This document shows positions 1 through 58,120 of a stretch of DNA of 58,120 nucleotides, piece after piece. Source of the stretch: an uncultured Marinomonas sp. GTDB taxonomy: Bacteria; Pseudomonadota; Gammaproteobacteria; Pseudomonadales; Marinomonadaceae. Where the stretch lies: positions 1 to 58,120 of the forward strand of contig CALLIL010000036.1 in the NCBI GenBank assembly GCA_938009755.1, written 5' to 3'. Numbering within the stretch: position 1 is the stretch's first letter; each line of letters starts with the position of its first letter. The position numbers and the translations under genes are program-made. Under the pieces are notes generated by a model. That model had not been told where the DNA came from and made no database searches. It saw only the letters and a program-made list of their open reading frames with translations.

Positions 1-140
1 AAGGAGAGATATTTAATTTTATTGAGATGTTCTACAATCCGATAAAACGGCATTCACATACAGGCGGGGTGTCACCTGTAAAGTTCGAAGAAAAGTATTT
101 TTTAGAAGTTCCTACTGTCTAGCAAACTCTGGGAAGTCCA
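1..140 (+). mobile_element. Right end of an IS3-family insertion sequence (partial)
   Basis: The window opens inside an insertion sequence. It contains the last codons of a transposase (3-122) and then a terminal sequence that, read inward on the other strand, begins TGGACTTCCCAGAGTTTGC. IS3-family ends start with TG and overlap the transposase stop codon in this way. The right boundary is placed at about base 140 from the terminal CA. The left end lies outside the window, so group and completeness cannot be judged. Confidence 0.75.
3..122 (+). CDS. IS3-family transposase OrfB, C-terminal fragment
   Basis: This is the final 39 codons of a DDE (rve) transposase entering from the left edge. 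The segment carries the pattern IEMFYNPIKRHSHTGGVSP followed by FEEKYF, which is the C-terminal signature of IS3-family OrfB proteins (typically F-Y-N-x-x-R-x-H-x-x-x-G-x-x-S-P). The catalytic residues lie upstream of the window. The frame ends at TAG 120-122, inside the terminal inverted repeat. Whether the full transposase is intact cannot be seen. Confidence 0.8.
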   Translation, partial: GEIFNFIEMFYNPIKRHSHTGGVSPVKFEEKYFLEVPTV

Positions 141-815
141 GAGTTAACCCATACCTTTGGTGAAATTGTTAGAAAGTTCGGGGATGTCGATATTACCGAT
201 ATGACTTCCAGCTCGTATAAAAATACGCTATTTATGCTTGAAATAATTATAGACAGCATAGACTTTGAAAAAAACGAAGTTAATAAAGCGCGCTCTCAGC
301 TCAACGCTCACTTGGAGCTTTCTGAACAGATTGTAGAGTTAGCTGAACGTCTAGCAGACACTCTTAAACAGCAACAAGAACTTTTTGAATATAGTGAGTT
401 TCAAAAGAGTGATTACCAATCAATAGACGACATGTTTACTGAAGCTGGTAATTGCAATATGGAGTATAAGTATCATACAGCTCCATTATTAAGCAGCCTT
501 ATGCACCAATATGAATCGAAGTATTGGCCAACTAGATCTGAATTAGTTAGATCAATTGCTACATTTGAAAAGCTACAGACTCAACCTACCCATAGGTCTC
601 TACCAGATAGCGTTTTGTTAGGTAAAGCATCAATAAAAAAGGATTTTGTCATAGCGTTTGATAAAAAAATTCGCGAATCTAGGCACCTTGCTACATTTAA
701 GTTATCAAATAAAGCGATGGTAGAAATTATAACAGTTATTCAGAATTTAGACCCTGATGATAAAATCACAGAAGATACTATTAGGGTTATTAGAAATCGG
801 AATAAAAACTTATAG
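123..815 (+). pseudogene. Hypothetical protein, 5' end removed by the IS element
   Basis: The reading frame is open from just after the transposase stop, through the IS end, to the stop at 815. The first ATG at 201 (204 residues) has no convincing ribosome binding site. Codons 141-200, outside the IS, read ELTHTFGEIVRKFGDVDITD in the same frame, so this looks like the 3' part of a gene whose start was displaced by the insertion. The product is hydrophilic and mostly helical, with a probable coiled coil around residues 25-60 counted from the ATG. No family is recognised. It might still be expressed from the ATG or from an IS-borne promoter. Confidence 0.6.
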
Positions 816-886
816 CGTCATAGATTTTTATCTTGATTTTTTATTTAATTGGGCATTTTACCTCATTAGAAAATGGAATAATGTAG

Positions 887-1384
887 ATGGATTTTGTAAG
901 TTATCAGCAACCTGTAAAGCCTCGAACACCTAAAAAAATTGATGCTCAGGTCAAGGAACTTATTAGGTTGTTAGGCCTTAAACACACCAATGCATCCTTC
1001 CTTCCATATACCCATAAGTCAGATACCTATCGTGCAACTTATTGCTACAATAACTGTGAAGATGAAGTAGCTACTTCTGGTGGTGAAATGGTGTTTGGTT
1101 GGATAGTTTGGGTAGACAAAAAGGCGAGATTTTGTGAAGCAGAGCATCATTGTGTTGTAAGGCAAGATAATAAGCTTTTTGATATTTCACCTCGTCAACA
1201 TAGCTCAGATAAGCTGGTTTTATTCGTACCTGACGCTACAAGGGAAGGAGGGAGAATTGGTAGTAACCTTTTGCGTGGATGGTCTAGTTTAAAGATGAGC
1301 GAAGGTGAAATTATAGCACACGTTAAAAAGCTAAAAATTGAGGAGATAGACTCTGTACACAGTGCCATTACAGAGGTTGAATAG
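887..1384 (+). CDS. Hypothetical protein with GW-x-x-W / EAEHH motif
   Basis: A 165-residue soluble protein without signal peptide or membrane segment. A central block reads C-x-x-N-x-C, then GGEMVFGWIVW, then EAEHHCVVR and FDISP. I associate this general arrangement (GW-x-x-W followed by a glutamate/histidine pair, then D-[IV]-[ST]-P) with a widespread family of small uncharacterised proteins. The clustered Cys, His and Glu residues could bind a metal, which is inference. The start ATG has only a weak GGAA upstream. It is followed by a hairpin shared with the convergent PAP2 gene. Function unknown. Confidence 0.6.
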   Translation: MDFVSYQQPVKPRTPKKIDAQVKELIRLLGLKHTNASFLPYTHKSDTYRATYCYNNCEDEVATSGGEMVFGWIVWVDKKARFCEAEHHCVVRQDNKLFDISPRQHSSDKLVLFVPDATREGGRIGSNLLRGWSSLKMSEGEIIAHVKKLKIEEIDSVHSAITEVE

Positions 1385-1406
1385 GGTAAGACTCTTTATG
1401 CCTATT

Positions 1407-1450
1407 CCCCCTGAAAGAGTGCATAGCAAGCAATGAACTCTATCAGGGGG
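1407..1450. terminator. Hairpin between convergent genes, probable bidirectional terminator
   Basis: Arms CCCCCTGAAAGAG (1407-1419) and CTCTATCAGGGGG (1438-1450) pair at 12 of 13 positions around an 18-base loop. It sits between the stop codons of two convergent genes. No clear T-tract follows on either strand, so it may act as a 3' stabiliser rather than a strict intrinsic terminator. Confidence 0.5.
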
Positions 1451-1457
1451 CTTAAGA

Positions 1458-2093
1458 TTAGTAACTTATCGAAGCATATAAGCTAACTTGATTATCAGTA
1501 ACAACAGGCGTAACAAAAAGATTTCTAGTAGTTAGCCCCATTTCTGTAATAGCGTATTGAACCCCTATTGCTAATACTGCGCCAGCCGCGACATCATGCC
1601 AATAATGATAGTCACCATGAACCCTAGAATAACCCACATAAGAAGCAGCAGCGTAAGCAGGTACCCCATATTCCCAGCCATAACGCATTTGTAAAAAGGC
1701 CGCGCCTTGGAAAGCCGCAGAAGTATGTCCAGATGGAAAAGAGTTATTATCATTACCATTCGGTCGCTCAGCATCAACCGCAAATTTAAGGCTATGTGTT
1801 GCAACGCCTGTCCATAAAGCACCCTCAGCCCATTGAGCAGTTCCTTCATTGTCTCCTTTTACTAGTGAAATCACCCCAGCAATCAGTGGAATCCCAACCT
1901 GAAGATTATCTCCAGCACGAACTACACTGTCATTAGCATGAACTACACTCAGATAAGATATACAGAAAGCACCCATAACAATCTGAAACACCCTCTTAAA
2001 ATTGAAAAAATGAGTATTTTTTCTATTTTTACTAAATTTTGGTCGCAAAAATCCGCCCCAGCTAGCCTTAGCAGGGTTATACAAAGAGAGCAT
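1458..2093 (-). CDS. PAP2-superfamily membrane phosphatase
   Basis: A 211-residue protein with the three phosphatase motifs of the PAP2 (type 2 phosphatidic acid phosphatase) superfamily in order: K-x6-RP (KFAVDAERP), PSGH (SFPSGH), and SR-x5-H-x3-D (SRVHGDYHYWHD). Members dephosphorylate lipid phosphates such as phosphatidylglycerol phosphate, undecaprenyl diphosphate or lipid A. A hydrophobic segment ending in VVHA near residue 53 looks like a signal or anchor after an unusually long basic N-terminus. The start at 2093 has AAGG eight bases upstream; a later ATG just before MGAFCIS is an alternative. It is divergent from the repressor gene. Substrate cannot be assigned, and a link to the nearby defence genes is only positional. 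Confidence 0.8.
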   Translation of the reverse strand: MLSLYNPAKASWGGFLRPKFSKNRKNTHFFNFKRVFQIVMGAFCISYLSVVHANDSVVRAGDNLQVGIPLIAGVISLVKGDNEGTAQWAEGALWTGVATHSLKFAVDAERPNGNDNNSFPSGHTSAAFQGAAFLQMRYGWEYGVPAYAAASYVGYSRVHGDYHYWHDVAAGAVLAIGVQYAITEMGLTTRNLFVTPVVTDNQVSLYASISY

Positions 2094-2144
2094 TCTAGTT
2101 ACCTTATAGAGTTAAGAAATTAAGATTTTGAATATCACTTGGTC

Positions 2145-2172
2145 AGTGTTGTGAAATCATATATGTGAAATC
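2145..2172 (+). promoter_or_regulatory. Candidate operator: 13-bp site plus repeated TGTGAAATC
   Basis: AGTGTTGTGAAAT at 2145-2157 overlaps the first of two direct copies of TGTGAAATC (2150-2158 and 2164-2172, 14 bases apart) in the intergenic region between the divergent PAP2 and repressor genes. The same 13-mer recurs inverted at 2948-2960 ahead of the CBASS operon. This is what operators of the intervening repressor would look like. The sites could instead be terminal repeats of a small inserted unit. Confidence 0.45.
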
Positions 2173-2254
2173 CTTTCAGATCAATAAAGATCTCACAAAA
2201 AGATTTAACAAATTATTCAAAATCATTTTTTACCCCTATAGAAACGGTGTAATA

Positions 2255-2905
2255 ATGACAAAAGAATGGTTTACAGCTGCCGAACTGGCAGGGCAAAAAG
2301 GCATGCCAGCACATGCGACAAACGTAACGCGCAAAGCTAAAAGTCAAAACTGGGAATACAGGCAGATGACAGGATTACGAGGTGTAAACTTTGAATATCA
2401 CGCCAGCAGCCTACCCCAAGAAACACAAGAAGCATTGGGGCTAGAAGGTGTTAAGAAGCCAATACAAGCTGAAAGTAGCGACTCAGGTATGGTTACTATT
2501 CAAATTTACTCAGCCAAAGCTAAGACGTGGAGCAAGGCTAAATCAGAAGCTCATATGGTGCTGCCTAAGCGTTATTTGCCTAAATCCTTTTCAGAACAAG
2601 AACAAAATCAGCTTTTCGCATTAGAAGCACCTGACAGCACAATGCAACCTACAATAGACATAGGTGAAGTGGTTCTAGTTTCCAAAGTGGCTAATAAGGC
2701 AGATATATCAACAGGCGTGTTTGTTCTCGAAACAAATATGGGTATCACTATAAAAAGGCTAAAGCCGAACCTTGCAGGAACAGAGATAAAAGTGTGCTGT
2801 GATTCTGACAAATTTGATGATGAGACATTGAAGCGTGAAGACTTTGATAAATCGACTAGGTTAGTAGGAAAAATACTAGGCACCTCCATCAAAGAACTAA
2901 GTTAA
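2255..2905 (+). CDS. Phage-type repressor: Mu-like HTH plus S24/LexA-like domain
   Basis: Transcriptional regulator of 216 residues from the ATG at 2255; the frame opens upstream at 2165, but the family pattern begins at MTKEWFTAAEL. Residues 1-60 match the Mu-type DNA-binding fold (EWFTAAELAG, a glycine/proline turn, then W-x-x-R-x-x-x-G-x-x-G and SLP). Residues 115-205 resemble a peptidase S24 domain: STMQPTI-x-x-GE at 128-138 and a lysine at TIKRL (K167). The expected G-D-S-M is D-S-T-M, so threonine stands at the usual nucleophile position, and no Ala-Gly or Cys-Gly dipeptide occurs in the linker. Classical RecA-stimulated self-cleavage is therefore doubtful. It lies directly upstream of and co-oriented with the CBASS genes. 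Confidence 0.75.
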   Translation: MTKEWFTAAELAGQKGMPAHATNVTRKAKSQNWEYRQMTGLRGVNFEYHASSLPQETQEALGLEGVKKPIQAESSDSGMVTIQIYSAKAKTWSKAKSEAHMVLPKRYLPKSFSEQEQNQLFALEAPDSTMQPTIDIGEVVLVSKVANKADISTGVFVLETNMGITIKRLKPNLAGTEIKVCCDSDKFDDETLKREDFDKSTRLVGKILGTSIKELS

Positions 2906-2947
2906 ACATGCAGGCAGAATATGAAGAAAACTCATAATAGAAACCTA

Positions 2948-2960
2948 ATTTCACAACACT
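2948..2960 (-). promoter_or_regulatory. Inverted copy of the 13-bp candidate operator, upstream of CBASS
   Basis: ATTTCACAACACT is the exact reverse complement of the 13-mer at 2145-2157. It lies 43 bases after the repressor stop codon and 150 bases before the CD-NTase start, so a repressor bound here could affect CBASS transcription. A small hairpin (CCCTC-TCA-GAGGG, 3004-3016) follows and might mark the end of the repressor transcript. Confidence 0.4.
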
Positions 2961-3110
2961 TTAACTAATAATATAGAGCATAAGATTAGAAATAAAATCG
3001 TTACCCTCTCAGAGGGCTAGCTGATAGTTTTTATACTCGAAGTGCGGACTTGTTTTACTCTTCTTCACCCCCATTTAATTATAAGTAACCATGTATACAG
3101 GGGATGAGAC

Positions 3111-4370
3111 ATGACATTGCACCGAGATTTCAGATTATTCGTGGATAATCTAAAAATTAAGAACAAAGACAAAATTTCGAGTCGCTATGGAAGCATTACG
3201 AAGAATCTAAATGAAAAATTTAGAGATTTACCTAACGACAAGACAAATTATAGCCTTCAAGCAGGATCGTATGGTCGTTACTCAGGTATTCATGGTATCT
3301 CAGATCTAGATATGCTTTACATCATCCCACCTTACAAGTGGATTACTTACCGAAATGATCCGTCTAAGGCTCTCGACCATGCCAAGATGGCGATACAAAA
3401 GACCTATCCAACCAGTTCTGTACGAAAAGACCGCAATGTAGTGGTTGTTGAGATGCAGGATTTTACCTTTGAAATAGTTCCTGTGTTCGAGTGGAAAGGC
3501 ATATTCAAATACCCTGATACCCACAATGGTGGAAAATGGCGCACGTGCAATACACGTGCAGAGCTAAAAGCATTCAAAGATTTGAACAGTCAGCGCAATG
3601 ACAACCTTCGTAAGCTTGCAAAAATGATTCGTGCTTGGAAAGTTAGAAATAACGTAGAAATGAGTGGTTTCCTTATAGACACTCTCTGCTATCGCTTTTT
3701 CGAGAAGAATACCGATTACGATCAGGTAAGTTTCGGTGGCTTTGACAAGATGGTGAAAGACTTCTTCGAATTCCTATTTAAAGAACCTAATAGAAGTTTC
3801 TACTATGCCTTTGGTAGTAACTCCAAGGTCAGTGTATATCAACCTTTCCAAAAGGCTGCTGAGAGCGCTCTGAAGTCAGCTAAGTCAGCAATTGAAGCGA
3901 GAGCTAAGGGACAAGAAGCAAAGTGCAACCAGCACTATAAGTCAATCTTTGGAACAAAGTTCCCTAACCAAGAGGTGAAACAGATAGGGGGATCGCAAGA
4001 ACAGTTCATTGAAGACCTATTCGACTTGAATTTGACCAATCAGATTGAAATAGATTGTGAGATTAAAAAGGACCTGATGACTCAGCTACTATCAAGATTT
4101 GGCAGTGGCCGTATACAGCCTCAACGCGAACTGCATTTCTTTGTGAAGGGCTCGAACATTGTCGGAGACTACAAAGTAAAATGGAAGGTTCGTAATTATG
4201 GACATGAAGCGGATAAACGAAAGAACCACCGCGGAGAAATTATGGATGATGATGGTAGCAAAACAAGGAGAGAAACAGCATCTTTCTATGGAGATCATAC
4301 GGTCGAGTGTTACGCTATTCATAGAAACACGGTGATTGCACGACATAAAATCACCGTACCAATCGAGTAG
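3111..4370 (+). CDS. CBASS cyclic oligonucleotide synthase (CD-NTase, SMODS plus AGS-C)
   Basis: Signal-generating enzyme of a CBASS-type anti-phage system, expected to make a cyclic di- or oligonucleotide when infection is sensed. The nucleotidyltransferase motif is clear: AGSYGRY at 51-57 and SDLDML at 64-69, giving metal ligands D65 and D67, with the third acidic ligand probably E121 in FTFEIVPVFE. Residues 338-419 (LHFFVKGSN, VKWKVRNYG, ending HKITVPIE) match the AGS-C sensor domain known at the C-terminus of SMODS proteins. Length 419 is normal. GGGGA lies about ten bases upstream of the ATG. The effector follows after 12 bases. No HORMA, TRIP13, E1/E2 or JAB gene is nearby, so this is a type I-like minimal arrangement. 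The nucleotide product cannot be predicted. Confidence 0.9.
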   Translation: MTLHRDFRLFVDNLKIKNKDKISSRYGSITKNLNEKFRDLPNDKTNYSLQAGSYGRYSGIHGISDLDMLYIIPPYKWITYRNDPSKALDHAKMAIQKTYPTSSVRKDRNVVVVEMQDFTFEIVPVFEWKGIFKYPDTHNGGKWRTCNTRAELKAFKDLNSQRNDNLRKLAKMIRAWKVRNNVEMSGFLIDTLCYRFFEKNTDYDQVSFGGFDKMVKDFFEFLFKEPNRSFYYAFGSNSKVSVYQPFQKAAESALKSAKSAIEARAKGQEAKCNQHYKSIFGTKFPNQEVKQIGGSQEQFIEDLFDLNLTNQIEIDCEIKKDLMTQLLSRFGSGRIQPQRELHFFVKGSNIVGDYKVKWKVRNYGHEADKRKNHRGEIMDDDGSKTRRETASFYGDHTVECYAIHRNTVIARHKITVPIE

Positions 4371-4382
4371 GAACGATAGTTT

Positions 4383-5093
4383 ATGACGGAACAGGCGATT
4401 AAAAAGCAAGTGGCAAGGGAATATTACAATGTACTCTATGGCGCCAAACTTCATCTTGCGTCATACGATATTTGCGAGAAAGTACCTACAGCAATTAGCA
4501 TGATATCGCTTTCATTTGGTGTACTCGGGTTGTCTTTCTCACAGTTGAACAGTAATTCGCTGGCTTCTTTATTGCTGATTATCGGTATCATCGGCATTAT
4601 CCTCAAGCCAAGGGAGCTTCAGAAAGAGCAATATAAGGCTATTGGTGGAAGTCTAACTGATATTAGTAAGAAATTAGAGGACGTATATTGCCAAATTGAT
4701 GAACAGGATATTGATTCCGTTCATCAGGCTCGCACAGACCTAAAAATAATTCGAGGAGATCATAGCTCCGTTGTTATGTTATCTCCTGTTTTTCTGTCGT
4801 CATGGTATGCACACTATAAATTGTTTTCTGAGCACAATAGTGACTGGATGTGCTCAGAGTTAGCTTTAGACTGGAAGGATAAAATCCCTTTCAGCTTAAG
4901 AATTACTGTTGTAGTGCTATTGGCCGCAGCTGTACTATGGGCAGACCCACTTTGCATGGCTACTAAGAGTTGGGCATGGTTTTCTGAGCCGTGTGTCGGA
5001 TGCTGGCAAAACATTTCAGATTCTAGTCAGGCAATTACTCCAACAACTGAAGCAATTCCTGATACAAAACCTAATTATGGGGCTACCAAATAA
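4383..5093 (+). CDS. SLATT-family transmembrane CBASS effector
   Basis: A 236-residue membrane protein immediately downstream of the CD-NTase. A short cytosolic N-terminus (residues 1-35) precedes a hydrophobic hairpin (about 36-54 and 58-75), then a helical cytosolic region (about 78-165). This is the layout of SLATT domains, which pair with SMODS synthases and are thought to open membrane pores on binding the second messenger. Unusually, a third hydrophobic segment (about 171-188) follows, and the tail carries three cysteines (one after the segment, then CVGC). Assignment rests on topology and context, since SLATT sequences diverge strongly. Transcription continues from the synthase gene. 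Confidence 0.75.
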   Translation: MTEQAIKKQVAREYYNVLYGAKLHLASYDICEKVPTAISMISLSFGVLGLSFSQLNSNSLASLLLIIGIIGIILKPRELQKEQYKAIGGSLTDISKKLEDVYCQIDEQDIDSVHQARTDLKIIRGDHSSVVMLSPVFLSSWYAHYKLFSEHNSDWMCSELALDWKDKIPFSLRITVVVLLAAAVLWADPLCMATKSWAWFSEPCVGCWQNISDSSQAITPTTEAIPDTKPNYGATK

Positions 5094-5151
5094 CAATAAG
5101 ATAGCGAGAGAAGAATCTTTTTTTGAATAAAGCTTTCACCCGAACCATATT

Positions 5152-5172
5152 GGTGGCATAAAAGGTGGCATA
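5152..5172 (+). repeat. Direct repeat GGTGGCATA x2
   Basis: GGTGGCATA occurs at 5152-5160 and 5164-5172, 12 bases apart, just before an A/T run in the 446-base gap after the SLATT gene. Short iterated sites of this sort occur as integrase arm-type sites near island ends, but no integrase gene or tRNA is visible here. The rest of the gap up to 5358 shows nothing recognisable apart from AT-rich sequence. Confidence 0.35.
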
Positions 5173-5357
5173 TTTTTTAATTTTTTTAAAAAATCTATAC
5201 AATTCAAAAACTTAACAGTTAAATTTGTATTCAGATTCAGAATATTGAGTGATTTCAAATAAGAAGTTTGATTCAAAAATATTGCGGTATACCTTGATGT
5301 ATTAATATACCTTTGACTACAATCACATCAAATGGATTGGGAGTGCCCGATCGGCGT

Positions 5358-5501
5358 CTAAACCTCGGTGAGTGCATCGGGGTTTTTCGCTATCTGAGGT
5401 CTGATAAATTCCAACGCAGCTTTCTTTTTTAAGAAACCAATGGCTAGCTTTACATACTTCGTCCTAATGAAAGACAAATCAATTGTTTGTTTTTCATTAA
5501 T
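5358..5501 (-). pseudogene. Relic: C-terminal end of a second SIR2-type defence protein
   Basis: On the reverse strand the codons between in-frame stops read as a homologue of the last 55 or so residues of the intact SIR2 protein encoded at 6311-9796. The relic has INEKQTIDLSFIRTKYVK where the intact protein has SNEIQIANIPLVRAECVK; both continue LAIG-[FL]-LK, and both end with an AK...L-x-EV pattern. The DNA also matches: AACCAAT-R-GCTAGCTTTACA-Y-AC is present in both copies. The N-terminal 1100 residues are missing and a stop lies directly upstream, so only a remnant remains. It sits just beyond the toxin-antitoxin pair. Confidence 0.7.
5361..5387 (+). terminator. Possible intrinsic terminator after the CBASS operon
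   Basis: AACCTCG and CGGGGTT (with one G-T pair) flank a ten-base loop and are followed by TTTTT (5383-5387). It could end forward transcripts from the CBASS operon 270 bases upstream. The same bases encode the last residues of the SIR2 relic on the other strand, so the structure may be coincidental. Confidence 0.4.
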
Positions 5502-5539
5502 TTAACACTGACCTGATTTATCACTATTTACATTTGCTT

Positions 5540-5881
5540 CTACAAAACCAGCATAATTTCATAAAGTAGCTGCTCAATACTTTGACGGCTATCCATCACT
5601 ACAATCAACACAACCTTTTCCTCTTGCTCATCCACTCGATAAAAAACAAGGTTATGCTGGCCTACTTGCATTTGTCGATAATTCATAAAGCCTAGTGCAG
5701 ATAATCGATCACTAACAGGGGAAGAAAAAGGCTGGTCACTCAAAGCCAAGACTTTTTGCTTAATGAGCCTTTTAGCTTCATCAGCAACAACGGTATTATG
5801 CTTTCGGGTTAGGAATGTAGAGAGTTTTTTAAGGGTCGTTTTAAAAGCTGGCGTAGCAACAACTTGGAAGGGTTTAGACAT
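5540..5881 (-). CDS. RelE/ParE-family toxin
   Basis: Toxin of a type II toxin-antitoxin pair, 113 residues from the ATG at 5881. The start MSKPFQV overlaps the antitoxin stop codon (ATGTCTAA). The fold pattern fits RelE/ParE: an N-terminal strand, two helices rich in lysine and arginine (residues 10-45), then strands GFMNYRQMQVG, HNLVFYRVD and EKVVLIVVMDSR. Members either cleave mRNA at the ribosome or poison gyrase; the sequence alone does not separate the two. It forms one reverse-strand operon with the Phd-like antitoxin. The alternative start four codons upstream is less likely. Confidence 0.8.
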   Translation of the reverse strand: MSKPFQVVATPAFKTTLKKLSTFLTRKHNTVVADEAKRLIKQKVLALSDQPFSSPVSDRLSALGFMNYRQMQVGQHNLVFYRVDEQEEKVVLIVVMDSRQSIEQLLYEIMLVL

Positions 5882-6098
5882 CAAATGCCTCATCCAAGGA
5901 TAACTCGCCTTTTTGATTCAAACTGCGCTCAGAAAGATTGATTAATTTAAGCAGCGCTATCGTTTCTTGCTGCTCATAATAAGCTTGAGAATCCTGTACT
6001 ACATACACCTCTTTCCCATTCTGAGTAACATGCAAAGGATCATCTAGCGACAAATTATTGGCATTTGCTTTCAGGTATGACACGGTTTCAACATTCAT
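5874..6098 (-). CDS. Phd/YefM-family antitoxin
   Basis: A 74-residue antitoxin that should bind and neutralise the downstream toxin and repress its own promoter. The start at 6098 (MNVETVSYLK) has GGAGG five bases upstream, favouring it over the ATG ten codons earlier. The N-terminal half has the usual Phd/YefM pattern: a short helix, then DPLHVTQNGKEVYVV, in which the T-x-N-G-x-x turn is typical of the dimeric DNA-binding domain. The C-terminal part is acidic and probably wraps the toxin. The stop overlaps the toxin start, as expected for coupled translation. Confidence 0.85.
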   Translation of the reverse strand: MNVETVSYLKANANNLSLDDPLHVTQNGKEVYVVQDSQAYYEQQETIALLKLINLSERSLNQKGELSLDEAFDV

Positions 6099-6310
6099 AA
6101 AGCCTCCAGTGGTCCAAATATAAACCAATTATAGACTAACATTTAACCTCTATGCACATTTTTCATTATCTTCGAGACTGGTCAATTTTACTTAATGATT
6201 TTTTGCCATTGCTTCACTATAAACAGAGCAACTGACTCAAATTAATCCAACTCTGACATGATTTATTTGAACTCCAAGTATGTAACTAGCACAGGAGAAG
6301 TCACAAAAAT

Positions 6311-9300
6311 TTATTGCTCAGCAGCAAACCTTACTTCTGGTAGTGGGTCTGTTTTTGCTTCTTCAATAATTCTCTTCAAATGGAGGTCGCTTTCCTTGTC
6401 GTCATCCATTTTCAATAAACCAATAGCTAGCTTTACACACTCTGCTCTAACAAGAGGGATATTTGCGATTTGAATTTCATTTGAAAAGTCTTGACTATAA
6501 CTCATGCTATCAAAAACTCTTGGAGCACTATCACAAAGGATTAGAGAATCTATTTCTGAAAGATAACCTTTAGATAACATGCTATTAACAGCCCAAAGAA
6601 GGCGATACATATTAGACGTTTGATTATAGCTAATCATAGTCACAATCAGGGGAATAAGTCTTTTTACCGCATCACTGTTTTCTAATTCACGCCACTTCAA
6701 AATAGCAATTGCAGCTTGACTCACGAAATGATGATCCGAGTCTAACAAACTATTTCTTAAAAGGTTCTCTACAATATAGACCTTCTCTTCTAGAGCTTCC
6801 GCGAAATAAGGAAACGCAATCAAGGAAGCAGGCAATTTAGTATCTTTAAAAAAGGAAAAGAGCTCTTCAAAATTATCTTCGTTTAGATCTGTTTGTGCCA
6901 ATGCAGGCATAACAGAATAAGAAAGCGCTTGAGCAATGTACGAATAATTTGAACGATCATCTCGATGCGAACTCATTGTACTCTGTTCACTAAATGGCTT
7001 AGGTCTCCAATTCACTAGAGTACTGAAATAGTGTTTTGCTTCTTTCTCATTAGGTAATTGTCGAATGCTTTTAACTTGTGCTGCACTGATAATATTAACA
7101 AGCCTATTTTTATTAAACAGCTGCTTTTGATCCGCTTTAAACAGATAGTCTCTTACAAGTTTTTTAGTATGTTCCTGATTATTTGACGGTAGTAGTAAAA
7201 AGACCCAGCTATATAAGTTTCCCATATTAGGTAAAACATTCGGGTGATCATCAGTTCCCCAAATCTTTCTAGTAAGTTGTTCTAACTCCGATTGAGTCAA
7301 AAAGCCATGTTCGATCAAAAGCAAAAGACGCTCTAAAGATGAGCCTTTTGATTCAGCATTAGATACGCTTTCAATTAACCAGTTCACTCTTTTATCTAAC
7401 TCTAAATCAGGCTTCCTTTGGCCTACATGTTTAATTGTTGGATTCGGCCAACCATGAAGTGACCTTCCTTGAAGTTCTGTCACAATCGGAAACTCTAATG
7501 TTTTTGACAATAAATTTTGATGGTCTGATGTAGGTATACTTTCCAAAGAATACTCAATCAAATGATCAATAGAGTCCCTTAACCAAAGGTGTTGCATCTC
7601 TTTTTGATTACCCATCTCTAAAGCATAAAGATACAGCTGTTTTGCTTTTTCTGGTGCTGCGCGCACCGAGACCCGAGCTAAGACTTCAATAAACAGTCTC
7701 AACTTTGTTAATACTGAAGCATTGCGCTTTTCAGGTATCAGCAAGCTTTTACGCCAGTAGGCGACGGCTCTTTCACATTGTAAAATCAAATCATCACTCT
7801 CACTCTGTGAAAGAGAAGCAATTCTTAAACGTGAAAATACGTAATCTATTTCGTCTTCTTTTTCAGAATTCACATAACGAGCCAGTAATGGAAAATATTC
7901 ATCTTTAGAAGTATCGTCTAAGTAGATAAGATCCTGTGCAAGTCCTGTCATGAAACCAGTATAATCCCACCGAACAGGAACCCCTGTAGAAAACAATATT
8001 CCATGAAAAATATAAAATGGATGAACTCGATTATAAAAAGTCGTGTTGTCCGAATTATCTCTGTAGGTTCCTGGAGTAAAGAATACTTTGATTCCTTGAT
8101 CCTTCTTTTTATTGTCTATCAAATCCCGCATTGTTTTTCGTAATTCATCGATTTGATCCCATAATTCGCAGTATTTTTCACTTCCACTCTCAACTGTTTT
8201 TTTCTTAAATTCATGAGTGGTTACACGCTGAATTGTCTCCGCCACTTTCAATCGAGATAAAATATATATGGAATTTGGATCTCTACGATGCTGACTCAAT
8301 AAATCCTTATAAGCTTCAGAAATTAAGATATTTCCTTCGCTAAATAACCCCAGCTCACCAAGTAACGCAGCTTTACGAAGTTTGTTGATAGGCTCATTCG
8401 GAGCCATATTTTTCACAAGGCTTTCTAATTTTTCATAGTCAAATTGGTATAGAGCCAACGATGCTTTAAAAAATACAATCTCTTCTAAAGCGTCAGGCCA
8501 ATATTGGCTATTACTCTCGATAATAGTAATAACCTCTTTTTCTAAAATTTCGCTTTCTTCTTCCCCCAACCATCGAGTATTTTTCAATACATAAACAGCA
8601 ATCTCCAACTGTTGCTTCTTTGTAAGAATATTGGGTTTCGATGGGTCACATACTTGAAACATCTCTTGAATAAGCCACTTTAGCGAAACTTCATAAGTAC
8701 GCTCATATTGCCAAACGATTTCGTACAGTATTTCTGCTCGAACTTCCTCGGATAATGCCATTAGCCTTACTTTGTCTACAGAAAACTGTAATTTCGATTG
8801 TAAATGTGAAGGGAGGATTAACCATCCGGGATATGTTTCACGGTTCTTCTTAAGTGTTGTTAAGCTCTCTTCCAACGATAATTTTCTATCTAAATTCGAA
8901 TGTCGCCATTCCCACGGCTTTTTAGGCTCTAACTCTTTTAATGCTGCTAAAAAATATTCAGTTGCCTTTTTATGTTTTAAGTCATGGTCGTAATCCGATA
9001 CAAGAGGCTCAAGATCAATTGGAGAAATATTAATAGACTCCAAATATTTTCGTTTTGCTACAGTTAAGTCGAGAGCTCCTACCAGATAAATACGCCTTGC
9101 ATTAGATGCTAAGTGATCCCGTACCCATCCAGTCCATTGTAAAAAATTTGGGTCATCTCCTGAGAACCCCACTAGACAGAGCTCATTCTCTATAAACACT
9201 TGGCGGGCGAAATTAACAAATGCGGCATGTTTTTGTGGGTATGTTCGATAGTCCTCTTGAGTAAATATCAGCTCATTAGTTACATTTAAGGTGCCATGTA

Positions 9301-9796
9301 ATTTCACTATCCTAGGGGAATATTCGCTAGATAACTGCTCTTGACGATTTACGACACCATAAAAGCGACCATGTGCTTTTTCCGATGCCTTTTCTAGCAA
9401 TGTATCCCAATTAGTCGTGAGAACTTCTGACCAAGGCAGCTCTAATAATTGATTATGAAGGTCACTTGGCTCCCAAGCGGCATCATTCACCTCCTTTTTT
9501 AAAAGGTCATCAAGCGCTTGCCTTCCGAAATAAGCAGAATATTCTTCTGCAATTCGAAGAGGATCGGAATCACTAGAATTCAGTTCTTTTTTTAAAACCT
9601 TCGACAAATCAAACCACAGTGGAAGCTTTTTTGATTTATCTCCTGTCACTCCAGCACATCGACTAAACCCAGCGCCAACCATGACAGCAGCACCGTGATA
9701 AGCATTATCTTTCTGCCAGAGCACAGAGGCAAAACGTTCAAGAGTAGGGTAATCAGGAAGTGTTTTTAATGAATTCAGTATTGATTCTGCTGGCAT
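6311..9796 (-). CDS. SIR2-domain anti-phage protein, DSR-like
   Basis: A 1161-residue protein with an N-terminal SIR2 NAD-binding domain (about 35-270): GAGFSR at 41-46, TTNWD at 127-131, KLHGT at 165-169 and GFSGDDPNF at 210-218. The candidate catalytic pair N129 and H167 is 38 residues apart, the spacing I recall for N133/H171 of DSR2. The remaining 890 residues are alpha-helical and repeat-like, without a visible P-loop, which fits the defence-associated sirtuins (DSR) rather than Avs5-type STAND proteins. Such proteins deplete NAD when a phage protein is sensed. AGGGA lies six bases upstream of the ATG. Its C-terminus has a decayed paralogue at 5358-5501. The trigger cannot be predicted. 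Confidence 0.8.
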   Translation of the reverse strand: MPAESILNSLKTLPDYPTLERFASVLWQKDNAYHGAAVMVGAGFSRCAGVTGDKSKKLPLWFDLSKVLKKELNSSDSDPLRIAEEYSAYFGRQALDDLLKKEVNDAAWEPSDLHNQLLELPWSEVLTTNWDTLLEKASEKAHGRFYGVVNRQEQLSSEYSPRIVKLHGTLNVTNELIFTQEDYRTYPQKHAAFVNFARQVFIENELCLVGFSGDDPNFLQWTGWVRDHLASNARRIYLVGALDLTVAKRKYLESINISPIDLEPLVSDYDHDLKHKKATEYFLAALKELEPKKPWEWRHSNLDRKLSLEESLTTLKKNRETYPGWLILPSHLQSKLQFSVDKVRLMALSEEVRAEILYEIVWQYERTYEVSLKWLIQEMFQVCDPSKPNILTKKQQLEIAVYVLKNTRWLGEEESEILEKEVITIIESNSQYWPDALEEIVFFKASLALYQFDYEKLESLVKNMAPNEPINKLRKAALLGELGLFSEGNILISEAYKDLLSQHRRDPNSIYILSRLKVAETIQRVTTHEFKKKTVESGSEKYCELWDQIDELRKTMRDLIDNKKKDQGIKVFFTPGTYRDNSDNTTFYNRVHPFYIFHGILFSTGVPVRWDYTGFMTGLAQDLIYLDDTSKDEYFPLLARYVNSEKEDEIDYVFSRLRIASLSQSESDDLILQCERAVAYWRKSLLIPEKRNASVLTKLRLFIEVLARVSVRAAPEKAKQLYLYALEMGNQKEMQHLWLRDSIDHLIEYSLESIPTSDHQNLLSKTLEFPIVTELQGRSLHGWPNPTIKHVGQRKPDLELDKRVNWLIESVSNAESKGSSLERLLLLIEHGFLTQSELEQLTRKIWGTDDHPNVLPNMGNLYSWVFLLLPSNNQEHTKKLVRDYLFKADQKQLFNKNRLVNIISAAQVKSIRQLPNEKEAKHYFSTLVNWRPKPFSEQSTMSSHRDDRSNYSYIAQALSYSVMPALAQTDLNEDNFEELFSFFKDTKLPASLIAFPYFAEALEEKVYIVENLLRNSLLDSDHHFVSQAAIAILKWRELENSDAVKRLIPLIVTMISYNQTSNMYRLLWAVNSMLSKGYLSEIDSLILCDSAPRVFDSMSYSQDFSNEIQIANIPLVRAECVKLAIGLLKMDDDKESDLHLKRIIEEAKTDPLPEVRFAAEQ

Positions 9797-10025
9797 AGTA
9801 GTCCCTTATCAGCTTGGTATAGTCATACACATAGTCAGCCATGAACCTCTATAAATCAAATATCAAACTTAGTTTTAGCATTCTTAATGCTTGGAGGGGT
9901 TATAGAGTGCCCTTGCGCTCGACCTAACTCGCTTAAGCCCATATTCAATTACAACAAGAGTACCGCCATATTTTGAACGATTTTTGGCGAGCTAGTGGTC
10001 TATAAGCCCTATAGTTAATCAATTA

Positions 10026-10322
10026 AAAAACCAACCTACGCGCAAACCTTTATTGATCGATGGGGCTAGGCAAACAGGTAAAGCGTGTCTGTTACAAGCT
10101 CTGTTTGGCAGCACTTTTGCCAACGTCCTTCGTATCGACTTTCTGGAAAACCCTGATTACAAAGTGGCTTTCGATGGTTCACTGTCGCCAGATGAGTTGC
10201 TCATAAAACGATACTCGCCAAGCAAGACCTTCAAACTCACAGGTACGCAAGGCTCCTCAGTACTAGAACACACCCATATTGTGATGCCATTATATTTCAC
10301 ACCGTATTTACCACTGAGATGA
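10026..10322 (+). pseudogene. Relic of an AAA/DUF4143 ATPase with internal deletion
   Basis: The frame reads TRKPLLIDGARQTGKACLLQ, matching the N-terminal Walker A region of AAA-DUF4143 ATPases (usual form P-L-L-I-x-G-A-R-Q-x-G-K-T); the final threonine is alanine here. FANVLRIDFLENPDYK follows as expected. After about 55 codons the frame passes to RYSPSKTFKLTG and then IVMPLYFTPYLPL, which resembles the C-terminal tail of the family. The middle, with Walker B and the DUF4143 domain, is missing (99 codons against about 400). There is no proper start codon. Confidence 0.6.
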
Positions 10323-10498
10323 TAAAAACCTCTTTATAAAAACTCTGCATTTCGAGCGGCTGGTTTTCGTCGGGCTTATTGGTTTTGTCGCTTTAACTTC
10401 TGAATTATGTGGTTAAATGAGGGAATATACGTACATTTTATGGCTTAATCGGTTAATATCTAGTCACTCAATTTTTCATTCTTCATGGACAGTAATAC

Positions 10499-12199
10499 AT
10501 GCACTATATTCGATCGGTAATAGTCAGTATTGTGTTTTTATATGCGGCTTTATTATCGAGTCTCGCTTTTTCGAACACGCCAACGATTACTATCCAAGAA
10601 GACTTTAGTAAGTTAGAAAATTTTAATTTAGAGTATTACATAGATAAAACACAAGAAATGTCTCTGCAAGCTGTCCAGCAGCAAGACTTTCAAATGTCAT
10701 CGAACAGAATTTCGCTCGGTGAAAGCGCAAAAACAATATGGATAAAAATCCAGCTTAAAAACGAGAGCGATCAGCCTTTTTCTCTTTATCTTCATCAGCC
10801 TGAGATGTATCACAATCATCAAGCGCATCTTTATGAAATAACCAATGGAAATGTCGTTAGTGAGCGCTTAATTGATACCAACAACAAGGACACTCACCAC
10901 TGGATGTATCGTGGTGCAGCTGTATTTGATATCACTCTGCCAGCGCAAGAATACACAACGCTCTACATAAAAAGTCGTGCGTTTTCTTATCAGTGGCTTT
11001 CGCTTTATTTGTACAATGAAGATCAATCTAAAAGAGCTTTATTGGGGCAACAAAGCGACACTATATTACTGGTTGGCATGCTGCTTTCTTTGATTCTTTA
11101 TAATCTTTTTTTGTTTATCACTTCTCGTTTTATGGAGCACTTATATTATTCGCTCTATTTAACCTTTGGTTGCTTCTGGATTTCCCTGACTTACGGTTTA
11201 CTGGCCGATGCATTTAATGTCTTTGGATCAATGACTTTAAAGTGGCATATTTCTCTTGGCGCCATGCCTGTGTTTCTCCTCTTGTTTATGGCCACGATTT
11301 TTGAGACTAAGAAGAAATATCCCATCGAGCATAAAGCACTACTGGCGGTAATTGTTTTATTAGTCGCTAATGCTTTTTATGCGTTATTCGACATCATCGC
11401 TGCGTTACGATATTCATCAACGTTAGCACCTCTGACCATATTAATTAGCCTGATTGTTGCCGTTTCCATGCTCATCCGAAAGCACCCTCTCGCGCTTTTC
11501 TTTTTATTGGGTCACGGGTTGTTTGTTGCTTGCAGCGCTCTGTCGGTTTTGTTTTATAAAGGCCACATTTCATACACCTATTTAACCAGTCACGGCGTTG
11601 GCATTGGTTTGGTGCTGGAAGCGCTCGCTTTGTCGCTGATCATCGCGTATCGCATACGAATCCTGAGAGAGATAAAAGAGACGCAAGAAGAACTTCAATT
11701 ACAAGCATCTACCGATCCGTTAACCAAATTACTAAATCGCCGCTATTTGAATATTGCTGCGAACAAGGTATTTGACCGTTCTCATGAGTCTATTTCGGTT
11801 GCATTGATTGATATCGATAACTTTAAAAATATAAACGACACTTACGGTCACACAATCGGTGATAAAGCTATTATCCATGCAGCTGAAACCTTAAAATCCA
11901 GTTGTCGAGGCAAAGATATATTAGCCAGATACGGCGGAGAGGAATTTATTCTGATCATGCCTGATACGCCAATATACGCGGCGAAAGTCATTACGGAACG
12001 TGTTCGTGTCGAGCTAGAGCGCTCTAAAGTGTATGCCGATCAAGACCAACCTATTCACTTCACCATCAGCGCTGGTGTAACAGAAGCTTTTCCAATGGAA
12101 ACGGGCTTGCTTGACGCAATAGACCAAGCAGACAGAGCGCTTTACCAAGCAAAAAACAGTGGTAAAAACCAAACGCAACTTTATAAAGCAAAGGTATAA
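10499..12199 (+). CDS. 7TMR-DISM sensor diguanylate cyclase
   Basis: Membrane sensor that should synthesise c-di-GMP. A signal peptide (about residues 1-25) is followed by a periplasmic 7TMR-DISM extracellular domain (about 30-175), seven hydrophobic segments (about 185-390), a short coiled linker and a C-terminal GGDEF domain. The catalytic motif is GGEEF at 479-483, an active variant, and RGKD five residues earlier is the inhibitory I-site, implying product feedback. The substrate-binding part IDIDNFKNINDTYGH is intact. Periplasmic DISM domains of this class probably bind carbohydrates or similar ligands. No strong Shine-Dalgarno is visible at the start. It is convergent with the LysR gene. 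Confidence 0.88.
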   Translation: MHYIRSVIVSIVFLYAALLSSLAFSNTPTITIQEDFSKLENFNLEYYIDKTQEMSLQAVQQQDFQMSSNRISLGESAKTIWIKIQLKNESDQPFSLYLHQPEMYHNHQAHLYEITNGNVVSERLIDTNNKDTHHWMYRGAAVFDITLPAQEYTTLYIKSRAFSYQWLSLYLYNEDQSKRALLGQQSDTILLVGMLLSLILYNLFLFITSRFMEHLYYSLYLTFGCFWISLTYGLLADAFNVFGSMTLKWHISLGAMPVFLLLFMATIFETKKKYPIEHKALLAVIVLLVANAFYALFDIIAALRYSSTLAPLTILISLIVAVSMLIRKHPLALFFLLGHGLFVACSALSVLFYKGHISYTYLTSHGVGIGLVLEALALSLIIAYRIRILREIKETQEELQLQASTDPLTKLLNRRYLNIAANKVFDRSHESISVALIDIDNFKNINDTYGHTIGDKAIIHAAETLKSSCRGKDILARYGGEEFILIMPDTPIYAAKVITERVRVELERSKVYADQDQPIHFTISAGVTEAFPMETGLLDAIDQADRALYQAKNSGKNQTQLYKAKV

Positions 12200-12227
12200 T
12201 GGTGATGTAGAGCGTCTTTTCTGAGAA

Positions 12228-13118
12228 TTAATTCACCAAATTAAGCTGCTCCAGAAGCATTTTCCGTGCATTCGCAACATGTATTTTGCGTAACACACTG
12301 GGTGCCCAAACGAGATAATAATGCATTTCACGAATACCAATTGGCGATGGAATTTCGGCTAGCTCGCCTCTGTTAATTTGCTCATTACAGAGAAATTCAG
12401 GCATAACGGACCAACCAAAACCTTTTACGAGCAACTTCCGTTGGGCTCGTAAGTCTTGGCTGACTAAAGTAGGCACAAGGTTTTCAACGCTAATATGGTT
12501 TTTGATAAGCCAACTGTCAATAAGAGATAACTCAATATTATAGGCGAGCAAAGGTTCGTTTCTTATGGCGCTGGCAAAATCGTCTGCGTTCGCTAACCGC
12601 TCAGCCACAGAAGGTGACGCCACTGGCAACACTCGACTGGTAAAGATTTTTTCACTCTGTAAACGACTGTCTATCACTGGCATGGCTGAGACGCCAAGGT
12701 CGCAATGGCCTTCTAGCAACATGCTGGAAACCAAATGCCCATTGCCTGTCTGCATTCTTACCTTATTACCCGCGTTCAACAAAGGCAGCAATTTTTCACT
12801 TAATATTTCTGCCATAAAGTCTGCATGACCCACAATTTGAAGCACACCTGAAACGTCCATAGAGCGGCCTCGCGCTGAGACCAACGCGGCCTCGGCAGCA
12901 TCGAGTTTGTCGCCAATGTCGTTAGCCAACTCATCTGCCGCTGATGTTGGTTTAGCGCCACTCGGTGAGCGTTCGAATAATGGGCGTCCAATAGCCACTT
13001 CCAAACCTGCGATGTGTTGAGATACTGCAGGTTGTGTGAGGTTTAACGAGCGTGCTGCGGCACTGATTGAACGCTGTCGATACACTTCAATAAAGGTACG
13101 CATTCTGGATAAAGACAT
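12228..13118 (-). CDS. LysR-family transcriptional regulator
   Basis: A 296-residue LysR regulator. The N-terminal winged HTH is clear (MRTFIEVYRQRSISAAARSL, then QPAVSQHIAGLE, residues 6-42), followed by a linker helix and a two-lobed effector domain to residue 290. It is divergent from an efflux-pump pair with a 146-base shared region holding a palindrome, so it most likely regulates that pair, as is usual for LysR genes placed this way. Inducer unknown. Confidence 0.88.
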   Translation of the reverse strand: MSLSRMRTFIEVYRQRSISAAARSLNLTQPAVSQHIAGLEVAIGRPLFERSPSGAKPTSAADELANDIGDKLDAAEAALVSARGRSMDVSGVLQIVGHADFMAEILSEKLLPLLNAGNKVRMQTGNGHLVSSMLLEGHCDLGVSAMPVIDSRLQSEKIFTSRVLPVASPSVAERLANADDFASAIRNEPLLAYNIELSLIDSWLIKNHISVENLVPTLVSQDLRAQRKLLVKGFGWSVMPEFLCNEQINRGELAEIPSPIGIREMHYYLVWAPSVLRKIHVANARKMLLEQLNLVN

Positions 13119-13230
13119 AAAAGACCATAAATTTATTTATATCCTATAGAAAATAGCATTGTTACCTGCCCTCTTCCAATCAGATCTACTATGGCGAACC
13201 CAAAACTCGACCGAAATACTGACATAGTGT

Positions 13231-13247
13231 ATTTCAGTCTCTGAAAT
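13231..13247. promoter_or_regulatory. Palindrome ATTTCAG-TCT-CTGAAAT, candidate LysR operator
   Basis: A perfect 7+3+7 palindrome ends 17 bases before the start of the membrane fusion protein gene and is of the T-N11-A type that LysR proteins bind. The divergent LysR gene is the obvious candidate regulator. Its nearness to the start codon suggests repression or a proximal activation half-site. Confidence 0.4.
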
Positions 13248-13264
13248 GCTTTACAAGGTAAAAA

Positions 13265-14170
13265 ATGAAACGCGATATATACGCTTACATCACCACGTTT
13301 GTCTTAATGCTCGCCATTGGGTTTAGTGTGTTTTTAATAATCAGTGACAACCATCTCCCTTTCACCACACAGGCGACAGTAAAAACGTCGACGATTGAAG
13401 TGGTGCCAGAAGCACAAGGCTATATTGACGCTATGATGGTAAAAGAAGGCCAACGAGTATCGGCTGGCGCACCTTTGCTGCAAATAGATAAAACGGCCTA
13501 TGAGATTGCACAACAAAAAGCCATCGCCAATGCACAGCTAGCAAAAAACGAATGGCAACAGAGTCAACGCTATTTGGCCCGAGTCACGTCTCTTCATGAA
13601 TCTAATTCCATTAGCAGAGAAACCCTAGATGAAACCGTCACAGCCACTGAAAGCGCCCACGCAGAATGGTTGTCTGCACAAGCAGACCTAAAAAGCGCAC
13701 AACGTAATTTAGACAAAACCTTAGTTGTGGCAAAGCAATCTGGCGTGGTCACGAATTTGGCTTATCGCACAGGCATGTATGTTTCTCAAACCTCTTCGGT
13801 GATTCATTTGGTTGATAAAGACAATGTATGGATTGCGGCAGATTTTACGGAAAAGGGATTGTCAGCATTGACTCAAGGCAAAGCCGTCAACATTGTGTTT
13901 GATGCGGTGCCAAACAAAGTCTTTAAAGGTCATGTAGTGTCTGTCGATTCGGCCATTACCTCTGGCGTGGCTGACCCCAGTCAGTTAGCTACAATAACGG
14001 ATGAGAGTCGCTGGATTCGAGCGCAACAAAAAATCCGAGTACGCATTGTGCCTGACACTGCGCCAAGCCAATTAGTCGCTGGCAGCCGCGCCAGCGTCAT
14101 GGTTCGCGACAGCAGTCATGTGTCAGATGTTTGGATGACTTTGTTGAGCTGGATGAGATATATCTACTAA
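13265..14170 (+). CDS. Efflux membrane fusion protein (HlyD/EmrA type)
   Basis: A 301-residue periplasmic adaptor of an efflux system. It has one N-terminal membrane segment (about 8-28), a lipoyl/biotinyl-like beta domain (VVPEAQGYIDAMMVKEGQRVSAG), a coiled-coil hairpin (about 75-150), the second lipoyl half (VVTNLAYRTGMYVS) and a beta-barrel region. This is the EmrA/AaeA layout. AAGG lies upstream of the ATG. The stop codon overlaps the start of the inner membrane partner (TAATG), so the two are translationally coupled. Substrate unknown; AaeAB-like pairs export aromatic acids. Confidence 0.85.
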   Translation: MKRDIYAYITTFVLMLAIGFSVFLIISDNHLPFTTQATVKTSTIEVVPEAQGYIDAMMVKEGQRVSAGAPLLQIDKTAYEIAQQKAIANAQLAKNEWQQSQRYLARVTSLHESNSISRETLDETVTATESAHAEWLSAQADLKSAQRNLDKTLVVAKQSGVVTNLAYRTGMYVSQTSSVIHLVDKDNVWIAADFTEKGLSALTQGKAVNIVFDAVPNKVFKGHVVSVDSAITSGVADPSQLATITDESRWIRAQQKIRVRIVPDTAPSQLVAGSRASVMVRDSSHVSDVWMTLLSWMRYIY

Positions 14171-15168
14171 TGTACGAACTTATTCGCAAAACACTCATCA
14201 TTGTGCTGTGCCTTATGCTTAGCAAAATGCTGAACATGAATGTCAGCGTATATTTGGTGTTGTTTTCTATATTGGTTGCCATGGCAAGCTTTTCTAAGCA
14301 TTTATCAAGTTCTCTTAAGATCTTATTGCCTTCTGTTTATGCGGCCATTGGGGCAGCGATTGTGAATCAAATATTCGACGCTCACCCTTTTATTATATGG
14401 GCTTGTTGTGTCTTGTACTTTGATTATGTCCGTCGTGGCGCCACCAATAATTTTCGCATTCTGATGGCGACGCTGCCTCTGTTTATGGTGATTTTTATCA
14501 CTACTTATCACAACAGTGGCTATAGTGAATCTATTGTCGATTTTATTCGAGATGTCATTTTAAGCGCCTTTCTTGCCGCTTTGGTTGGCAGTTTGGTAAA
14601 TCACCTAATGCCGATTAAAGCTAACGTGGGAAAACCTGAAATAATTGTGGTCGAGGTCACAGGCGCCGATCGATTAAAAATGTTGGTGTTAGTCGGCGGT
14701 GGTTTATCTTTTATCATGATAAACCAAGTCACCAGTGCGGTTTTTTGCTTAGTACCATTAATTACTTCTGCCATGCAGCCAACTCATGGACACATGAAAC
14801 AGCATTCTAAAGACAAGATTTTATCTCAAGTGGGCGGTTGCAGTTTGGCGATAATTGCGGCGTTTTTGTATTCAGGGACAGAAGTAAATCTAATCAGCTA
14901 TTTTATTATTTCTTCCTTGCTAATTTGTCTTTTACTCTTATGGAGTCATCATTCAGAAGAGGCAAAAGACAGAGCAATTCACGCCGATGTTCTAATGGGA
15001 TTCTTAATTCCGTATCAACTATATATTGCTCGTTACGGTAATGACTTTGGCCTTACATCCATTAGTCTACGAGCAGTGGAACTTGTCATTGCGTTGATGA
15101 TTATTTATGTGGTGGCACATTGGTTGGATGCATTAGGAAAAGAGTCAAGCACTCAAACCTCGTCATAA
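14170..15168 (+). CDS. DUF2955/FUSC-like inner membrane transport protein
   Basis: A 332-residue integral membrane protein with about ten hydrophobic segments in two blocks (about 5-135 and 175-320) joined by a more polar region. The pattern (MYELIRKTLIIVLCLML, YFDYVRRGATNNFRI, then PLITSAMQPTHG) fits the DUF2955 family, related to FUSC/AaeB-type exporters. The start at 14170 overlaps the stop codon of the membrane fusion protein gene; a longer frame from 14131 is less likely. Together with that adaptor it probably forms an export pump controlled by the divergent LysR protein. Confidence 0.8.
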   Translation: MYELIRKTLIIVLCLMLSKMLNMNVSVYLVLFSILVAMASFSKHLSSSLKILLPSVYAAIGAAIVNQIFDAHPFIIWACCVLYFDYVRRGATNNFRILMATLPLFMVIFITTYHNSGYSESIVDFIRDVILSAFLAALVGSLVNHLMPIKANVGKPEIIVVEVTGADRLKMLVLVGGGLSFIMINQVTSAVFCLVPLITSAMQPTHGHMKQHSKDKILSQVGGCSLAIIAAFLYSGTEVNLISYFIISSLLICLLLLWSHHSEEAKDRAIHADVLMGFLIPYQLYIARYGNDFGLTSISLRAVELVIALMIIYVVAHWLDALGKESSTQTSS

Positions 15169-15203
15169 GGCTAAGTGCTTAACATGGCGACGATCTAAAA
15201 TGC

Positions 15204-15704
15204 TTAGTATTTACCTAGTTCAACGACTGTTGTCTCAAGTACTTCACTGCCTTTTGAGGCTTTAATCGTTACGTAATACGCGTGTTTTTTACCACCTGAA
15301 CAAGGCGGCATGTAAGCACCCGCTTTGTCCCAACCTGGTCCACGATGCGCAGCAATCATAGTAAATGGCGCTGGCAAATCAAAAGTGTGACCCAAAACCG
15401 CTGGGATTTGAACGTCTGTTGCTTCGGACGCCAGTGCGTAACTGATTTGACCATGACCGCCATTATTCATTCCCTTTGAATCACGATCACTGTATTCCAT
15501 CACAATCGTGTCGGTTCCTGCTGGCAAACCGCTCAATGATAATTGTGGTGAAGCAGGGCTAATGCCACCAAATTTCTGGCATTGCTCCGCCGCAGGCACT
15601 TTTTTACCATCCCATGCAGACTCAGTAAGTTTGGCATCAAAAGCCAAAGCGCTCGAGCTAATAAGCGTAACGCCTAGCGATACAACCAACGATGTTAATT
15701 TCAT
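15204..15704 (-). CDS. Secreted PEBP/YbhB-like protein
   Basis: A 166-residue protein with a clear signal peptide (cleavage probably after SSSALA, residue 21). The mature part follows the phosphatidylethanolamine-binding protein family: SPQLSLSGLPAGT near residue 51, then MEYSDRD, a glycine-rich NNGGHGQISYAL segment and AHRGPGWDKAGAYMPPC. This matches the family pattern S-P-x-L-x-W-x-x-x-P-x-x-x-x-S-x-x-x-x-x-x-D only loosely, so it is a divergent secreted branch. Bacterial PEBP-like proteins have no settled function. Monocistronic, convergent with the transport pair. Confidence 0.75.
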   Translation of the reverse strand: MKLTSLVVSLGVTLISSSALAFDAKLTESAWDGKKVPAAEQCQKFGGISPASPQLSLSGLPAGTDTIVMEYSDRDSKGMNNGGHGQISYALASEATDVQIPAVLGHTFDLPAPFTMIAAHRGPGWDKAGAYMPPCSGGKKHAYYVTIKASKGSEVLETTVVELGKY

Positions 15705-15914
15705 AATAATTATTCCTTTCGTTCCTTTATATAGATGTCATTTCAATATACCAAAAAGCCGTGACAATACCATTGCACTCTTTGTATAAATAAAAACAAA
15801 AACGCCTTCGTGCTTTATCTTTAGCATTTCACACTTGAACACTCTGTTTCTGATCATTTGTGTTATAGTTGCTAGTTCAAAAAAAGACACTAAACGGCGG
15901 TTTAAACGAACTTC

Positions 15915-16538
15915 ATGGACACACAAAAAGGCAACTTATTCATTTTGTCTGCGCCTTCTGGAGCAGGGAAATCGACTTTATACAAAGCACTATTGAAGCA
16001 AGATGACCAGGTGCGTATTTCGGTTTCTCATACAACAAGAGCACCAAGAGAAGGCGAAGAAAATGGGCGTGAATATTTTTTCATAGACCCAGATTCTTTC
16101 CTCGATATGATTGCTGAAGATGCTTTTTTTGAGCACGCGCAAGTGTTTGATAATTATTACGGCACATCAAAAGCGTCTATCTTTACTATGTTAGAGCAAG
16201 GATTAGACGTCATTTTAGAAATTGATTGGCAAGGTGCTCGTCAAGTTCGACATCTCTACCCGGATGCAATCGGAATTTTCATTTTACCGCCATCATTGAG
16301 TGCATTAGAAACGCGCCTTAAAGGTCGCGCAACAGACTCAGAAGAGGTCATCCAAAGAAGAATGGCGAAAGCCGTCGATGAAATGTCCCATTACGATGAG
16401 TATGATTTTGTCATCGTCAACGATGATTTTGATGACGCACTCTCTCAAATGGCTTCTGTTTTTCAGGCAATGCGAACAAAAACAGCGTTAATACAGCAAA
16501 AACATGGCAATCTTATAAATGATCTCTTGTCATTATAA
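15915..16538 (+). CDS. gmk: Guanylate kinase
   Basis: Phosphorylates GMP to GDP with ATP in the cytosol, feeding GTP, dGTP and (p)ppGpp pools. The P-loop APSGAGKS (13-20) is at the N-terminus, followed by the GMP-binding part SHTTRAPREGEENGREYFF and the lid region around RLKGRATDSEEVIQRR. Length 207 residues is standard. It begins the gmk-rpoZ-spoT-ridA cluster, a conserved gammaproteobacterial arrangement. No strong Shine-Dalgarno is seen before the ATG. Confidence 0.97.
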   Translation: MDTQKGNLFILSAPSGAGKSTLYKALLKQDDQVRISVSHTTRAPREGEENGREYFFIDPDSFLDMIAEDAFFEHAQVFDNYYGTSKASIFTMLEQGLDVILEIDWQGARQVRHLYPDAIGIFILPPSLSALETRLKGRATDSEEVIQRRMAKAVDEMSHYDEYDFVIVNDDFDDALSQMASVFQAMRTKTALIQQKHGNLINDLLSL

Positions 16539-16596
16539 GAGGCCGTTAAGTAGAATTGTCTATTGGATAAATAGTTAACAGAATACAGAGGTCAAA

Positions 16597-16821
16597 ATGG
16601 CTCGAGTTACCGTAGAAGATTGTTTAGAAAATGTTGATAACCGCTTTGAATTAGTGATGGTCTCGTCAAAACGTGCCCGTCAACTTGCTACTGGCGGTGA
16701 AGATGCAAAAGTACCTTTAGAAGGCGATAAAATGACGGTTGTTGCGCTACGTGAAATCGCAGAAAACCTGATCAACACAGAAAATGTTGATCTGCAAAAA
16801 GCGCCAGTTCACGAGTTTTAA
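16597..16821 (+). CDS. rpoZ: RNA polymerase omega subunit
   Basis: A 74-residue protein that chaperones RNA polymerase beta-prime and forms part of a ppGpp-binding site. The characteristic [20 protein letters not shown] start, KRARQL and the [18 protein letters not shown] block are all present. It is slightly shorter than the E. coli protein (91 residues), with the variable C-terminal tail reduced. It lies between gmk and spoT as usual. The AGAGGT sequence before the ATG is a good ribosome binding site. Confidence 0.97.
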
Positions 16822-16883
16822 TTTTTATGGTGTCGTTCACTGCACAATTATCGCACTTCTCTTTTGCCTTTGTGAGGTGAGCG

Positions 16884-19004
16884 ATGTACACCATTGAAGA
16901 TTTATCACTGGCATTAAGCCAATACTTGCCTTATGAGCAAGTCGCCAAAGTAAAACGCGCCTATTATTACGCGGCCCAAGCACATGACGGTCAAAAGCGT
17001 AAAAGTGGCGAACCTTACGTCACCCATCCTCTCGCTGTCGCCGAAATTCTTTCCGAACTTCGTATGGATTGTGATGGATTGACAGCAGCACTTTTACACG
17101 ACGTAATCGAAGATACTGGCATTAGCCGAGACGCCCTCACCGAACAGTTCGGTGAGAGTGTTGCCTTGTTAGTCGATGGCGTGAGTAAGCTAACCCACCT
17201 AGATTTCAATAATCAACTCGAAAAGCAAGCACACAACTTCCAAAAAATGGCCATGGCCATGGCAGATGACATTCGAGTTATCTTGGTGAAGTTGGCCGAC
17301 CGTTTACACAATATGCGCACCTTAGACGCCATGCCAGCGAATAAGAAACGCCGTATTGCTCGTGAGACGTTGGACATTTATGCGCCGATTGCCAACCGTT
17401 TAGGTATGTATAATGTACGCGTAGATTTAGAATCTCTTGCGTTTCAAGCTTACTACCCAATGCGCGCGAGCATGTTGCAAAAAGCCATCCATAAAAAGTA
17501 TGGCCAACAGCGCATTAAAGACACGCAAAAACTAGAAGACATGATTCGCTCCGAACTTGCTGCTGATTACATTGAAGCCAGCATCAGCGTTCGAGAAAAG
17601 CACATCTACAGCATTTATCAAAAGATGGACAAAAAGCGTCGTTCTTTAGATGAAATTATGGATGTCATGGGCGTTCGAATCGTGACAGATCGACATGACA
17701 GCTGTTACCGCATTCTTGGCGTGATTCATTCCATTTTCAAACCGATCGAAGGTCGCTTTAAAGATTACATCGCCGTACCAAAATCTAACGGCTATCAATC
17801 TCTGCATACTACCGTATTAGGTACAAACGGCATTCCAATGGAAGTGCAAATACGCACAGAAGAAATGGACTTAGTCGCCAACAATGGTATTGCCGCTCAT
17901 TGGGCATACAAGGCGAACGGTAACGCTGGCGGCTCTTCAAGCAACCATGATCGCGCAACAAAATGGGTGAAAAGCTTATTAGAAATTCAGCAAAAAGCGC
18001 ATAATCCATTAGAATTTGTGGATAACGTGAAAAGCGATCTATTTCCAGATGAAGTCTATGTTTTCACTCCAAATGGCCAAATCATTGAATTACCTTCTGG
18101 TTCCACACCTGTGGATTTTGCCTACGGCGTTCATACTGAAATTGGTAATACTTGTATTTCTTGTCGAATCAACCGTCGCCTTGCACCATTGAGCACCGTC
18201 TTAGAAAGCGGTCAAACCGTTGAAATCATTACCGCAAAAAATGCCCAACCTAATGTTGCTTGGTTAAGCTTCGCAATCACTGGCAAAGCTCGTGCAAACA
18301 TTCGCCATTACCTAAAAGACAAACAGCGTGAAAACGCCATTTCGATTGGTCATCGCTTACTCACACGATCTTTAAATGCCTTTAAAGCGAATATCGACGA
18401 TTTAACGCCAGAACAAGTTTCTCTTGTCTTAGGAAATCACCAGCTCACGGCCATGGATGATTTACTTGAATCCATTGGTAAAGGCCGCCATGTCGGTTAC
18501 TTAGTTGCACGTGAACTCTTCCCGAATTTTGATGAAGAGACCTTGGTGACACCAAAATCCTTCAAGGTAAACGGCTCTGAAGGTATGCTGATTTCTTATG
18601 CGAAATGTTGCTCCCCTATTCCTGGTGACCCGATTGTTGGCTACGTACAAGTCGACAAAGGTATTATTATTCATCACTTGAGCTGCCCGAACGTACAGGA
18701 TCATTTATCCAGCCCTGAGCGCTTTATTCGTATGTCTTGGGGCAAAGAAATTGAAGAAGAACTGAACATCAGCCTGATTGTCACTTACATTAATGAACGT
18801 GGCGCGGTCGCACAAATCGCCAGCTCTATCAGTGACAGTGATTTCCAAGTGTCGAATTTAGACATTATTGAGCGCGGCAGAGTCAGTCGTTTACGCCTGA
18901 ACATCACGATTTCTAGCCGAGTGGGTTTAGCCGATGTGATGCGCAGGATTAAAGCCGTTCGCTGTGTGGAAAAAGTTTCTCGTGAAACCATCGTCGGTCG
19001 CTAG
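16884..19004 (+). CDS. spoT: Bifunctional (p)ppGpp synthetase/hydrolase
   Basis: A 706-residue RelA/SpoT homologue controlling (p)ppGpp. Domains in order: an HD hydrolase with H72-D73 and ED at 76-77 (LLHDVIEDT), a synthetase domain (about 230-340, including DYIAVPKSNGYQSLHTTV), TGS (about 385-445, VFTPNGQIIELPSGSTPVDFAYGVH), a conserved-cysteine region (SYAKCCSPIPGD) and a C-terminal ACT domain. The intact HD motif marks SpoT rather than RelA. It lies next to gmk and rpoZ, which links nucleotide supply, stringent signalling and polymerase. Confidence 0.97.
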   Translation: MYTIEDLSLALSQYLPYEQVAKVKRAYYYAAQAHDGQKRKSGEPYVTHPLAVAEILSELRMDCDGLTAALLHDVIEDTGISRDALTEQFGESVALLVDGVSKLTHLDFNNQLEKQAHNFQKMAMAMADDIRVILVKLADRLHNMRTLDAMPANKKRRIARETLDIYAPIANRLGMYNVRVDLESLAFQAYYPMRASMLQKAIHKKYGQQRIKDTQKLEDMIRSELAADYIEASISVREKHIYSIYQKMDKKRRSLDEIMDVMGVRIVTDRHDSCYRILGVIHSIFKPIEGRFKDYIAVPKSNGYQSLHTTVLGTNGIPMEVQIRTEEMDLVANNGIAAHWAYKANGNAGGSSSNHDRATKWVKSLLEIQQKAHNPLEFVDNVKSDLFPDEVYVFTPNGQIIELPSGSTPVDFAYGVHTEIGNTCISCRINRRLAPLSTVLESGQTVEIITAKNAQPNVAWLSFAITGKARANIRHYLKDKQRENAISIGHRLLTRSLNAFKANIDDLTPEQVSLVLGNHQLTAMDDLLESIGKGRHVGYLVARELFPNFDEETLVTPKSFKVNGSEGMLISYAKCCSPIPGDPIVGYVQVDKGIIIHHLSCPNVQDHLSSPERFIRMSWGKEIEEELNISLIVTYINERGAVAQIASSISDSDFQVSNLDIIERGRVSRLRLNITISSRVGLADVMRRIKAVRCVEKVSRETIVGR

Positions 19005-19056
19005 CATTCAAGCTTTTGCGATCATTAAACTGTCTGTCTTTTAAGGTATTTATATT

Positions 19057-19443
19057 ATGTCAAAACAAGTCATTCATACTGAAAATGCACCTGCTGCTAT
19101 TGGCCCATATTCACAGGCGGTTCGCGCAGGCAATACGGTTTACCTTTCAGGCCAAATTCCTTTGGTTCCAGCAACTATGGAAATCATCAGTGATGATGTT
19201 GTAGAACAAACCACTCAAGTTTTTAAAAACTTACAAGCAGTTTGTGAAGCTGCAGGCGGTTCTTTGCAAGACGTTGTGAAATTCAACATTTTCATGACAG
19301 ATCTAAGTAACTTCGCAACCGTTAATGAGGTTATGACTCAATTCGTCAAAGAGCCTTACCCTGCGCGAGCAGCGGTTGGTGTGCGCGCATTACCAAAAGA
19401 CGTTCATGTTGAAATTGAAGGCGTGATGGTATTAGAAGATTAA
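19057..19443 (+). CDS. ridA: RidA family reactive enamine/imine deaminase
   Basis: A 128-residue YjgF/YER057c/UK114 protein that hydrolyses reactive 2-aminoacrylate and related enamine/imine intermediates from PLP enzymes. The signature region [22 protein letters not shown] contains the arginine that binds the substrate carboxylate, and the N-terminal AIGPYSQAV motif is present. It follows spoT by 52 bases in the same orientation, as in Pseudomonas. TTAAGG before the ATG is the likely ribosome binding site. Confidence 0.95.
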
Positions 19444-19482
19444 GTCTCTAATTGCCTGATATGGCGAATAAAAATAGAAACT

Positions 19483-19510
19483 AAAAAAAGAGGCCAAGCC
19501 TCTTTTTTTA
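19483..19510. terminator. Bidirectional intrinsic terminator
   Basis: AGAGGC-CAA-GCCTCT hairpin flanked by seven A on the left and seven T on the right, lying between the convergent ridA and SDR genes. It works on both strands. Confidence 0.92.
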
Positions 19511-19515
19511 TGTCT

Positions 19516-20364
19516 TTAGTTTGCTTTTTGCTGCTGGTATTCCAACAAGAGCGACTGATAACCTGACGCATAGCTTGGAAAGTTTGGTCGCCACCCTTTT
19601 GAGAATAAAAACTGGCCTTGAATACGCTTCCCAGAACGTGGAGTGAAGTCATCTATATTATTCATCGCAATGTCTGCTCCCAACTGTGTTGCGAGCCAAA
19701 GTTTTACTTCCCACATAGACACTGGCGTTTGATCCGTGACGATCACATGTTCAGGAAAGCATTCATTTTCTAGAGCCAATTCCGTCAACATAACCAAAGC
19801 AGACACCACGTCATCACGATGAACACGGTTCGTCCAGCTGTTTTCACCCCACGCTTCTCCACGCTCAATTTTTTCCAGCAGTCGAAAGCGTCCTGAGCCA
19901 TAAATCCCCGAGCAGCGCACCGCAACACTGGGCAACACACTCGCTAAAACTTGCTCTGTGTCTAGTAGAACGCTTGCCGTAGCAGATGTTGGCTCTGCGG
20001 CTGTATTGTCATCTATCCATTCACCTTGGCTTTGACCATACACACTGGTACTGGAAACAAAAAAGACGTGCGGCGGTTTCGCCACGTGTTGATAGCGCTG
20101 GATAATAACTTGAGCGGTGTCAAAATACGCAGAGCGATAAGCTGCTTCGTTTCGACCATTAGGCGTCATAATCAAAAACACGACATCAACATCAGGCAGC
20201 AGCGAAGGGTTTATGTTAAGTAAATCCCCAGTAATACCTTGAACATCTTTTGGAAAGATGCTCCCTGTACGTCGAATACCGGTCACATTATGATCTTTTG
20301 AAACCAGTTCTTCGGCTAAACCCGAGCCTAAATCACCGCAACCAGCAATCAAGATATTGGACAT
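19516..20364 (-). CDS. Atypical short-chain dehydrogenase (YeeZ-like)
   Basis: A 282-residue NAD(P)-binding protein of the extended atypical SDR class. The Rossmann motif GCGDLGSGLA occurs at residues 8-17, and the central VSSTSVYGQSQGEW segment replaces the usual Y-x-x-x-K: the tyrosine is there but no lysine follows four residues later, which is typical of atypical members. A second conserved part is RCSGIYGSGR and NRVHRDDV. Substrate unknown. It is monocistronic, convergent with ridA and divergent from oxyR. Confidence 0.8.
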   Translation of the reverse strand: MSNILIAGCGDLGSGLAEELVSKDHNVTGIRRTGSIFPKDVQGITGDLLNINPSLLPDVDVVFLIMTPNGRNEAAYRSAYFDTAQVIIQRYQHVAKPPHVFFVSSTSVYGQSQGEWIDDNTAAEPTSATASVLLDTEQVLASVLPSVAVRCSGIYGSGRFRLLEKIERGEAWGENSWTNRVHRDDVVSALVMLTELALENECFPEHVIVTDQTPVSMWEVKLWLATQLGADIAMNNIDDFTPRSGKRIQGQFLFSKGWRPNFPSYASGYQSLLLEYQQQKAN

Positions 20365-20505
20365 AAACCCTCTCTTATATAGTGTTTTTTAGCCACAATT
20401 TAGCTCAATACACGGCCAGCAACAAAAATGAACAAGTATACTTTATTGAATGATGTATTATCATAGAGATTAACAATGAATCGGCCTACTCCTTAAGGTG
20501 AATTT

Positions 20506-21411
20506 ATGACATTAACCGAATTGAAATACATTGTAATGCTAGCGGAAGAAAAGCATTTTGGTCGAGCAGCTGAGCGATGCTACGTGTCACAACCGACGCT
20601 TAGCGTCGCGGTTAAAAAGCTTGAAGAGGAGCTTGGCATTGCGATTTTTGAACGTAGCAAGAGCTCTGTGTATATTACACCACTTGGCACCCAGCTCATT
20701 ACACAAGCAAAGCGAGTGTTAGAGCAAGCGAACATGATGAAAGAGCTTGCCTCTTCTGGCCAGAATCAGTTAAAAGGCCCTTTAAAAGTCGGCGCGATTT
20801 TTACCATCGCACCGTATTTATTTCCTTATATGATTCCGTCTTTGCATCAGCTGGTATCTGGCATGCCATTGGTTATCGAAGAAGACCTTACTGAGCATTT
20901 GCGCCCAAAACTACGCAACGGTGATCTGGACGCTATTATTGTTGCTTTACCTTTTCATGAAGCGGACGTTGTCACTCAACCTATTTATGAAGAGGAATTT
21001 GTTGTCTTAATGCCAAAGAATCACCCTTGGACCAAATTAGACAGCATCGAAACAGACCAACTCTCTACTGATAACCTTTTGCTGCTCGGCAAAGGACATT
21101 GCTTTAGTGAACAAGTCCTAGAAGCGTGCCCTTTAACCACTGACAATGATGTCGACGATGGCCGCACAGTCGTCAATGGCAGCTCATTAGAAACCATTCG
21201 TTACATGGTTGCCTCTGGCTTGGGTGTCACGGTCTTGCCTAAATCAGCCGCAACAAATATTAATCATGACATGCTAGAAGTACGTCCATTTACGGCGCCT
21301 GCGCCAAAGCGTACGGTTGCATTGGCTTGGCGGGCCAGCTTTCCACGTCCCAAAGCCATCGAAGCCGTCAGTCAATCTATCCGCGATGCGTGTAAGCAAT
21401 TGGATTTGTAG
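20506..21411 (+). CDS. oxyR: Hydrogen peroxide sensing regulator OxyR
   Basis: A 301-residue LysR-family activator of peroxide defence genes. The HTH is at 15-45 (HFGRAAERCYVSQPTLSVAV). The redox cysteines fall exactly where E. coli numbering puts them, C199 and C208, in GHCFSEQVLEAC, which separates OxyR from other LysR proteins. GGTGA lies upstream of the ATG. recG follows after nine bases, so the two genes may be cotranscribed, as in related genomes. Confidence 0.96.
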   Translation: MTLTELKYIVMLAEEKHFGRAAERCYVSQPTLSVAVKKLEEELGIAIFERSKSSVYITPLGTQLITQAKRVLEQANMMKELASSGQNQLKGPLKVGAIFTIAPYLFPYMIPSLHQLVSGMPLVIEEDLTEHLRPKLRNGDLDAIIVALPFHEADVVTQPIYEEEFVVLMPKNHPWTKLDSIETDQLSTDNLLLLGKGHCFSEQVLEACPLTTDNDVDDGRTVVNGSSLETIRYMVASGLGVTVLPKSAATNINHDMLEVRPFTAPAPKRTVALAWRASFPRPKAIEAVSQSIRDACKQLDL

Positions 21412-21420
21412 AGCCGCGTT

Positions 21421-23502
21421 ATGATGGATGGATTAGACACGCAGGACGTTCGTGAACTCAAAGGTGTAGGTGATGCTATGGCGGAAAAGCTCGCCAAGCT
21501 TCACCTAAATACGGTTCAAGATTTACTGTTCCATTTGCCTATTCGTTATCAAGACCGCACTCGCGTGGTGCCTATTGCCCAGTTACGCTTTGGCGACGAA
21601 GCCGTCATTGAAGGGCATGTCACAGGCTGTGAAATAAAAATGGGGAAACGCCGCAGCTTGCTGTGTCGAATCAAGGATCACACTGGCACGTTATGCCTGC
21701 GCTTTTTCCACTTTTCCGCAGCCCAAAAAAAACAACTAGAAACCGGGAAACGCGTTCGCTGTTTCGGCGAAATCCGTCGCGGCAGCTCTGGCTTTGAAAT
21801 CTATCACCCTGAATACAAAGTCATTGGCGAAGAAGACACTCAGGAAGAGTCTTCACAACTCACACCCATTTACCCTCTAACCGAAGGGCTAACGCAAACC
21901 AAAATTCGCCAATTGTGTGAACAGGCATTAGAGCGTTTAACTCCTTATAATTTACAAGAATGGTTGCCAGAAGACATTCGCACCCAATTCAGTTTACCGC
22001 CACTCAGTGACGCCATTCTCTTTCTTCATCACCCGTCACGGGAAGCAGACTTAGAACAATTAAGATCAGGTGCGCACCCAGCGCAATATCGCTTATCTTT
22101 TGAAGAATTAATGGCGCATCAGTTGTCATTGATCGGCAAGCGCATAGAAGCGAAAAAAGAGGTGGCAATCCAAGTAGCTAACGCTGGCACGTTGAGTGAC
22201 AACTTATTAAGCAACTTACCTTTCTCGCCGACTAATGCGCAGCAAAGGGTGTTCCAAGAAATACTGACCGATTTACGTTCTGGTCATCCTATGCTTCGCT
22301 TGGTTCAAGGCGACGTTGGCTCAGGAAAAACACTAGTGGCTGCGTTAGCCGCAGCGTCTGTTGTGCAAGCAGGTTATCAAGTCGCGATTATGGCACCAAC
22401 GGAAATTCTCGCTGAGCAACATTATATTAACTTCACTCAGTGGTTTGAGCCTTTAGGATTAAAAGTCGCATGGATGACGGGGAAGCTAAAAGGTAAAGCA
22501 CGGGAAAAAGAGCTGGCAGACATTGCTTCTGGCGCCGCCCATATTGTCGTTGGTACGCATGCGCTGTTCCAAGACACTGTTGAGTTTGACCGCTTGGCGC
22601 TGGCGATTATCGATGAACAACATCGCTTTGGTGTGCATCAACGCATGGCGCTGCGAGAGAAAGGCATGAAACATGGCTTCCAACCTCATCAATTGATTAT
22701 GACCGCGACGCCAATTCCTCGAACCTTGGCCATGTCAGCCTACGCAGATTTAGATTGTTCTATTATCGATGAATTGCCTCCGGGACGAACGCCTGTAAAC
22801 ACCATTGTCGTGTCGGATCAACGCCGACAAGAAGTCATTGATCGCGTAAAAAGTGGCTGTGAAGAAGGCAAGCAAGCCTATTGGGTTTGTACACTTATTG
22901 AAGAGTCCGAAGCGTTACAATGCCAAGCTGCTGAAGACACCGCACTGTTATTACAAGAGCAACTACAAGGCCTCACTATTGGCTTGGTTCACGGCCGACT
23001 AAAAGCCCAAGAAAAAGCCGATATTATGGCGAAATTTAAAGCAGGTGAGATTCAATTATTAGTCGCGACAACCGTGATTGAAGTGGGTGTCGATGTTCCC
23101 AATTCCAGCTTAATGGTCATTGAAAACCCTGAACGCCTTGGCTTAGCCCAATTGCATCAATTACGCGGTCGTGTTGGCCGAGGCCAAGCCGCTAGCCATT
23201 GTGTCCTTTTGTATAAATCGCCGTTAGGACAACAAGGTAAAGAGCGTTTATCAACAATGCGAGAAACCAGTGATGGTTTTAAAATTGCCGAAAAAGACCT
23301 TGAGTTGCGTGGCCCAGGTGAGCTGCTCGGCACGAGACAGACAGGGCTTTGGGAGTTCAAAGTAGCCGATTTACAGCGCGACAAGCAGCTGCTGGACGAT
23401 GTCCAAATCGCCGCTGGGTTATTGCATTCTCGCCACCCTGAATGCGTGTCTCCACTCTTATCTCGATGGTTACCCAATCACGACCAATATCTCAATGTCT
23501 AA
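21421..23502 (+). CDS. recG: ATP-dependent DNA helicase RecG
   Basis: A 693-residue superfamily 2 helicase that regresses stalled replication forks and processes branched recombination intermediates. The N-terminal wedge/OB domain (about 60-150) is followed by Walker A GDVGSGKT (about 298-305), the DEQH box near 398, TATPIPRT (motif III) and the C-terminal helicase lobe with QLRGRVGRG. Length is normal (E. coli 693). Two adjacent ATG codons at 21421 and 21424 could both serve as start. Confidence 0.97.
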   Translation: MMDGLDTQDVRELKGVGDAMAEKLAKLHLNTVQDLLFHLPIRYQDRTRVVPIAQLRFGDEAVIEGHVTGCEIKMGKRRSLLCRIKDHTGTLCLRFFHFSAAQKKQLETGKRVRCFGEIRRGSSGFEIYHPEYKVIGEEDTQEESSQLTPIYPLTEGLTQTKIRQLCEQALERLTPYNLQEWLPEDIRTQFSLPPLSDAILFLHHPSREADLEQLRSGAHPAQYRLSFEELMAHQLSLIGKRIEAKKEVAIQVANAGTLSDNLLSNLPFSPTNAQQRVFQEILTDLRSGHPMLRLVQGDVGSGKTLVAALAAASVVQAGYQVAIMAPTEILAEQHYINFTQWFEPLGLKVAWMTGKLKGKAREKELADIASGAAHIVVGTHALFQDTVEFDRLALAIIDEQHRFGVHQRMALREKGMKHGFQPHQLIMTATPIPRTLAMSAYADLDCSIIDELPPGRTPVNTIVVSDQRRQEVIDRVKSGCEEGKQAYWVCTLIEESEALQCQAAEDTALLLQEQLQGLTIGLVHGRLKAQEKADIMAKFKAGEIQLLVATTVIEVGVDVPNSSLMVIENPERLGLAQLHQLRGRVGRGQAASHCVLLYKSPLGQQGKERLSTMRETSDGFKIAEKDLELRGPGELLGTRQTGLWEFKVADLQRDKQLLDDVQIAAGLLHSRHPECVSPLLSRWLPNHDQYLNV

Positions 23503-23532
23503 TCATTAAGCGTGACTCTTTTCCCTTTCGGT

Positions 23533-23556
23533 AGAATCGATGTAGCAATCGATTCT
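23533..23556. other. Hairpin downstream of recG
   Basis: Perfect nine-base inverted repeat AGAATCGAT / ATCGATTCT with a six-base loop, 30 bases after the recG stop. No T-tract follows, so it is more likely a 3' stabiliser than an intrinsic terminator. Confidence 0.5.
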
Positions 23557-23658
23557 GGCTTCAAATTTGCTTACATAGATCAAGGAACAACCTCTGTTTC
23601 TCTGTTTAAATAAGGTTGTGTATTGGTTTATGGCATTGGCTCATTGAAAGGATCACCT

Positions 23659-24339
23659 ATGACACCTCTCACTCAAGCATCACAGGATTCATTGTTAAGT
23701 ATTCAAGGTTGTGGCTATAAAATTGACCAAGACCGTGTCACGCTCTCTATTCAACAAATCGCCAACAATAGAGCGAGTGACAACATAAGTGGCACATTAC
23801 AAATCCAATTGTGCGCTCTTTCGAAGCAATTAGGTAACACCACAGAAGAGGTGTTAGCGACTACAACAATCGGAGAAATTCAAGGGCAGCATTTTATCCC
23901 AAATGGCTCCTATGACTTATTATTCCAATCACCTTCTGCTGGCACTTGGCAACTTATATTAACCCTGAGTGAATGGGATGGCGTCGAATACCATGTATGT
24001 GATTCCGTGTATTTTGATGTTCTGTACCGCTCTATGAACCAAGGTGTTATTGAGGAGAACCCAGATGTCGAGGTGACACCAGACGCAAATTTGACGTCAA
24101 TAAACCAACGGCCAACAAAAGACACAATGACAGCCAGTCAATCCATTTTGCCAAGTGGCGGACATTTAATCATCAACCAATATGAAGCAAAAAAATTACT
24201 GAAGGTAAAAGTAATTCCCGAAAAAATTCTCAAAAAAATGGTGCTTGAACGCCCTTTCCATTCAGAAAAAGCGGTTTTGAATATCAAAGGAATGGGGCCA
24301 AAAATGCTGGTAAAACTCTTAAAGGCGCTCAACGCTTAA
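23659..24339 (+). CDS. Hypothetical protein with C-terminal helix-hairpin-helix
   Basis: 226 residues from the ATG at 23659, chosen because AAGGAT lies six bases upstream; an upstream codon at 23623 lacks one. Residues 15-140 look like a beta-rich domain (alternating strands such as GTLQIQLCALS, GTWQLILTLSEW and VYFDVLYR) without signal peptide. A variable linker follows, then residues 185-226 form a helix-rich tail ending in VLNIKGMGPKMLVKLLKAL, which fits a helix-hairpin-helix (I-x-G-M-G-x-K). That motif binds DNA or protein in known families. The full protein is not recognised. It may belong to the recG region by position only. Confidence 0.6.
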   Translation: MTPLTQASQDSLLSIQGCGYKIDQDRVTLSIQQIANNRASDNISGTLQIQLCALSKQLGNTTEEVLATTTIGEIQGQHFIPNGSYDLLFQSPSAGTWQLILTLSEWDGVEYHVCDSVYFDVLYRSMNQGVIEENPDVEVTPDANLTSINQRPTKDTMTASQSILPSGGHLIINQYEAKKLLKVKVIPEKILKKMVLERPFHSEKAVLNIKGMGPKMLVKLLKALNA

Positions 24340-24349
24340 CAAATCGTTA

Positions 24350-24392
24350 GGCTACAAGAAGACGACGGTCTTCTTATAGCCACTCTTTTTTT
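24350..24392 (+). terminator. Intrinsic terminator after the HhH gene
   Basis: Stem GGCTA-c-AAGAAGAC and GTCTTCTT-a-TAGCC with a four-base loop, followed after four bases by TTTTTTT (24386-24392). It lies between the convergent HhH and lrp genes and overlaps the end of lrp. Confidence 0.85.
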
Positions 24393-24867
24393 AAGGAATG
24401 TTCACTACTGTGGTGCTTTTTACCTCTTCCATCGCAACATACGTACGCGATTCACGCACATGCGGTAAAGTGAGCAGCGTTTCACCAAGCAATAATCGAT
24501 AAGAATCCATATTAGAAACACGGGCTTTTAATAGGTATTCAAAATCCCCTGCTATCAAATGACATTCTAATATTTCAGGGATCTCTGTCACCGCACTTTT
24601 AAACTCATTAAAGCCTTCTGGTGAGGTGGTTTTCAATCGAATTTCCACAAAAACAAGCAAGCCCGCGTCTACTTTCTTAGGGTTAACAAGCGCGCAATAA
24701 CCTGTGATATAGCCATTTCTTTCCAATCGACGCACACGCTCTAAACAAGGCGTTGCACTTAATCCCACTCGACTCGCCAGCTCAACATTCGATAAACGAC
24801 CGTTTATCTGTAGCTCACGGAGAATCTTTTTATCTAAGCGATCAAGAGGCTTTGCTGAGTTATCCAT
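24391..24867 (-). CDS. lrp: Leucine-responsive regulatory protein
   Basis: A 158-residue Lrp/AsnC regulator, global in amino acid metabolism. LDRLDKKILRELQINGRLSN, then VELASRVGLSATPCLERVRRLE is nearly identical to E. coli Lrp in the HTH region (residues 8-50). The RAM ligand/oligomerisation domain follows, with FVEIRL, CHLIAGDFEYLLKARV and LLGETLLTLPHVRESRTYV. That level of agreement supports true Lrp rather than another AsnC paralogue. It is divergent from the amino acid ABC transporter, a plausible target. Confidence 0.92.
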   Translation of the reverse strand: MDNSAKPLDRLDKKILRELQINGRLSNVELASRVGLSATPCLERVRRLERNGYITGYCALVNPKKVDAGLLVFVEIRLKTTSPEGFNEFKSAVTEIPEILECHLIAGDFEYLLKARVSNMDSYRLLLGETLLTLPHVRESRTYVAMEEVKSTTVVNIP

Positions 24868-24977
24868 CTGACGTGGATCTCCTTACATGTGTTCAGTTGA
24901 ATGCTAAGTCTATCATGTTGGGGACAAATTATGGACAGCGCTTTCTTTATTATATTAAGTCAGGCGCTTCCTTAAAA

Positions 24978-24994
24978 AGCACCTTTTGCGTGCA
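24978..24994. promoter_or_regulatory. Candidate NtrC-type enhancer site
   Basis: AGCACC-TTTTG-CGTGCA matches the 17-bp NtrC dyad (TGCACC-N5-GGTGCA) at 10 of 12 defined positions and lies about 305 bases upstream of the sigma-54 promoter, a normal distance for an enhancer. The 532-base gap between lrp and aapJ otherwise contains AT-rich sequence with no open frame of note. Confidence 0.4.
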
Positions 24995-25298
24995 AAAAAT
25001 GTAGCGCGATACAAAATAGAACATTTCTTTTTGCGTATCGCCCTTTTCTTGTGCAAAAAACACCTATCCTTCCCCCAAAACACATTGATTTATAACGTTC
25101 CTAGGGCTTTCTCTATATTTTGAATCTCCTGAAAAAGACAGGTGACAGGCGTCAAGAATATGGAATAAATGCTCAAAACATGCAGATTTTAAGGCGGTAT
25201 ATTCTTGACTAGGGCCAAAAGACATAATTATATGTAAGTGTGTTGGGCGCTTTGCAGAAGAATCTTCTGCATACTTAACGGCAACAAGAATTTAATGT

Positions 25299-25313
25299 TG
25301 GCACCAACTTTGC
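25299..25313 (+). promoter_or_regulatory. Sigma-54 promoter of the aap operon
   Basis: TGGCAC-CAACT-TTGC is an exact match to the -24/-12 consensus TGGCAC-N5-TTGC. It predicts a start site near 25325 and a 75-base leader before aapJ. Sigma-54 control with an NtrC-type enhancer would place this transporter under nitrogen regulation. Confidence 0.85.
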
Positions 25314-25399
25314 TTTTAGTTTTCTGTACAGATTACAAATCTGAAATTTCGTTCAGCAAGATGACAACATATAAAAACACGCCTGGGAGGCTTAATATA

Positions 25400-26422
25400 A
25401 TGAAATCGAATGTTGGTAAATTACTTTCGACTGCCGCAGTTGCAGCAACTCTTAGCACTGCAGCGTCTGCAGCTACACTAGATGACGTTAAAGCAAAAGG
25501 CTTTATTCAATGTGGCGTAAGCCAAGGTGTTCCTGGTTTTTCAAACGCAGACGCGTCAGGTAACTGGACTGGTATCGATGTTGACGCTTGTCGTGCTGTT
25601 GCCGCAGCTGTTTTCAACGATGCTCAAGCCGTTAAATTCACACCGCTTTCTGCTAAAGAGCGTTTCACTGCACTACAGTCTGGCGAGATCGATATCCTTT
25701 CTCGTAACACAACGTGGACATACACTCGTGATAACTCACTAGGTATCGACTTCACTGCAGTGAACTTCTACGATGGTCAAGGCTTCATGGCGCGTAAAGA
25801 CCTAGGAATTACATCTGCATTAGAGCTTGACGGTGCAACAGTTTGTACTGAGCAAGGTACAACAACAGAATTGAATATGGCTGACTTCTTCCGTAAACAT
25901 AACTTGTCTTATGTTCCAGTTGTCGTTCAAAAAGCGGACGAAGCAGTTGCGGCTTACGCTTCTGGCCGTTGTGATGTATTCACAACAGATAAATCAGGTC
26001 TAGCTGCACAACGTTCTAAACTTGCTGATCCAAATGATCACATTATTTTAGACGAAACTATTTCTAAAGAGCCTTTAGGGCCTGCTGTTCGTCACGGCGA
26101 CAACCAGTGGAAAGACATCGTAACTTGGGCAATGTTTGTACAGGTTAACGCTGAAGAAATGGGCATCACATCTAAAAACGTTGCGACAATCAAAAAAGAA
26201 ACAACGGATCCAGGTATCCTACGCCTATTAGGCGCAGAAGGTGATATGGGGTCTCAACTAGGTCTTTCTTCTGATTGGGCTTACAACATCATTTCTAAAG
26301 TAGGTAACTACGGTGAAGTATTTGAAGCTAACGTTGGTCCATCTACTCCAGTAGGTCTTCCACGTGGTATTAACAACTTATGGACTGAAGGCGGTATCAT
26401 GTACGCGCCACCAGTACGTTAA
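25400..26422 (+). CDS. aapJ: General L-amino acid binding protein (ABC transporter)
   Basis: Periplasmic substrate-binding component of a broad L-amino acid ABC importer, 340 residues from the ATG at 25400. GGGAGG lies nine bases upstream, and the signal peptide (residues 1-24, ending AASA) begins there; the frame is open further upstream only by chance. The SBP_bac_3 fold pattern is clear: IQCGVSQGVPGFS, WTGIDVDACRAVAAAVF, and SRNTTWTYTRD, which is typical of the AapJ/BztA group. It is followed by a hairpin, then by aapQ, aapM and aapP. Confidence 0.93.
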   Translation: MKSNVGKLLSTAAVAATLSTAASAATLDDVKAKGFIQCGVSQGVPGFSNADASGNWTGIDVDACRAVAAAVFNDAQAVKFTPLSAKERFTALQSGEIDILSRNTTWTYTRDNSLGIDFTAVNFYDGQGFMARKDLGITSALELDGATVCTEQGTTTELNMADFFRKHNLSYVPVVVQKADEAVAAYASGRCDVFTTDKSGLAAQRSKLADPNDHIILDETISKEPLGPAVRHGDNQWKDIVTWAMFVQVNAEEMGITSKNVATIKKETTDPGILRLLGAEGDMGSQLGLSSDWAYNIISKVGNYGEVFEANVGPSTPVGLPRGINNLWTEGGIMYAPPVR

Positions 26423-26452
26423 TACTCCCAAAAGCACCTGCTTAGGGTATTC

Positions 26453-26482
26453 ACTCAGCAACGATATGTATCGTTGCTGAGT
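26453..26482 (+). other. Intercistronic hairpin between aapJ and aapQ
   Basis: A perfect 14-base inverted repeat, ACTCAGCAACGATA / TATCGTTGCTGAGT, with only two bases between the arms. It is not followed by a T-tract. Such a structure downstream of a binding-protein gene usually protects the upstream message and lowers expression of the permease genes. Confidence 0.75.
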
Positions 26483-26534
26483 ATCTTCCCCCTTTCCTAC
26501 CACATCTGACGAGCATCCTATTGCCTGAACCAAG

Positions 26535-27710
26535 ATGACAGATAAATCTAATTCATATAATAAAAGCCTTTTGAATGATGCAGGAACTCGATCCTTAGTC
26601 TTTCAAATTGTGCTTCTAGCGATTGTGGTTTTCGTGGGTTATTACTTATTCAGTAACTTACAAGCCAACTTAGCTAATCGAGGGATTTCTACGGGTTTTT
26701 CATTTTTAAATGAACCTGCTGGCTTTCCCGTTCTTATTCACCTTATTGAATACACAGAATCCAATAGTTATGGGCGCGCCTTTCTTGTCGCTCTAATTAA
26801 CACTTTTGTAATTTCATTTCTTGGTATCGCCTTAGCAACGGTTATCGGCGTGATAATGGGCCTAGCACGCTTATCTAATAACTGGTTAGTTGCTCGCTTA
26901 GCAACGGTTTATATCGAAACCTTGCGTAACCTACCTTTGCTTTTGCAAATGTTCTTTTGGTATTTCGCTGTTCTGGCGGCCTTACCAGCGCCAAAAAACA
27001 GCTTTATCTTTGCTGATTTTTTCTTAAACAAGCGTGGTATTTATTCACCAAACCCCATTGCACAAGATGGCTTTGGCATTGTTGTTACGGGCTTCTTCCT
27101 TTCGATTGCCGCCGCTATTGCATTGATCGTGTGGGCAAAAAAGCGCCAAACAAGAACCGGTATGACATTCCCTGCGTATTGGGCGTCTCTTGGCTTGATC
27201 ATTGTTGTGACATTTTTAGCATTGGCGGTTTCCGGCTTTCCAATAGAGTTCGATTTACCTCAAAAAAGTCGCTTCAACGTCACCGGCGGTATGGTTCTTC
27301 CTCCTGAGTTTGTAGCTGTACTGGTAGCTCTTTCTACTTACACGGGTGCTTTCATCGCAGAAATCGTACGTGCAGGCATTTTGTCTGTGAATTGGGGGCA
27401 AACTGAAGCTGCTCGCTCTTTAGGCCTAAAAGACAGCCTGACACAGCGTTTGATTGTTTTGCCACAAGCACTACGCGTCATCATTCCACCGCTTACTAGC
27501 CAATATCTAAACTTAGCTAAGAACTCTTCTCTTGGTGCGGCAATTGCCTACCCAGAATTAGTGGCTGTGGTAATGGGGACAACGCTTAACCAAACAGGAC
27601 AAGCGATTGAAACAATCGGTTTATGTATGCTGGTTTATGGAACGTTGAGCTTATCCATTTCAATGTTTATGAACTGGTACAACAAAAAAATGTCATTAAT
27701 GGAACGCTAG
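26535..27710 (+). CDS. aapQ: General L-amino acid ABC permease AapQ
   Basis: Inner membrane permease, 391 residues. It has N-terminal hydrophobic segments, a long insert (about 155-235) and the HisM-type permease core with ETLRNLPLLLQMFFWYF and the EAA loop EAARSLGLKDSLTQRLIVLPQALRVIIPP near residues 296-325, which contacts the ATPase. The length and insert are characteristic of AapQ/BztB rather than of HisQ-type permeases. It is followed by aapM after 10 bases, in an operon driven from the sigma-54 promoter. Confidence 0.92.
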   Translation: MTDKSNSYNKSLLNDAGTRSLVFQIVLLAIVVFVGYYLFSNLQANLANRGISTGFSFLNEPAGFPVLIHLIEYTESNSYGRAFLVALINTFVISFLGIALATVIGVIMGLARLSNNWLVARLATVYIETLRNLPLLLQMFFWYFAVLAALPAPKNSFIFADFFLNKRGIYSPNPIAQDGFGIVVTGFFLSIAAAIALIVWAKKRQTRTGMTFPAYWASLGLIIVVTFLALAVSGFPIEFDLPQKSRFNVTGGMVLPPEFVAVLVALSTYTGAFIAEIVRAGILSVNWGQTEAARSLGLKDSLTQRLIVLPQALRVIIPPLTSQYLNLAKNSSLGAAIAYPELVAVVMGTTLNQTGQAIETIGLCMLVYGTLSLSISMFMNWYNKKMSLMER

Positions 27711-27720
27711 GAGGCTCAAC

Positions 27721-28821
27721 ATGGCTATTGAATTTAAACCATCACCAAGCCTTCCACCACCAGTAAAATCGGTTGGTGCTGTGGCGTGGCTTCGTCAAAA
27801 CCTTTTGTCGTCGCCTTTAAATGTTTTTTTGACCTTTTTTAGTGTCTATATCTTATATTTGCTGATTCCACCTATGATTGAGTGGGGCTTGGTTAATGCC
27901 ACTTGGTCGGGGTCATCAAAAGCCGCCTGTACTGCTGGCGGTGCTTGTTGGGCCTTTATCGGTGCGCGTTTTGAACAGTTTATGTATGGACTCTATCCAC
28001 CAGAAGAAACATGGCGTATTAATATTGCTGCCATTCTTCTGATTGTAATGATCGGCGCATTTGCCATCAAAACAGTCAATAAACTGTACCTTTCGATCAG
28101 CATTATTGTGGTTTACCCAATCATTGCTTACATCTTATTCGCTGGCGGATCTTTCGGTCTAGAAGCGGTGGATACGTCTTTATGGGGCGGTCTGTTTTTG
28201 ACCATGTTACTGGGTATTATCGGTATTGTGGCGTCTTTCCCATTAGGTGTTTTACTTGCTTTGGGTCGACGCTCTAACATGCCTGTTGCGAAGTCTGTGT
28301 GTGTTGTGTTTATTGAAACCATCCGCGCAGTGCCGTTAATCACGATCTTGTTCATGGCATCTGTAATGATTCCATTGTTTTTGCCAGACGGCTTAAACTT
28401 CAATAAGTTATTACGTGTATTAATTGGTATTACTTTGTTTTCTGCTGCTTACATGGCCGAAGTGATTCGAGGTGGTTTACAAGCCATTCCGAAAGGTCAA
28501 TATGAAGCAGCCGATGCGATGGGATTAACTTACTGGCAATCTATGATTTTGGTCATTTTGCCTCAAGCGTTAAAGCTTGTTATCCCAGGTATCGTAAACA
28601 CGTTCATCGGTTTATTTAAAGATTCTACGCTTGTTTATATTGTCGGCATGTTTGACCTACTCGGTATCATTCAATTAGCCAACCATGATGCAAACTGGTT
28701 AGGAACGACAATTGAAGGTTATGCCTTCGCCGGATTTATTTATTGGGCTATCTGCTTTGGTATGTCGCGTTACAGTATGACAATCGAACGTAAGTTAGAG
28801 ACCGGACACAAGCGGAATTAG
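27721..28821 (+). CDS. aapM: General L-amino acid ABC permease AapM
   Basis: A 366-residue inner membrane permease partnering AapQ. It has about eight hydrophobic segments and the core ETIRAVPLITILFM, with the EAA loop EAADAMGLTYWQSMILVILPQALKLVIPG near residues 260-290. The N-terminal loop with two or three cysteines (CTAGGACW) is also seen in AapM/BztC relatives. The GGAGG before the start is a strong ribosome binding site. The family is known to import many L-amino acids together with AapJ, AapQ and AapP. Confidence 0.92.
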   Translation: MAIEFKPSPSLPPPVKSVGAVAWLRQNLLSSPLNVFLTFFSVYILYLLIPPMIEWGLVNATWSGSSKAACTAGGACWAFIGARFEQFMYGLYPPEETWRINIAAILLIVMIGAFAIKTVNKLYLSISIIVVYPIIAYILFAGGSFGLEAVDTSLWGGLFLTMLLGIIGIVASFPLGVLLALGRRSNMPVAKSVCVVFIETIRAVPLITILFMASVMIPLFLPDGLNFNKLLRVLIGITLFSAAYMAEVIRGGLQAIPKGQYEAADAMGLTYWQSMILVILPQALKLVIPGIVNTFIGLFKDSTLVYIVGMFDLLGIIQLANHDANWLGTTIEGYAFAGFIYWAICFGMSRYSMTIERKLETGHKRN

Positions 28822-28843
28822 TTAAGAATTTGAGGTCTATATT

Positions 28844-29623
28844 ATGACAAACAGAAATATGGCACTTGCCCAACTAGAAAGGGGCGAACAAGCAATCATC
28901 GAGTTTACCGATGTAAACAAATGGTATGGCGACTTTCACGTACTGAAAAACATCAACTTTAGTATTAAAAAAGGCGAACGTATCGTTGTTTGTGGTCCTT
29001 CCGGTTCAGGCAAATCGACCATGACTCGATGCATCAACCGTTTAGAAGAGCATCAAAAAGGTTCCATCATCGTTGATGGTATTGAAATGAATGATAACTT
29101 GAAAAACATCGAAGCGATCCGTAAAGACGTGGGCATGGTTTTCCAGCACTTTAACCTGTTTCCTCACCTGACTATTTTAGAAAACCTAACACTTGCTCCA
29201 ATCTGGGTTCGTAAAATGCCTAAGAAAGAAGCGGAAGAAATGGCAATGCATTACTTGGAGCGAGTCAAAATTGCGAACCAAGCAATGAAATTTCCGGGTC
29301 AACTTTCAGGTGGACAACAACAGCGTGTAGCGATTGCACGTGGCTTATGTATGCAACCTCGTATCATGCTATTTGATGAGCCAACGTCTGCATTGGACCC
29401 TGAAATGATCAAAGAAGTATTGGACGTTATGGTTCAATTGGCAGAAGAAGGTATGACGATGGTGTGTGTAACCCACGAAATGGGCTTCGCAAAAACCGTT
29501 GCTGACCGCGTCGTTTTCATGGATGCTGGTGAGATTGTGGAAGCGAACGAACCAAATGAGTTCTTCAATAATCCGCAACATGATCGTACTCAAAACTTCT
29601 TGAGTCAAATTTTGAACCACTAA
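28844..29623 (+). CDS. aapP: General L-amino acid ABC ATPase AapP
   Basis: Cytosolic ATPase of the importer, 259 residues. Walker A is GPSGSGKST, the Q-loop is [12 protein letters not shown], the signature [15 protein letters not shown] and Walker [13 protein letters not shown] with the H-loop VTHEMGFA. This is the GlnQ/HisP class. The last gene of the operon; an intrinsic terminator follows 34 bases later. Confidence 0.94.
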
Positions 29624-29656
29624 TTTATATGGTTATTTAAGACTTGACTCTCTACG

Positions 29657-29683
29657 AAGCCCCTTTTTTAAAGGGGCTTTTTT
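29657..29683 (+). terminator. Intrinsic terminator of the aap operon
   Basis: AAGCCCC and GGGGCTT arms around an A/T-rich loop, ending in TTTTTT. It lies 34 bases after aapP. Confidence 0.92.
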
Positions 29684-29775
29684 GTTTTTACTGGCGATAG
29701 ATTTGCATAATCTTTAAAACACTGTAACTATGCAGGATCTTATATTTTTACATTTGCTTACACACAGAGACGAAC

Positions 29776-31044
29776 ATGGTCAATCCAATAGACCTAGAAC
29801 CAAGCAAGAAAATACGGGTGGTGCATTTAGCCGACGACACAGGTCGCATACAGGTACTTTTTCCAGAAGACCGAATGCTGGACATTGCCGCCCTTTCACA
29901 CATAACCAAGCGTCGCTTAGAGCCGGTCATGAACTTTGACGCCTGTGGTGCACCTCTTATCAAGCCAAACAGCGCTATCACCATCTTAGAATCAGACATG
30001 CTGATAGGCGGCCCGTTTCATATTCGCACTAAAGTAAGCAAGGAATACGAAACGCTCTCTAGCGAAGCATTACAAAATCTGTTTTCAGGGCCATTAAACC
30101 GCTTCGAGCCTATCTCCATTGACGCAAATATGATTAAAGCGCCTGTCAATAACCATGAAGACGATGAAGCCCAGATACTGGAAGCATTAGGTCGGTTTCA
30201 ATCTGTTCGTTTAAAGCAACGTTTAGAAGAAACCTTAGAAATTCCACCTTTGCCAGCTTCTGCGAACCGTATTATTAAATTGTCATCTGATTCCTCGGCG
30301 GGCACCAATGAATTATGTGAAATTATCGCTATTGACCCAAGCCTCACTGCGCAAGTAATTAGCTGGGCGTCTTCGCCATACTATGGTGCACCTGGCGACA
30401 TAGACTCTGTGGAAGACGCCATTATCCGCGTACTGGGTTTCGATGTGGTGATGAACCTCGCCCTTGGCTTGTCCATGAAAAGTGGCTTTCAAACGCCTAA
30501 TAAGGGCCCTCGGCATTATGAAGATTTTTGGTTGGATTCCGTCTCTCATGCTGTACTCATCGAATCCTTAGTAAAGGCCATGCCAATACAAAAAAGACCG
30601 AAATTAGGTCATGCTTATTTAGCAGGCTTGCTGCATAACTTTGGCTTTTTGGTCATCAATGCCATTTTGCCTCCGCATTTTTCGATCCTTTCTCGCTACC
30701 AAGAAGCCAACGCCCACTTGCCGACCGAAGTGGTGGAAATGCAAATATTGCACTTTACCAAAGAACAATTAGGCTCGTGGTTGTTACGTTACTGGAGCTT
30801 GCCAGACAACATTTGGACCGCTATTCGATACAGTAGAAAGCCTCATTATTATGGTGAGCACTCTCTGCTCGCCAAACTCCTTTATGTTGCTTACCAATTG
30901 AAAAACGATCTGGATATAGAGCCCTCTGTCTTAACAGAATTAGGATTAACAACAGAACAAGCACATACTTGTCAGCAAGAGGTCTACCAATCTTCCGCTG
31001 AGCTGCATAAAATAGCGGGACTCATCAACAAAGTCAGCTCGTAG
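29776..31044 (+). CDS. HDOD-domain protein with YbaK-like N-terminal domain
   Basis: A 422-residue cytosolic protein. Residues about 10-120 resemble the YbaK/aminoacyl-tRNA deacylase-like region seen ahead of HDOD domains in Pseudomonas relatives (VVHLADDTGRIQVLFPEDRM, LDIAALSHITKRRLEPV). Residues about 155-355 form an HDOD domain (IPPLPASANRIIKLSSDSSAG, IAIDPSLTAQVISWASSPYY, then GHAYLAGLLHNFGFLVIN); HDOD lacks the HD phosphohydrolase dyad and is a signalling scaffold. Its role is unknown, as for most of the family. It leads directly into ubiC after seven bases, though no link to quinone synthesis is implied. Confidence 0.75.
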   Translation: MVNPIDLEPSKKIRVVHLADDTGRIQVLFPEDRMLDIAALSHITKRRLEPVMNFDACGAPLIKPNSAITILESDMLIGGPFHIRTKVSKEYETLSSEALQNLFSGPLNRFEPISIDANMIKAPVNNHEDDEAQILEALGRFQSVRLKQRLEETLEIPPLPASANRIIKLSSDSSAGTNELCEIIAIDPSLTAQVISWASSPYYGAPGDIDSVEDAIIRVLGFDVVMNLALGLSMKSGFQTPNKGPRHYEDFWLDSVSHAVLIESLVKAMPIQKRPKLGHAYLAGLLHNFGFLVINAILPPHFSILSRYQEANAHLPTEVVEMQILHFTKEQLGSWLLRYWSLPDNIWTAIRYSRKPHYYGEHSLLAKLLYVAYQLKNDLDIEPSVLTELGLTTEQAHTCQQEVYQSSAELHKIAGLINKVSS

Positions 31045-31051
31045 CCAAATT

Positions 31052-31612
31052 ATGACCTTAATGAATGCTTCTGCGACCTTGCAGTTTGATTATCGCTGGG
31101 CGCCAATACGCAGAGTACAGAAAACCAAAATACCAGCACATCTTTGGCCTTGGCTAAGCACTCAAGCCTCGCTGACGGCAAAATTGCAGTCTATTGGCTC
31201 ATTAACAGTAGAAGTCTTGGATGAGTCCTGGGGAACGCCAACAGCTCGTGAAAAGCGCCGCTTATCATTACGACCTCGTGAAGCCGCTCGAATTCGTACA
31301 GTGCTGTTAAAAGTCAACGGTGTCGCCGTAATTTATGCTCGTTCAATCATTCCAGCACGATCATTAAAAGGTCATTGGCGACAAGTAAAACATTTAAAAA
31401 ACAAACCTCTTGGCGGCTATCTTTTTCAAAACAAAGCATTAACACGCAGCGCCGTCGAAATCACTCAACTTCCTAAAAACATGTTCCCCAATCAACAAAA
31501 TTCAGTCTGGGCGAGACGCTCAATATTTCAACAATTTGGTGCTGGGATTTTAGTCAATGAAGCCTTTTTTGATGACATAAGGCATTTAAAATCACCCTTT
31601 GGATTTTTATGA
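31052..31612 (+). CDS. ubiC: Chorismate lyase
   Basis: Releases pyruvate from chorismate to give 4-hydroxybenzoate, the first step of ubiquinone synthesis. The 186-residue protein shows the family pattern: RREXXL-like KRRLSLRPREAARIRTVLL, VIYARSIIPARSLKG near residues 93-108, and the C-terminal FPNQQNSVWARRSIFQQFG. It is slightly longer than the E. coli protein (165). The stop codon overlaps the ubiA start (ATGA), so the two steps are coupled. Confidence 0.9.
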   Translation: MTLMNASATLQFDYRWAPIRRVQKTKIPAHLWPWLSTQASLTAKLQSIGSLTVEVLDESWGTPTAREKRRLSLRPREAARIRTVLLKVNGVAVIYARSIIPARSLKGHWRQVKHLKNKPLGGYLFQNKALTRSAVEITQLPKNMFPNQQNSVWARRSIFQQFGAGILVNEAFFDDIRHLKSPFGFL

Positions 31613-32463
31613 GTAAGTTTACTGATTACCTAGAACTGACCCGGTTCAACCGTCCAATCGGGTCATTACTGCTCATGTGGCCAACCTTGTGGGCCTTATT
31701 TTTAGCCGCTGACGGATTACCTGAGTGGCACTTAATACTTATTTTCATATTAGGTGTTTTCAGTATGCGTTCCGCTGGCTGCGTGATCAATGACTTCGCC
31801 GATAGGAAGGTAGATGGCCATGTGGAAAGAACCAAAAATCGCCCTTTGCCTTCAGGGCGAGTATCATCAAAAGAAGCGCTAGGATTGTTCGCAGCGCTCT
31901 CTATCCTCAGCTTTATCTTGGTGTTATTCACCGATTTAAAAACCATTCTATTATCGTTTGTTGGCTTAGGGTTAGCCGCTTTATACCCTTTTATGAAACG
32001 TTATACACATTTACCTCAATTGTTTCTCGGTTTGGCCTTTTCTTGGGCAATTCCAATGGCTTACAGTGCGCAAGGCGGCCCATTAACCGACCCAATTCTA
32101 TGGGTATTATTTGCGGCGAATTGTTCATGGACCATCGCCTATGACACCTATTACGCCATGAAAGATCGCGAAGATGATCTAAAAATCGGCATCAAATCCA
32201 CGGCGATTTTATTTGCTCAATACGACCTGCTTATTATTGCTTTACTCCAAGCGCTCACGCTGTGTCTTTTGACGTATGTTGGCGTTTTAGCAAAGTTACC
32301 TTGGTTATACTTCGCCTCACTTATTGTTTGTCTCTTTCTTTTTTATCGTCAATACTCACAAGCGAAATACCGTGACGGTGACGCCTGTTTTCAGTCTTTT
32401 TTGGATAATAACCGTGTTGGTTATGTTGTCTTTATTGGTTTAGCCATAAGCTATTTTGTGTAA
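31609..32463 (+). CDS. ubiA: 4-hydroxybenzoate octaprenyltransferase
   Basis: Inner membrane prenyltransferase that attaches the isoprenoid tail to 4-hydroxybenzoate. The 284-residue protein has eight or nine membrane segments and both aspartate-rich motifs: NDFADRKVDGHVERTKNRPL near residue 60 (first D-x-x-x-D) and YDTYYAMKDREDDLKIG near residue 185 (second). Length matches E. coli UbiA (290). It overlaps ubiC by four bases. A Pho box starts at its stop codon and serves the following phoBR operon. Confidence 0.95.
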   Translation: MSKFTDYLELTRFNRPIGSLLLMWPTLWALFLAADGLPEWHLILIFILGVFSMRSAGCVINDFADRKVDGHVERTKNRPLPSGRVSSKEALGLFAALSILSFILVLFTDLKTILLSFVGLGLAALYPFMKRYTHLPQLFLGLAFSWAIPMAYSAQGGPLTDPILWVLFAANCSWTIAYDTYYAMKDREDDLKIGIKSTAILFAQYDLLIIALLQALTLCLLTYVGVLAKLPWLYFASLIVCLFLFYRQYSQAKYRDGDACFQSFLDNNRVGYVVFIGLAISYFV

Positions 32464-32505
32464 TATATGGCAAAGTTATGACAATGTAATCTTATTGTCA
32501 TATTC
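32463..32505. promoter_or_regulatory. Pho box upstream of phoB
   Basis: On the reverse strand TTGTCATAACT (32474-32484) and TTGCCATATAT (32463-32473) form two adjacent 11-base repeats close to the PhoB consensus (CTGTCATAWAT twice). A further half-site TTGTCATATTC lies on the forward strand at 32495-32505, so TATGACAAT and ATTGTCATA form an inverted pair. This predicts autoregulation of phoBR by phosphorylated PhoB. Confidence 0.75.
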
Positions 32506-32546
32506 GACCGCTTTAATGAATCCTTCCTGATACGAGGGCTGATCCT

Positions 32547-33242
32547 GTGACCGGTAAAAAAGTACTAATTATTGACGACGAATCTTCTATACGTGAAATG
32601 ATTGCTATTGCGCTTGAAATGGCAGGATACGAGTACCTAGAAGCGGAAAACATTCAACAAGGTCACGAAATCATCGTTGATCATCGTCCAGATCTCATTT
32701 TAGTCGACTGGATGATGCCCGGTGGCAGTGGTATTGAACTGACTCGTCGATTGAAAAAAGACAACACAACATCGGAAATTCCAGTGATTATGTTGACCGC
32801 GAAAAGCGAAGAAGACAACAAAATCCAAGGGTTAGAAGTGGGTGCGGACGATTACATTACCAAGCCTTTCTCTCCTCGAGAGCTCGTGGCTAGACTAAAA
32901 GCCGTCTTACGACGCGCTACCCCTCAAGGTATTGACGAGCCAATTGAAATTGAAGGTCTTACTTTGGACCCAATAAGCCAGCGTGTCACGATTGGCAGTA
33001 CGCCTTTAGACATGGGACCAACAGAATACAGATTACTGAAGTTCTTGATGACTCACCAAGAAAGAGCCTATTCAAGAGCGCAACTTTTAGATCAGGTTTG
33101 GGGCGGAAATGTCTACGTAGAAGAACGTACAGTAGACGTACATATTCGTCGATTACGTAAAGCAATTGGTAGCTCACACGATTCCCTTATCCAAACGGTA
33201 CGAGGAACGGGCTACCGCTTTTCAGCAAAAAGGTCTGCATGA
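32547..33242 (+). CDS. phoB: Phosphate regulon response regulator PhoB
   Basis: A 231-residue OmpR-class response regulator that activates phosphate-starvation genes. The receiver domain has the acidic pair D10-D11, phosphoacceptor D54 (LILVDWMMPGGSG) and K near 104 (DDYITKPFSPREL); the C-terminal winged helix contains DMGPTEYRLLKFLMTHQERAYSRAQLLDQVWG. Translation starts at GTG 32547, preceded by GAGGG. The stop overlaps the phoR start (ATGA). Context with phoR, the Pho box and the pst operon in this window confirms PhoB. Confidence 0.96.
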   Translation: MTGKKVLIIDDESSIREMIAIALEMAGYEYLEAENIQQGHEIIVDHRPDLILVDWMMPGGSGIELTRRLKKDNTTSEIPVIMLTAKSEEDNKIQGLEVGADDYITKPFSPRELVARLKAVLRRATPQGIDEPIEIEGLTLDPISQRVTIGSTPLDMGPTEYRLLKFLMTHQERAYSRAQLLDQVWGGNVYVEERTVDVHIRRLRKAIGSSHDSLIQTVRGTGYRFSAKRSA

Positions 33243-34579
33243 AAAATATTTGGCGCAAAACCATTCTGAGTTGGCTAGCTGGCCTCGCGGCTTGTGTCGT
33301 CATAGGCCTGATCATTGGTCAATTGCTCGGCGTGTTACTTTTATATGTTCTCGGCTCTTTATACTGGCAGTTGTATCAGCTTTATCAATTCCATAGCTGG
33401 CTACGATACTCAGGCAAAGCCGCGCCACCAGAAACCAGTGGTATTTGGGGCGAAGTATTCGACTCTGTTTACCGACTACAAAAAAAGCAGCGTAAATCCA
33501 AACGCAAAATGCGCCAAGCGCTCAACCGTATAGAAAATTCCACAACCGCCTTAAAAGAAGGCGTGATTATGGCGGACAACGAAGGAAATTTAGAGTGGTG
33601 GAATAATTCAGCTGCGCACTTTTTGGGTTTAATGCGCCCAGTCGATCGCGGCCAAGCCATTACCAATATTGTCCGTAACCCTGATTTTTATCGCTACTTT
33701 ACTCAAAAGCGCTTTGGCGAGCCTTTAACCATCAAGTCACCTGCTAAAGAAGGCGTTTACCTTGAGGTTCAAACAACACTCTACGATAAAAATGACCATT
33801 TGATTTTTGTACGAGACGTCACTCGCTTACATCTGCTAGAACAAATGCGAAAAGACTTTGTGGCCAACGCTTCCCATGAGCTAAAAACGCCTCTCACCGT
33901 GATTAAAGGCTATTTAGAAACACTGGAGATGTTTGCGGACAGTTTGCCAAAAAGCATGCAAAAAGGCATTGTGAACATGTCTGAGCAGTCTGAGCGCATG
34001 GAACAACTGATTGAAGATCTTTTGTTATTATCTCGACTAGAAAGCGATGAGAAACGAGAGGAAAACCAGTGGCACAAAGTCTCTGATTTATTTGAATCTA
34101 TTCAGAAAGCGATCGCTCCAATTTTGACGGACAAACACATAGTAACCGCTCATATCCCTGAAAATTCACGTTTATACGGCTCATACAAAGAGCTATACAG
34201 CGCTTTTTCAAATCTAATTGTCAATGCTGTTAAGTATTCGCCAGATGGTGGAAACATTGATGTAAGCTGGGAAAGCAGTGATTTGAATGGTGTCTTTTCC
34301 GTAAAAGATTCAGGCCTAGGAATAGAGCCAAGATACATTCCCCGATTAACTGAACGCTTCTTTCGAGTCGATAAAGGGCGAGGTTCTAAAACAGGCGGAA
34401 CAGGTCTAGGGCTCGCCATCGTCAAGCATGTTTTATTGCACCATGACGCTAAACTTCAAATCCGCAGTCAACCTGGTTTTGGCAGTACATTTTCGTGTCA
34501 CTTCCCTGCGAATAGAACGCGTTCAGGAGACATCCCAGAAACCTTGTTTAAAAGCCGTGATACAAACCCATTAGATTAA
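33239..34579 (+). CDS. phoR: Phosphate regulon sensor kinase PhoR
   Basis: A 446-residue inner membrane histidine kinase that phosphorylates PhoB when phosphate is scarce, receiving its signal through PhoU and the Pst transporter. Two N-terminal membrane segments (about 8-28 and 30-48) carry almost no periplasmic loop, as in PhoR. A charged linker and a PAS-like domain (about 95-195) follow, then the H-box with H213 (ANASHELKTPLTV) and a HATPase domain (NAVKYSP, DSGLGIEPRYIPR, GGTGLGLAIVKH). Confidence 0.95.
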   Translation: MKNIWRKTILSWLAGLAACVVIGLIIGQLLGVLLLYVLGSLYWQLYQLYQFHSWLRYSGKAAPPETSGIWGEVFDSVYRLQKKQRKSKRKMRQALNRIENSTTALKEGVIMADNEGNLEWWNNSAAHFLGLMRPVDRGQAITNIVRNPDFYRYFTQKRFGEPLTIKSPAKEGVYLEVQTTLYDKNDHLIFVRDVTRLHLLEQMRKDFVANASHELKTPLTVIKGYLETLEMFADSLPKSMQKGIVNMSEQSERMEQLIEDLLLLSRLESDEKREENQWHKVSDLFESIQKAIAPILTDKHIVTAHIPENSRLYGSYKELYSAFSNLIVNAVKYSPDGGNIDVSWESSDLNGVFSVKDSGLGIEPRYIPRLTERFFRVDKGRGSKTGGTGLGLAIVKHVLLHHDAKLQIRSQPGFGSTFSCHFPANRTRSGDIPETLFKSRDTNPLD

Positions 34580-34607
34580 ACAACGAGATGTCTGAACAAA
34601 ACACTAT

Positions 34608-34647
34608 AAAAAAAGGAGTCCCTATTTTCATAGAAGCTCCTTTTTTT
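34608..34647. terminator. Terminator between phoR and the response regulator
   Basis: AAAAAAAGGAG and CTCCTTTTTTT arms surround an 18-base loop. The poly-A and poly-T flanks suit both the phoBR transcript and the convergent response-regulator transcript. Confidence 0.75.
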
Positions 34648-34668
34648 GCTTTTCTACCGTGAAAAATT

Positions 34669-35514
34669 TTATAAGCTATTAAACAGTTGTGTAATAAAAT
34701 CTTCTTTTTCTTTATCTTGATCAATGAGGCTTAACACAACGGTCAAAAATGTCGAATCATGTTTCTTTTCAGTGGTGGCAACAGATTGCACATAATAATT
34801 TAAACGGTTTATCGTGCCTTTGTGTTCCAAATCCAATACAGCTTGCCCTAAGACTTGAGGCACCACATCGTCACTTTTTATCAACATTGTGGCTTCTTTC
34901 TTCGCAAATTGAATAACCATGCAACGAAACTGCTTATTCTCAAACCTCACACTAGTAGGGATTTTGACGTCTTTCACAGTGACGACAGGCGCATCAGGGT
35001 TTGTAAATTTCGTTGCTTCAACGGGTTTTGAAGACTTATTAGCTCCCATCAACACATCGATAGAAGCACTTTGAATACCTCCAGGTGCCGTACTATTACG
35101 AGGTGCTTTTGCCGTAAGTCGCTTTTCTAGACCGTGTTTTTTCGCCGCAGACATGATTTTACTGACAAGCTGTTCACCAGAGAATGGTTTACCAAGATAG
35201 TCCGTCACGCCCGACTGTGCAGCTTCAACCACATGGCTCTTATCACCTCGACTGGTGATCATTACAAACGGCACATCTTCTTTTTTGTAGGTTGGTTGCT
35301 CACGGCACCATTTCAGTAGTTCAAGACCTGTCATTTCAGGCATTTCCCAATCACACAAAATCATATCAAATTTTGTTTTATTGAGTAATTGCTGAGCTTT
35401 TCGGCCATTAACTGCATCTTCAATCTCAACCGCAGGAAACTGCTTACGCAAGGTTCTGCTAATTAAATCACGAGTAAAAGAGGCATCATCTACTATTAAA
35501 ACTTTTAACGACAT
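34669..35514 (-). CDS. Response regulator with C-terminal PilZ-like domain
   Basis: A 281-residue protein starting at ATG 35514, overlapping the cysZ stop (TGATG). The receiver domain is intact: D9-D10, phosphoacceptor D55 (MILCDWEMPEMTGLE) and lysine in DYLGKPFSGEQL. A linker follows, and residues about 170-275 form a beta-rich domain (IPTSVRFENKQFRCMV, ATMLIKSDDVVPQVLGQAVLDL) resembling PilZ folds but without the R-x-x-x-R and D-x-S-x-x-G motifs needed for c-di-GMP binding. A gene of this type sits near phoBR in Pseudomonas too. Output unknown. Confidence 0.7.
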   Translation of the reverse strand: MSLKVLIVDDASFTRDLISRTLRKQFPAVEIEDAVNGRKAQQLLNKTKFDMILCDWEMPEMTGLELLKWCREQPTYKKEDVPFVMITSRGDKSHVVEAAQSGVTDYLGKPFSGEQLVSKIMSAAKKHGLEKRLTAKAPRNSTAPGGIQSASIDVLMGANKSSKPVEATKFTNPDAPVVTVKDVKIPTSVRFENKQFRCMVIQFAKKEATMLIKSDDVVPQVLGQAVLDLEHKGTINRLNYYVQSVATTEKKHDSTFLTVVLSLIDQDKEKEDFITQLFNSL

Positions 35515-36293
35515 CACAATATTCCATTAGAGCGATCCAACAAGGCAGAAAAATCCCCATGTTCTGATCTGAAAGTCGAAACCCATAATAATGTTGCTGC
35601 AACGACAGCGATAGGCATGACAAATAAGTTAAAGAAAGGAATGGTTAGTCCAACCATTACAATTCCTCCAAACGTCCAGCACAATAAAGGCTTTGAGCGC
35701 AGCGCCATTCGCATATCATGAAATGTAATCTTGTTATTATCAAACGCATAATCCATGTACTGAAGCGCCAACATCCAAGTGGAAAACAATAATAATAGAA
35801 CAGGAGTAACAACATTCACCAGTGGAATAAAGGACAATAGCAACAATAAAATAAAACGAGGCAGAAAATACACGATTTTCTGCAGCTCTCTTTGCAAAGT
35901 TCGCCCGATAATCGCCATCACGACGCTCGTTGTTAAACGCTCCTCAAAAGTTTTTCCTGTTTTAATTTCTTCAACTTTCTCTGCTAAAAACGCCATAAAA
36001 GGTGCAGCAATGATATTAATGCCAACCGAAAAGCTGTAAAACAGCAGTACACTAATCACCACACCAAAAATAAAATTAAAAAACCAACTCAAAAATGACA
36101 ACCACTCAGGCAAGTAATCCATCGAGCTATTTAACAAACTATGGAAATAGCTAAATGCGACAATATAAAGCAATCCCATAAGAACAAAATTGGCGAGTAA
36201 AGGCACTAATATAAAGAGCCTCAAGGGTTTTGATAATACCAACGGCACCGCACTAAAAAAGGCACTAATCGCCTTAAAAGGGTGTGTAATCAC
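35514..36293 (-). CDS. cysZ: CysZ-family membrane protein (sulfate uptake)
   Basis: A 259-residue inner membrane protein of the CysZ/EI24 family. CysZ of E. coli takes up sulfate for cysteine synthesis. Conserved elements include the N-terminal FFSAVPLVLSKPLRLFILVPLLANF, the first hydrophobic pair, IIAAPFMAFLAEKVEE in the middle and the C-terminal hydrophobic pair around SFIPLVNVVTPVLLLLFSTW. Length agrees (253 in E. coli). It is cotranscribed with the response regulator. The symbol follows family similarity; function here is not otherwise shown. Confidence 0.82.
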   Translation of the reverse strand: MITHPFKAISAFFSAVPLVLSKPLRLFILVPLLANFVLMGLLYIVAFSYFHSLLNSSMDYLPEWLSFLSWFFNFIFGVVISVLLFYSFSVGINIIAAPFMAFLAEKVEEIKTGKTFEERLTTSVVMAIIGRTLQRELQKIVYFLPRFILLLLLSFIPLVNVVTPVLLLLFSTWMLALQYMDYAFDNNKITFHDMRMALRSKPLLCWTFGGIVMVGLTIPFFNLFVMPIAVVAATLLWVSTFRSEHGDFSALLDRSNGIL

Positions 36294-36582
36294 AAAAAGC
36301 GTTTCCTTTTCCTAAACGTATGAAAACAGAGAGTATCACGGCAGCTTTGATGGCTCCATAAGGCACTCGGGAAACAAAAAACGAATCCTTTCATTCCTTC
36401 ACAATAAATACGCTTTTTCTTCTTCAACCTTTATTCCATGCATAAGCTGATACGGAATTTCGATTGTGACCTTTAGCTGGTTGAGGAATTATGAAAGCGT
36501 AAGGTGAATACAACGCGATTGCTGTACCACTCAAGTCAATCAAAAGTACTCTCATAAAGCCAATAAACAAAGGAACCTAAGA
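36294..36582. other. Intergenic region upstream of oppA
   Basis: A 289-base gap between the divergent cysZ and oppA genes. I see no open frame, hairpin or recognisable operator. AAAGGAAC eight bases before the oppA ATG is its ribosome binding site. The two divergent promoters must lie here. Confidence 0.5.
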
Positions 36583-38193
36583 ATGAAAAAAACATTACTT
36601 GCCAGCGCTATCATGGCGACGTCTCTTTTCGCACTGCACGCTCAAGCCGCTGACGTTCCAGCAGGCACCCAACTTGCTGCAGTACAAGAAATCGTTCGTG
36701 GCGGTGGCTCAGAACCAGCCACATTAGACCCGCAAAAAATTGAAGGCACACCAGGTTCACTTCGTGCAGCGGATCTTTTTGAAGGTTTATACAACCAAGA
36801 TGGCGATGGCAACCTAGTGCCAGGTGTTGCCAAGAGCTACACAGCGAACGCAGATAACACTGTGTATACTTTCACCTTACGCGAAGACGCAAAATGGTCG
36901 AACGGCGACCCAGTAACGGCTCACGATTTTGTTTACGGCTTCACACGTGCCGTTGATCCAGAAACGGCCTCACCTTACGCGTGGTTCATTGAAATCCCTT
37001 CTATTGTCAATGCCTCTAAAATCATTGCGGGTGAAGCAGACCCAAGCACATTAGGCGTAAAAGCCATCGACGATTACACTTTCCAAGTGAATCTTGAACG
37101 CCCTGTTCCTTACTTTGTAAAAATGACCTCACACCAAACCATGTTCCCTGCGCCAAAAGCCACCATTGAAAAATGGGGAAGCGAATGGACAAAAGCCGAG
37201 CACATTGTTTCTAACGGCGCGTACAAAATGGACGAATGGGTTGTAAACGAGAAGATGGTATTTTCTCGCAATGAAAACTATTGGAATAACGACAAAACCG
37301 TCATCAATAAAGTGACTATTTTGCCGATCGAATCACCGAACGCAGAATTGAAACGCTTCCAAGCAGGACAAATGGACCTAAGCTACGAGCTACCAAACGA
37401 TCACTTCAAGCAACTTACTCGCGACATACCAGATCAAGTCGTTGTGACGCCTATGTTGGGCACTTACTACTATCAGTTCAACACAACCAAAGCGCCTTAC
37501 AACGACGTTCGTGTTCGTAAAGCCTTATCTTATGCCATTGATCGAGATGTCATTACTAAGTTTGTTGCAGGCACAGGTGAGATTCCAGCTTACTCTTTCA
37601 CACCAGAAGTGGTAAACGGCTTTAATCCAGCAACACCAGATTACGCCACTTGGACACAAAAAGAACGCAACGAAAAAGCCAAAGCCCTAATGGAAGAAGC
37701 GGGCTTTTCTAAGAGCAACCCACTGTCCTTCACGCTGCTTTACAACACCAATGAAAACCACAAGAAACTTGCCATTGCCATTTCTTCCATGTGGAAAAAA
37801 ACCTTGGGCGTTAACGTTACACTGGAAAACCAAGAGTGGAAAACCTACATAGAAACGAAGAAACATCAGCAATTTGATGTGGCTCGCGCCGGATGGATTG
37901 GTGATTACAACGAAGCCTCTACCATGTTGGATCTATTGACCTCATCTCATGGTAACAACGACGGTAAATACAGTAACGCAGAGTACGACAAATTGTTGAA
38001 TGAAGCGAAAACCAGTCACGACCCTTCCGCTAACTACAACAAAGCCGAAGAAATCGCCATTGCTCAAGACATGGCGGTCGCACCTATCTACCAGTACGTG
38101 ACTAAGCGTTTGGTCAAACCTTATGTAGGCGGTTACTTCCCTAACCCTGAAGATAAGATTTACACCCGCGACATGTACATCATTAAGCACTAA
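36583..38193 (+). CDS. oppA: Oligopeptide-binding protein OppA
   Basis: Periplasmic peptide-binding protein of an ABC importer, 536 residues with a signal peptide (1-22, HAQAAD). The SBP_bac_5 signature is clear: GGGSEPATLDPQKIEGTPGS, DLFEGLY, LREDAKWSNGDPVTAHDFVYGF and, later, RKALSYAIDRDVI. The Opp/MppA group is indicated by the long form and by the DPQKIEG motif. It begins oppABCDF; a hairpin separates it from oppB. Confidence 0.92.
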   Translation: MKKTLLASAIMATSLFALHAQAADVPAGTQLAAVQEIVRGGGSEPATLDPQKIEGTPGSLRAADLFEGLYNQDGDGNLVPGVAKSYTANADNTVYTFTLREDAKWSNGDPVTAHDFVYGFTRAVDPETASPYAWFIEIPSIVNASKIIAGEADPSTLGVKAIDDYTFQVNLERPVPYFVKMTSHQTMFPAPKATIEKWGSEWTKAEHIVSNGAYKMDEWVVNEKMVFSRNENYWNNDKTVINKVTILPIESPNAELKRFQAGQMDLSYELPNDHFKQLTRDIPDQVVVTPMLGTYYYQFNTTKAPYNDVRVRKALSYAIDRDVITKFVAGTGEIPAYSFTPEVVNGFNPATPDYATWTQKERNEKAKALMEEAGFSKSNPLSFTLLYNTNENHKKLAIAISSMWKKTLGVNVTLENQEWKTYIETKKHQQFDVARAGWIGDYNEASTMLDLLTSSHGNNDGKYSNAEYDKLLNEAKTSHDPSANYNKAEEIAIAQDMAVAPIYQYVTKRLVKPYVGGYFPNPEDKIYTRDMYIIKH

Positions 38194-38230
38194 ATCACTT
38201 TAGTAGCTGACTTGAAGGCAAAAACCAAGG

Positions 38231-38261
38231 TTCTGTTTCTGTCATTTGGACAGAAGCAGAA
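38231..38261 (+). other. Intercistronic hairpin between oppA and oppB
   Basis: TTCTGTTTCTGTC and GACAGAAGCAGAA pair over 13 positions (one G-U) with a five-base loop, 38 bases after the oppA stop. It lacks a directly adjacent T-run (a TTTTT follows 10 bases later), so partial termination or RNA stabilisation is likely. Confidence 0.6.
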
Positions 38262-38337
38262 TCTAGGTTCTTTTTGATCCATCAATAGATCGTCAATATT
38301 AGCGCGTATTCGTTACGCCTAGTTCGGTAAGAATCTT

Positions 38338-39258
38338 ATGTTTACATTTGTTTTGAAGCGCGTGCTGGAAGCCATCCCAACGCTGCTCATCTTAATTACA
38401 GTATCTTTCTTCTTGATGCACTCTGCACCAGGAAGTCCATTCTCCAGCGAGCGCACTCTTCCACCCGAAGTATTAGCAAACATTAATGCCAAATACCATT
38501 TGGATGAACCTGTTATAAACCAATACTTTTATTATTTAGGCGGATTATTACAAGGCGATTTAGGCCCTTCCTTCCGATACAAAGATTTCACTATCAATGA
38601 ATTGATCGCGCAAAGCTTCCCTGTTTCTGCAGAAATTGGCATCTGGTCATTTATTGTCGCCTTGCTGATTGGTGTCGGTTGCGGCGTGATTGCCGCCTTA
38701 CGACAAAACTCGTGGATTGACTACAGTGTCATGGGCTTTGCCAACCTTGGCATCGTGCTACCCAACTTTGTATTGGCTCCTTTGTGTATTTTATTTTTCT
38801 CTATCTACAATCATTGGCTACCTCCGGGCGGTTGGAATGGCGGCGCTTGGCCTTACTTGGTGATGCCAGTGATCGCCATGTCCACCAGCTACATTGCCCA
38901 AATCGCTCGTATCACCCGCGGCAGCATGATTGAAACCATGCATTCCAATTTCATTCGTACGGCGAAGGCAAAAGGCTTACCTAAGCATCGCATTATTCTC
39001 CAGCACGCTTTACGCCCAGCTATGTTGCCTGTGATTTCTTATCTTGGGCCTGCGTTTGTCGGCATTGTGACCGGCTCAGTGATCGTGGACGTGTATTTTG
39101 GCACAGGTGGCATTGGCCAACATTTCATCAATGGCGCATTAAACCGTGATTATTCCATGGTCATGGGCGTGACAATTCTCGTCGGCACCTTAACCATTCT
39201 TTTCAACGCCATTGTCGATGTTTTATACGCCGTCATCGATCCGAAAATCCGTTATTAA
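38338..39258 (+). CDS. oppB: Oligopeptide ABC permease OppB
   Basis: A 306-residue inner membrane permease. The start MFTFVLKRVLEAIPTLLILI and the RITRGSMIETMHSNFIRTAKAKGL EAA loop are typical of OppB, as is the motif HALRPAMLPVISYLGP. Six membrane segments are evident. It pairs with OppC to form the channel. Spacing of 9 bases to oppC marks one operon. Confidence 0.95.
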   Translation: MFTFVLKRVLEAIPTLLILITVSFFLMHSAPGSPFSSERTLPPEVLANINAKYHLDEPVINQYFYYLGGLLQGDLGPSFRYKDFTINELIAQSFPVSAEIGIWSFIVALLIGVGCGVIAALRQNSWIDYSVMGFANLGIVLPNFVLAPLCILFFSIYNHWLPPGGWNGGAWPYLVMPVIAMSTSYIAQIARITRGSMIETMHSNFIRTAKAKGLPKHRIILQHALRPAMLPVISYLGPAFVGIVTGSVIVDVYFGTGGIGQHFINGALNRDYSMVMGVTILVGTLTILFNAIVDVLYAVIDPKIRY

Positions 39259-39267
39259 GGCCTCATT

Positions 39268-40194
39268 ATGATTACCAACAAAGACAAAGTTCAGGCCGTT
39301 GAACAATTCGCCCAACAGGTGGTGGAAGTAGAAGGCCGCAGTTTATGGCAAGACGCCCGTCGTCGCTTTTTCTCTAACCACGCGGCTGTTGTCAGCCTCA
39401 TCGTGCTTGCCTTGATTACCTCGATTGCACTCTTAGGGCCTTTCCTCAGCCAATGGCATTACGAAGACATCGATTGGGAAGCGCTGTCTGATATTTCCGT
39501 ATTAGGCCGCCCGAACATAGAAAACGGTCACTATTTTGGTACCGACACATTAGGACGCGATATTTTCGTACGCACCATGCAAGGAGGCCAAATTTCCTTA
39601 TTGGTGGGTGTTTTAGGCAGTTTTGTTGCCATTGTGATTGGCACGCTTTATGGCGCCACATCAGGTTATCTTGGCGGGCGCGTTGATAGCGTGATGATGC
39701 GCTTTCTAGAAATCCTAAACTCATTTCCTTTCATGTTTTTCGTGATTATTTTGATGACGTTATTTGGTCGTCAAATATTCCTTATCTTCGTCGCCATTGG
39801 CGCGATTTCTTGGCTCGACATGGCTCGAATCGTTCGTGGGCAAACGTTGAGTTTGAAAAACAAAGAATACATAGAAGCCGCTTACGCTTGTGGTGTGTCG
39901 ACACCAAAAATCATTTTACGTCACATCGTGCCAAACGTGCTTGGCATTGTCGTGGTGTACGCCACGCTATTGGTACCAAACATGATCTTGCTGGAATCTT
40001 TTATCAGCTTCTTAGGCCTTGGCGTACAAGAGCCAATGACGAGCTGGGGCGCATTGATTTCAGAAGGCGCGCAAAACATGGAGATCGCCATCTGGCAACT
40101 GGCTTGGCCATTAGGCTTCCTTGTGGTGACCTTGTTTTGCTTTAACTTCCTCGGCGACGGCTTACGAGACGCGCTTGACCCGAAAGACCGCTAA
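39268..40194 (+). CDS. oppC: Oligopeptide ABC permease OppC
   Basis: A 308-residue permease with a long cytosolic N-terminus (SLWQDARRRFFSNHAAVVSLIVLALI), the periplasmic HYFGTDTLGRDIFVRTMQGG motif found in OppC/DppC, and the EAA loop EYIEAAYACGVSTPKIILRHIVPN. It forms the translocation pore with OppB. An AGGAGG sequence at its end serves oppD. Confidence 0.95.
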   Translation: MITNKDKVQAVEQFAQQVVEVEGRSLWQDARRRFFSNHAAVVSLIVLALITSIALLGPFLSQWHYEDIDWEALSDISVLGRPNIENGHYFGTDTLGRDIFVRTMQGGQISLLVGVLGSFVAIVIGTLYGATSGYLGGRVDSVMMRFLEILNSFPFMFFVIILMTLFGRQIFLIFVAIGAISWLDMARIVRGQTLSLKNKEYIEAAYACGVSTPKIILRHIVPNVLGIVVVYATLLVPNMILLESFISFLGLGVQEPMTSWGALISEGAQNMEIAIWQLAWPLGFLVVTLFCFNFLGDGLRDALDPKDR

Positions 40195-40203
40195 GGAGGA
40201 TTT

Positions 40204-41202
40204 ATGTCATTAGCCACAGAATTACACACGGCAGAGCCATTACTTGAAGTCGACAATTTACAAGTAAAATTCGCCACGCCAGACGGCTTCGTCACCGCCG
40301 TGAACAACTTAAATTTCGCCCTTGCACAAGGAGAAACCTTGGGCATCGTTGGTGAATCCGGCTCAGGCAAAAGCCAAACGGCTTTCGCGTTAATGGGGTT
40401 GCTCGCGAACAACGGCATCATAGAAGGCGAAGCGCGTTTCGAAGGCAGGAATATCTTATCTTTGAACGAAAAAGCCATGAATCGCATTCGCTCAAAAGAC
40501 ATCGCGATGATTTTCCAAGACCCAATGACCTCATTGAACCCTTATATGAAGGTCGGCAAACAATTAATGGAAGTCTTGATGCTACACAAAGGCATGAGCA
40601 AAGCGGACGCCTTTGAAGCGTCCGTTCACATGCTCGACGCCGTAAAAATGCCAGAAGCGCGCAAACGCATGAACATGTATCCACACGAATTTTCTGGCGG
40701 CATGCGTCAGCGTGTCATGATTGCCATGGCGTTATTGTGCCAACCTAAATTGCTGATCGCAGACGAGCCAACCACGGCGTTGGATGTGACGGTTCAGGCG
40801 CAAATTCTTACGTTACTGAATGAGCTCAAAGACGACTTCAATACCTCCATCATTATGATTACGCATGATCTTGGTGTCGTCGCTGGTTTGTGTGACAAAG
40901 TACTCGTTATGTACGCGGGGCGAACCATGGAATATGGCTCTGCGGAAGACGTGTTTTATCGCCCAACGCACCCGTACACACAAGGCCTCTTAAACGCCAT
41001 TCCTCGTTTAGACAACGAAGGCAGTGTGTTGGCGACCATTCCAGGAAATCCACCTAACTTGCTGAACTTACCTTCTGGTTGCCCTTTTGAAGCGCGCTGT
41101 GAATTTGCCAAAGAGCGCTGTGTAAACATCGCGCCAAGCCTCGAAACTTTTGCCTCAGGGCAAATGAGCGCTTGCCATAAAACAACAGAAGGCTGGGCAT
41201 AA
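40204..41202 (+). CDS. oppD: Oligopeptide ABC ATPase OppD
   Basis: A 332-residue ATPase with Walker A GESGSGKSQ, signature FSGGMRQRVMIAMAL, Walker B KLLIADEPTTALD and the C-terminal oligopeptide transporter domain holding cysteines of the type CPFEARCEFAKERC, which in OppD/DppD relatives carry an iron-sulfur cluster. Ribosome binding is by AAGGAGG. It works with OppF as a heterodimer. Confidence 0.94.
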   Translation: MSLATELHTAEPLLEVDNLQVKFATPDGFVTAVNNLNFALAQGETLGIVGESGSGKSQTAFALMGLLANNGIIEGEARFEGRNILSLNEKAMNRIRSKDIAMIFQDPMTSLNPYMKVGKQLMEVLMLHKGMSKADAFEASVHMLDAVKMPEARKRMNMYPHEFSGGMRQRVMIAMALLCQPKLLIADEPTTALDVTVQAQILTLLNELKDDFNTSIIMITHDLGVVAGLCDKVLVMYAGRTMEYGSAEDVFYRPTHPYTQGLLNAIPRLDNEGSVLATIPGNPPNLLNLPSGCPFEARCEFAKERCVNIAPSLETFASGQMSACHKTTEGWA

Positions 41203-41204
41203 TC

Positions 41205-42227
41205 ATGACAATTGAACACACCGTTGCAGAACAAAACAACAACGTCTTAATGACAGTGAAAGACTTAAAAGTCCATTTCAATATCAAATCAGACAACGCA
41301 TGGCCATGGGAAAAAGGCCAAGCGCTAAAAGCCGTTGATGGCGTGAATTTAACCATTTACGAAGGGGAAACTCTTGGTGTCGTAGGCGAATCTGGTTGCG
41401 GAAAATCCACTCTAGCCCGAGCGCTGCTTCGTCTTGTGCCGATTACAGAAGGCAATGTGGTTTGGCTTGGACAAGACTTAACCGGCCTTGATAAAAAGCA
41501 AATGCGCGACAAACGCCAAGAGCTGCAAATGATTTTCCAAGATCCACTGGCGTCACTTGATCCTCGTATGACAGTGGGCGACATCATTGCAGAGCCACTG
41601 AAAACCTTTAAACCAGAGTTGTCTAAAGAAGACGTCAAAAACGAAGTACGCCAAATCATGAACCGCGTGGGCTTATTACCTAACGTGATTAACCGTTATC
41701 CCCATGAATTTTCTGGCGGTCAATGTCAACGAATTGGGATTGCCCGCGCGTTGATTTTAAAACCCAAGTTGATTGTGTGTGATGAGCCCGTTTCCGCGTT
41801 GGATGTGTCTATTCAGGCGCAAGTGGTGAACTTGCTCAAAGAGTTACAAGAAGAGATGAACTTGTCTTTGGTATTCATCGCACACGATTTGAGTGTAGTG
41901 AAACACATCTCTGACCGTGTTTTAGTCATGTATTTGGGCAACCCTGTTGAGCTGGCCAGCAAAAAATCTCTCTATGACAACCCTCAACATCCTTACACGA
42001 AAGCTTTGATGTCAGCGGTGCCAGTTCCAGACCCAAAAATAGAGAGAGGCAAAACCATTCAGCTACTGGCGGGAGACTTACCCTCTCCTATTAATCCGCC
42101 ATCTGGTTGTGTATTTCGTACACGTTGCCCTCATGCAAATGAAACCTGCTCTACTGAAAAACCTTTGCTTAGTGCATTTTCTGATGTGCATCAGGTCGCG
42201 TGTTCGCGCTTAGCCGACATAAAATGA
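41205..42227 (+). CDS. oppF: Oligopeptide ABC ATPase OppF
   Basis: A 340-residue ATPase partnering OppD: Walker A GESGCGKST, signature FSGGQCQRIGIARAL, Walker B KLIVCDEPVSALD, and the C-terminal PTHPYT-like HPYTKALMSAVP followed by the cysteine motif CVFRTRCPHANETC. It completes the oppABCDF operon. A hairpin follows its stop codon. Confidence 0.94.
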   Translation: MTIEHTVAEQNNNVLMTVKDLKVHFNIKSDNAWPWEKGQALKAVDGVNLTIYEGETLGVVGESGCGKSTLARALLRLVPITEGNVVWLGQDLTGLDKKQMRDKRQELQMIFQDPLASLDPRMTVGDIIAEPLKTFKPELSKEDVKNEVRQIMNRVGLLPNVINRYPHEFSGGQCQRIGIARALILKPKLIVCDEPVSALDVSIQAQVVNLLKELQEEMNLSLVFIAHDLSVVKHISDRVLVMYLGNPVELASKKSLYDNPQHPYTKALMSAVPVPDPKIERGKTIQLLAGDLPSPINPPSGCVFRTRCPHANETCSTEKPLLSAFSDVHQVACSRLADIK

Positions 42228-42236
42228 TCTTGAAAG

Positions 42237-42266
42237 CCAGTCTATTATGACTCAATAGACTGGTTT
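42237..42266 (+). terminator. Probable terminator of the opp operon
   Basis: CCAGTCTATT and AATAGACTGG form a perfect ten-base stem with a seven-base loop, followed by TTTAT. The T-run is short, so termination may be partial. Confidence 0.65.
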
Positions 42267-42401
42267 ATAGAGCGCCATGCATAGAAATCAATTACGAATA
42301 AAATCAAACTTTTTTACACTCTTCTTGAAATAACCGCCATAATATTAAGGCTTTAGTATTATTTAATATGTCACCTCTTTCGCTTTCTATTTGGAGCTTT
42401 T

Positions 42402-42911
42402 ATGCGTTTTCGGTTATTCGCTACTTCTCTATTACTGTGTTCACTGTCAACGCTCTCTTATGCCCTCGAAAAACCAACTGGTCGAACTATACTCAGCGTA
42501 TCTGGCGCAATCGAAACCACCAACACTAATGACAGTGCAAGCTTTGATTTAAACATGCTAAACGCTTTACCTCAGCATACCGTCGTAACAGAGAACCCGT
42601 GGGCCGAAGGCGTACATACTTACCGAGGTTTTTCAGTCGCCAGTTTATTAGAGAAAATAGGCAACAAAGGAAACCTCTTACAAGTCTTTGCTATGAATGG
42701 GTATATGACCGAAATACCGATTAATGACTTCCTTGAAAAAGGGGCCATCTTTGCAACTCATCAGGACGGCAAAAACATGAGCATTCGCAACCTTGGTCCG
42801 ATTATGGTGATTTACCCGTTCGATTCACAACCAGAACTTAGAAACGAAATCTTTTATAGCCGTTCTATTTGGCAAATTAATAAAATTAAATCCATCGTCA
42901 CCACGGAGTAA
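42402..42911 (+). CDS. Periplasmic molybdopterin-fold protein without Mo ligand
   Basis: A 169-residue secreted protein (signal peptide about 1-21, ending LSYA). The mature part follows the oxidoreductase molybdopterin-binding fold (sulfite oxidase-like): ILSVSG, then YRGFSVASLLEKIG, FAMNGYMTEIPINDFL, and IRNLGPIMVIYPF with RSIWQI. The mature sequence contains no cysteine, so the molybdenum ligand of true sulfite oxidases is absent and catalysis is unlikely. It is separated by four bases from a histidine kinase gene, suggesting a periplasmic sensing partner. Ligand unknown. TTTGGAG precedes the start. Confidence 0.7.
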   Translation: MRFRLFATSLLLCSLSTLSYALEKPTGRTILSVSGAIETTNTNDSASFDLNMLNALPQHTVVTENPWAEGVHTYRGFSVASLLEKIGNKGNLLQVFAMNGYMTEIPINDFLEKGAIFATHQDGKNMSIRNLGPIMVIYPFDSQPELRNEIFYSRSIWQINKIKSIVTTE

Positions 42912-42915
42912 TAAA

Positions 42916-44730
42916 GTGAAAATGGTAAAAATGAAGGGCTGGGTATCCAAATTCAAACGCTATTCCTTATACGCTTTTATTTGTCTGGTCATCGCTATTG
43001 CCGCGGCGGTATTTGGTATCATTTCCTATACGAGCAATAATGCGCAGAGTGACAGTCGTCGCATCTTTGAAAGCTCTTTATGGAACACTCTGCAATTACA
43101 AATACAAATCTATCAATTTTCAAATCACCTATTGTCGTTAGACCAAGACAGCGATTCAGCCAACCATGAAGAAGTGTTTGCCCAATATGAAATACTCATG
43201 AGTCGCGTAGATCTATTAAGGGAAGGCGACGTAGGAAACCTCATTCGCGATTATGAAGAAGGTCGAATTACTCGATTATTAAATATTATTAACGGTGAGC
43301 TCGAATTACTCAGTTATCATACGTCCAAAGTAAGCCAAGGGGACATGTCTTATGCTCAAGAGCTGATGACACGCCTAAAGAAAATAGAGCTTCAATCTAA
43401 TGAACTTACGGCTTTGATAAACAAAGGAAGTACAGAATTCATAGAAAGAGAACACGAAACACTGCAAGCACGTTTGTTTTCTATTAAAGCCTTATCCGTT
43501 ATTTTGCTCATTGGCTTACTGCTTCTTTGTTTCCTAACGTTAAAAAAACTAACGGCGTTACGTAAAGCTAAGAAGCTCAATCGTAGTACGCATGAAAAAA
43601 TCAAAACTTTCTATGAAGATAGAGCCAATATTATCTCATTCATCCACCAAGAGATTCGCTCTCCCGCACACGCCATTTTAGGAATCGCTAAAAGATTGCA
43701 AAAATCAGCCAATATCGATTCACCACACGCCCTTTCTCTTCACCTAGAAGAGTCTGGACAACAACTTTTACAAACCATTGATATGGTGTCTGATTTCTCC
43801 CTCGTCGACGCCAATAAGCTCACCCTTAAGCCATCTACAAAAAACTTGCGCAAAGCGATTGAAGGTTTGCTCGAAACCCTCTCTCCTCAAATTTCTAGAA
43901 GATCCTTACAAAGCATTCTGTACGTTGATCCTGAGCTGCCAGCTTATGTCACACTTGATTTCGAGCGAGTCAAAGAAGTCATCACAGCCTTTATCCAAAA
44001 TGCCATTGCTCATACGCCTTCAGGCAGCATTAGTATTCACATTAGACCCACGACCATGAGCGTTCCAATTTCCCCACCATCACACAGCACGGGAGAAATA
44101 CGAATGCTACAAATTGTCATTAAAGACACAGGAAACGGAATACCTGTTCCTTTGCAAAACAACTTACGCCCTCATGCTTCAACATCAATTGAGAAGGAAC
44201 CGACGCTATTGAGCAGAGCGGGCTTTAATTTGGCTCTTTGTTACAAGTTGGTGTCGTTAATGAAAGGCGAAATACATTTCTCAAGCGATGCGAAAAATGG
44301 CAGTGAATTTTGGATTGATATCCCTTTTCATGTTGCAAATAATAAAGAATCAGCATTAGAAACATCAAACAACCGAATAAAAATAACCGCGAAACAGGCG
44401 TTATTAATAGAGGTCGACAACAATATTGCGCATATTATGAAGCATCAACTTGCTGAACTGGATATTGAAACAATACGGCTGACCACGACAAGCCACCAAA
44501 TACATAAATACGAAAACTACGACTTTATTATTCTGGGCAATATGACGTGGTCTGAATACAATGAAGCAGAAACCATTCAACAATGGAATCAACATAATAA
44601 ACCGATCATTCGTTATCAGACAGAAGCAAATAACGACCACAAGTCGAACATTGCTTCTATGGCATTTCCGCTAACGCAAAGCCAATTGGAAAAAGTGATA
44701 TCAAACACTTTTCACTCAAAAAAAGCATAA
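42916..44730 (+). CDS. Sensor histidine kinase with degenerate receiver domain
   Basis: A 604-residue membrane kinase starting at GTG 42916 with GGAG seven bases upstream. Two membrane segments (about 18-38 and 190-212) enclose a periplasmic helical region. The dimerisation domain has phosphoacceptor H244 in FIHQEIRSPAHAILG; the HATPase domain includes the G-box DTGNGIP. The C-terminus (about 490-600) resembles a receiver (KQALLIEVDNN, then DFIILGNMTWSEY), but glycine stands where the phosphorylated aspartate should be. Phosphate transfer must therefore go elsewhere, possibly to the Hpt protein encoded next. The molybdopterin-fold protein encoded upstream is the likely sensor partner. Confidence 0.8.
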   Translation: MKMVKMKGWVSKFKRYSLYAFICLVIAIAAAVFGIISYTSNNAQSDSRRIFESSLWNTLQLQIQIYQFSNHLLSLDQDSDSANHEEVFAQYEILMSRVDLLREGDVGNLIRDYEEGRITRLLNIINGELELLSYHTSKVSQGDMSYAQELMTRLKKIELQSNELTALINKGSTEFIEREHETLQARLFSIKALSVILLIGLLLLCFLTLKKLTALRKAKKLNRSTHEKIKTFYEDRANIISFIHQEIRSPAHAILGIAKRLQKSANIDSPHALSLHLEESGQQLLQTIDMVSDFSLVDANKLTLKPSTKNLRKAIEGLLETLSPQISRRSLQSILYVDPELPAYVTLDFERVKEVITAFIQNAIAHTPSGSISIHIRPTTMSVPISPPSHSTGEIRMLQIVIKDTGNGIPVPLQNNLRPHASTSIEKEPTLLSRAGFNLALCYKLVSLMKGEIHFSSDAKNGSEFWIDIPFHVANNKESALETSNNRIKITAKQALLIEVDNNIAHIMKHQLAELDIETIRLTTTSHQIHKYENYDFIILGNMTWSEYNEAETIQQWNQHNKPIIRYQTEANNDHKSNIASMAFPLTQSQLEKVISNTFHSKKA

Positions 44731-44746
44731 CTTGAAGGTAATGGAT

Positions 44747-45085
44747 ATGATGGACCAAACGCATTTAGACGATCTTTGTCGTCAACTAGGGAAATCCGTG
44801 ATCAATCAGGTACGATCAGTGTATGTCGAAGAAAGTATTAAAAAAATCGCTTTATTACATAACGCTTGGGAAGAAAAGAATTACACTGAAATTCGCTCCA
44901 TAAGCCATTCAATAAAGTCATCCAGCTTAAATATGGGGCTCTCCACTTTCTCAGATCTATGCAATCAATTAGAAGAGGCGTCATCCGCGCGTGATGGCGC
45001 TGTAGTAGAGCATATTATGAAAGGTTTTGAAGACTGTCATAAAGCGTCAATCGCTGCGCTAGAGAAGTATTTTTTAGGGCGCTAA
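44747..45085 (+). CDS. Hpt-domain phosphotransfer protein
   Basis: A 112-residue four-helix phosphotransfer protein. The Hpt motif is SHSIKSSSLNMGL, with phosphoacceptor H54, the K three residues on and the glycine nine residues after the H. The start at 44747 is chosen because AAGG lies about eight bases upstream; TTG 44732 and ATG 44741 are possible. It follows the kinase closely. No response regulator is adjacent, so the receiving regulator must be encoded elsewhere. Confidence 0.85.
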   Translation: MMDQTHLDDLCRQLGKSVINQVRSVYVEESIKKIALLHNAWEEKNYTEIRSISHSIKSSSLNMGLSTFSDLCNQLEEASSARDGAVVEHIMKGFEDCHKASIAALEKYFLGR

Positions 45086-45118
45086 AATGCACTTTCTAGC
45101 TAACAGCAGATGAACAAT

Positions 45119-45619
45119 CTAAAAATGCCAAGCAAAGTCTGTCGCTTTAACAAAGACGTTCACTAAGGCTTCTAGACCTTTCTGATCCTTTTCTGTGAAG
45201 CGATTAACGTTTGGACTGTCCATGTCGAAAACACCGATTAAGCGGCCTTCTACTAACACTGGAATCACCACTTCAGAGGCCGAATCTGCATCGCAAGCAA
45301 TGTGCCCTTCAAACGCGTGAACATCTTCAATGCGCTGTGTTTCAAGCGTCTCTGCGGCTTTACCACACACGCCTCGCCCAAAGGGAATTCGAGTGCAAGC
45401 GACTTTGCCAACATAAGGCCCAAGAACCAGCTCTTCTTCACGGGCAAAGTAAAAACCTGACCAATTTAAATCTGGCACCATTTGCATGATAAAGGCCGAC
45501 AGTTGCGCCGCGTTACAAATTAAATCCCGCTCTTCACTCAACAAGCCAGTCAGTTGAGATACAAGTTCTTGATAATACTCATCGGAAGAAACGTCAGTAG
45601 AAGCAGTGAAAGAAAACAT
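45119..45619 (-). CDS. msrC: Free methionine-(R)-sulfoxide reductase
   Basis: A 166-residue GAF-domain enzyme that reduces free L-methionine-(R)-sulfoxide, protecting against oxidative damage. The three characteristic cysteines are present in VACTRIPFG, GVCGKAA and HIACDADS, and the surrounding GPYVGKVACTRIPFGRGVCG block is nearly invariant in fRMsr proteins. Length is standard. Monocistronic, convergent with the signalling cassette. Confidence 0.93.
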   Translation of the reverse strand: MFSFTASTDVSSDEYYQELVSQLTGLLSEERDLICNAAQLSAFIMQMVPDLNWSGFYFAREEELVLGPYVGKVACTRIPFGRGVCGKAAETLETQRIEDVHAFEGHIACDADSASEVVIPVLVEGRLIGVFDMDSPNVNRFTEKDQKGLEALVNVFVKATDFAWHF

Positions 45620-45713
45620 GGCAGCCTAAATCATTATTTAAAAGAGAGACTAATAATAGGTAAGCTTAATGCTGGAGCCAAACAAATTTTGTTGAACAAA
45701 CAAGGAAAAGCCA

Positions 45714-45750
45714 TAAAAAAATAGCCGCTCTATAATGCAATAGAAACGGC
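45714..45750 (-). terminator. Intrinsic terminator of the pst-phoU operon
   Basis: On the reverse strand GCCG...CTAT and ATAG...CGGC pair with a small internal bulge, followed by TATTTTTTT. It lies 34 bases past the phoU stop. Confidence 0.75.
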
Positions 45751-45783
45751 CATTCGTTGAATCAAAAGACATAATCGGTCGTA

Positions 45784-46500
45784 TTAGTCTTTCTTAGTAA
45801 TCATATTTGAAAGATCACTTGCTGATACGTGACGCACGTTGACGCCTTTCACCATGAAGATCAAATGTTGACAAGTATGACGCGCATGATCGGCAATACG
45901 TTCAAGAGAGCGCAAAACCCAAATCACATTCATAACACGAGAAATACTGCGTGGATCTTCCATCATGTAAGTCACCAAAGAGCGCATAGACGCTTCATAT
46001 TCTTGGTCTACACGACGGTCTTTTTCAGCCACTTTAATCGCCGCTTCAATGTCCAAGCGCGCGTAAGCATCAAGCGTATCGTGCACCATGCGAGAGACCA
46101 TTTGACCAATACGGTCGATCTCAACGTAACCTCGTGGAGATTCACCTTCTTCGATCAAGCTCAACGCCATGCGAGCGACTTTCTTCGCTTCGTCACCCAT
46201 ACGCTCTAATTCGCCTACCGCTTTACTGATAGACACGATCATACGTAAATCAGACGCTGCCGGTTGGCGAATCGCTAGAATACGGTTACATTCGTCGTCG
46301 ATTAAACCGTCTAGCTCGTTCACTATTTTATCTTGTGCTTTTACTTTCTCAGCCAATTCACCATTGCTTTCTAGTAAAGCTTGTAGGGCGTCTTGTACTT
46401 GATTTTCAACCACGCCACCCATGGTTAGAAAGTGTTGACGAAGTGCTTCTAGCTCTTTGTTAAACTGCTGAGAAATATGATCCGTTGTAAATTCTTGCAT
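45784..46500 (-). CDS. phoU: Phosphate signalling protein PhoU
   Basis: A 238-residue peripheral membrane protein that couples the Pst transporter to PhoR and keeps the Pho regulon off in high phosphate. Two PhoU repeats with acidic metal-binding clusters are visible, around DGLIDDECNRILAIRQPAASDLRMI and around EASMRSLVTYMMEDPRSISRVMNV, each with the E/D-x-x-x-D pattern. Length equals E. coli PhoU (241). Last gene of the operon. Confidence 0.96.
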   Translation of the reverse strand: MQEFTTDHISQQFNKELEALRQHFLTMGGVVENQVQDALQALLESNGELAEKVKAQDKIVNELDGLIDDECNRILAIRQPAASDLRMIVSISKAVGELERMGDEAKKVARMALSLIEEGESPRGYVEIDRIGQMVSRMVHDTLDAYARLDIEAAIKVAEKDRRVDQEYEASMRSLVTYMMEDPRSISRVMNVIWVLRSLERIADHARHTCQHLIFMVKGVNVRHVSASDLSNMITKKD

Positions 46501-46517
46501 GTTACTCCCCTCCGCCT

Positions 46518-47348
46518 CTAGCCGTAACGACCAGTAATGTAATCTTCAGTTTGTTGCTTACTTGGGTTAGTAAACAAAGAATTGGTATCGCCAAACTCAA
46601 TCAAATCACCCATGTACATAAACGCAGTGTAATCAGACACACGCGCCGCCTGTTGCATATTGTGCGTTACGATGGCAATGGTGAAATCTTTCTTCAACTC
46701 ATGGATCAACTCTTCAATTTTCAATGTCGAGATTGGGTCCAAGGCAGAAGCAGGTTCATCCAACAACAACACTTCAGGCTTCACGGCAACGGTGCGCGCA
46801 ATTACCAAACGTTGTTGCTGACCACCAGACATACCAAGCGCACTTTCATGAAGACGGTCTTTCACTTCGTCCCACAAAGCCGCTGAACGTAATGCCCACT
46901 CAACAGTTTCATCAATCACACGCTTTTTGTTAATGCCTTGGATACGTAAGCCATAAGCCACGTTTTCATAAATGCTTTTTGGGAACGGGTTTGGCTTTTG
47001 GAACACCATACCAACGCGACGACGCAATTCTGCAACGTCAGTGCCTTTTGCATAAATATTGCTGTCATGTAGGTTGATTTCGCCCGTAATGCGGCAGCTG
47101 TCTACCAAGTCATTCATGCGGTTGAAACAACGTAACAATGTGGATTTACCACAACCAGAAGGCCCGATAAACGCCGTTACTTTCTTCTCAGGGATAACCA
47201 TGTCCACGCCTTTCAGCGCTTCTTTTTCGCCGTAATAAAGGTGCAAGTCCTTTACAGAAAGGCAAACGGTTTCGTCTTCAATGCGCAAAGCTTGTTGGCT
47301 ACGCTGCATTGCTGAAATATCAATTGAGTGTGTTTTTTCTTCGCTCAT
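46518..47348 (-). CDS. pstB: Phosphate ABC transporter ATPase PstB
   Basis: A 276-residue ATPase of the high-affinity phosphate importer: Walker [11 protein letters not shown]-loop [21 protein letters not shown] (typical of PstB), signature [14 protein letters not shown] and Walker [17 protein letters not shown]. The N-terminal extension of about 15 residues beyond the E. coli form is usual in this group. It is followed by phoU after 17 bases. Confidence 0.97.
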
Positions 47349-47365
47349 AATCTTTTCTTCTCCGC

Positions 47366-49081
47366 TTACATTTCTAGCGATTTGTATTTTTCACGTAGGT
47401 GATTTCGAATCGTTACTGCTGAGAAATTCAACAAGGCAATAACCATCACAAGTAATAACGCTGTAGCATAAACAAGTGGTCGCGCTGCTTCCACGTTCGG
47501 GCTTTGGAAACCCACATCATAGATATGGAAGCCTAAGTGCATGAACTTCTGATCTAAATGAATGAATGGGTAGTTTCCATCAAGAGGCAAGGTCGGAGCC
47601 AGTTTTACCACACCAACCAACATCAAAGGAGCCACCTCACCCGCGGCACGAGCCACAGCCAAAATAACGCCCGTCATGATCGCAGGACTCGCCATCGGCA
47701 AAACAACACGCCATAGTGTTTCGGCTTTGGTTGCACCTAACGCCAAGCTGCCTTCACGAACGTTACGCGGAATACGAGACAAACCTTCTTCTGTCGCCAC
47801 GATAACCACAGGCACAGTTAACAATGCCAAAGTAATCGATGCCCACATCAAACCACCGGTACCAAAGGTTGGTGACGGCAAGGCTTCTGGGAAAAACGCT
47901 TCGTCGATTCCTGAACCCAAAAAGTAGATAAAGAAACCCAAGCCGAAGACACCGTAAACAATAGAAGGCACGCCTGCTAAGTTGTTTACCGCGATACGAA
48001 TGACACGAGTAATAACCCCTTGCTTTGCGTATTCACGAAGGTAAACCGCCGCCACAACACCGAAAGGAGTAACCAACACCGTCATCAACAATACCATCAT
48101 TACGGTACCGAAGATCGCAGGGAAAACCCCACCTTCTGTGTTCGCTTCACGAGGGTCATCTGTTAGGAATTCCCATACCTTATTGAAGTAGAAACCCAAC
48201 TTAGCAAAAACGCCCATCGCATTCGGACGGAAAGCGTGAACAATTTTCGATACTTGAATGTCATGTACCGTGCCGTCCATTACCTGAACAGTAAACGAGT
48301 CACGATTGATCTGCTGATAAAGCGCCGCCAAAGTTGACTGTAAGCCTTTATATTCTTCATCGTATTGTGAACGTTCAGCCGCAAGGTCAGCTTCTGCTGC
48401 TGGCGTTAAATCGCCACTTAGCTCAAGACGACGTTGCTTAAGACGAATACGCTCAAGGGCATGGTTAATTTTACCAATGTCGCCTTTTTCGATGTCTTTG
48501 ATTTCATCGTGAATTTGAGACGCACGCTCAATACTTGCTTCAAAGGCCGCCCACGTTGCCAAGGCAGAATCCGTCGGCGTTAAATCTGTCGTTTCCGACA
48601 CAACCTGTCCGTCTTCTTTTACCGACATAAGGTAACCGTAAAGGTTGCCCCATTCATGGCGTTCAGCCGCAAACAGCATCTCAGGTGTTTGAATGTCGCT
48701 TAAGTACTTATCCAGAACCCAACCGAAATCCGCACCGTATACATCGCGGTTACCCATTTTCAACAAAGTACGTTGCAAAATCGCATCGCCATCGTCCGGA
48801 AGGTTAACACCCGCTTCACGAAGCTGAGCAGAAGTTACGTCAACACTCTCTACACGCTCAGCCGCAACCGTGTACGGTTTTTCACCCGGCAATGAATACG
48901 TCGCTTGCATGACATCCGCAGGCCAAAAATGCCCTAAACCACGAACCGCAATCAACAACAATAAACCCACAACCATGATGACCGAAATCGCCACAGCGCC
49001 TGCATTTAGCCACACCCATGGATCGCCAGATTTAAACCACTCGGATACGGACTTCTTTTCCATTTTAATTTCGCTACTCAT
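47366..49081 (-). CDS. pstA: Phosphate ABC permease PstA, long form
   Basis: A 571-residue permease, about twice the E. coli length (296). The core permease domain is in the C-terminal half (about 325-565), with six membrane segments and the EAA loop [29 protein letters not shown]. The N-terminal half has one membrane segment (about 30-50) and a large periplasmic insert (about 60-310) with a coiled-coil region around residues 190-245. A long PstA with this extra domain is known from Pseudomonas and relatives. The start overlaps the pstC stop (TAATG). Confidence 0.92.
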
Positions 49082-51339
49082 TACAATGACCCGTATTTTT
49101 TGCGTAGGTGCTGACGCACGGTTTCAGCGATCGTATTCACTATAAAAGTGAAGATAAACAGAACAAACGCTGCCAAGAATAAGATACGGTAATGTGAACT
49201 TCCCACTTCAGATTCTGGTACTTCCACGGCAAGGTTCGCCGCCAAGGTACGCATACCCTCAAAGATATTGAAGTCCATAATTGGTGTGTTACCTGTCGCC
49301 ATAAGAACGATCATGGTTTCACCTACCGCACGACCCATACCAATCATTACAGCCGAGAAAATACCTGGGCTTGCTGTTGGTAAAACAACGCGAGTCATGG
49401 TTTGCCAGTAAGTCGCACCCAAAGCCAACGAACCTTGAGTTAATGCTTTTGGTACACTGAAAATGGCATCTTCCGTGATAGAGAAGATTGTCGGAATAAC
49501 CGCAAAGCCCATGGCAAACCCAACGACAAGAGCGTTACGCTGGTCGAACGTAATACCAAGATCATGAGTAATCCAGCCACGAATATTGCCGCCAAAGAAG
49601 TTCAACTCAATGACAGGGCTCATCGCCAAACAGAACCACGCCAAGAAAATGATCACAGGGATTAAGACCAATGGCTGCCAACCTTCAGGAACCAACCAAC
49701 GAAGCTTCGTCGGTAAACGAGACCAAAGGTAAGCAAACAACAAAATACCAACTGGTAAGACAACCAAGATACTAAAGGTTGCTGCCAAGTTTTCTTCTAA
49801 GAAAGGCGCGAAGAATAAACCCGCTAAGAAACCAAGAATAACCGTTGGTAGCGCTTCCATTAGCTCGATCACAGGCTTGATCTTACGACGCAAGGCTGGT
49901 GCCATGAAGTAAGCCGTGTAGATCGCACCACAAATTGCCAAAGGCACCGCCATCAACATGGCGTAGAAAGCGGCTTTTAACGTACCAAATGCCAAAGGCA
50001 TTAAGCTGTATTTTGGTTCAAAGTCGTTGTTCGCTGCAGAAGACTGCCAAGTGTATGTTGGCTCAGGGTAACTTTCGTACCAAACCTGTCCCCACAAAGA
50101 CGACCAAGACACTTCTGGGTGTTCGTTATCCACATAGTAAAAGTGCATACCTTTACTATCTTCTAATAACAAACCATTGGCACGAGGCGAGAAGCTGATC
50201 AAGCGCGCGGTTTCGTCACTTAATTGCTCATCAATCACTTTACGAGTCGAAGTGGCATTGTAGATGGCCACAACACCGTTATCGTCCAGTGTCGCGAAGC
50301 CTTTACGACGCTGTTCCATGGCCACATCAACCAAAGCATTGGGTTGTTGTACATCACGGATAAAATGCAGTTTCTCTTCGTTGGTTTCATCATCTCGAAC
50401 GTTAAACCATTGGCTCACACGCCCAGAAGAATCTGCGACCATGACAGAAGTCTGACCCACCAAATAGCTCATGGAAACCAGTTCAGCATTCTCAGCCACT
50501 AATGACGCGCTGTCTTTTAAGCTGATGTTATCGAAGTCGCGTAGGTCAAATTCACTGAACTCACCTGAATGTGTCGCCACATACAAAGAACGCTGATTTC
50601 CGCTAATCAGTAAGCTTTTAATGTCTGCGATAAAAGGAATGGCTTCACGCTGCTCAGTCAACTCAACTTCTTCTGTGATGAAGTTAACATCTTTAGTGAC
50701 TTGTAAAATGGCGCTTTGAGTCGCACCCGATGCCGCGATGGTTAAACCGTCTTCACTGTCACGAACCGCCAATTTTTCAATCGAAAAATTAGCCACATCA
50801 ATCGCTTCTTCACCATAAGGGTATTCAACAAAAGGCGTGATTAAACGTGTTCCATCAGGGTAAGAAATTCGGTAACCGTGTTTTTTAATAACCACTTTAC
50901 CGTCAGCGTAACCAAACGCCAGTAAACGACTTGTGTCCGATTCAACCGCAAAACTCGTCACCGCTTGTGCGCGTGCGTTTTCAACAGTCTCAATGACGGA
51001 ACCATCTGCAATAGAAAAGAATACGATGCTGCCATTAGAGGCAACGCGCATACCAATTTCAGATTGTTCTTCCGTGGTTAAATAAAGGCTTTCACCTTCA
51101 CTTTGCGCTGGCAAAGAATAGCTTGCCTTAGGGTCGATAGAAGCACCTGAAAATAATGGTGCAACTTCATAAAGGAGATAGAAACAGATCAGCAGTACAG
51201 CAAGAATTACACTACTACCGCCGATAGCAATCCCCATTCCAGCCACTTTGTCTTTCAGGGCTCGAAGTTTGCGATGACGCTTCAAAGCTGGCGTGTTGAA
51301 ATCCAGCTCAGGCATCTGATGGTCAGTTGGTTTAGTCAT
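49081..51339 (-). CDS. pstC: Phosphate ABC permease PstC with large periplasmic domain
   Basis: A 752-residue permease against 319 in E. coli. One membrane segment near residue 45 is followed by about 380 residues of periplasmic domain with repeated strands suggestive of a WD40-like beta-propeller (GSIVFFSIADGSVIETVEN, AFGYADGKVVIKKHG, MVADSSGRVSQWFNV, ATLDDNGVVAIYNAT). The permease core is at about 450-745, with the EAA loop [27 protein letters not shown]. It forms the transmembrane pore with PstA. A hairpin lies between it and pstS. Confidence 0.92.
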   Translation of the reverse strand: MTKPTDHQMPELDFNTPALKRHRKLRALKDKVAGMGIAIGGSSVILAVLLICFYLLYEVAPLFSGASIDPKASYSLPAQSEGESLYLTTEEQSEIGMRVASNGSIVFFSIADGSVIETVENARAQAVTSFAVESDTSRLLAFGYADGKVVIKKHGYRISYPDGTRLITPFVEYPYGEEAIDVANFSIEKLAVRDSEDGLTIAASGATQSAILQVTKDVNFITEEVELTEQREAIPFIADIKSLLISGNQRSLYVATHSGEFSEFDLRDFDNISLKDSASLVAENAELVSMSYLVGQTSVMVADSSGRVSQWFNVRDDETNEEKLHFIRDVQQPNALVDVAMEQRRKGFATLDDNGVVAIYNATSTRKVIDEQLSDETARLISFSPRANGLLLEDSKGMHFYYVDNEHPEVSWSSLWGQVWYESYPEPTYTWQSSAANNDFEPKYSLMPLAFGTLKAAFYAMLMAVPLAICGAIYTAYFMAPALRRKIKPVIELMEALPTVILGFLAGLFFAPFLEENLAATFSILVVLPVGILLFAYLWSRLPTKLRWLVPEGWQPLVLIPVIIFLAWFCLAMSPVIELNFFGGNIRGWITHDLGITFDQRNALVVGFAMGFAVIPTIFSITEDAIFSVPKALTQGSLALGATYWQTMTRVVLPTASPGIFSAVMIGMGRAVGETMIVLMATGNTPIMDFNIFEGMRTLAANLAVEVPESEVGSSHYRILFLAAFVLFIFTFIVNTIAETVRQHLRKKYGSL

Positions 51340-51391
51340 CCGAATTCATCTTTTTTGTGTGACAATTTTATGACAACGAGAAAGTAGCAAA

Positions 51392-51420
51392 AAGCAGGAG
51401 AGCGTTATGCTGTCCTGCTT
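51392..51420 (-). other. Intercistronic hairpin between pstS and pstC
   Basis: AAGCAGGAGAGC and GCTGTCCTGCTT pair at 11 of 12 positions with a five-base loop. On the transcribed strand no T-run follows, so it probably stabilises pstS message and reduces read-through into pstC. Confidence 0.65.
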
Positions 51421-51448
51421 AGGGCTTATTCAATGTCGCTTAGCCTAC

Positions 51449-52417
51449 TTATTTAATACCTAGCGTTTTCAGGTATTTGTCAGCCACTTTCGCTGGTAGA
51501 GGTACGTAACCGTCTTTTACAACAACCTCTTGACCCATTTTCGAAAGAACCATTTTAACGAATTCACGTTGTAGTGGTGCTAATGGCTTGTTCGGCGCTT
51601 TGTTTACGTAAACGTAAAGGAAGCGAGAAAGTGGGTATTTGCCAGTCGCCGCGTTTGCTGGCGTTGCTTCGATCAACTTGCCACCTTCTTTCTTAGAAAG
51701 AGGTAAAGCACGTACAGAAGACGTTTTGTAACCGATACCAGAGTAACCAATACCGTTAAGTGATGTAGAAACAGACTGTACAACAGACGCAGAACCAGGC
51801 TGCTCGTTTACAGAGTTTTTGAAGTCACCTTTGAAAAGTGCGTTTGACTTGAAGTAACCATAAGTACCAGATACTGAGTTACGACCAAACAATTGAACAT
51901 CACGGTTAGTCCAAGCGCCAGTTAAGCCCGCTTTACCCCAGTTAGTGATGTCTTCGCTGTGTCCACCTTTACGAGTAGAAGAGAAGATTGCATCTACTTC
52001 AGGAAGAGACAAACCTTTTACTGGGTTATCTTTGTGTACGAAAACCGCTAGCGCGTCGATTGCTACTGGAATAGCAGTAGGCTTGTAGCCGAATTTTTTC
52101 TCGAATGCTGCAATTTCTTTGTCTTTCATTGTACGAGACATAGGACCGAAGTTAGATGTGCCTTCAGTCAACGCTGGTGGCGCAGTAGAAGAACCAGCCG
52201 CTTGAATTTGGATGTTTACATTTGGGTATAAACGTTTGAAGTCTTCTGCCCACAATGTCATAAGATTGGCTAACGTATCAGAACCAACACTTGAAATGTT
52301 TCCAGATACACCACTTGCTTTCGAGTAAGAAATCAAACCTGCGTCTACATCTGCAACAGCGTTAACAGAAACGCCCATTGCTGCAGCTACTGCCAAACTT
52401 GCAACTAGTTTTTTCAT
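51449..52417 (-). CDS. pstS: Phosphate-binding protein PstS
   Basis: Periplasmic phosphate-binding protein, 322 residues from the ATG at 52417, where the signal peptide [22 protein letters not shown] begins; the nine-codon longer frame lacks one. The family motifs are present: [42 protein letters not shown] and [18 protein letters not shown], the last two forming phosphate-binding loops. First gene of pstSCAB-phoU. A Pho box lies about 80 bases upstream. Confidence 0.95.
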
Positions 52418-52497
52418 CACATAAACCCCAATGGTTATAGTCAAAAATTAATGAGCGGCTGCTCATATCTCGTTCGATGGTGAGTACTATAAAAAAG

Positions 52498-52519
52498 GTG
52501 TGTGACAGTAATGTTACAC
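52498..52519 (-). promoter_or_regulatory. Pho box upstream of pstS
   Basis: Read on the reverse strand, GTGTAACATTA and CTGTCACACAC are two adjacent 11-base repeats related to the PhoB consensus; the second is the better match. It is about 80 bases upstream of the pstS start codon, suitable for activation of the pst operon by phosphorylated PhoB. Confidence 0.7.
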
Positions 52520-52663
52520 AGTGAAATATTTCGAAATAAAACCGTAAATAATTTCTAAGAAGGAAAGAAGGGCTTGTTTAAAGGAGGTCAAATTCTCTTT
52601 ACGCTCATTAGTCTAGCGGTAAGCGACACGCCAGTTTCATGACGTTATCGTTTTCTACAGATG

Positions 52664-53353
52664 TCACGGTGATTCCGCTTTGTCTTCTGGAAAAATAAAA
52701 TCACCAAACGTTAGGGTTTTGGTATTCAAGAACGTGGTGACATAAGGCTCAATGGTACTGATCGTAATATCGCTGAACGTTGGGTGTGTTTCCGTTCGAT
52801 ATAAAGGCTTTGTTGTTTCTTCGTCAAAGATTTCGCAGCGCATGAGTTCGTGGATTTCAAAATCTCTTGTTAGTAATGCATCAGACACTAATGCCACAGC
52901 GGTTTCTTTGGTGACGGCGTACACAAGGCAATTATTATAATATTGCGCATCTTGATACGGCATAGAGCCATTCCAAGAAGGTAAGGCTTTGACATGGGTT
53001 TCCACTAACCAAGGTTTCGGTTGTTTTTCAAAATAAGCCGAATCCAGCATGGTGCCAAATGACACTTTTTCAGGGTAATGCCCAACGTAGGTAACGGCAT
53101 CCATAATGGTATGCTCAAGTGCTTTATTGTCCCTGCTAAAGGTTCTTGGAATAAATATTTCAGCGTGGCGAATATCAAGCAGTTCAAACCCTTTGCTTTC
53201 AATATATTCTTCTACTCGTGTGAGCGCTTTTTTCAACGCGTCTTCAGCCACCACAACATCAGAAAGAATCTCTCCTTGAGGCATGCCAGAACCTATTGAT
53301 ACTGGCACAGTACGCATTGTCACTGTGATAACCCACGTTCTTAATGTACTCAT
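52664..53353 (-). CDS. Hypothetical protein
   Basis: A protein of about 229 residues from the ATG at 53353, chosen because GGGTTGG precedes it; the frame opens 19 codons earlier. It is soluble with mixed helix and strand, no signal peptide or membrane segment. Visible blocks are EDALKKALTRVEEYIESKGFE, ELLDIRHAEIFIPRTFSRD and HPTFSDITISTIEPYVTTF. I do not recognise the family. It sits alone between the pst and TRAP operons, on the reverse strand. Confidence 0.65.
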   Translation of the reverse strand: MSTLRTWVITVTMRTVPVSIGSGMPQGEILSDVVVAEDALKKALTRVEEYIESKGFELLDIRHAEIFIPRTFSRDNKALEHTIMDAVTYVGHYPEKVSFGTMLDSAYFEKQPKPWLVETHVKALPSWNGSMPYQDAQYYNNCLVYAVTKETAVALVSDALLTRDFEIHELMRCEIFDEETTKPLYRTETHPTFSDITISTIEPYVTTFLNTKTLTFGDFIFPEDKAESP

Positions 53354-53627
53354 TTTCCAACCCATATCCATGATAAAACAGTTGTTAAAAGACCTTTCCC
53401 CAAGGCTCAAAGTAACGGCAAAACTCGCTTAGTTTAGAGTATCTAAACCACGTAAGAAAATACGAACCTCCTAAAACCACGCTCCGCATGCCATTCATCT
53501 CCCCTTCTTTCCCATAAAAAATGCACGAATACGGCTTTGCAAGCCGCGAAAACATTCACTTGTGTGACGATATCCCCTAGAATAGCGATCCGGTTTTTTG
53601 CTCTATTTTTGACCACCTGAGCGTCAA

Positions 53628-54188
53628 ATGAACAAAGAGCAACGGAAAACAATGATAAATAACTCTGTGAGTGCCCTAATGTTAGACAAACTGGTTTGTG
53701 TCGCTGAGACAATTTCCCACCATGTAGGACGGTTAGTTGCTTGGCTAACGTTAATAATGATGCTGCTAACTTGCCTGATCGTTTTACTGCGTTATGGCTT
53801 TGATATCAGCTCAGTTGCAATGCAAGAATCTGTTCTTTATATGCATGCTTTAGTCTTTATGTTGGGCGCAGCCTATACATTAAAAGACGATGAACACGTT
53901 CGTGTTGATGTTTTCTATCGCGGCTTTTCACCAACCAAAAAAGCATGGGTCAATGTTATTGGTGGTGTTTTGTTTTTGCTGCCATTTACTTTTTATACCG
54001 CGTATTTAAGCGTGAATTACGTGGCGGCGTCTTGGCGAGTATTGGAAACATCCGCAGATCCGGGTGGTTTGCCTTTTGTGTACTTATTGAAAACGCTGAT
54101 TCCTATCATGATGGTAAGCCTCATCATTCAAGGATTAGCGGATATTCTGAAAAACATTGGCGTCATTCGCGCTGAGAAGAGGACGTAA
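53628..54188 (+). CDS. dctQ: TRAP transporter small permease (DctQ type)
   Basis: A 186-residue inner membrane protein with four membrane segments, the DctQ component of a TRAP (sodium-coupled) transporter. The conserved pattern RYGFDISSVAMQESVLYMHALVFMLGAAYTL, then HVRVDVFY is typical of this subfamily, often annotated for mannitol or chloroaromatic compounds. It is followed after two bases by the DctM gene. No DctP binding-protein gene is adjacent in this window. Confidence 0.9.
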   Translation: MNKEQRKTMINNSVSALMLDKLVCVAETISHHVGRLVAWLTLIMMLLTCLIVLLRYGFDISSVAMQESVLYMHALVFMLGAAYTLKDDEHVRVDVFYRGFSPTKKAWVNVIGGVLFLLPFTFYTAYLSVNYVAASWRVLETSADPGGLPFVYLLKTLIPIMMVSLIIQGLADILKNIGVIRAEKRT

Positions 54189-54190
54189 TC

Positions 54191-55579
54191 ATGGCTGAAT
54201 TTATCCCTTTATTCCTCTTTGCTGGCGTGTGTATTTGCTTGCTGTTTGGCTACCCTGTGGCGTTTTCGTTGGGTGGCACTGCACTTATTTTTGCCGCAGT
54301 AGGTTCTGTATTCGGCTTATTTGACAGTGTGTTTCTTCAAGCTTTACCAAACCGTTTATTTGGCATTGTTGGCAACCAAACGCTGATTGCGGTACCGCTT
54401 TTTGTCTTAATGGGCGTGTTACTAGAAAAATCAAAACTGGCGGAAAGGCTCCTTGAGTCAATGGCCATGTTGTTTGGTTCCATGCGCGGTGGCCTAGGCA
54501 TTTCTGTCATCATCGTTGGCATGTTACTGGCGGCCAGCACAGGTATCGTTGGCGCAACCGTTGTCACTATGGGCATGATTTCCCTTCCAACCATGCTGCG
54601 TCGCGGCTACGACCCTGCGTTGGCGTCCGGCACTATTTGTGCGACGGGAACATTAGGGCAAATTATCCCACCTTCCATCGCCTTAGTATTGTTGGGCGAT
54701 GTCATGTCGAACTCGTTCCAAAAAGCACAGTTGGAAATGGGTATTTTCTCTCCTGATACCATTTCTGTCGGCGATCTATTTGTCGGTGCGTTAATCCCAG
54801 GTTTGATGCTGGTTCTGTTGTACATCACGTATGTGATTGTTGTTGCTTGGTTACAACCGCATAAAGCCCCAGCGGTGCCACGAGAAGAATTACGCAACGG
54901 TTCAACAGAGCCTTTGGCATTACAACTTATTAAAGGCTTGGTTCCACCATTAGCGTTGATCTTCGCTGTATTGGGTTCGATTCTTTCTGGTATTGCGACA
55001 CCAACAGAAGCCGCTGGTGTTGGCGCTTTGGGTGCCGCTTTGTTGGCGTTAATTAGCGGTAAATTAAATAAAGCAACCTTAAAAGACGCAGTGTACTCAA
55101 CAACCAAAGTTACCAGCATGGTGTTCATGATCTTGGTCGGCGCTTCGTTGTTTTCTTTGGTATTCCGCGGTTATGGCGGTGAAGAACTCATCCAAGATTT
55201 CTTCTCACAATTGCCAGGTGGCGTCGTTGGCGCAATGATTGTCGTGATGCTACTGATGTTCTTCCTTGGCTTCATCTTAGACTTCATTGAAATCACCTTC
55301 GTGGTTGTGCCAATTGTTGCACCGGTTTTATTAGCCATGGGATTAGACCCAATTTGGTTAGGCATCATGATGGCGATCAACTTACAAACGTCATTCTTAA
55401 CGCCACCGTTTGGCTTCGCTTTGTTCTACTTACGAGGCGTTGCGCCACCTGAGTTGAAAACACAATCCATTTATAAAGGCGTATTACCCTTTATTCTTAT
55501 TCAACTCTTTGTGTTATTAATGTTGTCTATCTGGCCAGAGCTTGTCACTTGGTTACCAGAACAAGTGTACGGCAGTTAA
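54191..55579 (+). CDS. dctM: TRAP transporter large permease (DctM type)
   Basis: A 462-residue membrane protein with about 12 hydrophobic segments, the ion-coupled channel of the TRAP transporter. Motifs include NQTLIAVPLFVLMGVLLEKS, GTLGQIIPPSIALVL and LQTSFLTPPFGFALFYLRG near the C-terminus, all usual for DctM. Substrate unknown without the binding protein. The quinone oxidoreductase gene follows 24 bases later and may be in the same transcript. Confidence 0.93.
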   Translation: MAEFIPLFLFAGVCICLLFGYPVAFSLGGTALIFAAVGSVFGLFDSVFLQALPNRLFGIVGNQTLIAVPLFVLMGVLLEKSKLAERLLESMAMLFGSMRGGLGISVIIVGMLLAASTGIVGATVVTMGMISLPTMLRRGYDPALASGTICATGTLGQIIPPSIALVLLGDVMSNSFQKAQLEMGIFSPDTISVGDLFVGALIPGLMLVLLYITYVIVVAWLQPHKAPAVPREELRNGSTEPLALQLIKGLVPPLALIFAVLGSILSGIATPTEAAGVGALGAALLALISGKLNKATLKDAVYSTTKVTSMVFMILVGASLFSLVFRGYGGEELIQDFFSQLPGGVVGAMIVVMLLMFFLGFILDFIEITFVVVPIVAPVLLAMGLDPIWLGIMMAINLQTSFLTPPFGFALFYLRGVAPPELKTQSIYKGVLPFILIQLFVLLMLSIWPELVTWLPEQVYGS

Positions 55580-55603
55580 ACACATTCACATGAGGTAACG
55601 AAT

Positions 55604-56563
55604 ATGAGAGCAATGCAGCTAAACGCATACGGCCCAGCAAGCGATCTTGCACTGGTAGAAGCTGACAAACCAAGAGTTTCTGCGGATCAAGTACTGGTTG
55701 AAGTGGGCGCCGCTGGTGTAAACCCTGTTGATACTTATATTCGTTCTGGCACAAACAATTATACGGCTAGCTTTCCTCATACACCGGGTTCTGATGGCTC
55801 AGGCACCATTGTTGAAATAGGCAGCGATGTAACGGGTTTAACAATCGGTCAACGCGTCTATTTCAGCCGTAATCTCACAGGCTCTTCTGCCGAATTTACC
55901 GTTTGCCCTGCAACCCATGTGTTTCCTTTGGCTGACAGTTTGTCTTTTGAGGAAGGCGCGTGTCTTGGTATTCCTTACACGACGGCGCATCGAGCGTTGT
56001 TTGGTCGCGCTCATGCCAAAGCAGGCGACAAAGTCTTAGTACATGGCGCCACTGGTGCCGTAGGTATTGCAGCGATTCAACTGGCACTTGCAGCAGGCAT
56101 GACCGTCGTCGCAAGCGCAGGCACAGAAGCAGGTGCCGCATTATTACGCGAGCAAGGCGTTGATGCCGTGATTATGCACAACGAAGCCGATCACCTTGCG
56201 CCTTATCAGTCTTTGGAAAACGGCTTTGATGTCATCATTGAAATGTTAGCGAACCACAATCTAGACCAAGACTTAAAAGCCTTAGGCTTTGGTGGTTGTG
56301 TCGCGGTGGTAGGAAATCGCGGTACGGTTGAGATAAACCCAAGGGATTTGATGGCTCGAGACGCCTCCGTCCTTGGTGTCGCATTGGCAAACGTTAAGCC
56401 TCACGAATTAGATTTGATTGCTAAGTCATTACGTCCTTTATTGGAAAACGGTTTGCTGAAACCCGTTGTGCGCAAAACCTACTCTCTTTCTGAACTACCT
56501 CAAGCCCACGAAGACGTTCTAAAATCTGGCGCGTTAGGAAACTTAGTCGTCAGCATAAAATGA
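55604..56563 (+). CDS. NADPH:quinone oxidoreductase (zeta-crystallin type)
   Basis: A 319-residue medium-chain dehydrogenase/reductase without structural zinc ligands, so it belongs to the quinone oxidoreductase/zeta-crystallin branch. GroES-like N-terminal part has GAAGVNPVDTYIRSG and PGSDGSGTIVEIG; the nucleotide-binding motif is VHGATGAVGIAAIQLA near residue 147-162. Qor-type enzymes reduce quinones or reactive enones with NADPH. It follows the TRAP genes, and a strong terminator ends the unit. Confidence 0.85.
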   Translation: MRAMQLNAYGPASDLALVEADKPRVSADQVLVEVGAAGVNPVDTYIRSGTNNYTASFPHTPGSDGSGTIVEIGSDVTGLTIGQRVYFSRNLTGSSAEFTVCPATHVFPLADSLSFEEGACLGIPYTTAHRALFGRAHAKAGDKVLVHGATGAVGIAAIQLALAAGMTVVASAGTEAGAALLREQGVDAVIMHNEADHLAPYQSLENGFDVIIEMLANHNLDQDLKALGFGGCVAVVGNRGTVEINPRDLMARDASVLGVALANVKPHELDLIAKSLRPLLENGLLKPVVRKTYSLSELPQAHEDVLKSGALGNLVVSIK

Positions 56564-56612
56564 AGCGATAGATGTAACCAACATCCTGAGTAAATAACTA
56601 GAAGTGATAAAA

Positions 56613-56644
56613 AAAACGCCCGCCTTTTTCAAGGCGGGCGTTTT
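56613..56644. terminator. Bidirectional intrinsic terminator
   Basis: AAAACGCCCGCC and GGCGGGCGTTTT form a perfect 12-base stem with an eight-base loop, flanked by A-rich and T-rich sequence. It serves the convergent quinone oxidoreductase and symporter genes. Confidence 0.93.
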
Positions 56645-56677
56645 CGTTTTTGCTTATTACTTGGCGGTTATAACCAA

Positions 56678-57943
56678 TTACGCCGCTGGCGTTTCTTTGT
56701 TATAAACCGTTTCATCCAATTCGTTTTCGCTCTTACCAACCAATACAGAAACCATCAAGTCTCCACAAACGTTGACGCTGGTTCTCGCCATATCAAGAAT
56801 ACGGTCAATACCTGCAACGATCGCCAAGCCTTCAATAGGCAAACCAACGGTTGTTAGAACAAGTGACAACATGATCAAGCCTGCGCCTGGAACACCCGCA
56901 GTACCGATAGACGCCAAAGTAGACGTTAGGATGATTAGCATGTAATCCGCCATGTCTAAATCAATACCAAACGCTTGTGCGATGAAAAGAGCACAAACAC
57001 CTTGATACAGAGCTGTACCGTCCATGTTGATCGTCGCACCTAAAGGCAATACAAAACTTGCCACGCCTTTAGAAACACCCAATTCTTCGCGAGACGCTTT
57101 GATCGTCGCTGGCAATGTACCAGAACTACTTGTAGTCGTGAAAGCAACCGCAGCTGGGTTTAACAAAGCTTTTAAGTAACGTACAGGGTTCAAACGCGCA
57201 ATCACGCTCAATAGGCTTGTGTACACAACCAAGACATGAACCACACAACCTAGGTAAACCACACCGATTACCTTGATCAAAGGCAATAACACTTCGATAC
57301 CGTATTTACCAGAAACCCAAGCCATAAGACCGAATACACCGTATGGCGCCAGTTTCATAACCAATTCTGTTAGCTTGTACATCGCTTCTGCCAAGCTTTC
57401 AAAAACAGCAATCGCAGGCTTCGCTTTTTCACCACATAGATTTAGCGCAATACCCAAACCAAGCGCAAACACGATGATTTGCAAGATGTTACCCGCAGCT
57501 AATGCATTAACAGGGTTTTTAGGGATTAGGTTAAGCAAAGTTTGTACTAACGTTGGCGCTTCTTTCGCCATCGCGCTGCTTTCATTTGCAACCATGTTTA
57601 GGCCTGCACCTGGAGCGAAAACAGAACCAAATGCCAAACCAATGGTGATCGCAACCGCGGTAGTTAGCATATAAAGAACGATGGACTTACCACCAATACG
57701 ACCCATTTTTCTGCTGTCTTCCATGGATGTCACACCGACAATCAAAGAACAGAAAATAAGCGGTACGATCAGCATTTTGATCGCATTCACAAACAAAGTA
57801 CCAATTGGCTTAAGGTATTCTGCATTTGGCCCAAGAATGATACCTGCTAGAACACCCAGTCCCATACCGATAAAGATCTTCTGCCACAAAGGCATTTTGC
57901 CGAAAAAGCCTGTCGGCTTTTGGCTTGCTGTTTCGTTTTGCAT
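56678..57943 (-). CDS. Dicarboxylate/amino acid:cation symporter (DAACS)
   Basis: A 421-residue membrane symporter of the DctA/GltP family, importing C4-dicarboxylates, glutamate or aspartate with sodium or protons. The two re-entrant hairpins are marked by TTSSSGTLPATI and the substrate/ion motif NMDGTALYQG; IASIGTAGVPGAG-like ASIGTAGVPGAGLI follows. The N-terminal pattern (PLWQKIFIGMGLGVLAG, AIKMLIVPLIFCSLIVG) is closer to GltP-like members than to E. coli DctA, so no symbol is given. AAGGAAA precedes the start. A sigma-54 promoter lies upstream. Confidence 0.92.
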   Translation of the reverse strand: MQNETASQKPTGFFGKMPLWQKIFIGMGLGVLAGIILGPNAEYLKPIGTLFVNAIKMLIVPLIFCSLIVGVTSMEDSRKMGRIGGKSIVLYMLTTAVAITIGLAFGSVFAPGAGLNMVANESSAMAKEAPTLVQTLLNLIPKNPVNALAAGNILQIIVFALGLGIALNLCGEKAKPAIAVFESLAEAMYKLTELVMKLAPYGVFGLMAWVSGKYGIEVLLPLIKVIGVVYLGCVVHVLVVYTSLLSVIARLNPVRYLKALLNPAAVAFTTTSSSGTLPATIKASREELGVSKGVASFVLPLGATINMDGTALYQGVCALFIAQAFGIDLDMADYMLIILTSTLASIGTAGVPGAGLIMLSLVLTTVGLPIEGLAIVAGIDRILDMARTSVNVCGDLMVSVLVGKSENELDETVYNKETPAA

Positions 57944-58011
57944 AGAGATTTCCTTTTGTATGTCGTTATCTTTTTTAATAATGAATTATCAAATATCCAA
58001 CATAGGAAATA

Positions 58012-58026
58012 GCAAACGATGTGCCA
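58012..58026 (-). promoter_or_regulatory. Sigma-54 promoter of the dicarboxylate symporter
   Basis: On the reverse strand TGGCAC-ATCGT-TTGC matches the -24/-12 consensus exactly, about 70 bases upstream of the symporter ATG. dctA genes in several proteobacteria are activated by DctD with sigma-54, so this supports a dicarboxylate role. The enhancer site, if any, would lie partly beyond the window. Confidence 0.82.
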
Positions 58027-58120
58027 CAGCGAAAATATAAAACCTAAATTATTGATTTTAAATGAAAATATAATGTTTATCGCGCGGATTTTGTGTATTT
58101 TAGAAGGTATAACTTATGCT

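Follow-up and report, generated by a model that had tools for sequence, protein, structure and literature searches.

The window analysed here is a stretch of 58,120 nucleotides, contig CALLIL010000036.1 of an uncultured Marinomonas sp. Its left part holds a dense series of defence-type genes and remnants (Table 1). From left to right, two CBASS genes are followed by a short copy of the yicC 3' end, a putative small-RNA gene with a promoter-like site, a truncated Dsr2-like stretch, a toxin-antitoxin pair, a complete Dsr2 homologue and the remnant of an ATPase-like gene.

Table 1. Features of the locus and their positions in the window.
Feature	Position	Strand	Evidence
CBASS: cyclase (3111-4370) and 2TM SLATT_6 effector (4383-5093)	3111-5093	+	cargo adjoining the attachment repeat
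22-bp copy of the yicC 3' end; attachment-type repeat, right end of the CBASS island	5232-5253	+	repeat of the yicC end
Promoter-like site of the RNA, TTGATG-18 nt-TACAAT (9/12)	5294-5323	+	fixed place across RNA copies
Putative small-RNA gene, 70 nt, hairpins 5335-5352 and 5360-5385	5329-5398	+	conservation, fold, model 89.6 bits
Junction; possibly last codons of a lost DUF3800 gene	5399-5420	-	weak similarity
Relic of a Dsr2-like gene, 26-28 codons	5415-5498	-	protein, DNA and profile matches; truncated on both sides
ParE-type toxin	5540-5893	-	Pfam PF05016, 34.1 bits (cut-off 23)
Phd/YefM-type antitoxin	5874-6098	-	Pfam PF02604, 25.8 bits (short of the cut-off of 29.8); conserved beside the toxin in relatives
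Intact Dsr2 homologue, 1161 aa, SIR2 domain, Asn129/His167	6311-9796	-	PADLOC, Pfam, alignment
AAA ATPase-like gene remnant with internal deletion	10026-10328	+	blocks 10026-10196 and 10218-10328

The product of the intact gene matched the PADLOC Dsr2 profile over residues 17-1137 (E = 1.2e-135), and a SIR2_2 domain was assigned by Pfam to its N-terminus (E = 8.8e-22). At the sequence level, the SIR2-like chains 8wkt and 8k98, which we take to be DSR2 structures, matched it only over residues 70-272. Residues N129 and H167 were invariant in an alignment of three proteins. The protein thus resembles DSR2 in its N-terminal domain, in the full-length profile match and in the kept active-site Asn/His, given as N133/H171 for the Bacillus subtilis enzyme (PMC11087589). 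It differs in its sequence, since identity to the full-length Dsr2 genes kept for comparison was at most 47%, and 50% was found over part of one match at a contig end. By analogy with its family, the protein would deplete NAD upon sensing a phage tail-tube protein.

Only one copy of this gene was detected in the window's genome. No other homologue was detected in the 47 other genomes of the genus (E up to 1e-30), five of which gave weak SIR2-domain matches, nor in 389 genomes of the order and 368 of the class (E up to 1e-40; the two samples overlap). A search of named genomes with the single protein returned no relative, whereas an alignment search did: 294 Dsr2 relatives were confirmed and 80 were kept. 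In Luteibacter (L138; 1176-7579 and 9230-11543) a second, different SIR2_2 gene (839 aa) stands in tandem with Dsr2. This Luteibacter Dsr2 lies near yicC and a related tyrosine integrase, so that Dsr2 occupies a comparable site in a different lineage.

The region of the toxin-antitoxin pair (5539-6136) was found in 10 of 48 genomes of the genus, the window's own included. In 8 of the 9 other carriers the pair lies within 8 kb of yicC, and in the remaining one (G015) on another contig. None of these nine has a Dsr2 homologue (E up to 1e-30). Because the pair sits at the same hotspot in relatives devoid of Dsr2, it has a history here without that gene. The flank on the antitoxin side is alike in seven of the nine relatives, and the window differs from all nine on both sides. 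Both genes are whole at the DNA level in 6 of the 10 genomes, and the toxin is broken or missing in 4. Loci at which ParE is broken or missing and the antitoxin persists at the hotspot are L073 (11076-11488), L087 (7848-8241), L067 (11498-11785) and L077 (1656-1889). A 26-bp direct repeat surrounds the pair (5498-5523 and 6241-6266, 22/26 positions matching; reached by 18 of 2000 shuffles). Its two copies were considered as terminal repeats of the pair and rejected, as among the nine relatives only L072 and L222 have a similar sequence (4 mismatches), on the ParE side alone.

All these features lie at a yicC-gmk integration site. The yicC gene of the same genome ends at 9264-9284 of contig 18 (G000; L053), where a tyrosine integrase adjoins it. 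Two marks of an island at yicC are present, the integrase next to the gene and, on the far side, a direct repeat of its 3' end. A degenerate pattern of the yicC 3' end was present in 42 of 48 genomes of the genus and doubled in four (G000, G001, G026 and G039); the reversed control pattern gave one hit, in G026. The content after yicC differs among these genomes, 7 of 41 stretches reaching gmk. In the window the variable zone extends from the repeat to gmk at 15915. The island that carries CBASS by its right end probably stops at 5253; its two ends lie on different contigs and presumably belong together. Genomic islands at yicC have been published for Shewanella (PMC8978831). The present site shares with islands of the yicC type the integrase adjoining that gene and the repetition of its 3' end. 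It differs in that CBASS is the cargo next to the repeat, with a second variable zone, containing Dsr2, between there and gmk. Upstream of the CBASS genes, 2165-2905 encodes a repressor-like protein with Mu DNA-binding and S24 peptidase domains. On the other side of the intact Dsr2 gene, the two blocks of the AAA remnant (Pfam AAA_14, 21.1 bits, under the cut-off of 27) are about 1 kb apart in five loci of the genus (L055, L057, L067, L078 and L092).

The minus strand of 5358-5501 reads as an open frame of 47 residues, INEKQTIDLSFIRTKYVKLAIGFLKKKAALEFIRPQIAKNPDALTEV, followed by a TAG stop. The frame was not taken for a gene because it opens directly after a stop and has no ATG. In a preliminary description it had been regarded as a homologue of about the last 55 residues of the SIR2 protein, a claim to be checked by translation and alignment against shuffled sequence. 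When residues 1-26 (about 5420-5498) were aligned with the last 60 residues of the intact protein, the score was 56; the shuffle maximum was 40, and none of 5000 shuffles reached the observed value. Expressed against shuffles, the match of the relic to Dsr2 has a z of about 9. Its counterpart is the stretch of residues 1106-1131 of the intact homologue. For the last 21 residues a score of 17 against the intact protein was obtained, with a shuffle mean of 18.5 and 3310 of 5000 shuffles reaching it. The claimed homology was therefore confirmed above every shuffle for the first 26 residues and fell to the shuffle level for the last 21.

The same stretch was recognised by two further comparisons. 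At the DNA level, the score of 5420-5509 with the intact gene was 170, compared with 118 for the highest-scoring of 2376 other 90-nt pieces, taken on both strands of the window outside 5350-9850. A profile was built from 70 Dsr2 tails with the intact protein of the window excluded (10 of the 80 were dropped because their match ends before residue 1120). Among 2310 six-frame segments of the window the fragment ranked second with this profile, behind the intact gene only (E = 0.0091), showing that its homology to the Dsr2 family holds independently of that gene. The profile alignment covers fragment residues 3-29 and then stops. Since the last 21 residues are at shuffle level and the profile ends at residue 29, the homology holds for 5415-5498 and fails for the rest; the 3' edge of the relic is placed only within about 5409-5425. 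By shuffles, DNA score and independent profile alike, the remnant of a second Dsr2-like sequence does flank the toxin-antitoxin pair opposite the intact gene, as had been proposed.

The relic is an internal 26-codon piece of a Dsr2-like gene and not a gene 3' end. It matches DSR2 in one internal stretch close to the C-terminus, but has no SIR2 domain, and the D-x-LPEVRF motif conserved at the Dsr2 C-terminus is absent from the whole fragment. The stop at 5358-5360, earlier described as the fragment's own, belongs to the foot of the second hairpin (5360-5385) of the small-RNA element. By eye, the fragment tail "AKNPDALTEV" looks like the family sequence "AKKDALPEV". Its reading as a Dsr2 C-terminus was rejected, as the score is near the shuffle mean and the sequence sits in an RNA hairpin that is conserved in genomes without Dsr2 (G001). 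The core of the relic was also compared with DUF3800 proteins and rejected as a part of one: it was near shuffle level in most of 12 loci, compared with a z of about 9 for Dsr2. Scores were borderline in L184 and L177, each reached by 3 of 200 shuffles, and that of L181 was reached by 17 of 200. The relic itself does nothing.

The remainder of the fragment shows no homology to Dsr2. Here 5329-5398 matches an element conserved in other genomes. The stretch 5325-5415 matched 17 other genomes among 381 of the order (18 with its own), in 14 of 138 genera, its own included, with one match per genome. Sixteen of these matches extend over 59-82 nt at 76-89% identity, and the seventeenth over 29 nt. 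Within the genus, the element was found in G001 only (E up to 0.01). It is also present in plasmids of alpha- and betaproteobacteria. With a query taken from locus L180, no match was obtained in 5,426 Escherichia coli genomes or in 50,697 phage records (E up to 0.01), and the RNA model R1, run on 44 of the 80 Dsr2 loci, gave nothing beyond two weak hits in L129 (E = 0.014).

The element was found once in each of 30 loci by a model built for it; these loci were picked because they hold the element, and 16 of them built the model. In the 30-locus alignment 98.4% of the cells pair and 8 pairs are changed on both sides (23 cells, compared with 6.0 in shuffles), a result favoured both by the fitting of this alignment to the model and by the relatedness of the sequences. 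When the 16 were aligned without such fitting, 2 of 22 pairs were changed on both sides. The promoter-like site of the window, taken alone, is a chance-level occurrence, as four such sites were counted in 5090-6400 and 4.0 were expected. It gains support because 18 of the 30 RNA copies have a sigma-70-like site of at least 9/12 at the same upstream place, where 0.8 would be expected. The hairpin is terminator-like by its fold and T run, and it was not flagged by the terminator scan, which found none. A simple terminator or a dispersed repeat was rejected as an explanation of the 70-nt element in view of the one match per genome, the fixed promoter-like site and the kept structure. The most probable identity of 5329-5398 is a small-RNA gene on the plus strand.

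In 18 of 23 other genome loci, a DUF3800 gene lies on the opposite strand with its 3' end running into the RNA. These 23 comprise 15 loci from the order, three order matches being left out, and 8 from a phylum search. The order part has the gene beside the RNA in 12 of 15 loci, in L178 by its last 32 residues only. In the phylum search 27 of 398 genomes matched the RNA at E up to 0.001, and 11, the window's own included, at E below 1e-8; two of the 10 other strong matches had been included before, and DUF3800 is present at 6 of the remaining 8. Among the 16 weaker phylum matches one, L204, also has it. On plasmids, DUF3800 was beside the RNA in all five loci examined, out of 33 matching records. 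The DUF3800 identity was assigned by Pfam for the G001 copy. This copy, together with its RNA, lies in what may be a Tn7-like defence cargo of G001 (L017, 7648-18534), a region that also holds TnsE- and TnsD-like genes, a PtuA-like ATPase and a type I specificity gene.

The other 5 of the 23 loci have no DUF3800 gene within 1.5 kb of the RNA; one is beside BrxC of a BREX system and one near restriction genes, the latter named by reading. No DUF3800 match was found in the window's own genome, which is 78% complete. Judged by sequence, the RNA of the window is an orphan copy of an RNA that is usually linked to DUF3800. At the junction, the minus strand of 5377-5418 reads CVGIYQTSDSEKPR, to be compared with GLKIFPSPDSEKPR in L180. 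The SEKPR part of this putative remnant is encoded within the conserved RNA, and outside it about 10 of 17 nt match. The bases adjoining the RNA may perhaps descend from the 3'-terminal codons of a DUF3800 gene since lost.

Eleven families of DUF3800-associated noncoding RNAs are known. They include the Rfam families DUF3800-I and DUF3800-IX (PMC11701678), and DUF3800 itself has been linked to putative noncoding RNAs and to a predicted RNase H fold (PMC10910872). The present RNA resembles them as a structured RNA adjoining a DUF3800 gene, in the proportions of genome and plasmid loci given above. It differs in that it reaches no Rfam cut-off: no family was found at the RNA site in 16 loci (E up to 1), and the Rfam DUF3800 families gave no match at E up to 1 in the same 16 and 12 further loci, 28 in all. 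It also differs in having its own promoter-like site and a convergent overlap with the gene 3' end, and in that the DUF3800 gene is gone from the window. Kinship with the BjrC68 sRNA (RF02353) was considered and rejected. Only two diverged copies, both among the 12 further loci, scored with that model (24.6 and 23.8 bits, gathering cut-off 39), the sequences look different, and none of the 12 BjrC68 matches found elsewhere, in 7 genomes and 7 of them over the cut-off, has DUF3800 in its 1.5-kb flanks.

A cognate RNA, perhaps an antidote, is our best guess for the role of the element. The 70-nt RNA and DUF3800 might form an unnamed two-part mobile system of Proteobacteria, in which the RNA would be made convergently at the 3' end of the gene. 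The RNA would then have outlived the protein here, and perhaps also in the five other loci without the gene within 1.5 kb, and may still be made, for instance as an antidote against incoming DUF3800 cassettes. This proposal is put forward tentatively.

With regard to the origin of the relic, 24 codons could be compared with the intact gene. They differ at 22 of 72 nt, with 10 of these changes at the third position of a codon, and half of the encoded residues (12 of 24) are the same. Among the residues that differ, 5 give the relic a better fit to the family than the intact protein has, and 7 a worse one. Summed over all 12, the relic reaches 3.4 bits compared with 18.6 bits for the intact protein; a conserved Cys, Ala and Leu are lost from it. 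When neutral decay of the intact gene was simulated, 175 of 5000 runs reached the family score of the relic. By this measure the relic may be closer to the Dsr2 family than most copies of the intact gene would be after neutral decay, which is suggestive only. We tend to favour a lost Dsr2 homologue distinct from the present gene over one copied from it, as a matter of preference and not of proof.

The scrap could instead be a decayed duplicate of the 3' end of the present Dsr2 gene, generated by insertion of the toxin-antitoxin pair or of Dsr2 itself. The relic and the intact protein share Ile-Gly after Leu-Ala ('AIG'), and since this Ile is found in none of the 70 other Dsr2 tails, the two are close to each other. 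Moreover, a 33-nt core of the relic and the intact gene is 88% identical, and random decay does reach the family score in the simulations mentioned above. Nevertheless, 22 of 72 nt differ, 10 of these changes fall at third positions, and the compared codons have all stayed open, whereas 48% of the simulated neutral decays gain a stop. The alignment of the two copies also begins at these codons and does not run into the flanks as a long target duplication predicts. We regard a duplicate as unlikely.

The preliminary description had proposed a recombination of the pair between two complete tandem Dsr2 genes, and the position of the pair between two same-strand Dsr2-like sequences agrees with it. 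Against this, a separate second Dsr2 C-terminus was found in none of the 80 Dsr2 loci, with flanks of up to 4 kb, some of them shorter. Other pieces seen in those loci were a second SIR2 domain in L159, a piece of probably the same gene in L152 and three further segments with E of 1.4-8.5. The pair itself is likewise present in none of the 80 loci (flanks up to 4 kb), and it occupies the hotspot in relatives without Dsr2. No relative with two Dsr2 genes was found in this set, and such a recombination is quite improbable. In view of the Dsr2-free history of the pair in the hotspot and of the 80 loci, neither model put forward earlier has been demonstrated: two SIR2 genes bracketing the pair stay unproven, and so does an entry of the pair into a duplicated gene.

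The genome is a draft of 122 contigs, 78% complete, and the junctions might be suspected to be assembly artefacts. The RNA, the pair and Dsr2 are each complete, and the relic is no stray copy of the intact gene, since 22 of its 72 compared nt are different, which makes an artefact very improbable. Chance similarity, for which the mere 26 codons could speak, is scarcely credible given the protein shuffles, the DNA comparison and the placement of the match, which is on the strand of the adjacent gene and second only to that gene with an independent profile.

The preferred reading is that of a separate, lost Dsr2 homologue, and on the whole the fragment is probably a composite fossil in an integration hotspot, made of a scrap of a second Dsr2-like gene and a DUF3800-linked RNA, the rest having been deleted or replaced. 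As we infer the order of events, a second Dsr2-like gene would once have stood beside a DUF3800 gene with its small RNA, or been fused to the tail of that gene, immediately right of the repeated yicC end. Both protein genes would later have been lost almost entirely by deletion and gene replacement, with 26 Dsr2-like codons surviving on one strand and an RNA gene that looks complete on the opposite one. Upstream of the scrap, the toxin-antitoxin pair and today's Dsr2 gene would have taken their places afterwards. The former DUF3800 gene at this place and the production of the RNA are to be taken in the same conditional sense.

At the yicC-gmk hotspot, where islands come together with a DUF3800-RNA cassette and a toxin-antitoxin pair that recurs, CBASS, toxin-antitoxin and Dsr2 genes have turned over. 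This turnover can be read from the Dsr2 scrap, which is in itself an ordinary case of it. The scrap also exposes a trap, in that an open frame with "its own stop" may consist of two joined parts that have nothing to do with each other. Of the features described, the RNA most deserves to be pursued. The tie of DUF3800 to putative RNAs was known already, but the RNA described here lies under all Rfam cut-offs. If it is expressed, it would offer a testable RNA partner for DUF3800, a protein family of unknown function.
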